Of a stretch of DNA of 64,000 nt, positions 1-64,000 are shown piece by piece. The DNA is from Labrenzia sp. R4_2 (GTDB taxonomy: Bacteria; Pseudomonadota; Alphaproteobacteria; Rhizobiales; Stappiaceae), in contig NZ_JAGHRJ010000001.1 in NCBI RefSeq assembly GCF_017743865.1, forward strand, positions 186,001 to 250,000, given 5' to 3'. Numbering within the stretch: the stretch's first letter is position 1; each line of letters begins with the position of its first letter. Both the position numbers and the translations under genes were made by a program. The notes below the pieces were generated by a model. That model did not search any database. It was not told where the DNA came from and was given only the letters and a program-made list of their open reading frames with translations.

Positions 1-644
1 CCGGGTTCTTTGGCGCACTGCTGGTCTGGGCCTGGCATGAGACGACATTTTTGACCGGTATGGTGACCGGCCGGAGTAAACAGGAGTGCCCGCCGGATGC
101 GAAAGGCGCTGCCCGGTTTGTTGCTGCCTGGAAAGCTGTCTGTGATCACGAGATCGCGCTCCTTGTCACGGCCGTGTTTCTCTGGTTCGTCCTGGCGGAA
201 GCCCCCAACACCTTCGGCCTTGCCACTTTTGGGCTATTATGGGGGATGCGGATCTCGGCGAAGCTGCTGATTTTCCTGGGCGCGCGCCATGCAATCAGCG
301 GCCTGATGCCCCCGGGTATCGTGCACCTGAAGACCTACTTCAACACTGGACGGACGACCCCCTTCTTCCCGTTTCTGCTGGCGATCGCGGTCGGGTTGTT
401 TGCGGTCCTGGTGGCTGGAGCGATGAATGCGCACAGCGCGTACTCCGTCGTAGGTCACATTTTGCTCGCCGCGTTTATGGCGCTCGCAATCATCGAACAC
501 CTAATTCTCGTTCTGCCGGTCTCGGACATGGCGCTTTGGCGCTGGGCGGTTCCCAAAGGGGCGCGCGAGCCCCGCTCAAACCCACCAGGACATGAGTTTG
601 CACCTGCCGGCGTCGGCACGAAACGCGGCTTGGAAACGCGATAA
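1..644 (+). CDS. puhE: PuhE, photosynthetic complex assembly protein (5'-truncated by window edge)
   Basis: C-terminal part of a PuhE (DUF3623) integral membrane protein, implicated in Rhodobacter in reaction-centre/LH1 assembly and bacteriochlorophyll production. The reading frame is open from base 3, so the TTG at 51 is internal and the true start lies left of the window. Several hydrophobic spans are visible, and the charged C-terminal tail after about residue 165 (counting from 51) looks cytoplasmic. hemA follows 29 nt downstream on the same strand; the order puhE-hemA is the known Rhodobacter order, which supports the call. Identification rests on family resemblance plus context. Confidence 0.85.
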   Translation, partial: GFFGALLVWAWHETTFLTGMVTGRSKQECPPDAKGAARFVAAWKAVCDHEIALLVTAVFLWFVLAEAPNTFGLATFGLLWGMRISAKLLIFLGARHAISGLMPPGIVHLKTYFNTGRTTPFFPFLLAIAVGLFAVLVAGAMNAHSAYSVVGHILLAAFMALAIIEHLILVLPVSDMALWRWAVPKGAREPRSNPPGHEFAPAGVGTKRGLETR

Positions 645-673
645 TTGGAATACCTTGAGGAGAGGACGAAGCG

Positions 674-1891
674 ATGGACATCTTGAAAACTATGGAGACC
701 GCTCTCTCCGATTTGCACGAGGCTGGCAACTATCGGGTCTTTGCCGAGCTGGAACGCCATTGCAACGACTTCCCCAAGGCAACGTTCTATGACGATGCCG
801 GTGAGACAAGTGAAGTGACAGTCTGGTGCTCCAACGACTACTTGGGCATGGGGCAGAACCCTGTTGTCACTGATCGGATGACTGAGATCATTCAAAAGTG
901 CGGGGCGGGTGCGGGGGGGACCCGCAATATTTCCGGCACCAACCATTATCATGTGATACTGGAGCGTGAGCTCGCTGATCTGCATGACAAGGAAGCGGCA
1001 CTAATTTTTACATCTGGCTATGTGTCCAACTGGGCAGCGCTCGGCACGCTCTTGTCGAAGATCCCTGGAATAATCGTCTACTCCGATGCCCTTAATCACG
1101 CGTCCATGATCGAGGGGATTCGCCATTCCAGATGCACAAAACGGCTCTTCCGGCACAATGATCCGGAGCACCTGGCCGAATTGATGGCGGCCGATGACCC
1201 GGACGCGCCGAAGCTGGTTGCTTTTGAAAGCGTCTACTCCATGGATGGCGATATTGCGCCGATCGAGGCGATCTGTGATGTCGCTGACCGGTTTGGAGCA
1301 ATCACCTATCTCGATGAAGTTCATGCCGTTGGAATGTATGGACCGCGTGGCGGCGGTGTTGCCGAACGGGAAGGTCTTATGGACCGGCTGACGGTAATTG
1401 AAGGAACCCTTGGCAAGGCGTTTGGCGTCATGGGGGGCTACATCACCGGTCCGGAAGTGCTTGTGGACTTCGTCCGTTCATTTGCATCGGGTTTCATCTT
1501 CACGACAGCCTTGCCGCCGGCGCTGGCCGCTGGCGCAACAGCTTCGATCCAGTACTTGAAAGAGAGCTCGACCGAGCGGGACGCGCACAAGGCCAATGTT
1601 GCGAAAGTGCGGGCAGCACTCAATGCCAGAGGCATTCCACATATGGAGAACCCAAGCCACATCGTGCCCGTCATGGTTGGAAATGCGTCGAAATGCAAAT
1701 GGATTTCTGATGTTCTCCTGACCGATTTCGGCATATATGTGCAACCGATCAATTATCCGACCGTGCCGGTTGGAACGGAGCGGTTGCGGATCACACCGAC
1801 GCCTCTCCATACCGAGGCTGATATCCGGCATCTGTCAGAGGCGCTGTGCTCCTTGTGGTCACAGTGTGCTTTGGCAAGAGCGGTGGCCTGA
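674..1891 (+). CDS. hemA: 5-aminolevulinate synthase
   Basis: Pyridoxal-phosphate enzyme that condenses glycine and succinyl-CoA to 5-aminolevulinate, the first step of haem and bacteriochlorophyll synthesis in alphaproteobacteria (Shemin pathway). The protein is 405 residues, the usual length. Visible signatures are the alpha-oxoamine synthase core [13 protein letters not shown] and the Schiff-base lysine in GTLGKAFG at residue 248. The ATG at 674 is preceded by a strong GAGGAGAGGA ribosome site. It lies between puhE and idi in the photosynthesis cluster, so it presumably supplies precursor for the pigment genes; other hemA copies elsewhere in the genome cannot be excluded. Confidence 0.97.
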
Positions 1892-1952
1892 TCAAGGCGA
1901 AAGCAAAAAGACCCTGTCTGGATCTAAGAAGGGGCAGAGAGCCCGTACACCA

Positions 1953-2486
1953 ATGAACAAGCCCTTGATAATTCCTGCTGTCGCACCGGACGGATCGTTT
2001 TATCCGGTCGAGAAACTGCAAGCCCATATTGATGGCGTGTTGCATCTGGCTGTGTCCGTCTTTGTTTTCGACGGCGATCATCTGCTCATCCAGAAGCGCG
2101 CTGCCGGGAAGTATCATTGTGGCGGCCAATGGGCGAACACATGTTGCAGTCATCCCCATTGGGACGAGAGCGTTGCAACCTGCGCAGAGCGCCGGCTGAT
2201 GGACGAGCTCGGCTTCACGCTCCCACTGACGCGGCATCAAACGGTTGAATATGAAGCTAGCGTCGGTGAGGGCCTGAAAGAGCACGAGCGCGTCACGCTC
2301 TTTAGTGCGCAAGTGGATCGCAATGAGCTCATAGTGGCGCCCAATCCGGACGAGGTGGAAGACGTGCGGTGGGTTACCGCGGCGGACCTTCATCGCGAAG
2401 TCCTGGAAAATCCGAATACCTTCACACCCTGGTTCCGAATTTATCTATGGCGCTTTCCGGGGCTGAAGTTCCAAGCAGCAGCTTGA
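1953..2486 (+). CDS. idi: Isopentenyl-diphosphate delta-isomerase (type 1)
   Basis: Nudix-fold isomerase that interconverts IPP and DMAPP and so feeds carotenoid and phytyl/geranylgeranyl chains. The start at 1953 (MNKPLIIPAV) is chosen over the longer open frame because it gives the normal length of 177 residues. Type 1 motifs are present: GGQWANTCCSHP with the active-site Cys, and the E-rich Nudix stretch AERRLMDELGF. It lies 61 nt after hemA on the same strand, so co-transcription is likely. It belongs to the isoprenoid supply side of the pigment cluster. Confidence 0.95.
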   Translation: MNKPLIIPAVAPDGSFYPVEKLQAHIDGVLHLAVSVFVFDGDHLLIQKRAAGKYHCGGQWANTCCSHPHWDESVATCAERRLMDELGFTLPLTRHQTVEYEASVGEGLKEHERVTLFSAQVDRNELIVAPNPDEVEDVRWVTAADLHREVLENPNTFTPWFRIYLWRFPGLKFQAAA

Positions 2487-2835
2487 ACTTCCCGCAGATC
2501 AGATTCCTTTGTATCACCCACGCGTATCAATAATGGCGTGAACCGAGCTAGTTGGCCGCGGAGTTCCCGGCCGTTGCCGGCAGCTGACCTTTGCTTCCGA
2601 CGGGATTCTATATTTTACAAGTGAGCCAAACGGCGTGACGGCCTCTGTGACTGCGTTGCGGGTTTCGAAGTCTGCTGTCTGGTGCATGTCGCGTTTTATT
2701 GAACTCGCTGGTTCCCGGATTTTGCGTTGAAATCTTCGATTTCAGGCAGCGAAAACCGGGTCCTGTTCGCCGCGACTTGCTCCAATCACCGAACTCCAAA
2801 ATCGTCACTCAGAGCTGCATTTCCGGGCAAAAAAG
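2487..2835. other. Intergenic region between idi and the puf terminator
   Basis: About 350 nt between the convergent ends of idi and pufC. I see no convincing coding sequence. There is a short hairpin GAAATC-TTC-GATTTC at about 2729-2743 and GC-rich dyads near 2560-2585 that might help to end idi transcription, but no U-tract follows them. Confidence 0.4.
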
Positions 2836-2865
2836 CAAAAAAATTGGGAGCCCGAGAGCTCCCAA
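2836..2865 (-). terminator. Intrinsic terminator of the puf operon
   Basis: Perfect 8-bp inverted repeat TTGGGAGC/GCTCCCAA with a 6-nt loop (2844-2865), followed on the minus strand by seven T residues. It begins 24 nt after the pufC stop codon, so it closes the bchCXYZ-pufQBALMC unit. Confidence 0.9.
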
Positions 2866-2888
2866 AGTGTCCTCGGCGGATGCCGCGC

Positions 2889-4031
2889 TCATTGCTGAGT
2901 GGCGGCAACCGTCGTTTTCGCCGGGAGGGCGGAGGAGTTGGTCGGTCCGTCCGGCGCCATGGTCTGGGTCTCGCCGGGGACGTATTTCGAATAGTCAGGT
3001 ACCGCTGTCGGTCCTTTCTTATCCAGGGCGTCTACGTAGTTTTGAAGCATGGAAACGCCGTAGAGCGGTTTTTGAACGCCTTGGTGGCAGGTCGAACAAC
3101 CGATCTTGAAGACATCGCCTTCCGGTCCCTTGCGGTTGTCCGGGAAGACCGGGGTCAATCCGACCATGTAATCGTTGTTGAGGGCCCGTGTCATTTGAAT
3201 GCCGTGCCAGGCGGTAACCCGTTGCGGCGGGCTCTGATCCCAGTCGTTAAAGGCCCGGGAATTATGGCAAGTCACGCAGTTGACGCCAAGACCCTCTGAC
3301 ATGTGCATCATCAAGGCCCAGGTGCTTTCCGTTTCCTTCGTTCCCGCAGGGTTTGGATTTACAGGGTCAGGCAAAGCGGTCAGGGAATGTACGCGGATTT
3401 CCTTGTCGCCCAGCAGATACTCTGCCAACGCATTTTGCGGCATGGATGTGTTGCCGACAAACTGACCGACAACGTTCTGTCCGCCCCGGCCGGACGCGCT
3501 GGCCGGTTTTGGCTCCTGATCATCATACCAGTAGTAGGCGGGAACAGCCTGGCCGCGGTGGCAGGTGTAACAGGTGACCCCCACATCACCGACATGCGGT
3601 TCCCAGTCCACGTTGATGGTCTGGTTCATCTGAATCATGCGCCGGGAAACGACCTTGGTGTAGACCTCGTCAGAGGCAAGGTTCTCCAAATTGTGGCAAT
3701 AGCCGCAGCCTTCTTCCGGTGCGATCCACTCCGTGATGGCCGCCATGAAGAGGTTGAACTGGTCATCGGACAAATCACCCAAGACCTGAACGTTTTCATA
3801 GATCTCACCAGCGCGGTCACCTTCCGGGTCCGCTTCCCAGAGCGGTTCTGGAACCGCGTTCAGGGCTTTCAGGGCCTCCACCTTGTCAGCGTCCTTGATG
3901 ACATTCATGCCTGTGCCGCGATATCCCATCTGGGTTGTCTCGACAGGTGGAGCATCCCAATCGGCACCAACGAAGCTCGCAATACCGAGAAGTGTTCCGG
4001 CGGCAGCTGCAAAAGGTATCCAAAGTTGCAT
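2889..4031 (-). CDS. pufC: Photosynthetic reaction centre cytochrome c subunit (tetrahaem)
   Basis: Periplasmic tetrahaem cytochrome docked on the reaction centre, which re-reduces the oxidised special pair. In 380 residues four CxxCH haem sites are seen: CGYCH 109-113, CYTCH 154-158, CVTCH 252-256 and CSTCH 312-316. Residues 5-20 form a single N-terminal hydrophobic anchor; no lipobox cysteine follows it, unlike the lipoprotein PufC of Blastochloris. The AAGGAGAAGG ribosome site lies just before the ATG, 11 nt after the pufM stop. It is the last gene of the puf operon and takes the place that pufX holds in Rhodobacter. Confidence 0.97.
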   Translation of the reverse strand: MQLWIPFAAAAGTLLGIASFVGADWDAPPVETTQMGYRGTGMNVIKDADKVEALKALNAVPEPLWEADPEGDRAGEIYENVQVLGDLSDDQFNLFMAAITEWIAPEEGCGYCHNLENLASDEVYTKVVSRRMIQMNQTINVDWEPHVGDVGVTCYTCHRGQAVPAYYWYDDQEPKPASASGRGGQNVVGQFVGNTSMPQNALAEYLLGDKEIRVHSLTALPDPVNPNPAGTKETESTWALMMHMSEGLGVNCVTCHNSRAFNDWDQSPPQRVTAWHGIQMTRALNNDYMVGLTPVFPDNRKGPEGDVFKIGCSTCHQGVQKPLYGVSMLQNYVDALDKKGPTAVPDYSKYVPGETQTMAPDGPTNSSALPAKTTVAATQQ

Positions 4032-4042
4032 TTTCCTTCTCC

Positions 4043-5005
4043 TTATTGCGCCGCCGGATCAACAACACCCGGCCAGACGTCCGGTGTCGGAGACACGATC
4101 CCGTGCTCGATGCCCCACAGGTACCAATTGTCGACGACTGTGCCTGTGAGAAGGATGCCGATCCCTCCCGTCAGAGGGGTCAAAATGGCGAACCACCACG
4201 CCCAGCGGTGAACCGATTCCATGGTGGCGTTGAAGCCCATGGTCCAGCGCCAGAAGAGCGCTGCACGTTCGGACGCGGTCCCGCGGTCGGTGATCTGCTC
4301 AAGCTCCCGCTCGCCGCCATACTTGCCGACAGCAAGGATTGTTGCGCCATGCATGGCAAACAGCAGAACCGAGCCATAGAGGAAGACGATCGAAAGACAG
4401 TGGAACGGGTTGTAGTAAAGGTTGCCGTAGCGGATGGAGAAGGCTGCGGTCCAGTCAAGGTGCGGGAAGATCCCGAAAGGGACGGCTTCAGAAAAATCGC
4501 CCATCAGGATCGGACGGATGAAGCCAAGCACCAGGAACAACCAGATTGCTGAGGCAAATGCCCAGGCAATATGGGTGCCGAGCTCCAGCTGGCGTGCCCG
4601 CCGGTAGACGCGCACCCACCACAACAAGATGGAAGCTGTCAGAAAGAAGCCGGCAATCTGCCACCAGCCGCCTTCGTTCAGAGGTGCCATTGTCAGGCCG
4701 TATTCCGCTGGCGGCGGTTCCAGGCCGAGCCAGAACAACTGCCGGACGAACTGGATCGGATCCCAACCCACAGAGGCCAGCATGTTCAAACCGATGATCT
4801 CGAATGCGATCAGGCCGAACACAAGGGACAAAGACCCGAGAAAGCCCAGGTAAATTGGCCCGATTTGCGCGTTCCCCAACCAACCGGCAAGACGCGACAT
4901 GATTGGCGTGCCAATGCGGTCGCTGTCGCCTTTGGGAAGCGGCATGCCCTCTTCGGCCGGGCCGCTGACCTGAATGATGGTGAGGATGTTTTGATATTGG
5001 GTCAT
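4043..5005 (-). CDS. pufM: Photosynthetic reaction centre M subunit
   Basis: Five-helix core subunit of the type II reaction centre, 320 residues, which pairs with PufL to bind the special pair, bacteriopheophytins, quinones and non-haem iron. The conserved C-terminal region [20 protein letters not shown] and the five hydrophobic helices are visible. The start is 10 nt after the pufL stop and is preceded by GAGGACACGACA. It is expressed as part of pufQBALMC. Confidence 0.97.
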
Positions 5006-5015
5006 TGTCGTGTCC

Positions 5016-5861
5016 TCAGCTCCAGATCGGCAGGTTCAGCCACCAGTTCCACCATTGCGGCCAGCCCTGGTTCCAGAACGGCCCGCTGATGACGATGCAG
5101 ACGGCGCTCCAAAAACCGGCATTCAGCGCAAGGATCAGTCCGAGGCGGTGAATTCCGAGGGTCCCGATGGAGTAGCCGATGATGTCGCGGAAAAAGGTGT
5201 CTTCATATTCCGGCGTTTTCACTTCCGCCTGCTTGCCGCCGCCTTCCATGGACTCGCCCGGATTGGCCGCCGACAAAATCAGGCCGCCGTGCAAGGACAG
5301 GGCGAGTGTCGTCGTGAAGAAGAACGTCACGGCGATCATGTGTGCGGGATTGTAGTGGAAGTGGAGATATTGGTAGCCGACGTTGGAGACCCAGTCGAGG
5401 TGACTGAAAATCCCGTATGGAAATCCATGTCCCCAAGCGCCCAGCAGCAGTGGCCGGAAGACGACCAGAGTGGCGTAGGCAAAGATCGCGAAGGAGAAAG
5501 CGAAGGGCACGTGATAGCCCATGCCAAGCTTGCGGCAAATTTCGACTTCGCGCAAAGCCCAGGACCCGAAAGACCCCAATGCGCAAATGGTTATGATCTG
5601 CCAGAGGCCGCCTTCCTTAAGCGGTGCCAAGGCAAGCCCATAGGAGATGTCAGGCGGGGCGATCGAGATCTGCCAGATGTTCCAGGTTGGGCCGATTGCA
5701 GCGCCATAAACAATCAGGGCGGTGCCAAGAAATGTAAAAAACGCGCCGGTAATTCCAAAAAAACCGACATAAAATGGGCCCACCCAGAAATCGAACAAGT
5801 CACCGCCGATCAGTGTGCCCCCGCGTACGCGGTACTTCCTTTCGAAGCTGAGCAAAGCCAT
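5016..5861 (-). CDS. pufL: Photosynthetic reaction centre L subunit
   Basis: Second core subunit of the reaction centre (281 residues, the normal size). It starts [20 protein letters not shown], the typical PufL N-terminus, and has the conserved [20 protein letters not shown] stretch that carries ligands for the special pair. The AAGGAGGA ribosome site is strong. A large stem-loop precedes it in the pufA-pufL spacer, which fits lower steady-state pufLM than pufBA message. Confidence 0.98.
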
Positions 5862-5925
5862 AGAGTCCTCCTTAGCCGCGTTTTGCCAATGCGCGTGCTG
5901 CGGCTAATCATTGAAAGCAAGGCTT

Positions 5926-5983
5926 GGTGGCGGAGAGTGCTGACCGTCGTCCAGGCGCCGGCCAATACGCAGCCTCCGCCACC
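5926..5983 (-). promoter_or_regulatory. pufA-pufL intercistronic hairpin
   Basis: 10-bp perfect inverted repeat GGTGGCGGAG (5926-5935) and CTCCGCCACC (5974-5983) around a GC-rich 38-nt loop, in the 147-nt spacer between pufA and pufL. In Rhodobacter, hairpins at this place protect the 3' end of the pufBA mRNA and set the LH1 to reaction-centre ratio; the same role is inferred here from position and structure. Confidence 0.7.
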
Positions 5984-6008
5984 GATGATGTTGAACCGTA
6001 TGCGTTCG

Positions 6009-6209
6009 TCAGACCAAAGCTGACGAACCCTCCGGTAGGAGCATTTCGATATGCGCGTTGCCGTCGCTTAACGATGCTTGCTGTTCCAGCCAGTTGTACC
6101 TTTCGGTGCTGAGCAGAATGAAATGAATCAAAACTGCAAGGCTGAACAGGAAGACCGTCAGAAGAACGAGCACCCGGCGCGGATCGAACAAAAGCCACAT
6201 TTTCCACAT
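6009..6209 (-). CDS. pufA: Light-harvesting 1 alpha polypeptide
   Basis: Small single-span antenna polypeptide of 66 residues. It starts [20 protein letters not shown] and has the bacteriochlorophyll-binding His inside the membrane helix ([17 protein letters not shown]). The start follows an AAGGATCTGAAGAC ribosome site, 30 nt after pufB. With PufB it forms the LH1 ring around the reaction centre. Confidence 0.96.
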
Positions 6210-6239
6210 GTCTTCAGATCCTTGTCTGGTGTGAGCTCG

Positions 6240-6386
6240 TCAGAGCCACGGTTTGTAGAGCCACATCGAAATGTGGGCGAGGAAGGGTGCAAGCGACATT
6301 GCGATCGCAAACTTCACAAAGAGCCGGTGAAACTCCTGTGCTTCCTCACGGCTAAGACCTGTAAGGGTCTCCTTGTCCGAAGCCAT
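6240..6386 (-). CDS. pufB: Light-harvesting 1 beta polypeptide
   Basis: 48-residue LH1 beta subunit, MASDKETLTGLSREEAQEFH at its start, with the conserved membrane His in FLAHISMWLYKPWL and the family's EAQEFH motif near the N-terminus. The frame can be read further upstream, but the ATG at 6386 has GGAGG with an 8-nt spacer, while the ATG two codons earlier is only 2 nt from it, so 6386 is chosen. It precedes pufA in the puf operon. Confidence 0.95.
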   Translation of the reverse strand: MASDKETLTGLSREEAQEFHRLFVKFAIAMSLAPFLAHISMWLYKPWL

Positions 6387-6517
6387 TCGCATGACCTCCA
6401 CTACTTGCCTTTCGGCGGTTACCGCGCAGAACCCTCGCGGCGGGGTCCCAGTCAAGCCGGTTGGAAGGGCTCACTGAGCAATTGCCGATGCCAAAGCAGC
6501 AGCAAAAGGCGTTGGGA

Positions 6518-6751
6518 TCATGCGTGAAACGCGTATCCCAATGCGGCGTATGCCGAGGCCTTGGCTTCGGCGTATGCAGATTGTGTCGTGCCTTCATGGG
6601 CGCCCAAGACGCGGCCGAGGCGGCCGAGGACGGTGGACATGAGGCAGAATGGAAACACCACGAGAAACAGACGCTTCATCAAGAGGCGTTGGGATTCGCG
6701 TTCCTGATGGCGGCGGCTGCAGACCGCTTCGCTATGGGTGGTGGAAATCAT
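6518..6751 (-). CDS. pufQ: PufQ, bacteriochlorophyll-related puf operon protein
   Basis: 77-residue protein starting MISTTHSEAVCSRRHQERES with one hydrophobic helix (LFLVVFPFCLMSTVLG). A strong GGGAGGAAG ribosome site fixes the ATG at 6751; the longer open frame upstream is bchZ shadow. PufQ is a first-gene-of-puf membrane protein thought to affect bacteriochlorophyll intermediates and complex assembly. It starts 46 nt after the bchZ stop, so bchCXYZ can read through into puf. The identification relies on size, topology and position, since PufQ is poorly conserved. Confidence 0.85.
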   Translation of the reverse strand: MISTTHSEAVCSRRHQERESQRLLMKRLFLVVFPFCLMSTVLGRLGRVLGAHEGTTQSAYAEAKASAYAALGYAFHA

Positions 6752-6797
6752 CTGTCTTCCTCCCGGGTGGCCAGTGGGGTGTTGAAAAAGAAAAGGG

Positions 6798-8243
6798 TCA
6801 TGCAGGCACGCCCTCCTTGCCGGAGACCTGCTCCAGGTCATCAAGGGTGACTTCCGAAGCTCCAGTCTGCCGGGCGCGCTGTTCGGCGGCCTCACGCAAA
6901 CGTTTGGCTGCGGAAATGCGAACCAGAACGGGCTCTTGATTGACGCGGCGTTCAAGCGCGGCTTGAGCATCTGGATGCCAGGGCATTTGAGAATGAGCCT
7001 TGGCCGCCGTCGCTTCGATGGCATCAAGCTCACTGGCCTTGGGCAGGATCTCGAACAGCATGTCGAAAAGCGCGTTGCAGACTTCCTGGATCAACCAGCA
7101 AGCTCCGGAGTATCCCATGACGGGTGTGCCGGTATGACGGCGAACAATGGCGCCAGGATAGGAAAGCTGGATGAATTTTCCGCGCGCACCGGCTTCTGCC
7201 ATGTACATGCGCTCGTTGAACGATCCGAACATCACCATGGGTGGGGTGCTTGCCGTCAGTTCCGCGACTTCGGCATTGTCGGTCTTCGACCCGGCCTTTC
7301 GCGCAACGGCGAAGGCACAGGGAAGGCCCATTTCCTCTTCAAGGAAGTTCTGGATCCCGCGGACGTAGGTCTCATTGGCAACCACTGCGAAATTGGCTGT
7401 GGCGAAGAAGTCCTGCGTCACGGAGCGCCACAGATCCCAAAGCGGTTTCAGCGTCGTATGTTTTTCGCGCTCAATGAACGGCTCCGGATCGAGGTCCAGG
7501 ATATCGCCCAGTTTGCGCAGGAAAGCGGTGCTGGAGTGTATGCCGATCGGGGCTTGGAGGTAGGGCCGCTCGAGGGTTTCACACAACAACCGGCCGAACT
7601 CCCGGTAGAGGCAGATATTGGCGTCCGCATCGGCGAGTTTGCGGATGTCTTCCACATGACTGCTGAGCGGGAAGATCATATTGATCTCCGCTCCGAGACC
7701 TTCCACAAGACGGCGGACTTCATGCAGGTCTGAAGGCATGTTGTAGGTGCCGTAAATCGGGCCGATGATGTTCACCCGGGGCTTGGCGCCATCTTTGCGC
7801 TTCCGGGGCTTTGGAACCCGTTTCGGGCCAAACTCCGTCCAGAGCCATTTCAGCGCTCTGTCGGCACTTTGCCATTGATCCTCATCGATCGTGCGCGGCA
7901 AAAAGCGTTTGATATTGGAGCCTTCCGGTGTGACCCCGCCGCCGATCATTTCCGCAATGGAGCCCGTCACAACAACAGCTGGAAGGTCCGGATCGAGTGC
8001 ATCACGGGCACGTTTCATGGCACCTTCCGTGCCATGTTGGCCGAGTTCTTCTTCGGCGAGGCCACTGACCACAATGGGCAGTTCGTGCGGAGGCAGGGCA
8101 TCCGTATAGTGAAGAACGGAGGTCACCGGCAGGTTTTCGCAGCCGACAGGTCCGTCGATGATCACCTGCAAGCCCTTGATGGCCGTGAAGGCATAAACGC
8201 TGCCCCAGTAGCCGCCAGCTCTATCGTGATCGAGGATCAGCAT
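6798..8243 (-). CDS. bchZ: Chlorophyllide a reductase subunit Z
   Basis: BchZ, one of the two NifD/NifK-like subunits of chlorophyllide a oxidoreductase (COR), which reduces ring B of the macrocycle to give bacteriochlorin. 481 residues, normal for the family, starting [20 protein letters not shown]. It overlaps the bchY stop by 7 nt, which suggests translational coupling, and pufQ follows. Cofactor and Fe-S ligand residues are typical (for example the Cys in [12 protein letters not shown]). Confidence 0.97.
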
Positions 8244-9811
8244 CCAACGCTCTCCCCGTTGTCGACCGCATTGCGGGATTTCGCGACAGACTTGGCATAT
8301 TTCGCGCGGTAACCGCTGTGGTCCTTCGGAGTGTCCTGCCAGATCCCGGCGGTATCCCCCTGACCGACGCCGTCAAAGAAGTCCTGCATTTTCAGGAAGC
8401 GGTCCTTGTTGGCGATGGCCGTTGAAATCACGCTTGGGAGCGAAGCCGTTCCGGCGGGGCCCATCAACGGGCGGGCGGAAATCAGATTGGTGAAGTAAAG
8501 CGCGGGCGTTGCCCGCTCTTTGGCTTTCTGAACGACAGGGGTCGTACCGATCGCCAAATCAGGATCAAATTCTTCAAACGCAGCGAGGTCCTGCTCTAAA
8601 GAAGCTCGGAACTGGACTGTCACACCTTTGGATTCAAGCCATTCTGCATCCGCTGCGCTGTAGGGCGTTTTTGGACAGGCCGTCCCGACATACCGAAGGT
8701 CAGCTCCCAGTTCGACCAGCAACCGGCCGACCAGAAGTTCAGAGCCCTCATATCCGGACAGGGTAATCCGGCCGTCGATCCGGTTCTCGCTCAACATGGC
8801 CGTGATGGCACCGCGCATCGCGTTCCGGCTGATATCTGTCTTGGCAGCAGCCACACCGCAGCTCTCGCCGATGGCTGTGAGCCAGACATCGGTGCCTTCA
8901 AGTCCAACAGGTGCAGAGCCGACAATAGCGCGGCCCGCCGCCTGAAACTCCCGGAACGCGGAGGTATAGAAGGGGTGAATGGCTGCAACGGCGGCACAAT
9001 CAAGCGCAGCATAGAGCTCACGCCACTCGCGCACAGGCACGGTTGGCCCGGCTGCCAAGCCCATTGGTTCCAAAATGTTGCCGATGACTACCGGATCGGC
9101 CGGGAACATTTCCCCGACGAGGGTCACAGTCGGCTTGTCCTTGACGCCGTCGCGGGGTGCCAGAACCGGCCCCTCCAGCGCTTCCTGGCGGGCATAGGCG
9201 AGCATTGCACCCGAGAGCACGTCCTTGGCTTCGGCATGGGTCGGAACGCCAAACCCAGGAACGTCAATGCCAACGATCCGGACACCGTTGATTTCCTTCG
9301 GCAGCATTTGCAGCGGCACACCGGAGGCGGTCGGGACACAGAGGTTTGTGACCACGATGGCATCGTATTTTGCCGGGTCCGCCATGGCATGAACCGCTTC
9401 AACGATGTCTTCAAAGAGTTTGCCGGTGACCAAAGTCTCGGAATTGAATGGCACATAGCCGACTGAGCGTTTCGCGCCATAAAAATGCGAAGTGAAAGTC
9501 AGCCCGTAAACACAGCATGCAGACCCGGACAAAATGGTTGCTGTCCGGCGCATGCGCAGGCCGACGCGCAGTGAACCAAAGGCCGGACACATGGACTGCG
9601 GCTGATCGTGAGGGCCCTTCGGATAGTCGGTTTCCAGCCGGTCCATCAAGGCGTCATTTCCAGCGCTTCTGGCCGCAGCTTTTGAAAGCTCTTGCCCGCC
9701 ATGGCAGCCGCCGACGGCGGGTTGGTCATCCGCCAAATCCATCACCGGCCGGTCGGAAACTGTGGCGCCTCCAACTGGGTCGGGATCATGAGATTTGGAG
9801 TAGGTGTCCAT
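8237..9811 (-). CDS. bchY: Chlorophyllide a reductase subunit Y
   Basis: BchY subunit of COR, 524 residues, the catalytic partner of BchZ and fed electrons by BchX. Typical core seen: [20 protein letters not shown] and [20 protein letters not shown]. It starts 15 nt after the bchX stop and overlaps bchZ by 7 nt. Residues 1-70 are polar and less conserved. Confidence 0.97.
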
Positions 9812-9826
9812 GTCGCGGATCGGTCC

Positions 9827-10834
9827 TCAAACGGTGTCGTAAATCACTTCCAGAGATGGTTTGTTGAGCGCACCTGCGGCGCACATGTCTTCCGGGGTCG
9901 CCGGTGTCAAAACAAAGTCCGCACCGGTCTCGCTGGCGTCGAACAGGCCGAGCAGCCCATCCTGGTCGAGAGGTTTGGGAAGGACCGGCGGCGCTTCGGC
10001 GAGATTGATCGACAGGGCTTCAAAGAGTGGCGCCCAAACACCGCCCGGCTTGCCGATGATCTGATAGTTCGCGCTTTTCCGCCGGATGTCTTCGTCTTGC
10101 GGTATTGAGGCCAGAACCGGAATACCGACGGATTCTGCAAATGCCTGTGCTTCGCCGGTTCCGTCATCCTTGTTCACGACAAGTCCGGCAACGCCAACAT
10201 TGCCGCCGAGCTTGCGGAAGTACTGGACGGCGGAACAAACGTTGTTTGCCACATAGAGGGATTGCAGGTCGTTGGATCCGACCACCACCACTTTCTGGCA
10301 CATGTCACGCGCGATCGGCAGTCCGAAACCGCCACACACCACATCGCCCAGGAAATCAAGAAGAACGTAGTCAAAATCCCAGTCGTGGAACCCGAGTTTT
10401 TCTAGTGTTTCAAAGCCGTGGATGATGCCCCGGCCGCCGCAGCCCCGGCCAACTTCGGGTCCGCCGAGCTCCATGGCAAAAACACCATCACGTTTGAAGC
10501 AGACATCGGAGACGGTTACTTCGCTGCCGGCTTCCTTGGCCGCAGAGGCCGTCTGAATAATCGTTGGGCAGGCGCGTCCGCCGAACAACAAAGAGGTGGT
10601 GTCGCTTTTGGGATCACAGCCGATCAGAAGCACTTTTTTGCCAAGCTGTGCCAGCATGTAGGAGAGGTTGGCGAGCGTGAAGCTCTTGCCAATGCCACCC
10701 TTGCCATAGATGGCAATGATCTGCGTTTCCTTGGTGACAGGCCCGGTTGCCGGCGCATCGGGTTCAATGGCTGCCTCGTCCCTGAGGAAGTCCTGCATTT
10801 GGTAATGCCGGCCTGTTGGGTTTTCCAGGATCAT
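9827..10834 (-). CDS. bchX: Chlorophyllide a reductase iron protein BchX
   Basis: NifH-like ATP-dependent reductase component of COR, 335 residues. P-loop IYGKGGIGKSFT near residue 43 and the Fe-S cysteine contexts GGPEVGRGCGGRGI and DFLGDVVCGGFG are seen. It overlaps the bchC stop by 4 nt (10831-10834), a coupled arrangement. It works with BchY/BchZ, encoded directly downstream. Confidence 0.97.
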   Translation of the reverse strand: MILENPTGRHYQMQDFLRDEAAIEPDAPATGPVTKETQIIAIYGKGGIGKSFTLANLSYMLAQLGKKVLLIGCDPKSDTTSLLFGGRACPTIIQTASAAKEAGSEVTVSDVCFKRDGVFAMELGGPEVGRGCGGRGIIHGFETLEKLGFHDWDFDYVLLDFLGDVVCGGFGLPIARDMCQKVVVVGSNDLQSLYVANNVCSAVQYFRKLGGNVGVAGLVVNKDDGTGEAQAFAESVGIPVLASIPQDEDIRRKSANYQIIGKPGGVWAPLFEALSINLAEAPPVLPKPLDQDGLLGLFDASETGADFVLTPATPEDMCAAGALNKPSLEVIYDTV

Positions 10835-11772
10835 GCAGCTTTCCTCCAGTCGATAACCATTTTCAGGCAGGCCGGATCATCGAAGGCGGTCCGATAGGCC
10901 TTTGCCGCGTCGGACGGGGCCGCGTGATGTGTCACGAGCCCGCCAAGAGACAACCGGCCGGAATCCACAAGATCAACAACCGCCTGAAGGTCATCTGGTT
11001 TGAATTCGGCGGACAGCAGGACCGAGATTTCCCGCATAAAGGCGGCGGGGAATGCAAAACTCACCCGTTCACCGTAAAAGCCAGCAAGTACCAGCGTACC
11101 GCCCTTTGTTAGCCGGCTGATGGCCGGATCAAGCGCGTCCTGATTGCCGCTGGCGTCGATGATTGTGTCGAACGGTTTCGACGCCCGTGCATCGTTGGGG
11201 GCAAGAACGTCATAATCATCGGCACCATGCATTCGGTCCGGACAGGTTTCCGTAACGATCGGCGGCTCTTGGCCAAGTGCACAGGCGAGCCGTGCCATGA
11301 GCCGGCCAAGGACGCCATGGCCAATGATCAGGTCCACTGGGCTTTCTGCGCGAATCAGAGCGTGATGGGCGGTGGCGGCGAGGGCGAGCAATACGGCGTC
11401 TTCGGAAAAGTCTTCCGAGATCTGGATGGTGCGGACACCTGGAAGGACCAGCCGGTTGGCGGTCGCGCCGAACAACCCGGCAGCACCTTCAAAACAGGAT
11501 GCGCCTGGAATGAAGACCGTTTCGCCGACTGTGCGGCCAGACAAGGGGCCTGCGCCGACAACTCTGGCAACAGACTCGTAGCCTGGGACCAAGGGATATC
11601 TCATTCCGGGGAAAGCCGGCATGGTGCCGTCGAACAGCATTTTTTCCGTGCCGGTGGAAACGCCGCTCACCATGGTTTCGACAACCACATCAAAGTCACT
11701 TGGTTCCGTGAGCCCAAGTCGTTTGACCTGGAGCTTGCCGGGATCCTCAAAGACGATTGCCGTGGTTTCCAT
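10831..11772 (-). CDS. bchC: Bacteriochlorophyllide (3-hydroxyethyl) dehydrogenase BchC
   Basis: Zinc-type medium-chain dehydrogenase that oxidises the 3-hydroxyethyl group to 3-acetyl late in bacteriochlorophyll a synthesis. The start at 11772 (METTAIVFEDPGKLQVKRLG) is chosen because a GAGGGAGGCACTC ribosome site lies directly before it; the more upstream open codons overlap the promoter. 313 residues, typical length. First gene of the bchCXYZ-puf superoperon, with two PpsR-type sites over its promoter. Confidence 0.94.
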   Translation of the reverse strand: METTAIVFEDPGKLQVKRLGLTEPSDFDVVVETMVSGVSTGTEKMLFDGTMPAFPGMRYPLVPGYESVARVVGAGPLSGRTVGETVFIPGASCFEGAAGLFGATANRLVLPGVRTIQISEDFSEDAVLLALAATAHHALIRAESPVDLIIGHGVLGRLMARLACALGQEPPIVTETCPDRMHGADDYDVLAPNDARASKPFDTIIDASGNQDALDPAISRLTKGGTLVLAGFYGERVSFAFPAAFMREISVLLSAEFKPDDLQAVVDLVDSGRLSLGGLVTHHAAPSDAAKAYRTAFDDPACLKMVIDWRKAA

Positions 11773-11808
11773 GAGTGCCTCCCTCTCGTGGGTTTGGCGG
11801 CGTGTGAG

Positions 11809-11852
11809 TGTCATTGTAAATTGACGCATTTGAGTGTCAATTAAAATTTACA
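11809..11852 (-). promoter_or_regulatory. bchC promoter with tandem PpsR/CrtJ sites
   Basis: A perfect TGT-N12-ACA site at 11835-11852 and a one-mismatch site (ACG end) at 11809-11826, separated by exactly 8 bp, the spacing reported for the Rhodobacter bchC operator. On the minus strand TTGACA (11835-11840), 16 bp, TACAAT (11813-11818) forms a near-consensus sigma-70 promoter whose -35 and -10 lie inside the two sites, so repressor binding would block RNA polymerase directly. Confidence 0.85.
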
Positions 11853-11906
11853 CATTTGCTGACAAGGAGAGTGTTTAGAACGGCCGGACCGAGCAGACCT
11901 GCACCG

Positions 11907-13097
11907 TTATCTTTCTGCTAAAACGAGCGTTGCCAGCAAAGGATTGGGCGTTGGTTTGGTACGTGGATTTTTGAAACCTGCGCCCAAAAGAAGATCTTTT
12001 ATGGCGGCATCGCTTCGGCAGCGACCGGACCCCATAGCAAGGAAATAAAGGCTGAAGTAGACAGCTGCGAGCTCAGCGCCTGCGCTGTTTCCCGCCATAG
12101 CCTCGGCGATCATGACTTTTGTGCCGGGCTTCAAGGAACGATGCAGATTCGCCAAAATCTGTTTCACACGCCCATCATCGTGGTCACACAGGATCCTGAC
12201 CAGGCTGACGCACTCGGCATTGTCCGGGATTGGATCCCTTGCAAAATCACCGCCGTGAACCTCGGTCCGGTCGGCAAGGTTTTCTCTTGCAAGATGCATT
12301 TTCGCAAGGTCCGTGACCGATGGCAGATCAAAGAGGTGTAGGCGTGTGTCCGGACAGGCCTTGCCAATTGCTGCCAGGAATGCGCCTTCGCCGCCGCCAA
12401 CATCCAGAACCGCCGGGTACTGAGAAAAATCATGAGCTGCGAGGATACAGTCGGCGAGCATCTCCTGGCTGCTGCGCATCAGTTCAGAATAGGGCTGGGT
12501 TATGTCGGTCCCGATATCCGCAGGGTCCTGCGCGTGCGCATAGGCCCAGTATTTCTTGAGTTCTGTATCTTGATAAGATGCCTTTAGAAGAGCGGACGGA
12601 TCTGCAAGGTCCCGGTAGAATAGGGCGTGATGCCGGATCATGGCATGCAGTCCGGGGTCGGCTGCAACCACGGCGCCAGCATCGTCCAAAACCCAAGAAT
12701 TCCCTTCAACATTTTTGACAAGCTTCAGACGTTCAGCCTGCTCCAGCAGCAATTGCATCCGGCCTGGCTGAAGCCCGCAGTCTTTTGCAAGGGCTTCAGA
12801 GCTTGCAACCGTATCCTTTAGCCTTTCAAGCACGCCAAGCGACACGCAGGAACTCAAAACCTGACTGAAGACAAAACCGTTGATCAGTTTGAAAAGATCA
12901 TTCGATTTCTTCTGCGCGATCCATCGCGTCCCTGGAAACCGCGCGATTTTGCTGCGGAACGTTGCCGATCCGATCAATCGGTTGCGCCATAGGCGATAGC
13001 GCACACGAAGTGCATTCAAACTGGTCATAGACCGACTGGATGGTCTTCCCTGTTGTGGCGCGTTGGCCCCGGGCGCCGTCTCTGTCCAATCCGACAT
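11907..13097 (-). CDS. crtF: Hydroxyneurosporene/demethylspheroidene O-methyltransferase
   Basis: SAM-dependent O-methyltransferase that methylates the tertiary hydroxyl of acyclic carotenoids in the spheroidene pathway. 396 residues: N-terminal dimerisation/winged-helix part, then a Rossmann SAM domain with VLDVGGGEGAFLAAIG near residue 230. It starts 2 nt after the crtE stop, so crtE-crtF form one unit. Acts after CrtC and CrtD. Confidence 0.93.
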   Translation of the reverse strand: MSDWTETAPGANAPQQGRPSSRSMTSLNALRVRYRLWRNRLIGSATFRSKIARFPGTRWIAQKKSNDLFKLINGFVFSQVLSSCVSLGVLERLKDTVASSEALAKDCGLQPGRMQLLLEQAERLKLVKNVEGNSWVLDDAGAVVAADPGLHAMIRHHALFYRDLADPSALLKASYQDTELKKYWAYAHAQDPADIGTDITQPYSELMRSSQEMLADCILAAHDFSQYPAVLDVGGGEGAFLAAIGKACPDTRLHLFDLPSVTDLAKMHLARENLADRTEVHGGDFARDPIPDNAECVSLVRILCDHDDGRVKQILANLHRSLKPGTKVMIAEAMAGNSAGAELAAVYFSLYFLAMGSGRCRSDAAIKDLLLGAGFKNPRTKPTPNPLLATLVLAER

Positions 13098-13099
13098 TG

Positions 13100-13969
13100 T
13101 CAGGCGGCGCTGGCGGCCAATTTGGCCGGCATGAGACGTTTGGCTTCCTTGTGGATCATGGCGCTGAGCAGATCAGCGCCCTCGCAGTCTGGAATGCTAT
13201 CGGCCGCTGTTTCGACCAGTTCCTGCAGTTTTTTCAAGGCGCCTTGAACGCCCAACTCGGCCACCAGGTTTGGGCGCCCGTTTTCGGCGTCCTGGCCTGC
13301 AGGTTTGCCCATGCTGTCCGTGTCGTCCATCGCGTCATAAAGATCGTCAGCCACTTGATAGGCCGCACCAAGGGCATCTGCCAGCGCATACCAGTCGAGC
13401 GGATTGCCACTTGAGGACAGGGCACCGGCTGACACGGCGCCGGTAAACAGCGAGGCTGTTTTCGCGCGGTGATAGGCAGTGATGTTGATTTTCTCCTCGC
13501 TCTCCCAAGCCTGACCGGCAACGATCCCGTAAGGAGAGCCGACTGCATTGGCAATCGTGGCGACAAGGCGTGCCGTCAGTTCGGGCGCATGAAGGGTCTC
13601 GCGGGCCAGAGTTTCAAAGGCTGTCACGATCAGACCGTCACCGACCAGAAGGGCAATTTCCTCGCCATATTCCTTGTGGACGGAGGGCTTGCCACGCCTG
13701 GTTGCCGCGTTGTCGAAACAGGGTAGATCGTCGTGAACCAGAGACGCACAGTGCAAAAGTTCAATCGCCGTTGCGCAGGCATTGGCAACGCGTGGGTCCT
13801 TGTCACCGCACGCCAGGGAGACGGCGAGGCAGAGACGGGGCCTAATGCGAGCACCGCCCGGAAAGACAGCATATTTGAGGGCGTTTCCAAGCTTTTGCGG
13901 GCATCCATTCGCAGTGGCGTAGCGGATGGCAGTTTGCATCCCTGTTTCGATGCGGTCCGACAGGTCCAT
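13100..13969 (-). CDS. crtE: Geranylgeranyl diphosphate synthase
   Basis: Trans-prenyltransferase making C20 GGPP for carotenoids and the bacteriochlorophyll tail. 289 residues with both Asp-rich motifs: VHDDLPCFD in the first half and VADDLYDAMDD in the second. The divergent 102-nt region to crtD carries PpsR-type sites. An inverted start context GAGGAATGGCTCC precedes the ATG at 13969. First gene of crtEF. Confidence 0.95.
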   Translation of the reverse strand: MDLSDRIETGMQTAIRYATANGCPQKLGNALKYAVFPGGARIRPRLCLAVSLACGDKDPRVANACATAIELLHCASLVHDDLPCFDNAATRRGKPSVHKEYGEEIALLVGDGLIVTAFETLARETLHAPELTARLVATIANAVGSPYGIVAGQAWESEEKINITAYHRAKTASLFTGAVSAGALSSSGNPLDWYALADALGAAYQVADDLYDAMDDTDSMGKPAGQDAENGRPNLVAELGVQGALKKLQELVETAADSIPDCEGADLLSAMIHKEAKRLMPAKLAASAA

Positions 13970-13995
13970 GGAGCCATTCCTCTATTTAACGTGGA

Positions 13996-14068
13996 TGTCC
14001 ACAAAAATTGACGGTATAGTGTCAACTAAGAGTGACACATTAAGGGCGAATGTCAACTTGAAGGAACA
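13996..14068. promoter_or_regulatory. crtE/crtD divergent control region with PpsR-type sites
   Basis: Perfect TGT-N12-ACA sites at 14020-14037 and 14051-14068, plus a near match ending ACG at 13996-14013. The 14051-14068 site ends 3 nt before the crtD start codon and contains its ribosome site (AAGGAA). Three sites in a 102-nt divergent spacer indicate joint light/oxygen control of crtEF and crtDC. Confidence 0.8.
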
Positions 14069-14071
14069 CGA

Positions 14072-15667
14072 ATGGCATCAGCCATAACCGAGCAAAGAGT
14101 GGTCGTTGTTGGCGCCGGTATGGGCGGTTTGGCTGCTGCGCTGCGTTTATCCGCTGCTGGCCGTCAGGTCACTGTTGTGGAAGCGGCCGCCGCGCCGGGT
14201 GGAAAAATGCGCCACGTTTCTGCAGGTGGCCGGACCTTCGATGCCGGTCCGACTGTTCTGACGATGAAATGGGCTTTTGACAGCTTGCTAGAGGCTTGCG
14301 GGACAACGCTGGACCGTGAAATCCCAATGGAAACGGCGGGTGTGATTGCCCGGCATTACTGGGACGGCGGCGCTTGCCTCGACCTTCATGCCAATGTTGC
14401 AGACAGCGTCCGGGCCATCAGGGATTTTGCAGGACAGCGCGACGCCGACGGCTATCAGGCCTTCGCGCGGGACAGCCGCCGGGTCTTTGAACTTCTGAAA
14501 GACACGTTTATCGATGCGACTCGTCCCAATCCAATCACCTTGTCCCGGCGGGTAGGCCTTTCAAAACCCGGTGCGCTATTTGCGTTGAAGCCCTTTTCAT
14601 CCCTTTGGTCTGTCCTCGGGGACTATTTTTCCGACGAACGGCTGCGGCAGCTGTTCGGACGGTACGCAACCTACTGCGGATCTTCGCCCTATCTGGCGCC
14701 GGCAACGTTGATGCTCGTTGCGCATGTGGAACAGGAAGGCGTCTGGATCCCGCAGGGCGGCATGCACGCAGTTGCTCGCAAATTCGCTGATCTTGCGGTG
14801 GGCCTCGGCGCCGAGTTCCGGTACGGCGCGAAGGTCGCCGAAATTGTCTCCAATCCAGATGGGCGGTCCGTCTCAGGCGTTAAGCTGGAGAGCAGCGAGT
14901 TTATCCCGGCCGGTCAGGTTGTCTTCAACGGAGACGCCGCAGCGTTGCTCAGGCTTTTAGGCCGCAGCAACGCGAAAAAACGGGCAGGGGCGAAGACCGC
15001 GCGATCCCAATCTGCACTTGTCGTGTGTGGACTTGCGGAGCCCGACGGCGTGCCATTGGCCCATCATACTGTCTTCTTTTCCGAAAACTACAGGGCCGAG
15101 TTTGATGCCGTTTTTGACCGCGGCGAAGCGCCGAGGGACCCGACAGTTTATGTGTGCGCCCAGGACAGGACTGCGGACGGGGACCGGAAAGGGAGCGCAA
15201 CCTCGGATCCGTTTGAACGGATTTATTGTCTGACGAACCTGCCGCCAGATGGCGACCGGCATGACTACACTGAACAAGAGTTGAACCAATGTCTGACAGC
15301 GATGGACCGCCGTATGGCGGCGAATGGATTGGTGCTTCGGCGGGACCCGACGGCTCAAGTGGTCACGGCGCCGGACACGTTCGAGCAGCTGTTTCCAGCA
15401 ACGGGGGGCGGGCTTTACGGTCAGCCATCCCACGGTTGGATGGCATCGTTTCAACGGCAGGGCGCGCGGAGCCCTCTGAAGGGACTTTATCTCGCAGGGG
15501 GCAGTGTGCATCCGGGTCCGGGCGTGCCGATGGCGCTTCTGTCGGGCAAGATCGCGGCGGAAACTCTTCTCACAGACCATCCTTCGACCGGCAGGTCCCA
15601 GCCGGTGGCTATTGCTGGTGGTATATCGACGCGACCAGCGACTGCGGGCGCTACGCCCTTACGGTAA
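14072..15667 (+). CDS. crtD: 1-hydroxycarotenoid 3,4-desaturase (methoxyneurosporene dehydrogenase)
   Basis: FAD-dependent carotenoid oxidase of the CrtI/CrtD family, which introduces the C3-C4 double bond in 1-hydroxy or 1-methoxy carotenoids. 531 residues: N-terminal dinucleotide fold VVGAGMGGLAAALRLSAAGR, FDAGPTVLTM motif, and C-terminal FAD signature GLYLAGGSVHPGPGVPMALL. Called CrtD rather than CrtI because a canonical crtI sits next to crtB at 17.7-19.3 kb and crtD pairs with crtC here. Its 3' end overlaps the crtC frame. Confidence 0.92.
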   Translation: MASAITEQRVVVVGAGMGGLAAALRLSAAGRQVTVVEAAAAPGGKMRHVSAGGRTFDAGPTVLTMKWAFDSLLEACGTTLDREIPMETAGVIARHYWDGGACLDLHANVADSVRAIRDFAGQRDADGYQAFARDSRRVFELLKDTFIDATRPNPITLSRRVGLSKPGALFALKPFSSLWSVLGDYFSDERLRQLFGRYATYCGSSPYLAPATLMLVAHVEQEGVWIPQGGMHAVARKFADLAVGLGAEFRYGAKVAEIVSNPDGRSVSGVKLESSEFIPAGQVVFNGDAAALLRLLGRSNAKKRAGAKTARSQSALVVCGLAEPDGVPLAHHTVFFSENYRAEFDAVFDRGEAPRDPTVYVCAQDRTADGDRKGSATSDPFERIYCLTNLPPDGDRHDYTEQELNQCLTAMDRRMAANGLVLRRDPTAQVVTAPDTFEQLFPATGGGLYGQPSHGWMASFQRQGARSPLKGLYLAGGSVHPGPGVPMALLSGKIAAETLLTDHPSTGRSQPVAIAGGISTRPATAGATPLR

Positions 15668-16521
15668 TTGCGTTCATCGGGTCCGTCTTTTCCCCTTATT
15701 ACCATTGGTCCGGGCGGGGAAAGCCACAAAATCACGTGGCCCTGAATGTTGCGCTCTACGGCAGGGACCGGAACAGCTGGTCCATGACGGAGCGGGGGGA
15801 GAGAGACCTCGTCCAAACACAAAACAGCATGCAAATCGGCGGCAGTTCGATTGTTTACGTCGACGGTGGGCTTGAGATCGTGTTCGACGAAACTGCCCTG
15901 CCGTGGCCAGGGCATCGGCTCATGCCATCGCGTATGTCCGGCCGGATCCGCCTCGAGCCGCAAATCCAGAACGACCGCGTTTTCGATCTGGATCCGGAGG
16001 GCCATCACATCTGGTGGCCGGTGTTCCCGCGGGCGCGTGTAACTGTTGAAAGCAACCATCTGCCCGATGGCGGCTGGCAGGGAGAGGCCTATCACGATTT
16101 CAATTTTGGCGACCGTGTTCTGGAAGAGGATTTCGAGCACTGGGACTGGGCTCGCGGGCCGTCAGGCGATCAGGCGACGACGATCCTGTATGATGCGGTT
16201 TTGAGAAGCGGAACCCGCCGAACCCTGGGTGTCGTGTTTTCTAGTGAAGCGGAAGAACGTCATTTTGCGCCGCCAGACCGCCAGATGCTGCCTGTTGGTT
16301 CCTGGGGGGTGAAGGGCGGCATTGCGTGCGATCCCGGTGGCACACCTCGCCTATCCATGAAGCTGGAGGACGCTCCCTTTTACCGGCGTTCCCTTGTCGA
16401 AACGATGGTCAATGGCGACCAGCTTGCAATGGTGCATGAGACTCTCGACTGCAATCGATTGGCAAATCCCGTTGTCAGGATGATGCTGCCGTTCCGGATG
16501 CCCCGCAGAACCAGTCGATAG
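15289..16521 (+). CDS. crtC: Hydroxyneurosporene synthase (carotenoid 1,2-hydratase); start uncertain
   Basis: Carotenoid 1,2-hydratase that adds water to the psi end of neurosporene or lycopene. The family-conserved part runs from about 15604 (GGYCWWYID, then VIAFIGSVFSPYYHW, HVALNVALYG) to the stop at 16521. No ATG, GTG or TTG exists in this frame between 15436 and the conserved block; in-frame candidates are ATG 15289 (weak AAGAG upstream), TTG 15436, or a rare ATT at 15667 overlapping the crtD stop. The codons before 15604 read like a shadow of crtD. The coordinates give the longest possibility (410 residues); the true N-terminus is unresolved. Coupled to crtD. Confidence 0.8.
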   Translation: MSDSDGPPYGGEWIGASAGPDGSSGHGAGHVRAAVSSNGGRALRSAIPRLDGIVSTAGRAEPSEGTLSRRGQCASGSGRADGASVGQDRGGNSSHRPSFDRQVPAGGYCWWYIDATSDCGRYALTVIAFIGSVFSPYYHWSGRGKPQNHVALNVALYGRDRNSWSMTERGERDLVQTQNSMQIGGSSIVYVDGGLEIVFDETALPWPGHRLMPSRMSGRIRLEPQIQNDRVFDLDPEGHHIWWPVFPRARVTVESNHLPDGGWQGEAYHDFNFGDRVLEEDFEHWDWARGPSGDQATTILYDAVLRSGTRRTLGVVFSSEAEERHFAPPDRQMLPVGSWGVKGGIACDPGGTPRLSMKLEDAPFYRRSLVETMVNGDQLAMVHETLDCNRLANPVVRMMLPFRMPRRTSR

Positions 16522-16536
16522 AGCCGCAGTACCCCG

Positions 16537-17721
16537 CTAGAAACGGTTCTGAGGCCGTCGTTGCATCGCCAGCTTCTGGGATCTGTGATGTGCACGGCTT
16601 TCTGCTTGCAGCTTGATCATGACACCGAGGACCCACTCCATGTTGCTGTCATCAGCATCGCTTGCGAGTGCAGCTTTTTGCAGTCTGGCATGTGTTTCGA
16701 ACGAGTTTGCACAAGCAGAAACCAGGTGCGCGGCAGACGGATCAGCCGGACGTTGTATATCGAAATGTGCCGTATTGGACTGTTCCAATTGGGTCAGCCG
16801 GGCCTTTAGCAGAAGACTAAGCTTTTTGATCTTCCGGGTGTGAGCGCGGCGTGTGACGCTGTCATAATTGTTGAGTGCGATTTCAGTCCCGATTTCCTGA
16901 TAAACCAGAGCCGCCGTCCGGATCGCATGGCGGCAGTTTTCCGGCAGTGCGCTAATCCCGGCATGGCCCAGTTCATAGTGATGGGCAGCTTCTGCCAACA
17001 GCCGCACAACGACTTCGCGGAGCTCCGGCGAAAACTCCGGAGAGGCGAGAAAAGCCTCCGGATCAAGGCCAGCGTCGCGCATCCAGTCTTCCGGGAGATA
17101 CAAGCGTCCATTCCGGGCGTCTTCTCCGACATCTCGGGCAATGTTCGTCAATTGCATCGCAATCCCGAGATCGGCGGCTCTTGCAAGGGCGTCCTTGTCG
17201 CCTGTCCGCATGACAAGCGACATCATCAGGCCGACCGTTGCAGCAACACAGGTGGCGTAATCCTTGACTTCCGCAATGGTTTTGTAGTGCCGGTCACCAA
17301 GGTCCATCGCAAACCCGTCCAGCAAGGCCTCCGGAACGCATTTCGGTATTCCATACGTCTGAACAGTTCTGGCAAATGCCCGGTCACAGGCGTAGGGCGC
17401 GGGCGTTCCGCGATAGACAAGATCAAGGCGGTCTTTCAGCTGATCAAGGGCTGTTCGATCAGCACGTGGATCATCGATCAGATCATCGGAGTGCCTGCAA
17501 AAGGCATAGAGCGACAAGGCTGCCTTTCGGGTTTCCGCAGGTAATATCAGGGAGGCGAGGTGAAACGATTTTGATCCTTTTCGGATCGCTGCGGCGCATT
17601 CCCTCAGATCCGCCTGATGACTTGCAGAAACGGATGCCTGTGCTGCTCTGGCCCTTTGTCTGCTGGTGTTGGTCGCGAACGGCACGAAACTCTCCAGATT
17701 GTCCGGTGTAATGTCGCTCAT
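16537..17721 (-). CDS. crtB: Phytoene synthase
   Basis: Head-to-head condensation of two GGPP to 15-cis-phytoene. 394 residues; motifs CRHSDDLIDDPRAD in the first Asp-rich region and LTNIARDVGEDARNGRLYLP in the second. The C-terminus beyond about residue 310 is longer and polar compared with CrtB proteins of about 340 residues. It overlaps the crtI stop by 4 nt (17718-17721, ATGA), indicating translational coupling. Converges with crtC, whose stop is 15 nt away. Confidence 0.96.
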   Translation of the reverse strand: MSDITPDNLESFVPFATNTSRQRARAAQASVSASHQADLRECAAAIRKGSKSFHLASLILPAETRKAALSLYAFCRHSDDLIDDPRADRTALDQLKDRLDLVYRGTPAPYACDRAFARTVQTYGIPKCVPEALLDGFAMDLGDRHYKTIAEVKDYATCVAATVGLMMSLVMRTGDKDALARAADLGIAMQLTNIARDVGEDARNGRLYLPEDWMRDAGLDPEAFLASPEFSPELREVVVRLLAEAAHHYELGHAGISALPENCRHAIRTAALVYQEIGTEIALNNYDSVTRRAHTRKIKKLSLLLKARLTQLEQSNTAHFDIQRPADPSAAHLVSACANSFETHARLQKAALASDADDSNMEWVLGVMIKLQAESRAHHRSQKLAMQRRPQNRF

Positions 17722-19283
17722 ACAGATGCCTCCGTCCCGGCATGCGCCGCCGTTAGGTTTGACGGATCCGGGGCAAGCTCAGCAACGATCTTGGCAGAAC
17801 AAACAACACCTGGAAGACCGGCGCCAGGATGTGTTCCGGCACCGCACAGGAAGAGGTTGTCCAGCTCCTCGCTTTTGTTATGCGGCCGGAACCAGGCACT
17901 TTGGAAAAGGTTCGGTTGAAGCGAGAAGGCGGCGCCCTGCCAGGACAGAAGCCGGTCCCGGAAATCAAGCGGCGTCGAGATACGGGAGCTCACAATGTGC
18001 TTGGAAAGATCCGGAAGCAGAGTTGCCTCAAGTTCTGCGGCAATCTTGGCCCGGTACTGCTCAGCGACAGTTTCCCAATCCGCATCGCCTTTCAGATTTG
18101 GAACAGGGCTCAACACATAATAGGCATCGCAGCCGTCAGGCGCGACGGATGGATCGTTTGCAGAAGGGCGGTGCAGGTAAAGGCTGAAATCCTCTGCAAG
18201 CACCTTGTTCTTGAAAATGTCCTTCAGCAGCCCTTTGTAGCGGGGACCGAACAGCATGGTGTGGTGTCCGACATCGTCATACCGGCGATCGGTCCCGAAG
18301 TACCAGACGAACAAGCCCATTGAGTAGTCCTGCCGGCCAAGCTTCCCGTCGGACCAACGCCGGCGCGGTAGGTCCTTCAAAAGCCTTGAATAGGTTGTTG
18401 CCGGGTCGGAGTTAGAAACGACAATGTCCGCTGGCACGGTTTCCCCAGAGGACAGGCGCACCCCTGTAGCGTGCCGTCCGGATGTCAGGATCGTATCGAC
18501 CGTCTCCCCATACCGGATCTGTCCTCCGTTCCTGGTGACGAGACTTGCAATGCCGCGCGCCAGGGCATTTGTGCCGCCCATGGCATAATGCACCCCGTGT
18601 TTGCTCTCCAGGTGAGCAATGAGACAATAGAAGGAAGTGGTGGTGAACGGGTTCCCGCCGATAAGCAGCGGATGGAAGGAAAACACGGACCGCAGACGAT
18701 CATTCTTGAAGTGCTTGGACACCACATTATAGACGGACCGATAGCCGCCAAGCCGGATCAACTTTGCAAATGTGCTCAGTGTAAAGGGCAGGCTGTGAAA
18801 CGGCTTGTCCGCGAGTTCCAGAAAAGCGTATTCGTAAATCTCTTTGCTTTCCGCCATGAAAGAGCGGTAGCCCTTGACGTCATCCGGCTCAATCTTGGCG
18901 ATTTCCGCTTCCATCGCGTCTTTGTCGGCCGAGTATGTGAAGAATGTGCCGTCCGGGAACCGGATCTTGTAGAAGGGAATGTTCGGGCGGATGTCAATAT
19001 CGTCTGACAGTTTCCCGCCGCAGGCTTCCCAGAGCTGCTCGAACAGCCATGGAGCGGTGATGATGGTTGGGCCGGCATCAAGAGTAAAGCCGTCCTGCTC
19101 AAAGGCATAAGCCCGGCCACCCGGTTTATCGAGCGGATCGAAGATTGTAACCCTGTACCCTTTCGCGCCAAGCAGAGCACCAGCCGCCAAACCGCCTATT
19201 CCTGCGCCAATAACGGCCGCATGCGGTCGTGTAGACCCGATTGGTTGCGGCTTTGGAAACCCAAATCCCTGGACAACATTCAC
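17718..19283 (-). CDS. crtI: Phytoene desaturase
   Basis: FAD-dependent desaturase converting phytoene to neurosporene or lycopene. 521 residues, with the Rossmann motif AVIGAGIGGLAAGALLGAKG, FTLDAGPTIITAPWLFEQLW, and C-terminal LFLCGAGTHPGAGLPGVVCS. The start is a GTG at 19283 with GGGAG 7 nt upstream. A perfect PpsR-type site lies 121 nt upstream at 19404-19421. Forms crtI-crtB. Whether it stops at three or four desaturations cannot be told from sequence. Confidence 0.96.
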   Translation of the reverse strand: MNVVQGFGFPKPQPIGSTRPHAAVIGAGIGGLAAGALLGAKGYRVTIFDPLDKPGGRAYAFEQDGFTLDAGPTIITAPWLFEQLWEACGGKLSDDIDIRPNIPFYKIRFPDGTFFTYSADKDAMEAEIAKIEPDDVKGYRSFMAESKEIYEYAFLELADKPFHSLPFTLSTFAKLIRLGGYRSVYNVVSKHFKNDRLRSVFSFHPLLIGGNPFTTTSFYCLIAHLESKHGVHYAMGGTNALARGIASLVTRNGGQIRYGETVDTILTSGRHATGVRLSSGETVPADIVVSNSDPATTYSRLLKDLPRRRWSDGKLGRQDYSMGLFVWYFGTDRRYDDVGHHTMLFGPRYKGLLKDIFKNKVLAEDFSLYLHRPSANDPSVAPDGCDAYYVLSPVPNLKGDADWETVAEQYRAKIAAELEATLLPDLSKHIVSSRISTPLDFRDRLLSWQGAAFSLQPNLFQSAWFRPHNKSEELDNLFLCGAGTHPGAGLPGVVCSAKIVAELAPDPSNLTAAHAGTEASV

Positions 19284-19403
19284 GCCAGAACTCCCGTTCC
19301 TGCAAACCTCTCACCGGAAGGTCCGCTTTGGCTCTCCCCCGGATCTCCGGGTTGTGAGCGTGTGCCTTGGCCACAGCTGATATGAAGGCCAGACCTTCAC
19401 ATG

Positions 19404-19421
19404 TGTCAAATTTAGTTTACA
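19404..19421 (-). promoter_or_regulatory. PpsR/CrtJ site upstream of crtI
   Basis: Perfect TGT-N12-ACA palindrome-like site in the 171-nt spacer between the membrane-protein gene and crtI. On the minus strand it contains TTGACA, which can act as the crtI -35 with a weaker -10 about 17 bp downstream. Confidence 0.75.
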
Positions 19422-19454
19422 CTTTTCTCCGCAAGAGAGAAGGGCCCTGGCGGA

Positions 19455-20234
19455 TTATTCCGCTGCATCGAGGTCCATGGACCGTCTTTGACGCGGTCTG
19501 GCTGTTCGTTGAGTGAAGCGCTGGGTAACTTTGTGCCGATGGTAGAAGATGAGAGCGAGACCCGTAACGAGTGGAATGGCCCAGAGCCCGGGTGCCAGGG
19601 CCAGTTCCGGCATCAGGCGGACGGCGCCGAAAGCGAAAAACGCGGTGTAGACCGAGATGCCGGTGCCGACGATTGCTTTGATATGTTCCAGCAGCCACTC
19701 GATCGGAGACGGGTCGGACTTCACAAGAAACCAGACATTCGTCGCGACGGTCGCAAATCCGACCATGGAAATCCCGATCATCATCGGCTGGGAAATCAAG
19801 ACCCCTTGAACGGCGCAATTGGCGGATGCAGCAAGCAGGGCCGCTTGAAGACCCCAGTTGAGCGCAGTCTGGTTCTGCCGCTGATCCCGCTTGTTGACCG
19901 CGCAGCGCCAGCCGTACCAAGTGAGGTTTACGGTCAAGAGCCCGAGATAAAACATCATCCAGCCAAATATGCCCTGCACCAGAACGGGATCGGAGAACTC
20001 CGGGTGATCAACGAGATGCGGATGCGTCGGCATGGGGTAAAGGAGGGTCAAGGTTGCCATCATCATGGCCACCGTGCCTGTGATCAGCATCAGGACCGAG
20101 AAGATCTTGCCCCACCACTTGTGACGCTCGCCGCCCTTTTGGGCCAAGACCGGGATCCAGAAACCGATCAGTCCCGGCGCACCGGTTGTGATGTGTATGG
20201 CGATCAATACGACAAAAAGATCATGTTCGGTCAT
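19455..20234 (-). CDS. Multi-spanning membrane protein (DUF2306-like) in the photosynthesis cluster
   Basis: 259-residue hydrophobic protein with about seven or eight membrane spans and an early ERHKWWGKIFSVL segment like the HRxxGR motif of DUF2306-type membrane proteins; the C-terminal 25 residues are basic and Gln/Arg-rich. The start at 20234 (MTEHDLFVVLIAIHITTGAP) is the first codon of the hydrophobic domain; the longer frame upstream runs into the divergent P450 gene. It sits upstream of crtI where Rhodobacter carries tspO, but has no TspO sequence features. Function unknown; a role in pigment handling is only suggested by place. Confidence 0.7.
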   Translation of the reverse strand: MTEHDLFVVLIAIHITTGAPGLIGFWIPVLAQKGGERHKWWGKIFSVLMLITGTVAMMMATLTLLYPMPTHPHLVDHPEFSDPVLVQGIFGWMMFYLGLLTVNLTWYGWRCAVNKRDQRQNQTALNWGLQAALLAASANCAVQGVLISQPMMIGISMVGFATVATNVWFLVKSDPSPIEWLLEHIKAIVGTGISVYTAFFAFGAVRLMPELALAPGLWAIPLVTGLALIFYHRHKVTQRFTQRTARPRQRRSMDLDAAE

Positions 20235-20255
20235 GGGCTTGGCTCTTTGATCGAA

Positions 20256-20268
20256 GCATTCGAAATGC
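20256..20268. promoter_or_regulatory. Short palindrome between the divergent membrane-protein and P450 genes
   Basis: GCATT-CGA-AATGC inverted repeat in the 46-nt space between the two divergent start codons. Possibly an operator for both; too short to be sure. No TGT-N12-ACA site is seen here. Confidence 0.3.
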
Positions 20269-20280
20269 GGAAGAAGGGAC

Positions 20281-21669
20281 ATGTTGATGGCAGCTGTTGA
20301 GACATACATTCCACCGCGCCCGTCGCGGCTGCCGCCAGTTTTGGCGCTGCTGCGCACCGTCTGGCACGGCGATGGAGATCTTCTCAGCCTGTTGCCGGGG
20401 GCAGCGTTTTCCATGGCTGCTGGAGAACTGGGCTACTCGCGCCGGTCCATCAAACTCTTCAACGACCCGGAGCTTGTGCGGCAGATCCTGCTCGACCCGG
20501 AAGGAATCTTTCCGAAAAGCGATCTGATGGTCGGTGCACTGGAGCCGCTCATTGGTGATTCCATCTTTGTCTCCGATGGAGCGAAATGGCGCCGCCAACG
20601 GGCCATGATCGATCCGGCGTTTTCCAAAATGCGTCTGACCCATGCCTTTGGCGCAATGGTCGGGGCGGTCGATGACTATGTCGCCCGTTTGAAGGAGAGC
20701 GCAGCCCGCGATGAGGTTCTGTCGCTTGACCGGATCATGAGCGAACTCACAGCCGATATCATTTGCCGAACGGTATTTTCGACCTCGCTCGACACCGGAA
20801 TTTCGCGGGACGTCTTTGACGACTTCGCCGTATTTGAACGTGGTGTGGCACAGGTGAAAATATGGCGATTGATCACCGATCCGGCCTGGGCCGATGTTCC
20901 GCAAAGCGACGAGGTTCTGGTGGCTTGCAAGCGGATCCGGCACCACCTTGGGAGCTTGATCGATACGCATATGGGCCCGGATGCCGGGAAATATGATGAT
21001 ATCGCCAGCGCAGTTATTTCTGCGCGCGATAGCGAAACGGGCGAGCCGTTCACGCGCGATGAACTCATCGATCAGCTGGGGGTCTTTTTTCTTGCAGGTC
21101 ATGAAACGACAGCGAGCGCCCTGACCTGGGCGTTTTATCTCTTGGCGATGTGTCCGGATGTCTTGCGCCGGCTGCGGGCGGAAGTCGACGAGACCACGGA
21201 CGGTGATGCTCTCACCTTTGAGGCGACCCGCGCGCTGGGCTATACGCGCGCTGTCTTTCGCGAAACCTTGCGGCTTTACCCGCCAATCACGTTTTTGCCG
21301 CGGGTCGCGATGCAAGGCACCCGTATCGGCAAGTACAAAGTGCGCAAGGGCGCGCTTTTGATGATCTCGCCCTGGACCTTGCAGCGTCATGGAGATTACT
21401 GGCCTGATCCGGACCGTTTCGATCCGGATCGCTTCCTGCCGCCAAGGGAGCAAGAGGTCGTGCAAGGGGCCTACATTCCCTTTGGAGCCGGGCCGCACAC
21501 CTGTGTTGGGGCCGGTTTTGCGGCCGTCGAAAGCGCGCTCATTCTTGCCCGCCTGACACGTGAGTTCGACTTTCTGCCTGAAAACGCGGATGCCGTGCGA
21601 CCGGTCGCGCGCCTCACGACGCGCCCTGCGGAGCAAATCTATGTGCGGCTCAAGTCTCATGGGCGTTGA
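20281..21669 (+). CDS. Cytochrome P450
   Basis: Complete 462-residue P450 monooxygenase. I-helix oxygen-activation motif AGHETTA at 272-278, K-helix ExxR at E328-R331 (RETLR), and haem-binding loop FGAGPHTCVG with the ligand Cys at 408; His replaces the usual Arg two residues before the Cys. No membrane anchor, so it is a soluble class I-type enzyme needing ferredoxin and reductase encoded elsewhere. AAGGGAC precedes the ATG. It lies between crtIB and bchIDO, where Rhodobacter has crtA. A carotenoid or tetrapyrrole substrate is inferred from context only. Confidence 0.9.
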   Translation: MLMAAVETYIPPRPSRLPPVLALLRTVWHGDGDLLSLLPGAAFSMAAGELGYSRRSIKLFNDPELVRQILLDPEGIFPKSDLMVGALEPLIGDSIFVSDGAKWRRQRAMIDPAFSKMRLTHAFGAMVGAVDDYVARLKESAARDEVLSLDRIMSELTADIICRTVFSTSLDTGISRDVFDDFAVFERGVAQVKIWRLITDPAWADVPQSDEVLVACKRIRHHLGSLIDTHMGPDAGKYDDIASAVISARDSETGEPFTRDELIDQLGVFFLAGHETTASALTWAFYLLAMCPDVLRRLRAEVDETTDGDALTFEATRALGYTRAVFRETLRLYPPITFLPRVAMQGTRIGKYKVRKGALLMISPWTLQRHGDYWPDPDRFDPDRFLPPREQEVVQGAYIPFGAGPHTCVGAGFAAVESALILARLTREFDFLPENADAVRPVARLTTRPAEQIYVRLKSHGR

Positions 21670-22900
21670 CCGTATCGGCGGGGCTGACCGTCTGTTGCGT
21701 GCTGGCTGACTGGGGAACGCGAGCTTCTCCCACCGCTTCTGCCCCAGAAATCCCGGCAGGCCAGGCAATGTCGAGCGTTGCAGCTTCACCAAAGGTTTTC
21801 CCGCCAAACAAAACCTGTTTCAGCACGGGCCAGGACGAGAACGTCATCATCGGAAACGGAAAGGGATCGGATCCAGACCAAAGCACATCCCGCGATGTGA
21901 CCATGGCACCGGCGCGGCGTGCCATCTGTTTTGGCTCCAGAACACTGCCGTAGACTTGCAACAGCGTTGTGTGGCCTTCTTGAAAACGCTTTTTCGGCTT
22001 CAAACGGACCGGCGGCGCATTGTCTGGATCGGACACCGCAGCTGCCAGATCCTCATGCTCCATGAAATGAATGCCGCTCGTCAGCCGCGGATTGCATTCC
22101 AGTGGCCAGGGCGTTCCGGTCTGGTCGATAATAAAGTCGAACGCCAAAAAGTAGGAGTAGCTGTTTGCAGCGACGAAATCGGCGACCCATTGCGCCACTT
22201 GCGGCGCATCTTCGACACGTTGAAAACAAACCGCAACCGTGCCTGAGAAGACAAGGCCTTCATAGGTCACATGTGCCAGGATCTTGCCGTCCTGGCACAG
22301 GGTCAAGGTGCTGAGTTCGCGGCCAAAAACCCGCTTTTGAACGATGGCATCAGGATCGCTCAAAAGTTCTTCCGGAACAGTGTCCGGTGCCAGCATTTGC
22401 ATCTTCTGCCCGGAGCATCCGATGCGAGGTTTGAACACACACGGCGTGGTCCGCACCAGTCTGGCAGCCTCAGGATCGGTGGCAAGATGGGTCTCGGGGG
22501 CCGGCAAGCCCGCGGATTGCGCCAAGCGATTGAAGAGGTATTTGTCGTTAAGGTCCCACAGCACGCCATGCGGATTGGTGAAGAGCCGGGTTCTTTCCGG
22601 GAGCCGCGGCGCCAGCAGGCTGACATGAAGGGCTTCTTCGGAAACGGGAACAACCAGATCGACGTTTTCTGCCTTTATGATGGTGAGCAGGGCATCGAGA
22701 TACTCGGATTGCTGCGTCGCTGGCGGTGGTGTCTGATAACATTTGTCGACCGCATTTGACGGCCGGCTCAAATGCCACGCAAATGGATCGGCCACCAGAA
22801 CCCGGCAGCCCGCACCTTTCAGGGCCCGGGCGAGTTCCAGCGACTTTGGAAGCCGTCCAAGTGTGAGCAACACGGTTTTTGGGAGCGTCTCCGTTGCCAC
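21650..22900 (-). CDS. ATP-grasp superfamily ligase
   Basis: 416-residue ATP-grasp protein: N-terminal Rossmann-like pre-grasp domain (TVLLTLGRLPKSLELARALK), ATP-binding VFKPRIGCSGQKMQML, QKRVFGRELSTLTL, and the metal-binding PLECNPRLTSGIHF typical of carboxylate-amine/thiol ligases. The start is a GTG at 22900 with AGGGA upstream. It is 33 nt downstream of bchO in the same direction, making it the apparent fourth gene of bchIDO, and its 3' end overlaps the convergent P450 gene by 20 nt. Substrate unknown. The C-terminal 30 residues are low complexity. Confidence 0.85.
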   Translation of the reverse strand: MATETLPKTVLLTLGRLPKSLELARALKGAGCRVLVADPFAWHLSRPSNAVDKCYQTPPPATQQSEYLDALLTIIKAENVDLVVPVSEEALHVSLLAPRLPERTRLFTNPHGVLWDLNDKYLFNRLAQSAGLPAPETHLATDPEAARLVRTTPCVFKPRIGCSGQKMQMLAPDTVPEELLSDPDAIVQKRVFGRELSTLTLCQDGKILAHVTYEGLVFSGTVAVCFQRVEDAPQVAQWVADFVAANSYSYFLAFDFIIDQTGTPWPLECNPRLTSGIHFMEHEDLAAAVSDPDNAPPVRLKPKKRFQEGHTTLLQVYGSVLEPKQMARRAGAMVTSRDVLWSGSDPFPFPMMTFSSWPVLKQVLFGGKTFGEAATLDIAWPAGISGAEAVGEARVPQSASTQQTVSPADTVNAHET

Positions 22901-22933
22901 CTCTCCATTCCCTGGTTGTCTATTGATCCTTGC

Positions 22934-23854
22934 TCATGCAGCATCTGCGCCGTTGGTCTTGGCGGCCTGCAGGGCCTCAGTCATCCAGCTTGCGACATCT
23001 TTTGGATGGCTCTCGTGCACAAGATGGCCACCGGTCGGCGTGAGCTGCAGATGCCCGTTCGGGGCGAGCGCTGCGGCTTTTCTTGAGCTGGAGGGCGGCA
23101 CCATCGGGTCGTCTTCAGCCGCATATAGATGAAGCGGTGCGCTCAATCGCTGAAGCATGGCGTTCAGATGCGACAGATCCCAGGAAGCCATCATCCCAAG
23201 AGCCCCGCGAACATGGCCGGAAGATCCAAGGAGGCGTTGGTAGATCGCATCACCCAGCGGATCGATCCGGGACCCGGTTGCGCTCAAGAGGTTGTTGCCA
23301 AGCGGTGTCGACTTTGCGAGCAAAGAAAACATGGACGCCGATAAGGGATTGGCAAACAGCGCCTTGGCCATTGGCGACAGGATCCGGTTGCCGCGGATCG
23401 GCTTCAAGGCTCCATTGACACTGAAAATCTGCGGCGTTGGGTCCTGCGTGTGTTTTGCATGACGCGTTGCGTTGACCAGAGATATCCCGATAACCGACCC
23501 GGCCGAATGCCCTAAGAAAAATTGCGGTTTCAAGTCCAGATGGTGCAACAATCCACGAATGGCTGTCGTCATGCCTTCAAGTGAGAGGTCCGGGCTTTCC
23601 GTCGGCCGGGTGAAGCCATGGCACGGCAAATCCAGGACGATCAGCCGATAGTCGTTTTCCAGAAAGGGGATTAGATTACGCCAGGAGAAAGAGGCTGCCC
23701 CGGTCCCATGGATCAAAAGAAACGCCGGTGCCGCTTCTTGACCTAATAATTGGACATGCCACCGGTAACCGCTTGCCTCTACAAACTGGCTGGCCTCACT
23801 ATAAGGCCAGTCTTGCCCGTCCCGGTCCCAGTTGAGCCAATCACGATCCGCCAT
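22934..23854 (-). CDS. bchO: Magnesium-chelatase-associated alpha/beta hydrolase BchO
   Basis: 306-residue alpha/beta-hydrolase of the BchO family found with bchID in purple bacteria; exact reaction is not established. Seen: oxyanion region LLIHGTGAASFSWRNLIPFL, nucleophile elbow FFLGHSAGSVIG with Ser, and the C-terminal GGHLVHESHP with the catalytic His. Its ATG overlaps the bchD stop (TGATG). Confidence 0.93.
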   Translation of the reverse strand: MADRDWLNWDRDGQDWPYSEASQFVEASGYRWHVQLLGQEAAPAFLLIHGTGAASFSWRNLIPFLENDYRLIVLDLPCHGFTRPTESPDLSLEGMTTAIRGLLHHLDLKPQFFLGHSAGSVIGISLVNATRHAKHTQDPTPQIFSVNGALKPIRGNRILSPMAKALFANPLSASMFSLLAKSTPLGNNLLSATGSRIDPLGDAIYQRLLGSSGHVRGALGMMASWDLSHLNAMLQRLSAPLHLYAAEDDPMVPPSSSRKAAALAPNGHLQLTPTGGHLVHESHPKDVASWMTEALQAAKTNGADAA

Positions 23855-25728
23855 CAGCTGTGCGCCTCCTCAAGCGAAGCGTTGACGAGATCGGACATGG
23901 CACGGGAATCGGCATGCCGCAAAATATGCAGATCTGCGCCCATGGTGCTGGCCAGAGTGGAAACGGATTCCCGCGGACGGCGGGCGATGTCGATACAAAT
24001 TGCCCGGATCTCATGCGCACGGCACTGTTCTGCAAGACCGTGCACTTGTTCAGCTGCCCGGGTTCGGTCTGGCGTGCCATCCAGCGCAATGTTGCCCCGC
24101 CCGTCCGTCATGAGGACCAGTACCGGTGTGCTTCCTTGCCGCCGGACACTGAGCGCGAGCTCCAGGCCCCGTTCCAGACCGGCCGCCAGTGGTGTCGGAC
24201 CTCCGCCAGGAAGTCCGGCAAGTTTTCGCTTTGCCATGACCAGCGAGCGTGTCGGTGACAAAAGGGTTTCTGCTTGGGTGCCGCGAAAAGCAATCATTGC
24301 CACTTCATCGCGGCGCACATAACACCTGGAAAGCAACTGCTCGATGGCGCCTTTGGTTTCGCCAAGACGCTCCAAAGCTGTTGAGCCGGAGGCATCAACG
24401 ACGAATATCGCAGTCGATGGCGTCTCGTGACGCAGGCGCTGATAACGGTAATCGTCGCGCGTGATCAACGTGCGCGGTTTGCGGCGCGGTGGAGCGGTGA
24501 TCGAGCGTTCCAGTTTTGCTGCCAGAAAGTCCCGGTTGCGGTTCCGGATGAGTTGCCAGGGAGCGGCCGCACGCAAGGTCGCAAGAATGTTGGGACGGGC
24601 ATCCGGACGGGGTGGCATGCGAGAGGTTGAAACCGGCCGGCCGCGGCCGGCGTCTTTGCGAACCGCACCGGACTTTCCGGATCGGGCCCGGGGCGAGGAT
24701 TTAGTGGCGTCGGCCAAAAACTCGGGAAGACCGTCGATTGTGCCGGCTTCGACAGCCGCCAAAAGTTCTGAAAGCGCGGAAAGGTCCTGCTCAGAAGTTG
24801 CGGGCGTATCCTTATCCTGGTTTTCCCCGTCCTGTTTGTGGCCAGCATCCTGTCGGTCAGATTGGCCATTGTCCTCAGGCTGTGCCTGGTTTTCTTCGAC
24901 CGGATCGTTTGGTTGCGCGGCGAGGGACAGCCCAAGGCACAAGCGGACTGCGGTGAGGGCATCTGCCTCTGAAACGGTGCTTCGCTCCTCCAACGCTGCA
25001 AGCGTTTGGCAGAGCCTTGAGAGGTGTTTCAAGGTTCGCAGCGAAGAAACGCCCGCGGCAAACGCCAGACGGGACAGAAGGCCGATCAATTCGTCACTGA
25101 TGATCACGTCGGCAGCAGTGACGGTGGAGGTAAGCTCCACGTCGGGTGAATGTGACGCGACCTCACTCCAAGGGATTGCATTGAGGTCAATCATGAGCCC
25201 GAGCCGGTCTCCCAGCGCTTTGGGGAGTTGTTCTTCGGGGTCTGCCCCTTCATCAACCGCGATCACCAGAAAGTCTGCGGTGTCTTGGGCAGCACTGTCG
25301 GCCGGACGGCCAGCCTTTGGGCAGGCGCGGCGATCCATTGTCTCGCCGATCAGGGCCGCAACAGGGGCTTCCACACGCTCCGCCATCGGGATGAGAAGGA
25401 CGCCGTGATCGGCCTTTGCGAGAAGCCCGGGCTGGGTGATGACACGCCCGGCGAGGGCGGTTGCCGGAATGTCCACGCTGCCGGTCAGGCCCTGCAGGGA
25501 AACGGATGAGGGAACGCGGACCCAGGGTTTGTCCTGGCCCAGCAGCGCGGCAAGGTGATTAAGAAATGCATCACGAACACCGCCTGCGCGTGCCTTCAGC
25601 CAAAGGCCGCCTAGTCTTGCACTGCCGACTTTAAGGACCTGTGCTGCAAGAAGGGCGTCCTGCCACGTATTCGGGGCAAGTTCTGGTCTTGCGGCGTCAA
25701 AGGCCTGCATGGACCGGACATCATCCAT
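23854..25728 (-). CDS. bchD: Magnesium chelatase subunit D
   Basis: 624-residue BchD, the AAA-like/VWA subunit of magnesium chelatase, which inserts Mg into protoporphyrin IX with BchI and BchH. It has a degenerate AAA part at residues 1-260, an acidic/Gln-rich linker at about 270-310, and a C-terminal VWA domain with the MIDAS motif VVDASGSTALERL. It overlaps the bchI stop by 8 nt. bchH is not in the window. Confidence 0.95.
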   Translation of the reverse strand: MDDVRSMQAFDAARPELAPNTWQDALLAAQVLKVGSARLGGLWLKARAGGVRDAFLNHLAALLGQDKPWVRVPSSVSLQGLTGSVDIPATALAGRVITQPGLLAKADHGVLLIPMAERVEAPVAALIGETMDRRACPKAGRPADSAAQDTADFLVIAVDEGADPEEQLPKALGDRLGLMIDLNAIPWSEVASHSPDVELTSTVTAADVIISDELIGLLSRLAFAAGVSSLRTLKHLSRLCQTLAALEERSTVSEADALTAVRLCLGLSLAAQPNDPVEENQAQPEDNGQSDRQDAGHKQDGENQDKDTPATSEQDLSALSELLAAVEAGTIDGLPEFLADATKSSPRARSGKSGAVRKDAGRGRPVSTSRMPPRPDARPNILATLRAAAPWQLIRNRNRDFLAAKLERSITAPPRRKPRTLITRDDYRYQRLRHETPSTAIFVVDASGSTALERLGETKGAIEQLLSRCYVRRDEVAMIAFRGTQAETLLSPTRSLVMAKRKLAGLPGGGPTPLAAGLERGLELALSVRRQGSTPVLVLMTDGRGNIALDGTPDRTRAAEQVHGLAEQCRAHEIRAICIDIARRPRESVSTLASTMGADLHILRHADSRAMSDLVNASLEEAHS

Positions 25729-26776
25729 GCGCTGCCTCTGTTGCGGCGGCGGCCTCGGCGCTCACAGCAGCTACAGCGCGTTCAATTCGCGGAGCGCTTC
25801 CGGCATCATCAAGCGGATCCCGCCGCAACCGGTGGCACAGAACCATTGGCGAAATGTCAGAAACATCTGTCCAGGTCACCGCCAGACGTCCGGCGAGGGC
25901 TGCGCTTGCCCGGCAGGCCCGCATAAGGGTCAGCTCGCCGCGCATCCCGTCAATCCCAAGGCTCATGCACAGTTGAGACATCCGCGACAGGACATCATCC
26001 GGAATATCGACCTGACGCAGGATCTTTCGGGCCTTGACCACTTTGTTCCGGATGGCGGCATCCTTGCGGGACCACTTCGCCACAAATGCAGCCGGGTCGG
26101 CTTCAAAAGCGTCGCGGCGGCGGATCACCTCGATGCGTTGCTGGAGATCGTTGATTGTGCGGATCTCGACACTGAGGCCAAACCGGTCGAGCAGCTGCGG
26201 TCGCAGATCGCCTTCTTCCGGATTGCCGCTTCCAACCAGCGCGAAGCGGGCGGCGTGCCGAATGCTGAGGCCTTCCCGCTCCACCACATTGACGCCGGAG
26301 GCCGCAGCATCAAGAAGAAGATCAACCAGATGATCTTCAAGAAGATTGACTTCATCGATGTAGAGAAAGCCTTGGTTGGCCGCTGCCAAAAGCCCAGGTT
26401 CGAAGTCCTTTTCGCCCGCAACCAACGCCTTTTCAAGATCCAGAGCACCGCAAATCCGGTCTTCTGTCGCGCCGAGCGGCAAATCGATCATGGGGGTGCG
26501 GATCTGCACTTTCTTGGGCGGCTTCTTGCCATCTGCGGGGGTGCAAACCGGGCAGGCGGCCTGCGGGTGGTCCGGTGAACAATTGAACCGGCAGCCTGCG
26601 CGGGTGTCAATTTTGGGCAACAGTTCAGCGAGTGCGCGGACGGCTGTCGATTTGCCGGTTCCACGATCACCAAAAATCAGGACACCACCCAAGAGTGGCT
26701 CCACGGCTGCCATCAGCAAGGCCTTTTTCATGTCCTCTTGGGCGACAATGGCTGAGAAGGGAAAGGGTGCTGACAT
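25721..26776 (-). CDS. bchI: Magnesium chelatase ATPase subunit I
   Basis: AAA+ motor of magnesium chelatase, 351 residues from the ATG at 26776 (MSAPFPFSAIVAQEDMKKAL). Walker A FGDRGTGKSTAV and Walker B LYIDEVNLL are present. The start is chosen at GGTGGATTCCAATG because the upstream ATG at 26815 lies inside the PpsR-type site. First gene of bchI-bchD-bchO-ATP-grasp. Confidence 0.96.
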   Translation of the reverse strand: MSAPFPFSAIVAQEDMKKALLMAAVEPLLGGVLIFGDRGTGKSTAVRALAELLPKIDTRAGCRFNCSPDHPQAACPVCTPADGKKPPKKVQIRTPMIDLPLGATEDRICGALDLEKALVAGEKDFEPGLLAAANQGFLYIDEVNLLEDHLVDLLLDAAASGVNVVEREGLSIRHAARFALVGSGNPEEGDLRPQLLDRFGLSVEIRTINDLQQRIEVIRRRDAFEADPAAFVAKWSRKDAAIRNKVVKARKILRQVDIPDDVLSRMSQLCMSLGIDGMRGELTLMRACRASAALAGRLAVTWTDVSDISPMVLCHRLRRDPLDDAGSAPRIERAVAAVSAEAAAATEAAHG

Positions 26777-26796
26777 TGGAATCCACCATATATGAG

Positions 26797-26814
26797 TGTC
26801 AATATAAGTTGACA
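26797..26814 (-). promoter_or_regulatory. PpsR/CrtJ site upstream of bchI
   Basis: Perfect TGT-N12-ACA site, 21 nt before the bchI start codon. A TATATT within it (minus strand) could be the -10 of a promoter with a short leader, so repressor would cover the core promoter. Confidence 0.8.
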
Positions 26815-27078
26815 CATTTCGCTGGTGGAGAGAAGAGGCAGGGCGTTTTTTTTGGGCGCTGTACGTAGAATGCCGGTGTCTTTGTGTTCAAGCAGCACGC
26901 GCCGCCATGTCCAACCAAGAAAACCGGACACCAAACGGGAGGCAATGGCACCAGGTCTCTGTGCTGGCGGCGATTTCCGGCGACAAGGGAGCTATTGTTG
27001 GTCGCAATTCGATTGGAGTAAGATCTTTTTGGTCAAACAATTGACCGTTATCCGCCGTCCTGGATGGAAAGGGATGTT
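26815..27078. other. Spacer at the right edge of the photosynthesis cluster
   Basis: About 260 nt between the divergent bchI and universal-stress-protein genes. Apart from the adjoining PpsR-type site I see no gene and no strong repeat; it should hold the bchI upstream sequence and the usp promoter. Genes to the right have no photosynthesis connection. Confidence 0.5.
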
Positions 27079-27492
27079 ATGCCCAGCGATACTTCATTGA
27101 TCCTCTGCCCGGTCAATCTGCGCCATGTGCAGTTGAACGTCACCGCTTATGAAGAAGCCATGGCCATGGCACGGCGCAGGCAGGCAAAGCTTCTTGTGGC
27201 GACCATCGCGCCTGAAATGGAACGGAACCTCAACATTCGGGATTCCGCTTCCTACTGGGAAAAGCAGCTGAAGAGTTTCGTTGAGCAGCATCCTGCAGAG
27301 GGGATCGAACTGGAGACAGTTGTCCGTCTAGGCGCGGTACACCGGCAGATCGTGAAGCTCGCAGATGAGCGGAACGTGGACCTTATCGTGATGGAATCAG
27401 CCAACCCACGTGTTCAGGATTACCTGCTTGGTACCACCGCAAGCCACGTCGTCGCGCATGCAAAATGCTCTGTCTATGTTGTCCGGGGTTAA
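27079..27492 (+). CDS. Universal stress protein, UspA family
   Basis: 137-residue single Usp domain: starts MPSDTSLILCPVNLRHVQLN, with VDLIVMESANPR and a C-terminal GTTASHVVAHAKCSVYVVRG that keeps the G-x9-G-S/T-like nucleotide loop in altered form. The ATG at 27079 follows AAAGGGA; an in-frame ATG five codons earlier lacks a ribosome site. Role probably stress or redox adaptation; adjacency to bchI may be fortuitous. Confidence 0.85.
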   Translation: MPSDTSLILCPVNLRHVQLNVTAYEEAMAMARRRQAKLLVATIAPEMERNLNIRDSASYWEKQLKSFVEQHPAEGIELETVVRLGAVHRQIVKLADERNVDLIVMESANPRVQDYLLGTTASHVVAHAKCSVYVVRG

Positions 27493-27534
27493 CGCGTGAA
27501 CAAGAGGTCCAAGGACGGCCTTTGATAGGGTGGT

Positions 27535-27563
27535 GAACGCCCCCGAACGGATCGGGGGCGTTC
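27535..27563. terminator. Bidirectional hairpin between usp and BCCT transporter
   Basis: Perfect 12-bp inverted repeat GAACGCCCCCGA/TCGGGGGCGTTC with a 5-nt loop between two convergent genes. No T-run follows on either strand, so it may end transcription weakly or protect 3' ends. Confidence 0.6.
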
Positions 27564-27573
27564 AAAGCGGGTC

Positions 27574-29181
27574 CTAAAGCTTGCGCTGCTCGGACCGCAG
27601 CGCCAGCCATAGGCAATAGCACATGACCAGGACGACCATCGTGAACGGGATGCCCATGGAGACCGCCGCCCCCTGAAGTGCGTTCAGTCCACCGCCCAAA
27701 AGCAGGGCTATGGCCACCAGACCTTCGAGTGTGCACCACCAAACGCGCTGAACAACAGGTGCGTCCAGCTTGCCGCCGGCTGTGATCGTGTCGATCACAA
27801 GGGAACCGGAGTCCGACGAAGTGACAAAGAAGATCACAATGAGAACGAGCGAGATCGGTGCCACGATGCTGTAAAGCGGAAGCTCCTTCAAGAAACCGAA
27901 GAGCGCGCCTTCCGGTGCGTAGCTATCGATGACCGTGGCCCGTACACCTTCTGCACCGCCCGCATTCAGCATGTCGATCGCAGCGCCGCCGAATGTGGAC
28001 ATCCAAAGTGCACAGACCGCAGTCGGGGCGATCAGGGCGCACAGGACAAACTCCCTTACCGTTCGGCCGCGCGAAATACGGGCAATGAACATGCCGACGA
28101 AGGGCGACCAGGCAATCCACCAGGCCCAGTAAAAGGTTGTCCAGCCATGGAAGTAACTGGTGTCTTCACGGCCAAACGGATTGGAGAGCGCGGGAAGAAG
28201 GGTCACGTAGTCGACCATCACGCTGAAGTACCGCGAGAAGGCTGCACCGATCCCGGTCACGATGACGACAAAGAGAAATAGGCCGACGGCCATGATCATG
28301 TTGATTTCAGACAGCCGCTTCACGCCTGCATCCATGCCGAGCAGCACGGACCCGAGCGCGATCAGTGTGATGCCGACGATGATAAGAACGGTAAGCGTTG
28401 GCGACGGTGCAATGCCGAAGACCTCGTTCAAACCGGCTGCAACTTGTTGTGCGCCTAAGCCGAGTGACGTGGTCAGGCCAAACAGCGTCGCGAATACCGC
28501 GAGTGTGTCGATGACATGACCCCAGAACCCCCACACCTTCTCCCCGAGCAGAGGGAAAAACGCTGACCGCAAGGTCAATGGCAGGTTGAGGTTATAGGCG
28601 AAGATTGCCAGCGACAGCCCGACGGCCGCGTAGACGGCCCAACCTTCGAGCCCCCAATGGTGAATTGTGCCGACGATGCCAATGTATTCGTTGCCGGGTT
28701 GGGTGATGTCGATGCCAAGCGGCCGCGCGCCGCCGTTTTCGGAGAAGTTATAATAGACAGGCTCTAGTACCCCGAAGAAAAGCAGGCCAATACCGATGCC
28801 TGCTGCAAACATCATGGCGATCCAGCCCGCATAGGAATAGTCGGGTTTGGCGTCCTTGCCGCCAATCCTGACCTTGCCGACCGGCAGTACGATCAGCGCC
28901 AGGCAGAAAAGGGTGATCGCGTTGACCGACAGCACCAGGAACCAGTCGAACGTGCTCGTCAGCCAAGGGCGTAGCCAACCAAAGAAAGCTGCGGCAGCCT
29001 CCTGATTGGCAAGCGCTGCAATAACGAAGCCCAGGATCAGAATGCCTGAGACGATGAAAACCGGATTGTGGATGTCCAGCCCAAGCGGACGGATATTGTC
29101 TTGTCCCAGTTCGTATTCCGTCTCGAAATCCCAAACCCTTGGGTCTGGATCGAGCATCTTTTTGTGACTTGTGTCCGTCAT
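27574..29181 (-). CDS. BCCT family betaine/choline/carnitine transporter
   Basis: 535-residue secondary transporter with 12 predicted spans. The BCCT signature region WTTFYWAWWIAWSPFVGMFI and GMDAGVKRLSEINM are visible. The start at 29181 (MTDTSHKKMLDPDP) follows AAGGAGGGGGAGAC; the upstream frame lacks a ribosome site. Imports a compatible solute or quaternary amine such as glycine betaine or choline, typical in marine bacteria; no osmosensory C-terminal extension is seen. Confidence 0.93.
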   Translation of the reverse strand: MTDTSHKKMLDPDPRVWDFETEYELGQDNIRPLGLDIHNPVFIVSGILILGFVIAALANQEAAAAFFGWLRPWLTSTFDWFLVLSVNAITLFCLALIVLPVGKVRIGGKDAKPDYSYAGWIAMMFAAGIGIGLLFFGVLEPVYYNFSENGGARPLGIDITQPGNEYIGIVGTIHHWGLEGWAVYAAVGLSLAIFAYNLNLPLTLRSAFFPLLGEKVWGFWGHVIDTLAVFATLFGLTTSLGLGAQQVAAGLNEVFGIAPSPTLTVLIIVGITLIALGSVLLGMDAGVKRLSEINMIMAVGLFLFVVIVTGIGAAFSRYFSVMVDYVTLLPALSNPFGREDTSYFHGWTTFYWAWWIAWSPFVGMFIARISRGRTVREFVLCALIAPTAVCALWMSTFGGAAIDMLNAGGAEGVRATVIDSYAPEGALFGFLKELPLYSIVAPISLVLIVIFFVTSSDSGSLVIDTITAGGKLDAPVVQRVWWCTLEGLVAIALLLGGGLNALQGAAVSMGIPFTMVVLVMCYCLWLALRSEQRKL

Positions 29182-29414
29182 TGTCTCCCCCTCCTTGCTT
29201 ATACTATCGGAGTAGACTGACACGGCAGGCAGGTTCTGTCTAACGCTGCGGCAGAAAAGTGATCATTGTCTGCTTCAAAAAGAGGCAGGTGATCAGTAAT
29301 AGATATTCAAAGGCCCGCCGCGTTCAGAATAAAAACACAAAGTTACTATCACGACATAAAGTCATGTTGCGGCAAGTGCGCGCCTGGTGCGGGGAGTCAA
29401 GGCTTTGAGATCAC

Positions 29415-29488
29415 TGGAGCGGGTGAAGGGAATCGAACCCTCGTCTTAAGCTTGGGAAGCTTCTGCTCTACCATTGAGCTACACCCGC
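29415..29488 (-). tRNA. tRNA-Gly(CCC)
   Basis: On the minus strand a complete cloverleaf: acceptor GCGGGTG/CACCCGC, D-arm GCTC-GAGC, anticodon loop TTCCCAA giving anticodon CCC, T-loop TTCGATT, discriminator T and an encoded CCA end (29415-29417). Reads GGG glycine codons. Confidence 0.95.
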
Positions 29489-29639
29489 TTGAGCCCGTCC
29501 TTAGTGCGCCCAGTCCGGCGAACTGTCAAGCGGTGGAATTGTGTTATCCCGCCCGCTGCCATCTTGCCAAGACCGGCCCGAACCTCCATGTTCCGCGCGG
29601 CGCAGCGCCTTTGGAATATTTCAGGCTCCGGAACAGACT

Positions 29640-30434
29640 ATGCGGGAAAAAATCAAAGCCCTGGTTACCTCACGCACGTGGGAATACTGGATCATCGCGA
29701 TCATCGTCGTGAATGCGGTCACGCTCGGACTGGAAACAAGCCCGTTCGTCATGGACCGGTTCGGGTCGGTTTTGATTGCAATCGACCAGACAATCCTCGG
29801 CATATTCGTGATCGAAATCGCGCTGCGTCTGTTTGCGCATGGCTTACGCTTTTTCAAAGATCCCTGGAGCCTCTTTGATTTTTTCATCGTAGCAATCGCA
29901 TTGTTGCCGTCCAGCGGCACGCTCTCAGTCCTCCGCTCACTCCGTATCCTGCGTGTTCTGCGCCTGATTTCCGTTGTTCCGTCTCTGCGGCGGGTTATTG
30001 GCGGGTTGATTGCCGCCTTGCCGGGCATGGGGTCCATCGTCGTTCTGATGGCGCTGGTGTTCTATGTGTTCGGGGTGATGGCGACCAAACTCTTTGGCGC
30101 ATCGTTTCCCGAATGGTTCGGTGATCTTGGCGCATCGCTCTATACGCTTTTCCAGATCATGACGCTGGAAAGCTGGTCGATGGGGATCGTCCGGCCGGTC
30201 ATGGAAGTCTATCCACTCTCCTGGATCTTCTTCGTGCCGTTCATCCTGTGCACGGCTTTCACGGTTCTGAACCTCTTCATCGGTATCATCGTCTCCGCCA
30301 TGCAGGAGGAGCATGAAGCGGAAGCCGACGCCAACCGCCAGGCGATTCATGATGAAACGGGGCTCATTTTGGAAGAAGTGAAAGCCTTGCGGGCCGAGCT
30401 TAAGGAGATGCGGGAGCAGACGGCAAAATCGTAG
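29640..30434 (+). CDS. NaChBac-type voltage-gated sodium channel
   Basis: 264-residue six-helix single-domain ion channel. S4 voltage sensor with regularly spaced arginines (SVLRSLRILRVLRLIS), pore loop with the bacterial sodium-selectivity sequence TLESWS, S6 FTVLNLFIGIIVSAM, and a C-terminal coiled coil (EEVKALRAELKEMREQ) that assembles the tetramer. The start at 29640 (MREKIKAL) is the first codon of the cytosolic N-terminus; the frame upstream is not channel-like. Acts in the inner membrane. Its end overlaps the convergent nagZ by 35 nt. Confidence 0.9.
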   Translation: MREKIKALVTSRTWEYWIIAIIVVNAVTLGLETSPFVMDRFGSVLIAIDQTILGIFVIEIALRLFAHGLRFFKDPWSLFDFFIVAIALLPSSGTLSVLRSLRILRVLRLISVVPSLRRVIGGLIAALPGMGSIVVLMALVFYVFGVMATKLFGASFPEWFGDLGASLYTLFQIMTLESWSMGIVRPVMEVYPLSWIFFVPFILCTAFTVLNLFIGIIVSAMQEEHEAEADANRQAIHDETGLILEEVKALRAELKEMREQTAKS

Positions 30435-31677
30435 TTGCTGCGGCGTAGAAGAGTGGTGTGTTCTCCGGTCTAGGACCCAGTCTTGCAGACTGCGGATCTG
30501 GCACAACGCCCACCCGAAACCGGTGGAGGCGGTGTTTTAAGGCGGCGACCCGTGCGGCAGCCTGATCAACCTGGGCTTCACTGATCCGGCCATCCGCAAC
30601 GGCGGCTACAATGGCGGCGTTGACCCGGTCACCGAGTTCTGGGTCACCACGGTCAAAACTGGAAAAAAGCACAATATCATTCCCGGCGGCGATCGCTTGC
30701 ACCGCTGCGTCTTCGATCGAAAACCGATCAGAGACTGCATCCATCTCCAGATCGTCCGTGATGATGACGACATCCTTGCCGGCGAGGGTTCTGGCCTCCG
30801 CGATCCCCTTTTTCGAAAGAGAGGCTGGTGTTTCAGGTGTGTCGGAAAAGCGCGGGTGAACCAGATGGCCCATCATCACGATGTCCACCCGGTCCTGCTG
30901 CCTGAGCGCGCGATAAGGCTCCAGTTCAAGCTCGCGCCAGGACTGGCTGATCACCGGCAAACTGGTGTGGCTGTCCGTCGTTGAAGATCCGTGTCCTGGA
31001 AAGTGCTTCAGCGCTGTTGCAATTCCGGCGGCCTGATGAGCGGCGATAAAACCTGCAGCACAATTGGTAACGGTGGCCGGGTCAGCGGAAAAACTCCGCT
31101 TTTTCTTGCCGATAATCGGATTGTCCGGGTTGAGGTCCACATCAACGACGGGGCCGAAGTTGACGTTGATGTTGTAGGCGCCAAGTTGGGCGGCCCGGCG
31201 GGCATAATAAGCGCGGACCTTGCGAGGTGCACAATTGTCTGTGGCGGTTGGAAGGTTCTTCGCCGCGCTCCAGGTCATGGGATCGCCAAGAGGGGCGAGA
31301 CGCTGCACCTGGCCGCCTTCCTGATCAACTGCGATAAAGATAGAAGACACGGAACCTTGATCGGCAAGGTGGCGGGTCAAGGTGGTCAGCTGGTCGGGTG
31401 TTTGAATGTTGCGGCCAAGCAGCATAACGCCGCCGATGCGGCCACTTTCAAGTTGGCCGCTGACAGCCATGACACCCGGATCCAATGGGCTGGTGCCGCT
31501 AAACCCAACCATGATCAGTTGACCGACTTTCCGCTCCAAAGGGCTGGCTTCTGGCCCACCGGAAATGTGCCGGTTAGGTCCGGCTTGAAAGAGGGTAATC
31601 CACAGTGCAGCAAGGAGAAAAGGGACGAATAGCAGCATGGCAGTCAAGGCCAGAGATCGTTTCGTCGCTGAAAACAA
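30400..31677 (-). CDS. nagZ: Beta-N-acetylhexosaminidase, GH3 family
   Basis: 425-residue glycoside hydrolase family 3 protein. Signature ALKHFPGHGSSTTDSHTSLP carries the NagZ-type catalytic His/Asp loop, and VIITDDLEMDAVS carries the nucleophile Asp. Residues 8-28 form an N-terminal membrane or signal segment, unlike cytosolic NagZ of E. coli, so this copy may act in the periplasm or be membrane-bound. Releases GlcNAc from muropeptides. Symbol based on family. Confidence 0.88.
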   Translation of the reverse strand: MFSATKRSLALTAMLLFVPFLLAALWITLFQAGPNRHISGGPEASPLERKVGQLIMVGFSGTSPLDPGVMAVSGQLESGRIGGVMLLGRNIQTPDQLTTLTRHLADQGSVSSIFIAVDQEGGQVQRLAPLGDPMTWSAAKNLPTATDNCAPRKVRAYYARRAAQLGAYNINVNFGPVVDVDLNPDNPIIGKKKRSFSADPATVTNCAAGFIAAHQAAGIATALKHFPGHGSSTTDSHTSLPVISQSWRELELEPYRALRQQDRVDIVMMGHLVHPRFSDTPETPASLSKKGIAEARTLAGKDVVIITDDLEMDAVSDRFSIEDAAVQAIAAGNDIVLFSSFDRGDPELGDRVNAAIVAAVADGRISEAQVDQAAARVAALKHRLHRFRVGVVPDPQSARLGPRPENTPLFYAAATTILPSAPASP

Positions 31678-31814
31678 GCCCTTTACTCCACTCCAGAAAA
31701 CGGATGCTGATCCTCTGTTCTTGCCAAGGTAGCGCCGCGCGCGTGAGAAAGCGATCTTATCGATCGTCTGGCGATAACGATCGTGGCAGCAGACCGCGGC
31801 TTGGGCTTGGAGTT

Positions 31815-32381
31815 CTAACCGTCCGCGGTGCCGTCAAGGGCATCCAGGAGATCCTCCGGCCCTTCAACGATCAGGACCACTCCGGTTTCCGTGTAGTTGC
31901 GCGAGACCACGTCCAGTCCGAGGCCGGTGATTTTTCGTTCCAACTCCGAACTCAATGCAAAGTCTGCGCTGAACTTTTTTCGGGAGAGTTTTTGAAACGG
32001 CACCAAATCGGCATTTGCAATTGCGTCTTGGGCAGCGCCTGAATAGGCGCGGGCAAGGCCTCCGCCGCCCAGCTTCGTACCGCCGAAATACCTTACGATC
32101 AGCACCGCACAATTGATCAGGTCTGCGCCCTGCAGGACGCGCAAGGTCGGCATGCCGGACGTGCCGGCTGGTTCGCCATCGTCCTTTCCGCTCTCTTCTA
32201 CCCGGTCATCCTCCAAAAGCCGCCGGTGCGCGGTTACGATATGATTGGCTTTGCGGTGCTCCTTGCGCAGCTCCTCCAACCGGACTTCGAACTGCTCAAT
32301 GGGCACCAAAAAGGCCAGGAACCGGGACTTCCGGTCTTCCAGAAAGCCTTCGTATTCGCGGGTGATGGTCTTCAAGGGCAT
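31815..32381 (-). CDS. YigZ/IMPACT family protein
   Basis: 188-residue protein with the UPF0029/IMPACT domain: KANHIVTAHRRL, DDGEPAGTSGMPTLRVLQG and LIVRYFGGTKLGGGGLARAY are the hallmarks, then a C-terminal DUF1949-like ferredoxin fold. Molecular role is not settled (translation-linked in eukaryotic relatives). dcd lies 7 nt upstream in the same direction, so the two are probably co-transcribed. Confidence 0.92.
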   Translation of the reverse strand: MPLKTITREYEGFLEDRKSRFLAFLVPIEQFEVRLEELRKEHRKANHIVTAHRRLLEDDRVEESGKDDGEPAGTSGMPTLRVLQGADLINCAVLIVRYFGGTKLGGGGLARAYSGAAQDAIANADLVPFQKLSRKKFSADFALSSELERKITGLGLDVVSRNYTETGVVLIVEGPEDLLDALDGTADG

Positions 32382-32388
32382 TCCGGGT

Positions 32389-33525
32389 TCAAGCGGATGC
32401 CTTGAAATGCTTGGAGAGCTTCAAGGCCTGGCCCTGATAGTTGGACCCGATGCCCTCACCGTAGAGTGTGGCCGGGCGTTCGGCCATATGCTCGTAGACA
32501 AGGCGGCCGATAGTCTGGCCATGTTCGACGATGAAGGGCACGTCGTGCGACCGGACTTCCAGAACCGCGCGTGAGCCAACACCGCCAGCGCCTGCATGGC
32601 CGAAGCCGGGATCGAAGAAACCGGCATAATGCACCCGGAATTCACCGACCAGTGGATCGAAGGGCACCATTTCTGCGGCATAGTCTGGCGGGACGTGAAC
32701 GGCTTCCTGGCTGACGAGTATATAGAAAGCGTCCGGATCAAGGATCAGTTCAGCATTCTGACGGCGATAGATCGGTTCCCAGAAATCAAGCGGGTCTTGC
32801 GCGCCAACCAGATCAACATCAATCAGCCCTGAATGATGCTTGGCGCGGTAACCGATCAGGCTGCCCGGGCCATCGCCTTCGAGATCAATGGACAGCTGGA
32901 CACCGCCGCCGATCCGTTCATTGCCGCCGCTCATCAGGGTTTCTGATTTGTGGATGCCTTCAAGATCAGCGTCCGGTATCAGCGATTGCCCCCGCCGGAA
33001 GCGAATCTGACTGAGGCGGGAACCCGAACGCACCAGGATCGGGAACGTGAGCGGCGAAATCTCGGCATAGAGCGGGCCGGTATAGCCGGCTGGAATGGTG
33101 TCGAATGCCTGGCCATTGTCCGTAATCACGCGGGTGAACACATCAAGACGCCCGGTGGAGCTTTTTGGATTGGCCGTTGCCGAAATGTCGGGCCGCAGCG
33201 CCAGGTTTTCCTGCAAGGGAACAATGTAGACGCACCCGGTTTCTAGAACGGCCCCGTCCTGAAGATCGATGGTATGAAGCTTCAGCTGCTCCAAGCGGTC
33301 CGCCACCTTGATGTCCGGACCGGGCAGAAAACTTGCGCGCACCCGGTAAGCAACGGTTCCAAGGCGCAGATCGAGGCTCGCAGGCTGAATTTGACCTTTG
33401 ACAGGGGGCTGCGCGGCGGAAATCTCCTGCGCTGCGAACATCGCCTGAATGACCCGCTCGGGCAAAATTCCGCTCGCTGCGATCAATGCGCTGCCTGTGG
33501 TGCTTTGGTCCGCTGATACGTTCAT
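32389..33525 (-). CDS. dcd: 2'-deoxycytidine 5'-triphosphate deaminase (double-length form)
   Basis: 378-residue alphaproteobacterial dCTP-deaminase-like protein, twice the length of the about 190-residue Dcd. Both halves show dUTPase/Dcd-like segments: GQIQPASLDLRLG and GYTGPLYAEISPLTFPILVR in the N-half; HYAGFFDPGFGHAGAGGVGS and VPFIVEHGQTIGRLVYE in the C-half. Makes dUMP/dUTP precursor for thymidylate. The start at 33525 (MNVSADQSTTG) follows GCAGGA; 19 more in-frame codons upstream lack a ribosome site. Confidence 0.88.
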   Translation of the reverse strand: MNVSADQSTTGSALIAASGILPERVIQAMFAAQEISAAQPPVKGQIQPASLDLRLGTVAYRVRASFLPGPDIKVADRLEQLKLHTIDLQDGAVLETGCVYIVPLQENLALRPDISATANPKSSTGRLDVFTRVITDNGQAFDTIPAGYTGPLYAEISPLTFPILVRSGSRLSQIRFRRGQSLIPDADLEGIHKSETLMSGGNERIGGGVQLSIDLEGDGPGSLIGYRAKHHSGLIDVDLVGAQDPLDFWEPIYRRQNAELILDPDAFYILVSQEAVHVPPDYAAEMVPFDPLVGEFRVHYAGFFDPGFGHAGAGGVGSRAVLEVRSHDVPFIVEHGQTIGRLVYEHMAERPATLYGEGIGSNYQGQALKLSKHFKASA

Positions 33526-33660
33526 CAATTCATCCTGCAATCGTCGTCTAACGTCCTTAACGGATGCGGCTGGCCCCGCCAACTCTCTTTCTGGCCAATC
33601 TCAGGAAAAGGGGGAGGTAGATTGACCGAAAGCCCATTTTCGCTTAAGTGAGAGCCACCT

Positions 33661-33715
33661 CGTGGTGATTTGGGCCGGCCGGCTTGCAGCCACGTTAAAC
33701 AAGTCGCTAAAAAGG
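33661..33715 (+). promoter_or_regulatory. SAM-II riboswitch aptamer
   Basis: Matches the SAM-II (metA motif) consensus found upstream of alphaproteobacterial methionine genes: P1 CGTGG (33661-33665) with CCACG (33690-33694), conserved TGATTT and TTGCAG in the loop, then TTAAA-AAG-GCTAAAAAGG at the 3' side forming the pseudoknot. Lies 60 nt before metZ and should turn it off when S-adenosylmethionine is high. Confidence 0.92.
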
Positions 33716-33725
33716 CCGGAGGTGC

Positions 33726-33754
33726 AAACCCCGGTCTTGAGGCTGGGGTTTTTT
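33726..33754 (+). terminator. Riboswitch expression-platform terminator
   Basis: AAACCCC (33726-33732) pairs with GGGGTTT (33745-33751), followed by a T-run to 33754, between the SAM-II aptamer and the metZ ribosome site. A competing hairpin (33716-33734) can form with its 5' arm. Confidence 0.85.
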
Positions 33755-33774
33755 CGTTTGGAGCGAACATCGAC

Positions 33775-34974
33775 ATGACTGACACCAAGAACACCGCCGG
33801 AACCAACTGGCGCCCTGCAACCGCACTCGTTCATGGCGGCACCACCCGCTCACCTTTCGGCGAGACGTCCGAGGCGATGTTCCTGACACAGGGTTTTGTG
33901 TACGACAGCGCGGAAGCAGCCGAAGCGCGGTTCAATGGCGAAGATCCGGGGTTTGTCTATTCGAGGTATGCCAACCCAACCGTTGCGATGTTCGAAGACC
34001 GTATCAAGATGCTGGAAGGCGCGGAAGCTGCGCGGGCAACCGCCAGCGGCATGGCCGCAGTCAATCTTGCCCTGATGGCGTCGGTCAAGGCAGGGGATCA
34101 TGTGGTTGCTGCGAAGGCCCTTTTCGGCTCGTGCCGCTACATCTGCGAGACCCTGCTGCCGCGTTTTGGTGTTGAGAGCACGCTGGTTGATGGGACGGAC
34201 ATCGAGCAGTGGAAAGCGGCCGTCAAGCCGAATACCAAGGCGCTATTTCTGGAAAGCCCAACCAATCCGACCCTGGAAGTCATCGATATTGCCGCGGTCG
34301 CGGAAATTGCAAAGTCGGTAGGTGCGCGCCTGATCGTCGACAACGTGTTCGCAACGCCGATGTACCAGTCTCCTCTGAGCCTGGGCGCGGATGTGGTGAT
34401 ATACTCTGCCACCAAGCATATTGACGGGCAGGGGCGCTGTCTCGGCGGTGTTGTTTTGTCCGATGAAGAATGGATCACCGAAGAGGTGATGCCGTTTGTC
34501 AAGCACACCGGCCCGCACATGAGCCCGTTCAGTGCCTGGGTGCTCTTGAAGGGGCTTGAGACCTTGCCGCTGCGCGTGGCGCAGCAGACGAACAGTGCCG
34601 GACAGATTGCGGACTTCCTGGCAGGTCAGTCCAAGGTGAAACGCTTGATTTACCCGGGGCGGGACGATCACCCGCAAGCCGAGATCGCCAAGCGTCAGAT
34701 GCGCGGTGGTTCGACGATGGTGGCGCTTGAAATAGAGGGCGGCAAGGAGGCTGCGTTCCGGTTTGTGAATGCGCTGGACCTGATCCGGATCTCCAACAAC
34801 CTCGGTGATGCCAAAAGCCTGATCACCCACCCGGCAACGACCACCCACCAGTCGATCGGTGAGGAAGCCCGCGCCGAGCTCGGCATTACCGACGGCATCC
34901 TGCGCCTTTCTGTTGGTCTGGAAGACCCGCAGGATCTTCTTGAGGACGTCGGAAAGGCATTGGCGGCGATATAG
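33775..34974 (+). CDS. metZ: O-succinylhomoserine sulfhydrylase
   Basis: 399-residue PLP enzyme of the Cys/Met metabolism family, which makes homocysteine from O-succinylhomoserine and sulfide. PLP lysine at 214 in YSATKHIDGQGRCLGG; VYSRYANPTVAMFEDR and LESPTNPTLEVIDI are further family marks. The start at 33775 follows GGAGCGA; the open frame upstream is the riboswitch. Controlled by the SAM-II riboswitch and terminator just upstream. Confidence 0.94.
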   Translation: MTDTKNTAGTNWRPATALVHGGTTRSPFGETSEAMFLTQGFVYDSAEAAEARFNGEDPGFVYSRYANPTVAMFEDRIKMLEGAEAARATASGMAAVNLALMASVKAGDHVVAAKALFGSCRYICETLLPRFGVESTLVDGTDIEQWKAAVKPNTKALFLESPTNPTLEVIDIAAVAEIAKSVGARLIVDNVFATPMYQSPLSLGADVVIYSATKHIDGQGRCLGGVVLSDEEWITEEVMPFVKHTGPHMSPFSAWVLLKGLETLPLRVAQQTNSAGQIADFLAGQSKVKRLIYPGRDDHPQAEIAKRQMRGGSTMVALEIEGGKEAAFRFVNALDLIRISNNLGDAKSLITHPATTTHQSIGEEARAELGITDGILRLSVGLEDPQDLLEDVGKALAAI

Positions 34975-34993
34975 TCTGCCAGTTCAACTATTA

Positions 34994-35347
34994 TCAGGCT
35001 CCCGGATAAGGACTGGCCATTTTGAGCCAGGTGACTTGCATCTCTCCGTCAATAAGCTCCTGATGGCCTGCAAGGAATTGTTGAATGTACGGCATCTGGA
35101 GGTGTTCCTTTAGGTCTGCCAGAGACGCCCAGGCTTCATAGAAGACAAAGAGATCCGGGTCGGCCCGGTCGCGATGCACGTGATATTGAAGAGCGCCTGT
35201 CTCTTCCCGTGTCGGGGCGACGAGCGCGACAAGTGCCTGTTCCAGTTCTTCAGCAGAACCGGGCCGTGCGCGAGCTTGACCGACCAGCGCATAAGGACCG
35301 GTTTCATCGATGTCGGGGTGCGGAAGCGCGAAGTCAGGGTTGGACAT
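34994..35347 (-). CDS. Antibiotic biosynthesis monooxygenase (ABM/YgiN-like) domain protein
   Basis: 117-residue ferredoxin-like ABM fold: YALVGQARARPGSAEELEQA, the ETGALQYHVHRDRADPDLFVFYEAW core with the conserved His, and HLQMPYIQQFL. Probably a quinol or electrophile-handling monooxygenase. The ATG at 35347 has TAAGGAGATCTCC before it. Divergent from an ArsR-type gene, with two inverted repeats between them. Confidence 0.88.
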   Translation of the reverse strand: MSNPDFALPHPDIDETGPYALVGQARARPGSAEELEQALVALVAPTREETGALQYHVHRDRADPDLFVFYEAWASLADLKEHLQMPYIQQFLAGHQELIDGEMQVTWLKMASPYPGA

Positions 35348-35358
35348 GGAGATCTCCT

Positions 35359-35414
35359 TAGGTATGATGCATTTCGTACCTAGGTGAATAAAAGGTAAGA
35401 TGCAAGCCTTACCT
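35359..35414. promoter_or_regulatory. Two inverted-repeat operators between ABM and ArsR genes
   Basis: TAGGTA-N12-TACCTA at 35359-35382 and AGGTAAG-N8-CTTACCT at 35393-35414. Both share the half-site AGGTA and a central GATGCA-like core. Likely binding sites of the divergent ArsR-type regulator, controlling itself and the monooxygenase. Confidence 0.75.
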
Positions 35415-35438
35415 ATCGAGTGGTGCATGAGGGATGAG

Positions 35439-35756
35439 ATGGGAGAGAAGGACGACAATCTGGAGCCGGTCGACCTGGACTTGGGAAAGGTCCTCACCGC
35501 CTTGGCAGATCCACATCGGCGCCGCGTGATCCGGGAATTGGCCCAGGCGGACACGGGCACGGAGCGGACCTGTGCCTCCTTCCAGCTTCCAGTCAGCAAG
35601 GCCACAGTGACGCACCATTTCCGGGTGTTGCGAGAAGCGGGCTTGATCCGGCAAGTCGATCGGGGCAATTCCAGAGCCGCCGCATTGCGCAGGGAGGAGA
35701 TCGATACTCGTTTTCCCGGATTGTTGCCGCTGATTGCTGAAGAGATCAGCCCCTGA
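35439..35756 (+). CDS. ArsR-family transcriptional regulator
   Basis: 105-residue winged-helix protein: VLTALADPHRRRVIRELAQA and LPVSKATVTHHFRVLREAGL (helix-turn-helix), then the wing IRQVDRGNSRAAALR. No metal-binding ELCVCDL motif, so not an arsenic sensor. ATG 35439 is preferred because GAGGG lies 5 nt before it; ATG 35427 and 35400 are also in frame, but 35400 lies inside the second inverted repeat. Confidence 0.85.
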   Translation: MGEKDDNLEPVDLDLGKVLTALADPHRRRVIRELAQADTGTERTCASFQLPVSKATVTHHFRVLREAGLIRQVDRGNSRAAALRREEIDTRFPGLLPLIAEEISP

Positions 35757-35765
35757 CATCCTGAT

Positions 35766-36377
35766 CTAACGCGTCGTTGCCAGAATTCCGGCTGCCGTCA
35801 GCAAGGTGCCGCCCGCGGTCCGGTTCAGAAGTCTTGGATGTTGTCTCAGGAAACCGAGACACTGTTTGGCACCGGCCGCATAAAGCATCACAAACGCAAA
35901 ATCGAGTGCGGCCATGGTTGGGCACATGATCGACAACTGGGGCAGGACCGGCGCCGTCGGATCTATGAATTGCGGAAAGAAGGCGGTGAAAAAGATCAGT
36001 GCCTTCGGGTTGCCAAACGCAACCGCAAAGCCGCTCGCATAAAGCCGCGTTGGGTAGGACGACCGATCTGGTGTTGCTGCGTCAGGTAGAGTTGTTGCTG
36101 ACCGCCACATTTTGACGGCCATAAAGATCAGCACACCGACACCGGCCCATTTGATGGCCTGAAACGCTACTGCCGAGTTGGCGATGATGATGCCCAGGCC
36201 TGCTGCGACCAGCAGCATCTGGATCATGTTGGCGGAGATATCTCCGAGGGCAGTATAGAGCGTGCGTTTCGTCCCGAACTGCAAGGCATGAACCATACCC
36301 AATAGGATGCTAGGACCAGGTGTCATGGTCAGGATGAGAGAGGCGGCGACGAAGGCGAGCCAGGTTTCCAGGGGCAT
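35766..36377 (-). CDS. LysE/RhtB family amino-acid exporter
   Basis: 203-residue membrane protein with about six spans; LysE motif LTMTPGPSILLGMVHALQFG and the NPKALIFFTAFFPQFI segment are family hallmarks. Exports an amino acid or related compound. Divergent from a LysR-type regulator, the usual partner arrangement. Confidence 0.92.
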   Translation of the reverse strand: MPLETWLAFVAASLILTMTPGPSILLGMVHALQFGTKRTLYTALGDISANMIQMLLVAAGLGIIIANSAVAFQAIKWAGVGVLIFMAVKMWRSATTLPDAATPDRSSYPTRLYASGFAVAFGNPKALIFFTAFFPQFIDPTAPVLPQLSIMCPTMAALDFAFVMLYAAGAKQCLGFLRQHPRLLNRTAGGTLLTAAGILATTR

Positions 36378-36439
36378 GATGTTGTCCAGACAGTAATTGT
36401 GCTGGAAGGCCGAATAGAGGTATATATCGGTATAAGAAA

Positions 36440-36454
36440 ATAACTTGAGATTAT
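36440..36454. promoter_or_regulatory. LysR-type box between exporter and LysR gene
   Basis: ATAA-N7-TTAT dyad containing a T-N11-A motif, 5 nt before the LysR start and inside an AT-rich 81-nt divergent spacer. Candidate regulator binding site. Confidence 0.5.
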
Positions 36455-36458
36455 ATTT

Positions 36459-37349
36459 TTGCCGTCAGATTCTCAAGATCTTCCTCTCGCTATGGTCCGG
36501 GCTCTTCGTATCATCGAGGAAACGGGAAGTGTTTCGGAGGCTGCAAGGGCCCTAGGCATATCTCAACCGGCTGTCAGCAAGGGCATTGCCCAGCTGGAAA
36601 AACGGTTTGGACTGGATTTGCTCATCCGCGGGGCCCGGCCACTCGGGTTGACCGAAGAAGGGCAAGCCTTGGCGGCATTTGCCCGTCAGGCCGATCTTCT
36701 GCAAGACAAAGCGCTCCGCCATTTACAGGATGTCCGACGAGACAAGATCGGGACCGTCCGTCTCGGGTCCTTTGGATCGTCCGCCTCCTTCCATATTCTC
36801 CCAAGGCTAATTGGCGCGTTTGGCCGGAAATTTCCCGGTATTGACGTTGAGATCCTGGAGTTCCCGGACGCAGACCTTGAAACGGTTTTACGCAGCGGAG
36901 GTGTGGATGCGGCGATCTTGGCGGATCCCCATAAAGAGGATCTGGACATTCTCCCGCTCGTTTCGGACGAGCTGGTCGCCCTGGTCCGCGAAGATCATCC
37001 GTTGTCGGTAAGGTCAACGGTGCGGGCGGAGGACCTTTGCCACGATCCCTTTATCCTGACCAAAGGCGGGAGCGCGCCGTTGGTTGAGAAATGGTTCGCA
37101 GCTGCCGGACAGACACCGAAAGTGGCGCACACCATATTGCAGGTGAATTCGATCCTGGCACTGGTCAAGGCTGGCCTTGGGGTGTCGATCATTGCAAAAC
37201 TGGCTCTTCCGTCTGAGCCGGTTGGCGTGAAAGTCTTGCCGCTCACCCCGACTGCGCCAAGGTCGATAATCCTGGCCCGGATCGACAAGGCTCCGCGGTC
37301 CCGCGCCGCGCAAACATTCTGGCAATTCTGCGAGAACACCTGGATCTGA
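36459..37349 (+). CDS. LysR-family transcriptional regulator
   Basis: 296 residues: N-terminal winged HTH (ETGSVSEAARALGISQPAVS) and a C-terminal periplasmic-binding-like effector domain from about residue 95 (GTVRLGSFGSSASFHILPRL). TTG at 36459 is taken as start since the HTH needs these residues; an ATG at 36492 lacks a ribosome site. Probably controls the divergent LysE-type exporter. Confidence 0.87.
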   Translation: MPSDSQDLPLAMVRALRIIEETGSVSEAARALGISQPAVSKGIAQLEKRFGLDLLIRGARPLGLTEEGQALAAFARQADLLQDKALRHLQDVRRDKIGTVRLGSFGSSASFHILPRLIGAFGRKFPGIDVEILEFPDADLETVLRSGGVDAAILADPHKEDLDILPLVSDELVALVREDHPLSVRSTVRAEDLCHDPFILTKGGSAPLVEKWFAAAGQTPKVAHTILQVNSILALVKAGLGVSIIAKLALPSEPVGVKVLPLTPTAPRSIILARIDKAPRSRAAQTFWQFCENTWI

Positions 37350-37380
37350 ATGGTCGGACCTAAGTGGTATGGCAGGTTAA

Positions 37381-37992
37381 TCAGTGATCTTTCAAGGCGC
37401 GGAGGCCGATCAGGACGCGTGCACTGGCTGACACAAGGCAAACGCCGGCAAACGCCCAGGCAAGGACAGGGAACCAGGCTGGTAGAAGTGCCATCAGCAA
37501 GAAGAGGCCGATCGTTTCGGTGCCTTCCGCCAAGCCGCCAATGTAGTAGAGCGACTTGGCCCCCTGGTGGCTGGTCGAAAGGTTGCGTTTTTCCGCCATT
37601 ATGGCAAAGGCAAGGAACGCCGAGCCGTTGGCATAAAAACTTGCAAGCAGAGCCGCTGCGGGCAGTGCATTGGTCTCTGGAGCCTGAATTGCGAAGGCGA
37701 GTGGAATTGCGCCGTAGAAAAAGAAGTCGAGCGTGATGTCCAGATAGCCGCCAAGATCCGTTTTCTGGCTGGCGCGCGCAACCGCACCATCCAATCCGTC
37801 AAACAGCCGGTTAAGAGCGATCAGAACAAAGCCTGCCAGGAAATATCCAAAAGCAATCGAGACAGCAGCCAGAAACCCCAAGCAAAAACCGGACACTGTC
37901 ACCATATTGGCGCTGATGCCGGCATTGGCCAGCCGTACCCCGATTGCATTCAGGGGCGGATCGATCATTGGTCGAAGGCGGGCATCAAACAT
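37381..37992 (-). CDS. CDP-alcohol phosphatidyltransferase family protein
   Basis: 203-residue membrane enzyme with the family catalytic motif DGAVAR-x7-G-x3-D-x3-D (within LDGAVARASQKTDLGGYLD), one residue shorter in the spacer than the textbook x8 form. Transfers a phospho-alcohol from CDP-alcohol during phospholipid synthesis; the exact product cannot be told. Convergent with the LysR gene, divergent from apaG. Confidence 0.88.
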   Translation of the reverse strand: MFDARLRPMIDPPLNAIGVRLANAGISANMVTVSGFCLGFLAAVSIAFGYFLAGFVLIALNRLFDGLDGAVARASQKTDLGGYLDITLDFFFYGAIPLAFAIQAPETNALPAAALLASFYANGSAFLAFAIMAEKRNLSTSHQGAKSLYYIGGLAEGTETIGLFLLMALLPAWFPVLAWAFAGVCLVSASARVLIGLRALKDH

Positions 37993-38138
37993 GTAGAAGC
38001 GGCTTTACGAAGGATTGTTTGGGCGTTAATGCGAAATCCGGTCCGATTTCACAAGGCACACTCTTTCACGGTTGCGTCAATCGCCCTATAAGCCACATGC
38101 AACTCGGTCACTCGGCCGGAATGATAAAAGGAACAATC

Positions 38139-38540
38139 GTGTCTGGCAGTTACCGCGCCATAACCGACAATATCGAAGTCTCCGTAGAGCCTTATTATCT
38201 GGACGATGAGTCGAAGCCGGAAGACCAGGAGTTTATCTGGGCCTATCTTGTTGAGATCCACAATGGTGGTGACAAGCCTGTACAGCTCAAGAGCCGGTAT
38301 TGGATGATAACGGACGCGCTCGGCCGGCTAGAAGAGGTGCGCGGTGAAGGTGTGGTTGGTGAGCAGCCTGTGATCGAGCCGGGGGAGACCTACGAGTATT
38401 CCTCTTATTGCCCGCTTGCGACCGACTCCGGGATCATGGCCGGATCATACGAAATGGAGCGCCCAGACGGCACGACCTTCCAGGTTGAAGTGCCCGCCTT
38501 CTCGCTGGACCTTCCAGATACGATCCGCAGCCTCAACTAG
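38139..38540 (+). CDS. apaG: ApaG family protein
   Basis: 133-residue fibronectin-III-like ApaG domain: YRAITDNIEVSVEPYYLDDE, YLVEIHNGGDKPVQLKSRYW and GEGVVGEQPVIEPGETYEYS. GTG at 38139 is chosen because AAGGA lies 6 nt before it and the family normally starts just before YRAIT; upstream ATGs at 38097 and 38121 are possible. Linked in other bacteria to cobalt/magnesium tolerance; function not firm. Confidence 0.9.
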   Translation: MSGSYRAITDNIEVSVEPYYLDDESKPEDQEFIWAYLVEIHNGGDKPVQLKSRYWMITDALGRLEEVRGEGVVGEQPVIEPGETYEYSSYCPLATDSGIMAGSYEMERPDGTTFQVEVPAFSLDLPDTIRSLN

Positions 38541-38557
38541 GTTGGGCTCCGGCTCTT

Positions 38558-38968
38558 TCAGACACTGTAGAGGCCGCCCGCAAAACCGATCAGGACCCAC
38601 AAGATCCATTTCCGTCGGTTGAATGCGGTGAGCAGGGCAACGGCCAGGATCGCCATGACAGCATAGATCGCATGTCCGGCAAAACCGGTTCCAAGGACGA
38701 GCGCAAAAAGATCCGGGTCCCGGTTTTTGGCCAGCGGATAATGATACTCGGCGAACATCACCAGCGACACGGCGGTGACGCCAAAGATCCAGCCAACAAA
38801 GGCGATCAGCATCCGCACACCCCAGTGGGCTTTCTTCTGAGCTTTGTTGCGGGACACCTGCCGATTGAGGCGGTGGGCTTGAGCGGGGTGCCTAAGGGCA
38901 ACTTGCTGCTGATGGCGCCTTAACGGATAGCGCACAGTCGCCTGATAGCCTTGTGAAGGCTTGTTCAT
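38558..38968 (-). CDS. Hypothetical membrane protein
   Basis: 136 residues. A basic, Gln/His/Arg-rich cytosolic segment at 1-50 is followed by three hydrophobic spans (MLIAFVGWIFGVTAVSLVMF, DLFALVLGTGFAGHAIYAVM, WILWVLIGFAGGLY). The ATG at 38968 has GGAG 7 nt upstream. I do not recognise a family. Convergent with apaG. Confidence 0.65.
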   Translation of the reverse strand: MNKPSQGYQATVRYPLRRHQQQVALRHPAQAHRLNRQVSRNKAQKKAHWGVRMLIAFVGWIFGVTAVSLVMFAEYHYPLAKNRDPDLFALVLGTGFAGHAIYAVMAILAVALLTAFNRRKWILWVLIGFAGGLYSV

Positions 38969-39120
38969 CCCCATCTCCGCATGATGCCCCTTGGCCTTTT
39001 CGGCTCTGATCGGGTCTTAGCGGCCTCCCGGTTAGGGGCGGGTAAAGCTATTAATTCAATTTGGAACGATTTGGGCTGCCAGGCGGAGTTTGTTTAATGC
39101 ACCCTGAACCTTGACCCAAA

Positions 39121-40191
39121 CTAGCGCACCGTCACGCTTGCAGAATGCGACTGGTCATGAACCCAGTTGGCGATGAGGTCGAGTGCTCCCGGCGTAAAGG
39201 CCTCACGCCCCAAAGCCAAAAAGGCCCACTCGACCCAAAAAGGCATTTGGTCCGGGCGCTGGTAGTTAAACAAGTCAGAGCGCAACAAGCCATGACTGGC
39301 ACCGTCGATGATCTCGAACCGATTGGCTGGGTGCTGGCTTTCCAGAATTTGCCGGTAGGTCTGAGAATTGTAGTTGGGATCAACGTTTAGGTCGTCGCTG
39401 CCATGAATGATGAACATCGGTTTTCTGGCCGTCATCAGCGTTTCTGTGGAGTTTGAACGCCAGTTCTTTTTGACGAAGTGAAACCGATCCTCCGGCATCG
39501 GAGTGGTTGTGTCTTGAGCGGCAAGGTAATCGGCGTAAGCCGCCTCTGGGCCCAGATACTGTTCGTTCTGAGAGGCTTGGCGATCCAGTTCGCTTTTGAT
39601 TGCCTCTGCAGAAGCGCCGTTAGCAGCCAGTCTTTGCCGTGTGTAATATTGCCCCTGGCGCTGCCAATCGACGGCACCTCCAACGAGGACCAGAAAATCG
39701 GTTGGTTCGCTTTCCTGAGCGAGGTTAGGCAGCACCCATCCGGCCTGAGAGAACCCCAGAAAGCCAAATGAAGACAGTGACAGGTCGGGAAGTGTTTTCA
39801 ATTGAAGAAGGGCCGCCTTCGCAAGGTCAGCCCTGTCACTCATGGAATGGTCCAGCCAATTGCCTTGACTGTCGCCAACGCCTGGCTTGTCCCAGGAGTA
39901 AACGGCGATGCCACTCTCCAGAAAGGCCTTTATGAGCGGCAGGTATCCGCCGCCCGAGTACCGGTCCTGCGGTCCGTCGCCATGGACCAGCAGTATGACA
40001 GGAGCGCCCTGCACGCCGGGCAGGTGCAGGGTCCCGGAGATTTGTGTGTCCTGATGGCGAAACGAAACCGACCTGGCCTCGTAAGCCGAAAGGTCAAAAT
40101 CATCGAGGCCCGATAATACCTGCAGGCCGAGGACCAGCATGACCGCGCTAAAGACCGATCCGGTCAACCAGTAGAACCAGCGCCGTGGCAT
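39121..40191 (-). CDS. Alpha/beta hydrolase, membrane-anchored
   Basis: 356 residues with an N-terminal hydrophobic anchor (WLTGSVFSAVMLVLGLQVLS) and an extracytoplasmic alpha/beta-hydrolase fold: VILLVHGDGPQDR oxyanion loop, FLGFSQAGWVLP with nucleophile Ser, IIHGSDDLNVDP with Asp, GASHGLL with His. Resembles BAAT/dienelactone-type hydrolases. ATG 40191 is preferred over the TTG at 40200. Confidence 0.8.
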   Translation of the reverse strand: MPRRWFYWLTGSVFSAVMLVLGLQVLSGLDDFDLSAYEARSVSFRHQDTQISGTLHLPGVQGAPVILLVHGDGPQDRYSGGGYLPLIKAFLESGIAVYSWDKPGVGDSQGNWLDHSMSDRADLAKAALLQLKTLPDLSLSSFGFLGFSQAGWVLPNLAQESEPTDFLVLVGGAVDWQRQGQYYTRQRLAANGASAEAIKSELDRQASQNEQYLGPEAAYADYLAAQDTTTPMPEDRFHFVKKNWRSNSTETLMTARKPMFIIHGSDDLNVDPNYNSQTYRQILESQHPANRFEIIDGASHGLLRSDLFNYQRPDQMPFWVEWAFLALGREAFTPGALDLIANWVHDQSHSASVTVR

Positions 40192-40217
40192 GGCACGCAA
40201 GGATCGATACCCTCTGA

Positions 40218-40637
40218 TCAGGCCGTGCGGTGGCGGGCGATGGCGCCGCGCTCAATTGCTGCGACGGTCAGTTTGTCCAGGCTGAAACGGTCGCGCAGCA
40301 ACTGGAGGATCCGCAGCTCTTCCTTTTCGACGTGAAGATCGGCTGCCGCAACTTCAACGGCCAGCGCATAGGCGGTGTCATAGAGTTTTGACGGCAGAAT
40401 GTCGCCGACGAGTTCAAGAACCAGCGACAGGCCATTTTCATCCTGCAGAATGTCGCCGCAGCGCTGAGCTGCCGGAATGACATTGTTCGGGTTGTAATCC
40501 TTGAAGACGGGCAGTGTCTTGATCATGTCGCCGATCGTTGCCAGTTCATTGTCGGTCATGGAATTGTCCGAGGCGGCGACAATCACCATCACATAGATGA
40601 GAGCTTCCTCGATGCTGATCGGGTCTTGTCCTGACAC
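40218..40637 (-). CDS. TerB-like (tellurite resistance) domain protein
   Basis: 139 residues, all-helical TerB/DjlA-like fold: MVIVAASDNSMTDNELATIG and AVEVAAADLHVEKEELRILQ are the two paired acidic helices that bind metal in TerB. The start is a GTG with AAGGAG upstream. No other ter genes are nearby, so a general stress role is as likely as tellurite resistance. Confidence 0.8.
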   Translation of the reverse strand: MSGQDPISIEEALIYVMVIVAASDNSMTDNELATIGDMIKTLPVFKDYNPNNVIPAAQRCGDILQDENGLSLVLELVGDILPSKLYDTAYALAVEVAAADLHVEKEELRILQLLRDRFSLDKLTVAAIERGAIARHRTA

Positions 40638-40845
40638 TTTTCAATTCTCCTTGGCCACCAATGGGCATTTCTGTTGCCCCGATGTAACTGCTCAAACCCG
40701 CTGCTTCAAGCATGTTCCCTTTGACAATTGATTGACGGCGGCCCCGCTGTTTTCTAGTGTCGCGCCGCATCAAGCTGGCCAAGCCCGGGGAATGACCCGT
40801 TTCGCCAGCTTTTCCCTCAAGAACAACTGAAACGACCTTAAGAAC

Positions 40846-42504
40846 ATGACCGATCAATCCCTGCCTCCGCTTGACCTTTCGCAAGAGTTTGTCGAGGCGG
40901 CCACCAAGTCCAAAGCGTGGCCGTTCGAAGAAGCGCGAAAACTGGTCAAACGGATCGAGAAGCGGGATCCGCAAAAACCGGTTCTGTTCGAAACAGGTTA
41001 CGGCCCGTCCGGGCTGCCGCATATCGGTACTTTCGGTGAAGTTGCCCGCACGACGATGGTGCGCACCGCGTTCCGCCTACTGACCGAAGACAAGATCCCA
41101 ACCCGGTTGATCTGCTTCTCCGATGATATGGACGGCATGCGGAAAATCCCGGAAAACGTTCCGGACAGAGCCGCGCTGGAGCCGTATTTGCAGATGCCGC
41201 TCACTGTCGTGCCGAACCCGTTCGGCGGCGACTATGAGAGCTTTGGACATCATAACAACGCCATGCTGCGGCGGTTCCTCGACACCTTTGGCTTTGATTA
41301 TGAGTTCGCGAGTGCGACCGACTACTACAAGTCGGGCAAGTTCGACGACATTCTTCTGCGGGCTGCAGAACGCTATCAGAAGCTGATGGATGTGATGTTG
41401 CCAACGCTTGGCGAAGAACGCCGGGCGACCTACTCGCCGTTCCTTCCGATCTCGCCGACCTCTGGTCGGGTTCTTTATGTCCCGATGAAAGAGGTCAATG
41501 CCAAGGATGGCACCATCACTTTTGAGGATGAAGACGGCCAGGACGTGACCGTGCCGGTCACTGGCGGCAACGTGAAGCTTCAGTGGAAGCCGGACTTTGG
41601 TGCGCGCTGGGCGGCGCTTGACGTCGATTTTGAAATGTTCGGCAAGGACCACGGTCCGAACATGGCGGTCTACGACAAGATCTGTAAGGTCCTCGGCGGA
41701 ACGCCGCCGGAGCATTACGTCTATGAGCTGTTTCTGGACGACAAGGGCGAGAAGATCTCCAAGTCGAAAGGCAATGGTTTGTCCATCGATGAATGGCTCA
41801 CCTACGCGCCTACGGAAAGCCTGGCGCTTTACATGTTTCAGAAACCGCGCACGGCGAAGCGGATGTATTTCGATGTGATCCCGAAGGCGGTCGACGAATA
41901 CTATACGTTCGCGCAGAAATACGAGCAGATGCCGGTTGAGCAGAAACTGCAAAACCCGGCATGGCACATTCACTCCGGCGACATCCCTAAGATCGACATG
42001 CCGGTGCCGTTTGCCATGTTGCTCAACTTGGTGTCCGCATCCAACGCAGACAGCAAGGATGTGCTTTGGGCCTTCATTTCCCGTTATGCGCCAGGCGTAA
42101 CAGCTGAGACCCATCCGGAGCTTGACGCGCTGGTTGGTTACGCAATCCGTTATTTCGACGATTTTGTGAAACCGACCAAGTCCTTCAAGACACCGGATGA
42201 AACTGAGCGTCAGGCACTTGAGCAACTGGATGCGAAACTGGCGGCTCTGCCGGCCGATGCCGACAGCGCAACGATCCAGGACGCGGTTCTGGATGTAGCA
42301 AGGGCGATCGAGCGATACCAGGATCACAAAAAAAAGGGACCAGATGGTGGACCGGGTGTGTCCGTTGCCTGGTTCTCAGCGCTTTATCAGTTGCTGTTGG
42401 GACAGGAAAAAGGCCCGCGTTTTGGATCTTTTGTCGCGCTCTACGGGATTTCCGAAACCCGCGACATGATCTCAAAAGCGCTCGCCGGAACGATTGCGGA
42501 CTAG
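40846..42504 (+). CDS. lysK: Class I lysyl-tRNA synthetase
   Basis: 552-residue archaeal-type (class I) Lys[19 protein letters not shown] carries the HIGH-equivalent, and [20 protein letters not shown] carries KMSKS. Charges tRNA-Lys; class I LysRS replaces the class II enzyme in most alphaproteobacteria. A strong terminator follows at 42526-42556. Confidence 0.97.
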
Positions 42505-42525
42505 AGCGCCAGATTTATGAAGACA

Positions 42526-42556
42526 AAGCCGATGACCGTGTGCCGGTCATCGGCTT
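42526..42556 (+). terminator. Terminator after lysK
   Basis: 13-bp perfect stem (AAGCCGATGACCG with its complement) and a 5-nt loop, followed by a T-rich CTTTGTTTT. It lies 22 nt after the lysK stop and may also serve the convergent gene. Confidence 0.9.
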
Positions 42557-42564
42557 CTTTGTTT

Positions 42565-43068
42565 TCAGGAGACGCAGGCGTTCATTTTGACGCTCGCCAT
42601 TGCATTCGGTCCGAAAACAGCCTCTGACCGTTGGCCGTCCCGGAGCGCAACGACCTTTGCGCCGGTGATTTCGGCATCTGATACCGTGATCTCGCGGTTT
42701 TGTACGGTGTCGTCGACGTCGATCGTGAAGGAAATTTTCTCGGATTTTCCAAGGCTGGTGACAGTCAGCTGGATGCTGTTGTCGCCGTCTTTCACGGATG
42801 GGATGGCAGTCAGATGCTCTCGGCCATCCGTGATTTCGAACGGCTGAAATACTTGAACGCCGACGCCGCTTGATGTCGTGTCAAAGATGAGACCGAACGG
42901 GGAGGGCTGAAGGTCAATCGTCACGGTCATCGGGCCAAGGTCGCAGCCGCCAGCCGCAGAAATTGTGAACCGGTCTTTTGGCGCCCCCTCATCGAACCGG
43001 ACATCGAGGTCCGCAAGAGCCGGGCTCGACAGCGCCAACGCCATCCCACATATCACAATCATCCGCAT
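42565..43068 (-). CDS. Hypothetical secreted protein
   Basis: 167 residues with a clear Sec signal peptide (MRMIVICGMALALSSPALAD, cleavage after ALA). The mature part is beta-rich with two Cys (GGCDLGP and KMNACVS) that may form a disulfide. AAGGAGACCAGC fixes the ATG at 43068. No family recognised. Confidence 0.7.
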   Translation of the reverse strand: MRMIVICGMALALSSPALADLDVRFDEGAPKDRFTISAAGGCDLGPMTVTIDLQPSPFGLIFDTTSSGVGVQVFQPFEITDGREHLTAIPSVKDGDNSIQLTVTSLGKSEKISFTIDVDDTVQNREITVSDAEITGAKVVALRDGQRSEAVFGPNAMASVKMNACVS

Positions 43069-43129
43069 GCTGGTCTCCTTCATCTGGTGACCAGCTTACG
43101 TTGCCGTCGTTCGGTTGGTTTATTTGAAC

Positions 43130-45124
43130 TCAGTCCGCATCGTCAAAGAATTGAATCCCGGTCATCCCGGCATCAGTCCAGACAACATGTCCAAGGCGTT
43201 CCTGATCATCGATCATCACGCTCACAGTCATGCCCTTTTCAGCGCCGATCAGTCCCTTCAGTGCCGCGCCTGTGCGGGAGATATTTTCAATTTCAACAGT
43301 CTGTGTTCTGCCATCGACCCGGGCTTGGGTAACCGCAGTCGTATCCTTTCGTGGAGATCGCCTAGCTTCGGCATCCTGGAGCTCATTTTCCATTGCTTTG
43401 GCCAGCAGAACCAACTTGTCCAACACAGCGTTACTCGCCGTATCCAAGTCTTTGAGCGCGTCAAATGCATCCTGCCTGCGGCCTTCCTCCGCCGCCAGAA
43501 GCGCCCGATGTCCAGCGTCATGAACTTCCTTGTGCGGAGCTACGAGGGCCTTGAAAGCTGGATGGTTGCGGACGCGGTCATTTTTGATGCCATCATACCA
43601 TTTGCCAAGTCGGCAATGATGGTGATCAGGCATCACAGAAGATCCCCAATCGTCATGTCCGGTCACAGTATCGACGACCCGCTTTTTGAAGAGAACATGA
43701 TCAATCCGTGCCATTTCAACCAATGACCGGTCACTGTCCGCGTCGAAGAAGCGCTTTGCATTATCACTGAAGTGGGTGTTGCAATGCTGGAGCGTGGTTT
43801 GCATTTCGCCGAGCTGCAGGTCGGTGTTGCGATTGGATTCCGCGACATTCGATACATTTCTTGCGATCTCGTGGCTGGCTTCTTTTTGCTGACGCAAAAT
43901 ATCCGTGATCTGGATAGCCCGCTCAGAAACATTTCCAACCATCGTGTCAATCGACTGCATGATTTCATTGGCAGACGCGATTGCGCTTTCACCGTTTTGA
44001 ACGGCGCCTTCTGATCCCTGAATTGCAGTTTGGATTGTTGCCATTCCTGCAGTCAGCGCATCAATGCGCTGTGCAATGTCTTCCGTTGCCTTGCCTGTTT
44101 GTGAAGCGAGTGTCTTCACCTCGGCGGCCACAACCGCGAAGCCCTTGCCAGACTCCCCCGCACGGGCGGCCTCAATTGTTGCGTTGAGTGCTAACAAATT
44201 CGTCTGATCGGCGATCGATTGGATGACCGACAGGAATTCGCTGATCTGGTTTGCCGCTGTGTTGAGGTCTGAGAGGCTTTGCGAGGTTTCGCGGGAAGTC
44301 CGGGAGATGTCACCAATCGCTTGGGACACCGCAGACATTTTGTTGAGACCGTCTTTGGCTGCGTCGTTTGTCTGTGCAGCTTCCTGTGCTGCGCCTTCAC
44401 TGTTTTCCGAGATCTGCTCGATGGAAGCAACCAGCTGATCGGCCGCTGCCGAAATGGACTCCCCGTTCACATTCGCTTCTTGTGTGTTTCGAGACAAAAG
44501 AGCCATCGCCATAACGATTTCGTTGAGCTCAACGATGTTATCAGCCGTTATCTGCAGATTGCGGAGACCGGTGGTCTCCCGTTCTTCAATGCCATCCAGC
44601 CGATGTTTTTCGGTTTCGAAGGCGCGTTGCGCAAGAATCATGTCCAGAAAAAAACGGGTCACAAGCTCCTGAATGGATGAGGTCATGGCGCTCTGCGAGA
44701 AGCGATGTTTGCGAATGAGCACCGGGATGGCTTCGTTCAACATGCGGCCAAAGGCCGACATCAGCCATTCCGCCTGCAAGCCGATCCGCACATGAGCCTG
44801 ACCGATACGCGCTGCCTGACCAATGAATTCAAGATCGGGATCATTGTTGAAAATATAGTCCCAATGCTTGCTCTGGGCATTTTTCAAGGGCTTTGTGTTG
44901 GCCGCGTTTGATCCCATTTTTGCTCGCAGCTCTTCGTTTGCAAGCATGTCATTGTAGAACCGGTCCAGCATGTCGGGCATGGCAGGTTGGAGATCCTTCC
45001 AGACTTTTTTTGACGCATGCGTGCTGCTGCCCTTTGGCGTCATAAAGTCGATGAACTTGCTGAGATTGGCTGTTTCGGAAGGCTTTACGGGCTTCGGCAT
45101 CGACATTTTTGCTAAGTCTTTCAC
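43130..45124 (-). CDS. Cytoplasmic chemoreceptor with globin, MCP, CZB and PilZ domains
   Basis: 664 residues (from GTG 45124; ATG 45106 is an alternative), no membrane span. Domains in order: globin-coupled sensor at about 20-180 with the likely proximal His111 in [14 protein letters not shown]; methyl-accepting signalling domain at about 215-450 with tip [20 protein letters not shown]; chemoreceptor zinc-binding (CZB) at about 470-585 with His476, CRLGKWY at Cys504 and HKEVH (His531, His535, exactly 27 after Cys504); PilZ at 587-664 with R588-x3-R592 and NISRTG 614-619. Should sense oxygen, zinc/oxidant and cyclic di-GMP and signal to CheA. No che genes in the window. Confidence 0.93.
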
Positions 45125-45253
45125 GTTGCTGGATATTCAACGTCGTTAACCTAGCGTGAGCCTCGTAAAAAAAATTCTAATAATCGAATGTGTGAATATT
45201 AGTTGAAATACCTATCGCCTAATGTTTAATCTCCTTTTAAGCGTATATTATTT

Positions 45254-46138
45254 TTATTCAACTTGAGGCTGAATATCTGTATTGCCAGAGTTCGTTGTCG
45301 TGCCGTCTGTGAGTGTCCGCAGGCTCCAATCAACAACGTCTGGCGCGAGTTGCTCCAGATCGATTTCGTTGAGGGCGCTGGGTTCAGCCCAATCTGCTTG
45401 CGGAAGATCTGTCAACCACTCGGTCTGCCACTGGCCGATCTCCTTGGCTTTGGCCGCTTCTGCGAGTTCCTTGAATTCATCCGGGGCAGTTTCCAGCGGC
45501 GTTGCCCAGCCAAAGCGGACCAATTGCGAACTCAGATCGATTGCGCCTCTGGTGCAGACTGCCGAGATTTCCTGAGGGGCCAGGTCTTCTTGTTTGACAC
45601 AGCTGACTTTCAAGCGCCGGATGAGACCTCGCAGAAAGGTTCTGGCCCGCATGCCGCAGGGCCACGAGGCACCCAGTTCTGTCTTGCAGGTGGCTTCCAG
45701 ATCCAGCGATTCAATATGGGCGAGGCGCACTGTCAGGCGTCCGGACTTCAGATGTCCTGCATCCGGGACTTCAACGCGGACGAGTTCCAGCGGACCATCC
45801 GGGACTGGTTCAACCGGCGGGTTCAGGAGTTCTAACAGCCGTTCGGAGGGCCCGACACGGGTAAGCCTGCCGGTGACCTGGGGTGCCGACACACCGTCCG
45901 GTGAAACATCCCGAAGGGCATCTGGAGGGGACGCGGCAGCTTGTTCTTCCTGCGAAGGCACGCTCGGAGCAAGCGGAGCTGCATCATTTTCAGGTTTGGC
46001 CGCCATAACCGGTTCGGTTTGAGAAGAGACGGTCTCCGGCTCAGGTATAGCTGGCGGTTCTGCAATAATGAGCCACGCCACCGCGCCGGCGAAAGCACCG
46101 ACGACTGAAAGTGGGACGACCAGTGAGCGGATTTTCAT
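45254..46138 (-). CDS. Thermonuclease-like (SNase-fold) protein, probably inactive
   Basis: 294 residues: N-terminal membrane anchor (LVVPLSVVGAFAGAVAWLII), a Pro/Glu/Ala-rich linker at 28-110, and an SNase-like domain at about 125-250 (TVRLAHIESLDLEATCKTE, PCGMRARTFLRGLI, SSQLVRFGWATPL). The catalytic triad of nuclease (Arg35, Glu43, Arg87) is not kept: the GIDAPE-type loop reads HIESLD and the second Arg is missing. Four Cys could form disulfides in the periplasm. Confidence 0.7.
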   Translation of the reverse strand: MKIRSLVVPLSVVGAFAGAVAWLIIAEPPAIPEPETVSSQTEPVMAAKPENDAAPLAPSVPSQEEQAAASPPDALRDVSPDGVSAPQVTGRLTRVGPSERLLELLNPPVEPVPDGPLELVRVEVPDAGHLKSGRLTVRLAHIESLDLEATCKTELGASWPCGMRARTFLRGLIRRLKVSCVKQEDLAPQEISAVCTRGAIDLSSQLVRFGWATPLETAPDEFKELAEAAKAKEIGQWQTEWLTDLPQADWAEPSALNEIDLEQLAPDVVDWSLRTLTDGTTTNSGNTDIQPQVE

Positions 46139-46156
46139 ATCCGGATCTCAACCCTG

Positions 46157-46795
46157 TTATTGGCTCGCCCAGATGATACGGGCTGTCCACTCAATTGCCG
46201 AGTGGAGAAGCGCCGCCTTCTCCGGATTGTCCCCGATTGTCTGGACCTGCAAGGTTTTCGGTGTCCGTTTCAAAAGCGTGTAGACGGCAAGACCGCCTTC
46301 TGAGGGTTTTAACACGATCCGGTCACCGCGCCGGACCGCAGCGGACGGCGCAACAACAATCAGGTCACCTTCACGATAAAGCGGCAGCAAGGCGTCGCCA
46401 GACACTTCAAGGGCAAAAATGTTCTGGGTGTGGTCAGTCGGAAAAACAATTGTTTCCCAGTGTTCTCCCGTCGGGCGGCCCGTGGTGTCGAACGCGTTTT
46501 CCTCATGCACGTTGGAAAAGCCAGCAACCGGCAGCGCAGAAAGGGTTGTGGACGGCCTTTGTTCTGAGGCTTCCACCCGACCGGCAAAGCTTTTCAGGCT
46601 TTCGCCGGTGGCCTCAAGGATCTTTGCAAGGGATTCGGTCGATGGCCACCGGGGACGCCCATCACCGGCAAAGCGTTTCGAGCGGTTAAAGGTGGTCGGA
46701 TCCAGTCCGGCTCTTTTCGCCAGGCCTGACGGCGTCATCTCGTTGTAAGAGGCCAATGCATCAATGGCAGCCCATACTTTTTCGTGCGACAGCAT
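46157..46795 (-). CDS. HTH transcriptional repressor with S24/LexA-like C-terminal domain
   Basis: 212 residues: N-terminal HTH (TPSGLAKRAGLDPTTFNRSK) and a C-terminal S24 fold at about 120-212. The peptidase loop reads VSGDALLPLYREGD: Ala135 replaces the catalytic Ser of the usual GDSM/GMSM, so self-cleavage is unlikely. The start at 46795 (MLSHEKVWAAIDAL) follows GGAGACGGG. No phage genes nearby. Confidence 0.82.
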   Translation of the reverse strand: MLSHEKVWAAIDALASYNEMTPSGLAKRAGLDPTTFNRSKRFAGDGRPRWPSTESLAKILEATGESLKSFAGRVEASEQRPSTTLSALPVAGFSNVHEENAFDTTGRPTGEHWETIVFPTDHTQNIFALEVSGDALLPLYREGDLIVVAPSAAVRRGDRIVLKPSEGGLAVYTLLKRTPKTLQVQTIGDNPEKAALLHSAIEWTARIIWASQ

Positions 46796-47014
46796 CGGGG
46801 CCCGTCTCCCACCACCAATCAAACAGGAATAAATACCTTTTTTCCGAGTATGGTGAGTGCAGTTTTTTCTGTCAAAAAGCAAGAATGGCAGCACAGACAA
46901 GGGTGCACTGCTTGTCTGTCCCGACGAGCATGAGTAGTGTCCGCCGAAATTATCCTAGACAACGGACTTGTCTTACTCCGATGGACCCAACCCCGCATGG
47001 AGCGAAACCAGCGC

Positions 47015-47359
47015 ATGACAGCGATCTTCAAAATTGTGCCCAAAACCATGTGGCAGGCAGCCGAACAGTCTGGCGTGTTTAAAGGAGCTCCTGTGGATCT
47101 GGCTGACGGTTTCATTCATTTCTCCAGCGCTGAGCAGGTCCGGGAAACTGCTGCCAAGCATTTCGCCGGCCAGAACGATTTGCTCATCGTCGCGTTCGAC
47201 GACACAAGCTTTGGCGGCACCCTGAAATGGGAGCCGTCGCGAGGCGGGGCCTTGTTTCCGCACCTCTACTCCGACCTCGATCCAGCTTCGGCGGTTTGGG
47301 TAAGGGATCTTCCCCTCGGCGATGATGGGGCGCACGTGTTTCCGGAGCTGGCGGTATGA
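47015..47359 (+). CDS. DUF952 family protein
   Basis: 114 residues: MTAIFKIVPKTMWQAAEQSG, DLADGFIHFSSAEQVRETAA and LYSDLDPASAVWVRDLPL are DUF952 marks. Function unknown (ADP-ribosyltransferase-like fold suggested for the family). It overlaps pyrD by 4 nt, so it is co-translated with it. Start 47015 chosen by homology; ATG 46997 is also possible. Confidence 0.85.
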   Translation: MTAIFKIVPKTMWQAAEQSGVFKGAPVDLADGFIHFSSAEQVRETAAKHFAGQNDLLIVAFDDTSFGGTLKWEPSRGGALFPHLYSDLDPASAVWVRDLPLGDDGAHVFPELAV

Positions 47360-48450
47360 GCGGGAACGTGTTTGAAACGGCAATCCAAAAGAGCCTTCAG
47401 TTGCTGGACGCGGAAGCAGCCCACCGCGTGACAATTTTGGGCCTGAAATCTGGTTTGGTGCCTTCGAGGACAAGCCCAGTGGATGCCCGGCTCGCCGTCA
47501 ACCTTTGGGATCTGACTTTCCCGAACCCTCTTGGCATGGCCGCCGGGTTTGACAAGAACGGTGAAGTACCGGATGCCCTGCTGAAGCTCGGGTTTGGGTA
47601 CACGGAAGCAGGTTCGGTTACGCCGCGCGCTCAACCCGGCAACCCAAAACCACGCGTGTTCCGTTTGCCGAAGGACCTTGGGGTCATTAACCGGTATGGC
47701 TTCAACAACGATGGGCACGCTGCTCTGCGGGACCGTCTAAAAGCTCGGAACGGAACTCCTGGCGTGGTCGGCATCAATGTCGGCGCAAACAAGGATTCTG
47801 AAGACCGCACCGAGGATTACGTAGCCGGTATCCACGAATTCGCGGAATTTGCCTCATACTTCACAGTGAATATTTCTTCGCCGAATACGCCGGGTTTGCG
47901 GGATTTGCAGGCACGATCCGCGCTTGCAGACTTGCTGACCCGCGTCATGGCAGCGCGCAATGACGCAACTGCGAAAATCGGCCGGCAGGTGCCGGTTCTC
48001 TTGAAGATTGCGCCGGACGTTGTCGAGGGCGACCTTCAGGACATTGTCGAAGAAGTCTTGGACAAAAAGGTTGACGGTCTGATTGTTTCCAACACCACCA
48101 TTTCGCGAGAAGGTTTGAGCGGCGAGGGGCCTTTCCAGGAGACCGGGGGCCTTTCCGGCCGTCCGTTATTCCAAAGATCAACCATTATGCTGGCAAAGGC
48201 ACGCAAGATGGCGGGACCGGATCTCCCGATTATTGGTGTTGGCGGTATCGACAGCGCAGAAACTGCTTGGGAGAAGATCCAGGCCGGAGCTGATCTGCTC
48301 CAGCTCTATTCCGCTCTTGTTTTCAAGGGGCCGTCGCTGATCGACGAAATCCTCAAAGGCCTCGCTGCCAAGCTTGACGAAAAGGGATTGCCGTCGTTGC
48401 GGGCCGCCCGCGATGCCAGCGTTGATGACTGGGCATCCAAAGAGCCGTAA
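47356..48450 (+). CDS. pyrD: Dihydroorotate dehydrogenase (quinone), class 2
   Basis: 364-residue FMN enzyme oxidising dihydroorotate to orotate with membrane quinone. Class 2 marks: N-terminal helical extension before NPLGMAAGFDKNGE, GINVGANKD, TVNISSPNTPGLRDLQ, GLIVSNTTISREGLSG and GVGGIDSAETAWEKI. The start overlaps the DUF952 stop by 4 nt (ATGA). Confidence 0.97.
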   Translation: MSGNVFETAIQKSLQLLDAEAAHRVTILGLKSGLVPSRTSPVDARLAVNLWDLTFPNPLGMAAGFDKNGEVPDALLKLGFGYTEAGSVTPRAQPGNPKPRVFRLPKDLGVINRYGFNNDGHAALRDRLKARNGTPGVVGINVGANKDSEDRTEDYVAGIHEFAEFASYFTVNISSPNTPGLRDLQARSALADLLTRVMAARNDATAKIGRQVPVLLKIAPDVVEGDLQDIVEEVLDKKVDGLIVSNTTISREGLSGEGPFQETGGLSGRPLFQRSTIMLAKARKMAGPDLPIIGVGGIDSAETAWEKIQAGADLLQLYSALVFKGPSLIDEILKGLAAKLDEKGLPSLRAARDASVDDWASKEP

Positions 48451-48462
48451 ACGCAATAACCG

Positions 48463-49812
48463 CTATCCGAAGGTTTCAGCAGCGCGGCGCTGGCAAACCG
48501 CCAAAAGTGTCAGGCCGCGCAGTCCGAGAAACAGCGAGATCGCTAGCCAGAGACCATGGTTTCCCATCAGCGGAAACAGCGCATAATAGGCGGCGATATA
48601 GACGGCGAGCGACACCAGCATCATGTTGCGCATGGTGCCGGACCAGGTTGCGCCGATGTAAACGCCGTCCATCTGATAGGCGAGAACGCCGAGAAGCGGC
48701 GCGACGATCACCCAGATCAGATAAACCCGGGACAGGGCCCGGACGTCTTCATTGGTGGTGAGAAGATCAATGATCATGTGGCCGAACAGGGCAAAAAACA
48801 CTGACAGAAGCGCTGCCATGGCAAAGCTCCACAGCGCCGTCAGTTTCAACGCCCGGTCAAAGGCCTTTCGTTTCCGAGCGCCAACGGCCCATCCAGCGAG
48901 CTGTTCTGCAGCTGTTGCCAGGCCGTCGAGGAAATAAGCGGCGATCATTGTAAATTTTTGCAAGACGGCATTGGCAGCAAGCACCGCGTCCCCTTGATCG
49001 GCAGACCGGGCCATGAAGAAGGCGAATGCATAAAGCAGCGCAAAGGACCGGATCATGATGTCCCGGTTCAGTGCCATCATCCGCAACAAAAGATGTTTGT
49101 CGAACACAACCTGCGGGCTCGGCCAAGTGCCTGGTCGCGGGCGTGTCAGGATTATGGTCAGGCCGAATATTGTGGTCGCAACTTCGCTGAGAACCGTTGC
49201 GAGCGCGGCGCCTTCGACACTCCAACCCAACCCCATGACGAACCAGATGCTGAGTGCAATGTTGAGGCAGTTCAAAAACAGCTGCACCATCAGCCCGGTG
49301 CCAGCGCGTCCAAGGCCGATGAACCAGCCCAGGATCGCATAGTTGGCAAGAAGGAAGGGCGCGCTGTAGATGCGGATGTCGAAGTAGCGGGTCGTTGCTG
49401 CCTGAACGTCCTCGCTGCCGCCAAGAAACCATTGCCCAGCCATTAACAGCGGTATCTGGCATATGATCACCAGCGCACCGCCGATCCCGGCAATCACCAA
49501 AGCCCGCAGGAGAGTCGCACGAATTTCGGCCTCGTCGCGTGCGCCAAGCGCCTGGGCCGTCAGGCCAGTGGTACCAGAGCGCAGAAAGTTGAAGGTGGTG
49601 AAAACCAGATCGAAGATGATGCCGCCGAGCGCGATGCCGCCAATCAGGGCAGCGTCTCCGAGCCGGCCGATAACAGCCATATCGACAACACCAAGAAGCG
49701 GTGTCGACAGATAGGCAAGCGTCATCGGCACCGCGATGGCCAGGACACCGCGATGGGTCACGGTCAGGTCAGCCGCTGGGGCGGCGTTTTCGGTGGAAGT
49801 TGGGGAGGACAT
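48463..49812 (-). CDS. MATE family efflux transporter
   Basis: 449-residue transporter with 12 predicted helices in two halves, DinF-like. Marks: GVLAIAVPMTLAYLSTPLLG, DMAVIGRLGDAALIGGIALG, GTTGLTAQALGARDEAEIRA. Na+ or H+ antiport of drugs or metabolites. Convergent with pyrD (12 nt apart). Confidence 0.92.
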   Translation of the reverse strand: MSSPTSTENAAPAADLTVTHRGVLAIAVPMTLAYLSTPLLGVVDMAVIGRLGDAALIGGIALGGIIFDLVFTTFNFLRSGTTGLTAQALGARDEAEIRATLLRALVIAGIGGALVIICQIPLLMAGQWFLGGSEDVQAATTRYFDIRIYSAPFLLANYAILGWFIGLGRAGTGLMVQLFLNCLNIALSIWFVMGLGWSVEGAALATVLSEVATTIFGLTIILTRPRPGTWPSPQVVFDKHLLLRMMALNRDIMIRSFALLYAFAFFMARSADQGDAVLAANAVLQKFTMIAAYFLDGLATAAEQLAGWAVGARKRKAFDRALKLTALWSFAMAALLSVFFALFGHMIIDLLTTNEDVRALSRVYLIWVIVAPLLGVLAYQMDGVYIGATWSGTMRNMMLVSLAVYIAAYYALFPLMGNHGLWLAISLFLGLRGLTLLAVCQRRAAETFG

Positions 49813-49931
49813 GCAAACACTTTCGATTCAAGCTGCAGTCATCGCCTTGGAGCGGGGGCGCGTCAAGGGCACGCACCCGCATGGCGGTCATGTGGCTTTT
49901 CGGACAAGCGGTTTTGTCTATATTTGAGCAA

Positions 49932-50873
49932 ATGACACTTCCGATCGTGCATCACCCTGCCTATTGTGCCGACCTTCCTGCAAACCATCGGTTCCCGATG
50001 GACAAGTTCCGCGCTGTCGCCGAACTCGTCCGGGCGGAAGGTTTGCTTGGAAGTGGCGACTTCTACCGCCCTCGGCCCGCGCCGTTCGAGTGGGTCGCTC
50101 TTGCACATGATCCGGTTTATGTCGACCAGGTCTTCAATGCGGAAGTACCGGAAAAGATCGCCCGTGAAATCGGTTTTCCCATGCGCGCTGACATCGCGCT
50201 GCGGGCCCGGTGTGCAACCGGAGGCTCGGTTCTAACCGGCTATCTCGCCCTGGAGCACGGTCTTGCCTGCAACACGGCGGGCGGCAGCCACCATGCCCGG
50301 CGCGCACACGGTGCCGGCTTTTGTGTCTTCAATGACGTCGCAGTTGCCTTGAAAGTCCTGCAGGCTGATGGTGCAATCCGAAAGGCATTGGTGATCGATC
50401 TCGATGTGCACCAGGGCGACGGAACCGCCGATATCTTTTCAGGTGATCCGGATATCTTCACGTTTTCAATGCATTCGGCCAAAAACTATCCGGTTCGAAA
50501 GGTGCCGTCGCATCTTGACCTTGCCCTGCCGGATGCAATGGAAGATGCCGCCTACCTGACGGCTCTCCAAGAAGTTCTGCCTGATTTGCTGCGCCAAGAG
50601 GCTTGGGATCTTGTCTTCTATAATGCGGGTGTTGATCCATATTTTGAAGATTGGCTGGGCCGCCTTGCCCTGTCCCGAGATGGCCTGAAAGCGCGCGACC
50701 GCTATGTCATTGAAACTGTTCGCAGCCTTGGTATTCCACTGGCTGGTGTTCTTGGCGGTGGATACTCAACCGACATTGAGGAGCTGGCCGATCGTCATGT
50801 GACCTTGCACAGAACAGCGCTATCGGTTTGGGAAGCCGAAAGGCGGTCCGAGAGAACAAGCGTTTTGGGGTGA
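49932..50873 (+). CDS. Histone deacetylase family (acetylpolyamine/acetoin-type) protein
   Basis: 313-residue zinc amidohydrolase: GGSHHARRAHGAGFCVFND with the His pair, VIDLDVHQGDGTADIF with the zinc Asp/His, and VFYNAGVDPYFEDWLGRL. The start at 49932 (MTLPIVHHPAYCADLPANHR) begins the domain. Probably deacetylates a small acetylated amine; bacterial members do not act on histones. Confidence 0.92.
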   Translation: MTLPIVHHPAYCADLPANHRFPMDKFRAVAELVRAEGLLGSGDFYRPRPAPFEWVALAHDPVYVDQVFNAEVPEKIAREIGFPMRADIALRARCATGGSVLTGYLALEHGLACNTAGGSHHARRAHGAGFCVFNDVAVALKVLQADGAIRKALVIDLDVHQGDGTADIFSGDPDIFTFSMHSAKNYPVRKVPSHLDLALPDAMEDAAYLTALQEVLPDLLRQEAWDLVFYNAGVDPYFEDWLGRLALSRDGLKARDRYVIETVRSLGIPLAGVLGGGYSTDIEELADRHVTLHRTALSVWEAERRSERTSVLG

Positions 50874-50875
50874 TG

Positions 50876-51925
50876 TCAGACCACAATATCTGTTTGGATC
50901 GCGGGCGTTGTGACGCCGATACTTGACCCGGTGACAGCTGTTTCTTGAAACTGACTTGCGCTCGTTCCGGCTTCGGTGGCCCTGGGTCTTAATGTTTCTA
51001 CGAGCTCAGGATCATTCAGGTCATCCCGGCCAGCTTTCAATTCATCCCGGATGTCGTCGAGGTCGTCTTCGGTTTCGTCATCTTTTTCAGCAAGCGCTTC
51101 CAGCCATTTGGCCAGCATTTCGATATCATCGCCCACCTTACGCAACCGATCTTGTTCATCGCGCATTCCGGCGATGCGGCTATCCTTGTGAGCAGTTTCC
51201 GATTTGGCCTGCTGTTCAGCATAGGCGAAGACGCCGGCCTTCAACGCTGCGGTCTGTTCTTCCCGGGTTTTGGATTCGTGCCCAGTGGCGGTCCCGTCCT
51301 TTATCCCAGTGTACTTAGATGGCGTGCCAGTATTCGGATTGGAGGCGGCGGGGTCTGAGAGGTGCTTTGCGGTTGCGATCTGGGCAGCGCTCGAACCGAC
51401 GGCAACCTGATTAGACGCGGTGGGAGGCTGTGATGCGCTGCCGAGTGTACTGGAAATCACGGAGCTGACAGCGTTGGCCGTCGCGCTCAGAGAGCTGCTT
51501 GAGCCACCTCCCAATTCTCCGGCGGCTTTTTTGAGCCCGTTGGCAGCACTGCTGAATTCCTTCGAAATCTGCTTGAGCTCTTTGAGCAGGCGTTTGGCCT
51601 GTTCCGGTGTTGCAAATCGAAGCAGCTCTTTCAGTTGCTCAATCCGCGCTTCGATGCGGGCCAGACGTTCTTCTCGGAGCGCATCCTTGTTGTCTTGCAG
51701 GGCGCGGGACATGCTAACGCTGCTTTCAACAGCGTCCTTGAAATCCTGAAGGAGACCCTGCGCTGCCTTTTGTTCTTCTTCAGTCAGTGGCGAGGCCGTG
51801 TTGCCGATTTGGTCCAAAAGCGTTTCGGCTGACCGGACAGACTTCTGCAGGCCCGAGCCATTGGTCTGAGGCCGCAACGAAAATTGCTGCTGGCTGGCGT
51901 TCGAAACGATCGAGAAAAAAGACAT
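50876..51925 (-). CDS. Hypothetical coiled-coil protein
   Basis: 349 residues, no signal peptide or span. Charged coiled-coil stretch at about 85-140 (RIEARIEQLKELLRFATPEQ), Ser/Ala-rich low-complexity part at 145-200, and a strongly acidic helix with EKDDETEDDLDDIRDELKAG at about 280-300. The N-terminus MSFFSIVSNASQQQFSLRPQ is polar. No family recognised. It follows an AT-rich spacer from the next gene. Confidence 0.7.
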   Translation of the reverse strand: MSFFSIVSNASQQQFSLRPQTNGSGLQKSVRSAETLLDQIGNTASPLTEEEQKAAQGLLQDFKDAVESSVSMSRALQDNKDALREERLARIEARIEQLKELLRFATPEQAKRLLKELKQISKEFSSAANGLKKAAGELGGGSSSSLSATANAVSSVISSTLGSASQPPTASNQVAVGSSAAQIATAKHLSDPAASNPNTGTPSKYTGIKDGTATGHESKTREEQTAALKAGVFAYAEQQAKSETAHKDSRIAGMRDEQDRLRKVGDDIEMLAKWLEALAEKDDETEDDLDDIRDELKAGRDDLNDPELVETLRPRATEAGTSASQFQETAVTGSSIGVTTPAIQTDIVV

Positions 51926-52013
51926 AAACCAATCCAGAATGAAACACGTGAGAGTGTCTCTTCAGGATGGTTAATGATTGGTTAAATTTCCCGCATAAAG
52001 TGTGTCGCCGGGC

Positions 52014-52289
52014 CTATCTGTTTTTCCCGACAGCAAGCAGCCGCAGCAGGAGCCATATCGGGATGACGACAACGGCGCCCGCCGCAAGATAGCCGCCAAG
52101 ACGTCCAAGCGCATGAAAGCCCATGCTCCACAGGCGCTCGACAAACTCGATGGCCATATGAACAAGATCGATTGGGTTCAGATTAAGCGCAGCGAGAATA
52201 ATCCCGACAACAAACGACAGGAAAACCAGACGCAACAGAACTTGCCCAGGGGAGCCTCCCATGAAACGGTTCAAGTTATTGTCGGACAT
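52014..52289 (-). CDS. Small membrane protein (DUF6460-like)
   Basis: 91 residues with two hydrophobic spans (VLLRLVFLSFVVGIILAALN and LGGYLAAGAVVVIPIWLLLR). MSDNNLNRFMGGSPGQVL resembles a family of alphaproteobacterial small membrane proteins. GGAGAACCTG directly before the ATG at 52289 fixes the start. Confidence 0.7.
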   Translation of the reverse strand: MSDNNLNRFMGGSPGQVLLRLVFLSFVVGIILAALNLNPIDLVHMAIEFVERLWSMGFHALGRLGGYLAAGAVVVIPIWLLLRLLAVGKNR

Positions 52290-52973
52290 CAGGTTCTCCA
52301 AAAAATGCAGTTTTGCTCGCAATAGACGTAAGCACCAAAATCAGGTCTTTCAATGTAAACATTTTCGCTGGAATGAAACATGCGATCGAAAAACTCGAAA
52401 CTGCAAACGAAAACAGATCGCTGTTAACTATATGTGGTGTCGTAAATCGCAAAAATGTGTACGTAACAAGCTAATGACAAAAGACGTGTTTTGCTCTAAC
52501 AATGACCTTGGAAGACTTACTTGGGCGTGTACAACCCACCCACACTCGTACGCGGTCAGCTTCCACGCCGGTTTGTGAAAGACAATAATCGCAGCTGTGT
52601 TTTAACAGGACTGCGGAGCCCAACAGGCAATCAGGCGTAGCTGGGGATTGACGATGCACTCCAATCGGAGACGATTGGCGTTGGTCCGCACCAGTGCCGG
52701 AAGCTCCATTAGGCGTTTCCAGGTAAGGGAAAGTTTTGGCGCGGTAAGCAGGAGCCCGATCTGCTGCCGCGCTTTATTCTCCAAAATGACGAAGTCTTTC
52801 CTGAGGCACCGCGTAACAACTGACCTGTGCGCTACTCAAGGATCCGATCACCTATTTCAACTGGCACCAATGTGGCGTAGTTGCTCCGTGGCGGTAATAT
52901 GGCAGGCGCATAACCAATGGATTGCGCAAGAAGTACCGATCTGCGCCCGATGCGCGCGCATTACTCAGGTTAT
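52290..52973. other. 684-nt stretch without a recognisable gene
   Basis: The part at 52320-52510 is clearly more AT-rich than its neighbours and contains no open frame I trust. A 60-codon minus-strand frame at 52602-52784 (LLLTAPKLSLTWKRLMELPA) lies just downstream of the AraC gene but has no known relative. May be a decayed gene, an sRNA region or acquired DNA. Confidence 0.5.
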
Positions 52974-54089
52974 TCAGGTGGGTTTCACAAGGGGATCCGG
53001 AGGACCAACGGATGAAAGCGCTGTCTCCAGTTCGTCGTCTTCCCCCGCACTTCGTGTCCGGCAGGCAGCGAGTTTTTCCCGAACCTTTCTTGGGGACTCG
53101 CCAAACCATAATTTAACGGCTCGCGAAAAAGTACTGAGTTCAGAAAAGCCCAAGAGAAAAGCGATCTCGTTCATTGGAAGGTCAGTGGAGCGCAAATACC
53201 GCTCTGCTGCGGATTTTCGGATCTCTTCGTTCAGTTGTCTGTATGTCGTGCCTTCCTTTGCAAGAAGGCGCTGGATTGCCCGTTGCGACATACCGATTTT
53301 TGCCGCGATTTTTGGCAATGCAGCCCCACCTTCAGACAGGCTGGCAGCGATCTCGTTTGCCAGGCGCGAGATCGGAGAGACCATCTGCCCGAATTCATCC
53401 AGTTCCTGAAGCGCTGATTTTAAAATGATCTGGTAGAGATGCGGATCCTGACGCCGCAAAGGCCTGTTGAGCAACGCCTTTGGTAAGCTGATCCGGTTTG
53501 TCGGCGCATGAAACTGGATGCGGCCTTGATATTTCTTTTGAAAGGCGGATGTCTTTTCTGGCGGGTAGGTTGCGATTTCAATGAGTATTGGCGGGACGTT
53601 CATGTCGAGTGCATGTTCCAGCTGCCGGGTTGCCCAGCCTATCCGGGCAAACATGTTTTGCCGCCACTCCCCGCGTCCCTCCAGGCTGGGCCATTCGATA
53701 AAGGCGCCGGTCTCTGTCTCTTCGAACTTGATCCGGTAGGCATTCGTGCGGATCTGAATGAACCGGACCCAGGCCTGACACGCATCACGCAAAGACGGCG
53801 CGCAGGCAAAAACGTAGTCGAATATGGAAAAACTGCCGACATCCAGCTTGTTGAACATGTCGAACATGATCGCGTCGTCGTTCAGAGACTTCGCGACATA
53901 TTCAAAGGTACCATGCCAAGCCGTTATGGGAACGATACCCTGCGGATCATCCAGAGCCTGAAGGTCAAAGTTATACACCTTGGCGATATGAGCCCAGTCC
54001 AACCTGTCGTTTGGACAGACGTCCCGCAAGACACGCAGCACATCCGCGCGCGCCCACTCTCCGTCAAGCGGCATTTCCCCTCCAAGCAA
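52974..54089 (-). CDS. AraC-family transcriptional regulator (OruR/ArgR type)
   Basis: 371 residues: N-terminal arabinose-binding-like domain of the PF12625 type (about 20-210) and a C-terminal AraC HTH (LPKIAAKIGMSQRAIQRLLA; MNEIAFLLGFSELSTFSRAV). The last 40 residues are an extra polar tail. Target unknown; the fatty-acid operon upstream is separated by a terminator and has its own MerR regulator. Confidence 0.9.
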   Translation of the reverse strand: MLGGEMPLDGEWARADVLRVLRDVCPNDRLDWAHIAKVYNFDLQALDDPQGIVPITAWHGTFEYVAKSLNDDAIMFDMFNKLDVGSFSIFDYVFACAPSLRDACQAWVRFIQIRTNAYRIKFEETETGAFIEWPSLEGRGEWRQNMFARIGWATRQLEHALDMNVPPILIEIATYPPEKTSAFQKKYQGRIQFHAPTNRISLPKALLNRPLRRQDPHLYQIILKSALQELDEFGQMVSPISRLANEIAASLSEGGAALPKIAAKIGMSQRAIQRLLAKEGTTYRQLNEEIRKSAAERYLRSTDLPMNEIAFLLGFSELSTFSRAVKLWFGESPRKVREKLAACRTRSAGEDDELETALSSVGPPDPLVKPT

Positions 54090-54185
54090 ACCTTAAGGTC
54101 TTTTTCTTACCTCCACTTTGCATGAGGCGGCATGTGGGATCAAGTCGCGTCGTATTTTGCAAACACGAATGTGATCGGAAAAGAA

Positions 54186-54213
54186 AACGCCGCTTTCCAG
54201 AAAAAGCGGCGTT
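54186..54213 (-). terminator. Terminator of the fatty-acid oxidation operon
   Basis: 11-bp perfect stem AACGCCGCTTT/AAAGCGGCGTT with a 6-nt loop, followed on the minus strand by TTTTCTTTT. 26 nt after the fadJ stop. Confidence 0.9.
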
Positions 54214-54239
54214 GAAAGGTGCATGAGTGCTGCTTTTTA

Positions 54240-56450
54240 TCAGGCAGCGTCTTTGACGACGACGTCGCCTTTGGGCGGGAACCGGCCATAGAAGGTTTCG
54301 TTGTTTTTGGCCATTTCACGCAGCAGCTTGTTTGGCTTGAAGCGTGGTCCCCACTTGCGCGTGAACTTCTTGCAAAGTTCGACAAATGCGGTCGTGCCCA
54401 TCATGTCGATGTAACTGAGTGTGCCGCCCGTGTAAGGGGCAAACCCAAAGCCGAGGATCGAGCCGACATCGGCCTCGCGCACGTCGGTGAGGCAATTTTC
54501 CTCAAAGATCCGGGCCGTTTCCAGGGCCTGCATGACAAGCAGACGCTGCTTGAGTTCTTCGATGTTGAAGCTGTCGGCTGATTTCGGTTGGCCAACGACG
54601 TCCGGAATACCCGGCCACAGGCTCTTGTCCTTGCCGTTGTAGTCATAGAACCCCTTGCCGTTCTTGCGGCCAAAGCGTTCCCGTTTGACGACCATCTCTT
54701 CCAGGATGTTGTCGAGCGGGCCTTCAACGTATTTGACGCCGAGATCCTTGCGGGTTGCCGAGACGATCTTCCAGGCAAGGTCCAGTGCCACTTCGTCGCC
54801 GAGAGACAGCGGACCGACCGGCATGCCGGCCATCTTGCCCGCGTTTTCGATCATTGGCGCCGGAATGCCGTCCGCCAGCATCATTAAGCCTTCCCGGATA
54901 TAGGTCATGACAACGCGCGATGTGTAGAAACCGCGGCTGTCGTTGACGACGATCGGGGTCTTCTTGATGGCCTTGATATAGTCGAGCGCCATGGCAAGAG
55001 CCCGGTCGGACGTCCGTTTGCCCATGATCACCTCGACAAGCATCATCTTGTCGACAGGCGAGAAGAAGTGGATACCGATAAAGTTCTTAGGACGCTTGGA
55101 GGCTTGCGCCAAAGACGTGATCGGCAGTGTCGAGGTGTTGGACGCATAGATCGCCCGTGACTTCATCACCGCTTCGGCTTTTTCGGTCACTGTCTTCTTG
55201 ATCTCGCGATCTTCAAAGACGGCCTCAATCACGAGATCACAATCGGCGAGTTCCTCGTAGTCCGCGGTCGCCAGAATGCGGGACAGGATCTTGGCCTTTT
55301 TGTCTTCCGTGGACCGGCCGCGCTTGACCGCCTTGGTCAGCAAGTCTTCGGTGTGGGCCTTGCCCTTGTCGGCAGCTTCCTGGTCGCGGTCAATCAGAAC
55401 CACATTGATACCGGCTTGCGCAGTGACATAGGCAATGCCGGCTCCCATAAAGCCCGCGCCGAGGATGCCAACTTTTTTGATGTTATTGGGGCGTTGGTCG
55501 ATGGGGCGGCGTGCGCCTTTGTTCAACTCCTGCATGGAGACGAACAAGGAGCGGATCATGTTTGCGGCTTCAGGGGTCTGGAGGACCTTCGCGAAGTAGC
55601 GGCTTTCAACCTGAAGGGCGAGATCCATCGGCAGCTGCAGGCCTTCGACGACCGCATGCAGCAGATAACGAGCGCCCGGGTAGTTGTCGAAGGTTTCGCG
55701 GCGGTAGATCGCGTTGGCCGCTGGCCAGAACTGGAAGCCCGCCGGGGAATAAACCTTGCCGTTCGGCAGCTTGAAGCCTTTCTTGTCCCACGGCTTGACC
55801 GGATCAACGCCGGCTTTCAGCATTTTCTTGGCCGCGGCAACCAGCTTCTTGGACGGCGCTACCTCGTCTACCAGCTTCAGCTGCTTTGCCTGTGGTGCGC
55901 GCAGCGTCTTGCCCTGCAAGAGGAACTGCATGCCCTGCTGGCCATCGGCCATGCGCATCACGCGCTGAGTGCCACCAGCACCCGGGAACAGGCCAACTTT
56001 CACTTCCGGCAGACCCATTTTCAGGTCTTCGTCGACAACCCGCGCATGACAAGCGAGCGCCAACTCTGTGCCACCGCCCATGGACGTGCTGTTTACAGCT
56101 GCCACAAACGGCTTGCCGCAGGTTTCCAGCTTCCGGTAAACGAGGGTCAGTTTGCGGGAACCTTCAAACAGCGCCTTGGCGGCAGCTTCTGGATCTTTCG
56201 CGCGCTGCACATGGAAGTCTTTCAAGAGACCTTCCAGCATGGTCAGATCTGCACCGCCGGAAAAGGCGTTCTTTCCGGATGTGATGACCGCGCCCTTGAT
56301 GGCGTCATCGCCAACAACCTGATCAACGACTGCATCGAGTTCTTCCATGACGCTGAGATCGATGACGTTCATCGATTTCTCCGGCATGTCCCACGTGATC
56401 AGGGCAATACCGTCTTCGTCGGTTTCGATCGTGAAGTTATTGTAAGTCAT
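54240..56450 (-). CDS. fadJ: Fatty-acid oxidation multifunctional enzyme (enoyl-CoA hydratase / 3-hydroxyacyl-CoA dehydrogenase)
   Basis: 736 residues: N-terminal crotonase domain (1-190, KNAFSGGADLTMLEG and GTELALACHARVV), NAD-binding domain with VGILGAGFMGAGIAYVTAQA, IYASNTSTLPIT and IGIHFFSPVDKMMLVEVI, then C-terminal dimerisation domains. Catalyses hydration and oxidation steps of beta-oxidation. Downstream partner of the thiolase, 21 nt after it. FadB/FadJ distinction is by family resemblance only. Confidence 0.95.
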   Translation of the reverse strand: MTYNNFTIETDEDGIALITWDMPEKSMNVIDLSVMEELDAVVDQVVGDDAIKGAVITSGKNAFSGGADLTMLEGLLKDFHVQRAKDPEAAAKALFEGSRKLTLVYRKLETCGKPFVAAVNSTSMGGGTELALACHARVVDEDLKMGLPEVKVGLFPGAGGTQRVMRMADGQQGMQFLLQGKTLRAPQAKQLKLVDEVAPSKKLVAAAKKMLKAGVDPVKPWDKKGFKLPNGKVYSPAGFQFWPAANAIYRRETFDNYPGARYLLHAVVEGLQLPMDLALQVESRYFAKVLQTPEAANMIRSLFVSMQELNKGARRPIDQRPNNIKKVGILGAGFMGAGIAYVTAQAGINVVLIDRDQEAADKGKAHTEDLLTKAVKRGRSTEDKKAKILSRILATADYEELADCDLVIEAVFEDREIKKTVTEKAEAVMKSRAIYASNTSTLPITSLAQASKRPKNFIGIHFFSPVDKMMLVEVIMGKRTSDRALAMALDYIKAIKKTPIVVNDSRGFYTSRVVMTYIREGLMMLADGIPAPMIENAGKMAGMPVGPLSLGDEVALDLAWKIVSATRKDLGVKYVEGPLDNILEEMVVKRERFGRKNGKGFYDYNGKDKSLWPGIPDVVGQPKSADSFNIEELKQRLLVMQALETARIFEENCLTDVREADVGSILGFGFAPYTGGTLSYIDMMGTTAFVELCKKFTRKWGPRFKPNKLLREMAKNNETFYGRFPPKGDVVVKDAA

Positions 56451-56471
56451 TATATATCCTCCACTTTATCC

Positions 56472-57683
56472 TTAAACGCGCTCGATGATGGTTGCCGTGC
56501 CCATGCCGGCACCGATGCAGAGTGTGACCAGCGCGGTGTTGAGATCGCGGCGTTCCAGCTCGTCCAGAACGGTTCCGAGGATCATCGCACCGGTCGCGCC
56601 GAGCGGGTGGCCAAGTGCGATGGCACCGCCGTTGACGTTGACCGTTTCCGGATCAAGATCGAACGCTTGTTGGTAGCGCAGCACGACGGACGCAAAGGCT
56701 TCGTTGATCTCGATGAGATCAATGTCCTTCATCTCCATCTTGGCGTTCTTCAAAAGCTTCTCGGTCACGTCCACCGGGCCGGTCAGCATCAGCGCTGGTT
56801 CGGAGCCGATGTTTGCGAAGGCTTTGATGCGCGCGCGCGGTTTCATGCCGATGGAGCGGCCGGCTGTCGAAGAGCCGATAAGCACTGCCGCAGCGCCATC
56901 AACGATCCCGGAGGAGTTGCCAGCGTGGTGAACGTGCTTGACGTTTTCCACTTCCGGATGGGCCTGAATGCCAACCGCGTTGAAACCGCCCATGGCACCC
57001 ATCATTTCAAACGACGGATTGAGCGAGGCGAGGGACTGCATGTCCGTCTCCGGACGCATGTGCTCGTCCTTGGCCAAGATCGTGATGCCGTTGATGTCCT
57101 TAACCGGAACAACAGACTTGTCGAACTTGCCGTCTTCCCAGGACTTGCCCGCACGCTTCTGGCTTTCCACGGCATAGGCATCGCAATCATCACGGCTAAA
57201 GCCGTATTTGGTTGCGATCAGGTCAGCGGAAACGCCCTGTGGCATGAAGTAGGAGGGAATGGCAACCTGCGGCTCGATTGGCCAGGCACCACCTGATGCG
57301 CCAAGGCCGACCCGGCTCATGCTTTCAACACCACCGGCGATGACAAGCTTGTGCTGGCCGGACATGACCTGAGCGGAGGCCATGTTGACTGCATCAAGGC
57401 CTGATGCACAGAACCGGTTGATCTGCATGCCTGGAACCGATGTGTCATAATCCGCTGCGAACACGGCTGCACGGGCGATGTCACCGCCGGCTTCACCGAC
57501 CGGATCGACGCAGCCGAGAACCAGGTCATCAACCTTTTTCGTGTCGATACCGTTGCGATCGCGGATCGCTTCCAGCGCGGTGGCCGCCAAGCGGACGGCT
57601 GGCACTTCGTGCAGGGCACCGTCCTTTTTGCCACGGCCGCGCGGGGTGCGCACGTGGTCGTAAATATAGGCTTCAGGCATCAA
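56472..57683 (-). CDS. Acetyl-CoA C-acyltransferase (thiolase)
   Basis: 403 residues. Active-site Cys in [40 protein letters not shown] with the His, and [15 protein letters not shown] with the second Cys. Performs the thiolytic step of beta-oxidation together with the FadJ-type enzyme next to it. FadA-like. Confidence 0.95.
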
Positions 57684-57707
57684 ATCCTCCTCTAGATCAG
57701 GCGGGCC

Positions 57708-58346
57708 TCACGCGGCGCTTGGCAAAGGGTGGCCGGGCATGAGGTCGTAAGGATGTTTCCAGCCGGGTTGGGACTTTATGCGGTCCAGCCAGGCGGTCAC
57801 GTTTTGGTATTCGTTGAGGTCAATGCCGAGTTCGCCCTCGTAAAACAGATAGCTGCAGAGGGAAAAATCGGCGGTCGTCAGTTTGGAGCCGATAGCGAAA
57901 TCGTTTTTCGCCAGGTGCTTGTCCAGAATGGCCAGCGCGCTTTTTGCCCGCCCATCCAGGAACTTCACAACATCGGTTTCACCGGTCTTGATAAGCGTGC
58001 GCATGAACCGCAGCGGGCCGATCATGCCGGACACTTTCTGATTGTCGAAAATGGTCCAGCGCAGGATTTCGCGGCGTTCTTCGTCAGTCTCCCAGCCGAA
58101 TTTGCCGAAGTTCTCAACGAGATAGTCCATGATGACTGCAGACTGGGTCAGTGTCTCATCGCCATGAACAAGTACCGGGACTTCGCCCATTTCATTCAGT
58201 GACGAGCGGAACTCTTCGCTGCGCGTTTCGCCGTTGAAGAAATCGACCCAGGACGCTTCCCAGTCGGCGCCGCACAGCTCCAGCATGAGCGCGACTTTGT
58301 AGGAATGCCCGGACTGGGCCATGCAATGAAGAACGAATTCAGCCAT
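57708..58346 (-). CDS. Glutathione S-transferase
   Basis: 212 residues: N-terminal thioredoxin fold (SGHSYKVALMLELCGADWEA; NEMGEVPVLVHGDETLTQSA with the cis-Pro loop) and a helical C-terminal domain. Located inside the fatty-acid operon between acyl-CoA dehydrogenase and thiolase, perhaps for detoxifying enal by-products (inference). Confidence 0.88.
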   Translation of the reverse strand: MAEFVLHCMAQSGHSYKVALMLELCGADWEASWVDFFNGETRSEEFRSSLNEMGEVPVLVHGDETLTQSAVIMDYLVENFGKFGWETDEERREILRWTIFDNQKVSGMIGPLRFMRTLIKTGETDVVKFLDGRAKSALAILDKHLAKNDFAIGSKLTTADFSLCSYLFYEGELGIDLNEYQNVTAWLDRIKSQPGWKHPYDLMPGHPLPSAA

Positions 58347-58451
58347 ATCGATGCTATCTCCCTGACAAATATGCTTATGGCGGGACTATACCGCCCCAAA
58401 CTGATTTTGCGCGGGTGAATGATCGGCCCGGCGATCACCGGGCCGTTCGGC

Positions 58452-60248
58452 TTAAAATGCCTCGGCGGTGACCGACATCATGGTGTCAGAACCTGTTGAA
58501 ATCCGGGCAAGGTGCGCCGCGGTCTCAGGCATGGTCCGTTCCATGTAGAAGGTGCCGAAGGCCAACTTGTCGGAGAGCCACTGCTCCTTGCCGTTGGCAC
58601 CGTTCTTCAACGTTTCTTTTGCCGTCTTGGCGATCTTTGCCCACATGTAGCCGAGTGCAACGAGGCCGAAGAGGTGCATGTAGTCAGTTGAGCCAGCCCC
58701 GGCATTGTCCGGGTTCTTCATGGCGTTGTTCATGAACCACATGGTTGCTGCTTGCAGATCATCAACGCCTTTCTTCAGCGGGCCGGTAAATGCGGCCAGG
58801 TCTTCGTTGTCCTTGTTTTCCTTCAAGAACGTGTTGACTTCATTGAAGAAGCTCATGACCGCGCGGCCGCCATTCGCCGGAAGCTTGCGGCCCACGAGAT
58901 CCAGCGCCTGGATGCCGTTTGCGCCCTCATAGATCATGGCGATACGAGCGTCGCGGACGAACTGCTCCATACCCCACTCGCCGATATAGCCGTGGCCACC
59001 ATACATCTGCTGGGCATTGACCGCGTTTTCGAAGCCGACGTCGGTCAGAACACCTTTGAGAACCGGTGTCATGAGGCCCATCATGTCGTCGGAGAACTGC
59101 TTGTCCTTGTCGTCTTCAGAGCGGTGGGACACATCGCCGTGCAGCGCGGTCCAGATGACCAACGCGCGGGCCGCTTCGTTGAAAGCCCGGATGGACATCA
59201 AAGTGCGGCGGACGTCCGGATGAACAATGATCGGGTCGGCGGCCTTGTCCGGGCTTTTCGGTCCGGTGAGTGCGCGGCCCTGAATGCGGTCTTTCGCGTA
59301 TGTCACGGCGTTCTGGTAGGCAACTTCCGACTGCGACAGACCTTGAACGGCCACACCGAGGCGGGCTTCGTTCATCATGACGAACATGGCGCGCAGGCCC
59401 TTGTTTTCTTCGCCAACGAGCCAGCCGGTCGCATCGTCATAGTTCATGACGCAGGTCGCGTTACCGTGGATTCCCATCTTGTGTTCGATGGAGCCGCAAG
59501 ACACGCCGTTGCGCGCACCGCTTGAGCCATCCTCGGCAATTTCGTTCCGCGGAACGACAAACAGCGAGATGCCTTTGTTGCCTTCCGGGGCACCTTCGAT
59601 GCGGGCCAGAACCAGGTGAATGATGTTGTCCGACATTTCGTGTTCACCGGCCGAGATGAAGATCTTGGTGCCGGAAATCTTGTAGGAACCGTCGGCTTGC
59701 GGGACGGCTTTGGTGCGGATGAGGCCGAGATCCGTGCCGCAATGAGGCTCGGTAAGGTTCATCGTGCCGGTCCATTTGCCGGCGATCATGTTCGGCAGAT
59801 AAGTCTGCTTCTGCTCATCCGTTCCATGGATGGTCAGCGCAGCAATCGCACCTGCAGTCAGGCCCGGATACATGGAAAAGGCCATGTTGGCGGAGGAGGC
59901 GAACTCGTTAAAGATCGTTGCCAGCGTGTGCGGCAAACCTTGTCCGCCGTAATCCGCATCAGCCGAGAGGGTGCCCCAACCGCCTTCGCAAAAAGCATCA
60001 TAAGCTTCCTTGAAGCCTTTCGGAACGGAGACCGTGCCGTCGTCGTTCCGGGTACAACCTTCCTGATCGCCAGACTGGTTGATTGGCTGGAGGACTTCCT
60101 CAGTAAACTTGGCGCCTTCCTTCAGGATGGCTTCCACGATGTCCAATGGAGCGTCGGAAAAACCCGGCAGGTTGGAATAGCGCTCGTATCCGAACACGTC
60201 TTTCAAAAGGAAAAGGGTATCATCAACCGGTGCGGAGTATGTCGGCAT
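58452..60248 (-). CDS. Acyl-CoA dehydrogenase (long type)
   Basis: 598-residue flavoprotein of the alphaproteobacterial FadE-like type with an extra C-terminal domain. [20 protein letters not shown] is the FAD/substrate loop, and [19 protein letters not shown] carries the catalytic Glu. First gene of acd-GST-thiolase-fadJ. Operator-like repeat 60286-60305 lies 38 nt upstream. Confidence 0.94.
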
Positions 60249-60527
60249 GGAAATCCTCCCAGATTTGCCGTCAGATGTTTTTGCATGACGTTTCCGTAAA
60301 CGTCACCTTGAGCATCTATATACGCGCGAAATTCTAGGGCGACAAGGGGTATCGTAACGGAAGTATAGCCCAAAAAACGAGCTGAAAGGCATCAAAAGTG
60401 AGATTTTTGTGGTGGTGCACGCACTGAACCAGTGCGTGACGCTACGTTTTTCAGCCTGTTAGATAATGGTCGAAAATGCACTTAATGCGATTAAAAATAG
60501 TGTGAGCATACATAAATTGCATGAAAA
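60249..60527. promoter_or_regulatory. Control region of the fatty-acid operon
   Basis: Contains TGACGTTT-CCGT-AAACGTCA (60286-60305), a perfect 8-bp inverted repeat that resembles LiuR-type MerR operators and is partly shared with a site before the MerR gene (61207-61220). Also CACGCACTG-AAC-CAGTGCGTG at 60420-60440, a tight hairpin or second operator. No gene here. Confidence 0.65.
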
Positions 60528-60560
60528 AAGCCCAGCATTCCGTTTGAGAATGCCGGGCTT
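60528..60560 (-). terminator. Terminator after the MerR gene
   Basis: 13-bp stem with one G-U pair (AAGCCCGGCATTC / GAATGCTGGGCTT, minus strand) and a 7-nt loop, followed by T6. It begins 31 nt after the MerR stop and separates it from the fatty-acid operon promoter. Confidence 0.9.
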
Positions 60561-60591
60561 GATCTGCCGGTAGGAAGGACGGTTGGCCAAA

Positions 60592-61056
60592 TCAGGCTTC
60601 TTCAGCTTCCTTTTGTTTCAGCATGCCAGAAACGATCTCGACGGTGCGTGAGAGCTCTTCAATGGCTGTTTCGATGTCCTTGCGCTGGTTCTCAAGAACT
60701 GCGATCTGCTCGTTGAAGCGGGAAAGTGCGACCCGCAGCTGCGTGACCTGTCCATCGCGCAGGTCATAAAGGTCCAGCATGTCCCGAATTTCAGAGAGTG
60801 AAAAGCCAACCTGCTTGCCCATAAGGACCAGTTTCAGGCGTGCCCGGTCGCGGCGGTTGTAAACCCGGTTCATGCCATCGCGCTTCGGATTGATCAGGCC
60901 TTTGTCTTCATAAAAGCGCAGTGTCCGCAGCGTGCAGCCAAATTCCTTCGCCAGATCGCCGATCGTGAATTGCGTCTTCTTGCTACCGTCGTCTGAGGCT
61001 GCAACCACATCGACCAGCTCATCGTTGTTGTTCAAAATCGAAAGCGCTTCGCTCAT
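60592..61056 (-). CDS. MerR-family regulator (LiuR-like)
   Basis: 154 residues: N-terminal MerR HTH after a polar 28-residue tail (FTIGDLAKEFGCTLRTLRFY, GLINPKRDGMNRVYNRRDRA), then a long coiled coil (ALSRFNEQIAVLENQRKDIE). No metal-binding cysteines. Resembles LiuR regulators of acyl-CoA catabolism; upstream of the fatty-acid operon with related operator-like repeats in both promoters. Confidence 0.88.
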   Translation of the reverse strand: MSEALSILNNNDELVDVVAASDDGSKKTQFTIGDLAKEFGCTLRTLRFYEDKGLINPKRDGMNRVYNRRDRARLKLVLMGKQVGFSLSEIRDMLDLYDLRDGQVTQLRVALSRFNEQIAVLENQRKDIETAIEELSRTVEIVSGMLKQKEAEEA

Positions 61057-61477
61057 TTTGCTTGTTCTCTTGATTTGCGCCGCTGCCAGCGGGTTGCCGT
61101 TTCAACTTGAAAAGACCCAGTGCAGACCGCGAGTTCACTCGCTTTAAGGACTGTCGTGCGCGTATTCCGGCGCGGGTTCTTCTTGAATTCTTGTGCACTG
61201 TTTAGCTTACGTTTGCGTCACCGTCTAGTCCGGGCCACCACGTGCTGTCAGATTTGCTGACGGCAAAGCGCTCGATTCGACATTGTTTGTGCATATCCTG
61301 AATGATCGGCCGCCGTTCAGAGCGCGGAATCGCATTTGGCAATGCGAGTTAACTGCCTGTTTACCCTAAGTCGACAAAGTCTTGGAAAATGCTGGCCCGC
61401 TTTCCGGCCTTCGTCGGACACTGTTCTGAAGCCAGCTCCTTTAAGTGGTCTCAAGACCAACAGCCCAGGGTCAGGAT
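61057..61477. other. Divergent spacer between the MerR and PodJ-like genes
   Basis: 421 nt. Holds the MerR operator-like site TTACGTTTGCGTCA (61207-61220) and a small GTCAG-ATTTG-CTGAC repeat at 61247-61261. No coding frame I believe. Should contain both divergent promoters. Confidence 0.5.
61207..61220. promoter_or_regulatory. Putative MerR/LiuR-type operator upstream of the MerR gene
   Basis: TTACGTTTGCGTCA, 4/5 inverted half-sites (TTACG / CGTCA), and 11 of 14 bases the same as TGACGTTTCCGTAA at 60286-60299. Suggests autoregulation. Confidence 0.5.
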
Positions 61478-64000
61478 ATGCCGGCTAGAAACAAACACCA
61501 GGCAGGACGCCGCGGCCGAGATGTGTATGACAGTCTAGATCGGAACGATTTGCCTCACCGCGAACCCGCGCGCGCCCGAATTGAAAGACTCACCCGAACA
61601 GCAACTGCTCTCGGCGGATATGATCGCATGTATTCTGGTGAACGCGGGCCGGAAGGAGATCTGGACGCCGTTGCAGATGAGCTGGACCGTCTTCTGTCCG
61701 AACAAGCCGAGCGGGAAGCACCACAACGCGGGCGTGGGCGTTCGTCCCGTTCAGCTCCACGTCGGGGGCGGGAGCGCGCACAAGACGCTGGTATTGATGA
61801 TGTTATGGGGGCGCTGGACCGTCTCGACCGGCAGGTCCAAGGACTCGCCGGTGACGAAGACTATGCAGACGACTATGAGCGCGCACCGTCCCGCAGCCAC
61901 CGCCCTGGCCGGTATGCCATCGACGCGCTAAACGAGCCCGATCCTTACGGGGATGATGACGTCTATTATGACGATGATCCATATGCGGATTATGGCGACG
62001 AAGATGATGCTTATTATCAGCGGGCACCGCGCCGCAGTTCGATCGCCAGCCGGAATGCGTCGATGCACGCCTACAAGGATCTGGGACGCCGCATTGATGC
62101 GCTGAGAAAACCTCAAGAACAAGCGCTGGCGCATGTTCGCGAAGAGCTTGGGACTTTGCGCGATGCACTCGGCGGAATTGCACGCGGAACCAATGAGACC
62201 GTCAGCCGTCAGAATGCCGAGTTGCGCCGGTTGGCCGACATGGTGGACCGGCTGCGCAATGACAAAAAGAACGATCAGCTTGCAAAAGAGATCCGCAAGG
62301 AAGTTGCCGAGCTGAAGTCTCTGGTCGGCCGGACCAACGTGGAAGGCGCTCTTCAGACGCTCGAACACGGCTACGCGCACATTTTGCAGCGGCTTGACGA
62401 ATTGTCCCGAGCTTCTGTCGACCCGCGCGTCCTGCGCAGCGTTACCGTTCGGTTAAATGAGATCGAAGACGCCTTTGCAGCCCTGCCGCGTTCTGAGCAC
62501 ATGATGGTCCTGGAGGATCGGGTCGTCTCAATTGCCGAACGTATGGAAGAACTGCTTCAGCGCAAGGATCATGCTGAGATCGAACCCTTGCGCGCTGAGC
62601 TGCGCGAAGTGCGCGGGTTTGTGCAACAGATCGATGTGAAGGGTCTGGTTGAAAGCATCGACGACCGGATGAAGTTCGTCTCCAACCGCCTGGACGATCT
62701 GGAAACGCTGGCAAAAGAACAGCGCGGCCTCGACAATCGGCTGTCCGCAATGGAACAGCGGATGCCGGAGCCGGAAACGATCACAAGGCTTCAGGGGCGG
62801 CTTGAAGACATCGTCGGCATGATGGCCGACGACCGGTCGGCGCCTGCAGATCAGGAGCATCTCGCGCAACTGGATCACCGTCTCAACGACATCGTTGACC
62901 GTCTTGAGCGGATGGAGCAGGCCAAACCAATCCAATCGGGCGATCCAGGTGCATTCGACGCCTTGGGAAAACGGCTTGAAGCGATTTCAACAAAGATCGA
63001 TGCGATTGAAAAAAGGGCGGCCCGCCCCGTCATTGCGCCTGTAGCAGCGGCACAAAGCGCTTCCGGCGCGGACACCGAGTTTTTCGCGCAGATCAAGGAT
63101 CGCTTGAACGATCTGACTACCCGGCTCGATCAACCGAAAGATACAGTTACGACGTCGGATCTCGATAAACTGCGTTCGGAGATCACGGCGATGCGCGAAC
63201 GGGTCGCGCAGCCAGCGTCGACCGATGCGCTCGAGCAACGGATCTCCGATCTCGCACAGCTTGTGACCACAAGTGGCGGCAAGGTTGACGACAAGGGGCT
63301 CGAAGTTCTGGGCGCCAAAGTCGCTGCTTTGGCCGAGCAGATTGAGACATCATCGTCGAACGCTCAGAATTCGGATCAGATTTCTTCTGTTCTTGAACGG
63401 ATTGAGGCAGGGCTCGCCGAAACACGCTCTGATGTGGCCGGCATTGCGCGCAGGGCGGCCCAGGAAGCTGTGGCCAATGCACCAAAAGCCAAAAACAGCG
63501 AGTATGACGCGGCTATCTCGTCGCTGCAAAACGACCTCAAACGTCTTTTGGATGCAGCCGAAGGCAGCGAAGAGCGGACCCGCAACACCTTTGACGGCGT
63601 AAAATCCGTCCTTGGGTCCATCACCGAGCGCTTGGACACGCTGGAGCGCGTTGAGCCTGCACCGAAGCAAAAGTCCGATCCAGCACCAGAAGCGGCGGGC
63701 GGTTTGTTCTCGCCGATTAAGGTTGCCGAGCGTCCGCCACTCTTTGCGAAGGCCCAGCCAGACGTTGTACAGAGCAAGGCCCAGGCTGAGCCGGCTCCGC
63801 TGCCCGTTGAAGACACGCCGGAACCCCCGAGGGATCGCAAAGCCGACTTTATTGCTGCTGCCCGCCGGGCCGCACAGGCTGCATCTGCTGAAGCGGCTCA
63901 GCTTGAGAAGAAGAAACCGGCCAAGGAAGAGGCAGAGAGCGCAGACGAAGAACGTGGCAAGGCGCGAGTCGGCTGGCTTCGCAATGTGTTGAAGCGGTCT
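61478..64000 (+). CDS. PodJ-like polarity/localisation protein, N-terminal part (3'-truncated by window edge)
   Basis: Open frame of 841 codons that runs off the right edge, starting MPARNKHQAGRRGRDVYDSL (ATG 61478, AGGAT upstream). Basic N-terminus, a Tyr/Asp-rich acidic stretch at about 160-180 (DDVYYDDDPYADYGDEDDAY), long coiled coil at about 200-700 (RRLADMVDRLRNDKKNDQLA), then a Pro-rich part and DFIAAARRAAQAASAEAAQ, a motif I associate with PodJ/SEL1 proteins of rhizobial relatives, just before an expected membrane span. The C-terminal SEL1/peptidoglycan-binding part is outside the window. Confidence 0.75.
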   Translation, partial: MPARNKHQAGRRGRDVYDSLDRNDLPHREPARARIERLTRTATALGGYDRMYSGERGPEGDLDAVADELDRLLSEQAEREAPQRGRGRSSRSAPRRGRERAQDAGIDDVMGALDRLDRQVQGLAGDEDYADDYERAPSRSHRPGRYAIDALNEPDPYGDDDVYYDDDPYADYGDEDDAYYQRAPRRSSIASRNASMHAYKDLGRRIDALRKPQEQALAHVREELGTLRDALGGIARGTNETVSRQNAELRRLADMVDRLRNDKKNDQLAKEIRKEVAELKSLVGRTNVEGALQTLEHGYAHILQRLDELSRASVDPRVLRSVTVRLNEIEDAFAALPRSEHMMVLEDRVVSIAERMEELLQRKDHAEIEPLRAELREVRGFVQQIDVKGLVESIDDRMKFVSNRLDDLETLAKEQRGLDNRLSAMEQRMPEPETITRLQGRLEDIVGMMADDRSAPADQEHLAQLDHRLNDIVDRLERMEQAKPIQSGDPGAFDALGKRLEAISTKIDAIEKRAARPVIAPVAAAQSASGADTEFFAQIKDRLNDLTTRLDQPKDTVTTSDLDKLRSEITAMRERVAQPASTDALEQRISDLAQLVTTSGGKVDDKGLEVLGAKVAALAEQIETSSSNAQNSDQISSVLERIEAGLAETRSDVAGIARRAAQEAVANAPKAKNSEYDAAISSLQNDLKRLLDAAEGSEERTRNTFDGVKSVLGSITERLDTLERVEPAPKQKSDPAPEAAGGLFSPIKVAERPPLFAKAQPDVVQSKAQAEPAPLPVEDTPEPPRDRKADFIAAARRAAQAASAEAAQLEKKKPAKEEAESADEERGKARVGWLRNVLKRS

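What the first reader, a model, noticed from the sequence alone, without database searches (positions are those of the whole stretch)
43130..45124. Four-sensor-module soluble chemoreceptor: globin, MCP, CZB and PilZ
All four domains show their key residues (His111; MCP tip; Cys504-x26-HxxxH with His476; RxxxR and NxSxxG). Globin-coupled MCPs, CZB-MCPs and PilZ-MCPs are each known, but all in one chain is unusual as far as I know. It would integrate oxygen, zinc/hypochlorite and cyclic di-GMP into one chemotaxis output, sensible for an oxygen-dependent phototroph choosing between swimming and attachment.
Basis: partly seen in the sequence, partly recalled or inferred. Interest (0 to 1): 0.7.

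Follow-up and report, generated by a model that had tools for sequence, protein, structure and literature searches.

The report
Soluble oxygen–zinc–c-di-GMP chemotaxis receptor
This gene of a Roseibium-type bacterium encodes a cytoplasmic chemotaxis receptor that carries an oxygen-type haem sensor, a zinc/redox sensor and a c-di-GMP sensor on one rod; the same combination recurs in related bacteria, but I found no experimental study of it.

Summary
The ORF at 43130-45124 (-) is one chain with protoglobin, MCP, CZB and PilZ domains, all above Pfam's cut-offs. Key residues are conserved: proximal His in 57 of 58 homologues, the CZB His/Cys/His/His in 58 of 58, both PilZ motifs in all 34 homologues with that region. 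A PilZ-only model best matches PilZ structures.

The architecture is not unique. The four-domain form occurs in 34 sampled genomes of the same order: 17 of 87 in the family, 19 of 397 in the order, 2 shared. None was seen outside the order in capped listings. PilZ was gained, then lost several times (7 changes). Globin among CZB-protein sensors was catalogued before and PilZ chemoreceptors are characterised; no paper I opened describes all four together.

An extra: its MCP hairpin is 21 residues longer per arm than in 27 of the genome's 28 other receptors found (one undetermined), yet only one CheA/CheW system was found.

Most likely it is a cytoplasmic aero/redox-taxis receptor gated by c-di-GMP. 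Ligand binding and output are inferred. It is a new variant of a known kind.

The parts
43130..45124 (-). whole receptor gene, 664 aa from GTG at 45124 (658 aa from the likelier ATG at 45106); stop included
44603..45064 (-). protoglobin domain, residues 21-174; Y57 = HemAT chain position 70, H111 = HemAT chain position 123 (proximal His)
43838..44377 (-). MCP signalling hairpin, residues 250-429 (Pfam match); canonical tip [18 protein letters not shown]; each arm 21 residues longer than in 27 of 28 other MCPs of the genome
43499..43699 (-). CZB domain, residues 476-542; H476, C504, H531, H535
43142..43363 (-). PilZ domain, residues 588-661 (Pfam match); R588-x3-R592 and N614xSxxG

Best explanation
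It is a soluble chemoreceptor in which three intracellular inputs act on one kinase-control rod. Shown by sequence: an N-terminal globin with the proximal His and a HemAT-like distal Tyr; an MCP hairpin with the canonical tip; a C-terminal CZB with its His/Cys/His/His set; a PilZ domain with intact c-di-GMP motifs; no membrane span. Inferred: it is a dimer; the globin binds O2 at haem and acts on the N-terminal arm; CZB loads or loses zinc with redox state and acts on the C-terminal arm, as in TlpD/McpA; c-di-GMP, bound by the RxxxR linker behind the last CZB helix, sets how strongly the receptor answers, as proposed for Azospirillum Tlp1 and Aer. The net effect would be aero/redox taxis gated by the swim-or-settle messenger. 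PilZ would be a tuner rather than the core, since homologues with globin and CZB exist without it. The output presumably goes to the one CheA found in the genome, although its hairpin is six heptads longer overall than that of its co-resident receptors.
For: All four domains above the Pfam cut-off. Profile match of the globin region to HemAT, E 9.5e-23, with H111 and Y57 at HemAT chain positions 123 and 70. Zinc-ligand residues invariant in 58 of 58 homologues (the 58 were chosen to cover globin to CZB, so presence of the domains is by selection, conservation of the residues is not). PilZ motif columns conserved in 34 of 34 at 29% median identity, and a fold match to PilZ structures. The genome has 51 GGDEF matches and 10 PilZ matches (9 over the cut-off), so c-di-GMP signalling is likely present, and a CheA and a CheW by Pfam beside genes that look by eye like CheY, CheB and CheR. 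Precedents: Cbp1 binds c-di-GMP by RxxxR (PMC6454048, passages); Aer lacking PilZ is altered in aerotaxis (PMC6406031, abstract and sections 5, 9, 12); the CZB receptor McpA mediates attraction to O2 (PMC13370339, preprint, passages).
Against: No haem, zinc or c-di-GMP binding was tested. The PilZ hit is weak by itself (24.1 bits against 22.5), and only 25 of the 58 homologues reach E 0.01 for PilZ in Pfam against 34 by alignment. The CZB profile match to DgcZ in PDB is weak, E 0.0082. The full-length model is poor (mean pLDDT 54, pTM 0.26), so the geometry of coupling is conjecture. I recognised no che gene among the neighbouring ORFs. The hairpin length differs from the other receptors, and receptors of the same length are said to form arrays (PMC8429497, passages), which argues against simple entry into the main array. 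PilZ is absent in 24 of 58 homologues.
Confidence: 0.6

Rival explanations
1. It is a plain TlpD-like CZB redox/zinc receptor with a globin as N-terminal sensor, and the PilZ is a passive or non-binding remnant being lost.
For: PilZ absent in 24 of 58 homologues, 7 changes of state on the tree; the PilZ profile score is just above the cut-off.
Against: Where PilZ is present, R, R, D/N, S, G are kept in 34 of 34 at 29% median pairwise identity; a decaying domain would be expected to lose them.
Confidence: 0.15
2. It does not serve swimming but an alternative output: as a length-class outlier it forms its own cytoplasmic cluster and controls something else (for example attachment or c-di-GMP turnover), using CheA/CheW outside the flagellar array.
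For: Hairpin arms 21 residues longer than in 27 of 28 other MCPs of the genome; in S. meliloti the odd-length 40H receptor mcpS belongs to a separate system thought not to control flagella (PMC8429497, passages).
Against: Only one CheA/CheW cluster was found in this genome. A second system is present in 4 of 13 genomes of the genus with the receptor and in 3 of 14 without, so there is no tie to a dedicated kinase.
Confidence: 0.2
3. The globin senses another ligand (NO, CO, sulphide, or haem redox state) rather than O2.
For: Globin-coupled sensors may respond to other gases such as CO or HCN (PMC8846402, passages). Sequence cannot tell which ligand signals.
Against: A Tyr at the HemAT distal position (57 of 58) and the proximal His (57 of 58) are kept, and the best PDB match is the aerotaxis transducer HemAT.
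Confidence: 0.15

Closest known systems
HemAT (globin-coupled aerotaxis transducer)
   Same: N-terminal globin with proximal His and distal Tyr at matching positions; soluble MCP (recalled).
   Different: HemAT as known to me (recalled) has no CZB and no PilZ.
TlpD-like CZB chemoreceptors (H. pylori TlpD, Salmonella McpA)
   Same: Soluble MCP with CZB having three His and one Cys; TlpD also has an N-terminal PAS domain (PMC12871147, section 8). Globin is listed among the domains of CZB proteins in PMC8262984 (passages).
   Different: Globin instead of PAS at the N-terminus, and a PilZ after CZB; the word PilZ does not occur in the main text of PMC8262984.
PilZ chemoreceptors: Azospirillum Tlp1 and Aer, Azorhizobium Cbp1
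   Same: C-terminal PilZ on an MCP with c-di-GMP-binding residues; Cbp1 is also soluble.
   Different: [quoted passage not shown] none is described with globin or CZB in the passages read.
Protoglobin-GGDEF-EAL-CZB proteins of Acidithiobacillus
   Same: Protoglobin and CZB in one chain (PMC6416229, passages).
   Different: The output is c-di-GMP turnover, not an MCP.

Membership tests
Methyl-accepting chemotaxis proteins | MCP signalling domain with conserved tip | tested here: met
   Pfam 6.3e-36; tip columns invariant in 58 homologues
Methyl-accepting chemotaxis proteins | couples to CheA/CheW and is methylated by CheR | not testable with these tools
   genome has a CheA and a CheW; interaction not shown
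Globin-coupled sensors (HemAT type) | protoglobin domain with proximal His | tested here: met
   His kept in 57 of 58
Globin-coupled sensors (HemAT type) | haem binding and O2 response | not testable with these tools
   needs purified protein
CZB (TlpD-like) soluble chemoreceptors | CZB with one Cys and three His | tested here: met
   58 of 58. C504, H531, H535 lie on the Cys and HxxxH of 3t9o in a weak match; H476 lies outside that match and rests on Pfam and conservation
CZB (TlpD-like) soluble chemoreceptors | no transmembrane segment | tested here: met
   maximum 19-residue hydropathy 1.28; none over 1.6 in 58 homologues
PilZ c-di-GMP receptors | PilZ beta-barrel | tested here: met
   Pfam above cut-off; model matches PilZ structures at Z up to 10.7, unrelated barrels at 8.1
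PilZ c-di-GMP receptors | RxxxR and D/NxSxxG motifs | tested here: met
   34 of 34
PilZ c-di-GMP receptors | c-di-GMP binding | not testable with these tools
   needs ITC or thermal shift

The most novel reading that the evidence does not exclude
A lone, longer-rod soluble receptor that reads oxygen, zinc/redox state and c-di-GMP at one end and forms its own cytoplasmic signalling units on the same, single CheA that serves the shorter receptors of the cell: a case of unlike-length receptors sharing one kinase, with c-di-GMP deciding whether the oxygen signal counts.
Probability: 0.3. Interest if true: 0.65.

Novelty: new variant of a known kind. Interest (0 to 1): 0.42.

Why it matters
If the inference holds, one protein joins the oxygen, redox and c-di-GMP inputs to swimming. 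Nature has also run a control experiment: PilZ-less versions sit beside PilZ-bearing ones (for example L022 within the window's own clade), so the effect of c-di-GMP on an otherwise similar receptor can be measured. The length mismatch with a single CheA makes the rule that receptors of one length share an array directly testable.

Tried and rejected
Considered and set aside: chance PilZ match (set aside on motif conservation and fold); frameshift or fusion artefact (set aside, since the chain recurs in 34 genomes); a dedicated second Che system for this receptor (no association: 4 of 13 with the receptor, 3 of 14 without; the 13 include G018, whose version lacks PilZ; the 14 are only some of the genus genomes without a match at 1e-50).

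Weak or negative results: the PilZ family profile against PDB sequences gave nothing below E 0.019; Foldseek gave no hit at E <= 0.001, best 2.6e-3. Full-length AlphaFold was poor, probably because only four sequences were used; I kept to window and the search for related loci sequences as that tool demands. Tblastn with the window's PilZ hit 19 of 65 loci printed and so missed 15 of the 34 PilZ regions; PilZ presence was therefore scored on the family alignment, and the lack of a downstream PilZ remnant in PilZ-less loci is weak evidence.

Limits of the counts: the survey calls scored only some candidates per genome (up to 26, 13, 3, 3 and 8), so counts are lower bounds; the list was cut. The 58 homologues were picked from 91 loci then held as matches running from globin to CZB, duplicates L009-L011 left out; globin MCPs without CZB and MCP-CZB proteins without globin were thus left out. 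L025 was read from an internal ATG (643 aa).

Length class: one search left out L130 and L131. Motif spacing puts the C-arm motif at +82 in 25 of 28 others (no motif found in L108, L117, L131) and the N-arm motif at -60 in 23 of 28, against +103 and -81 in the window receptor; L131 shows neither motif and stays undetermined. In one search the local blastp match of L131 has 21 residues more than the window in the stretch aligned, and several other local matches placed their gaps differently. Heptad class names are uncertain (83 residues from anchor to tip in the window, 76 in Tsr, 62 in L107); 40H/34H would fit but rests on recall.

Literature absence rests in an open-access library; of the papers they listed I did not open PMC4331095, PMC11404848, PMC6194562, PMC10101095 and PMC9600515.

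Full report
WHAT IS THERE. The - strand ORF 43130-45124 encodes 664 aa from GTG, or 658 aa from an ATG six codons in, the size also found in homologues L014-L020. Pfam finds protoglobin, MCPsignal, CZB and PilZ in that order, each above its cut-off; PilZ only narrowly, 24.1 bits against 22.5. The globin family profile finds HemAT best in PDB (E 9.5e-23), and H111 and Y57 fall on HemAT chain positions 123 and 70. CZB has H476, C504, H531 and H535; the last three align with the Cys and HxxxH of DgcZ 3t9o in a weak match, E 0.0082. The PilZ region modelled alone (mean pLDDT 77) matches PilZ structures: the first 20 rows, Z 10.7 to 8.2, are PilZ-containing proteins (some recognised from recall), about half solved with c-di-GMP; unrelated barrels begin at Z 8.1. 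No membrane span is indicated.

HOW WIDESPREAD. Searching whole genomes with the protein, I counted a homologue as four-domain when the match ran from the globin (query start at or before 62) into PilZ (query end at or beyond 658). This gave 12 of 45 genomes in the genus, 17 of 87 in the family and 19 of 397 drawn from the order, in 8 families (two genomes shared, so 34 distinct). Only part of the candidates per genome was scored, so these are lower bounds. In 385 genomes drawn from the class 8 matched at 1e-65: the window's genome and G166, both of this order, have the four-domain form, and in the other 6 the listed matches end by residue 604. A CZB-PilZ profile over 398 genomes of the phylum matched 138; in the listed matches (the list was cut) it spanned both domains only in the same two. 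The tandem thus looks confined to this order in what was seen; rarer cases elsewhere are not excluded. The genus holds Roseibium sediminicola (L010 has the coordinates of G019), so the organism is Roseibium-like.

CONSERVATION AND HISTORY. I chose 58 homologues whose match runs from globin to CZB; Pfam confirms globin, MCP and CZB in 58 of 58 at E 0.01 and PilZ in 25. By alignment 34 have a PilZ region, and all 34 keep R, R, D/N, S, G at the motif columns with median pairwise identity 29%. One homologue, L081, has lost the proximal His. A quick maximum-likelihood tree without the PilZ columns needs 7 changes of PilZ state, against a mean of 18.7 for shuffled labels (SH-aLRT only, open forks and several long branches); one gain and six losses would fit, as would two gains and five losses. 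PilZ-less rows include L022, in the window's own clade, where the gene ends after CZB with no PilZ match downstream. MCP-CZB-PilZ proteins with no protoglobin match exist too: L094, L092 (PilZ just under the cut-off) and, by its match to residue 659 only, L095.

A SECOND ODDITY. Aligned with 26 other MCPs of the same genome, the window receptor and six family members have 21 more residues in each arm of the hairpin, three heptads per arm. A motif count without alignment agrees: C-arm motif at +103 and N-arm motif at -81 from the tip in the window receptor, +82 in 25 of 28 others and -60 in 23 of 28; 27 of 28 show at least one of the two, and L131 shows neither. The segment between residues 215 and 450 is 236 aa in 58 of 58 homologues. 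In the further set all 18 MCPs that end before CZB (two of them controls from this genome) are 21 shorter in each arm, and all 18 whose match covers the CZB region and whose hairpin is complete have the window's length; CZB was confirmed by Pfam in 9 of these 18, and L096 is cut by its contig end. In this genome the window receptor is the only one of 29 MCPs with CZB. The genome shows one CheW gene and one CheA-type gene with two CheW domains and a REC domain. Of 27 genomes of the genus, all have a frame with two CheW domains plus a CheW gene (REC was tested in this genome only), and 7 have a second system: 4 of 13 with the receptor, 3 of 14 without. Receptors of equal length are said to build arrays together (PMC8429497, passages), though Shewanella McpA may be an exception (PMC9855816, passages). 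How this receptor shares the kinase is therefore open.

MECHANISM. Shown: domain order, intact ligand residues, no membrane span, conserved tip, GGDEF (51 matches) and PilZ (10 matches) proteins in the genome. Inferred: both ends of the hairpin meet at the sensor end, so globin acts on the N-terminal arm and CZB and PilZ on the C-terminal arm; c-di-GMP ordering the RxxxR linker behind the last CZB helix would alter the set-point. Precedents: Cbp1 binds c-di-GMP, KD about 15 uM, with binding lost in R320A (PMC6454048, passages); Aer lacking PilZ is altered in aerotaxis (PMC6406031, abstract and sections 5, 9, 12); McpA, a CZB receptor, mediates attraction to O2 sources (PMC13370339, preprint, passages); in TlpD the zinc site is linked to the kinase tip over 140 A (PMC12871147, preprint, abstract and sections 8, 12).

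KNOWN OR NEW. Globin is named among the domains of CZB proteins in the 2021 survey of 10,140 CZB sequences, whose main text does not contain the word PilZ (PMC8262984, passages). Protoglobin with CZB also occurs in GGDEF-EAL proteins (PMC6416229, passages). Searches for globin, CZB, PilZ and chemoreceptor terms listed no paper that I could see to describe the four-domain receptor; five listed papers were not opened (named in Tried and rejected). I file it as a new variant of a known kind, seen in one bacterial order in these samples.

Noticed in passing
   Followed up: partly
L174:7669-10473 (G000:C21): The only CheA found in the genome has two CheW domains and a C-terminal REC domain; by eye a CtrA-like regulator and a ChpT-like protein lie nearby (labels recalled, not tested).
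   Followed up: partly
G000:C11 around 945233-947000 (L175, L176) and L125: Two more PilZ-bearing MCPs in this genome: an MCP-PilZ protein without apparent membrane span in the part scanned and with a further C-terminal part, and a dCache-HAMP-MCP-PilZ receptor.
   Followed up: partly
L081: A homologue whose globin has lost the proximal His and distal Tyr while the CZB residues stay: a possible haem-free version.
   Followed up: no
L022, L048: PilZ-less homologues nested among PilZ-bearing ones, a natural comparison for the role of PilZ.
   Followed up: partly
window 40846-42504, 45254-46138, 46157-46900: Neighbours: a protein that reads like a lysyl-tRNA synthetase (by eye), an SNase-like protein just below the Pfam cut-off and an S24-peptidase protein; I recognised no che gene among them.
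   Followed up: partly
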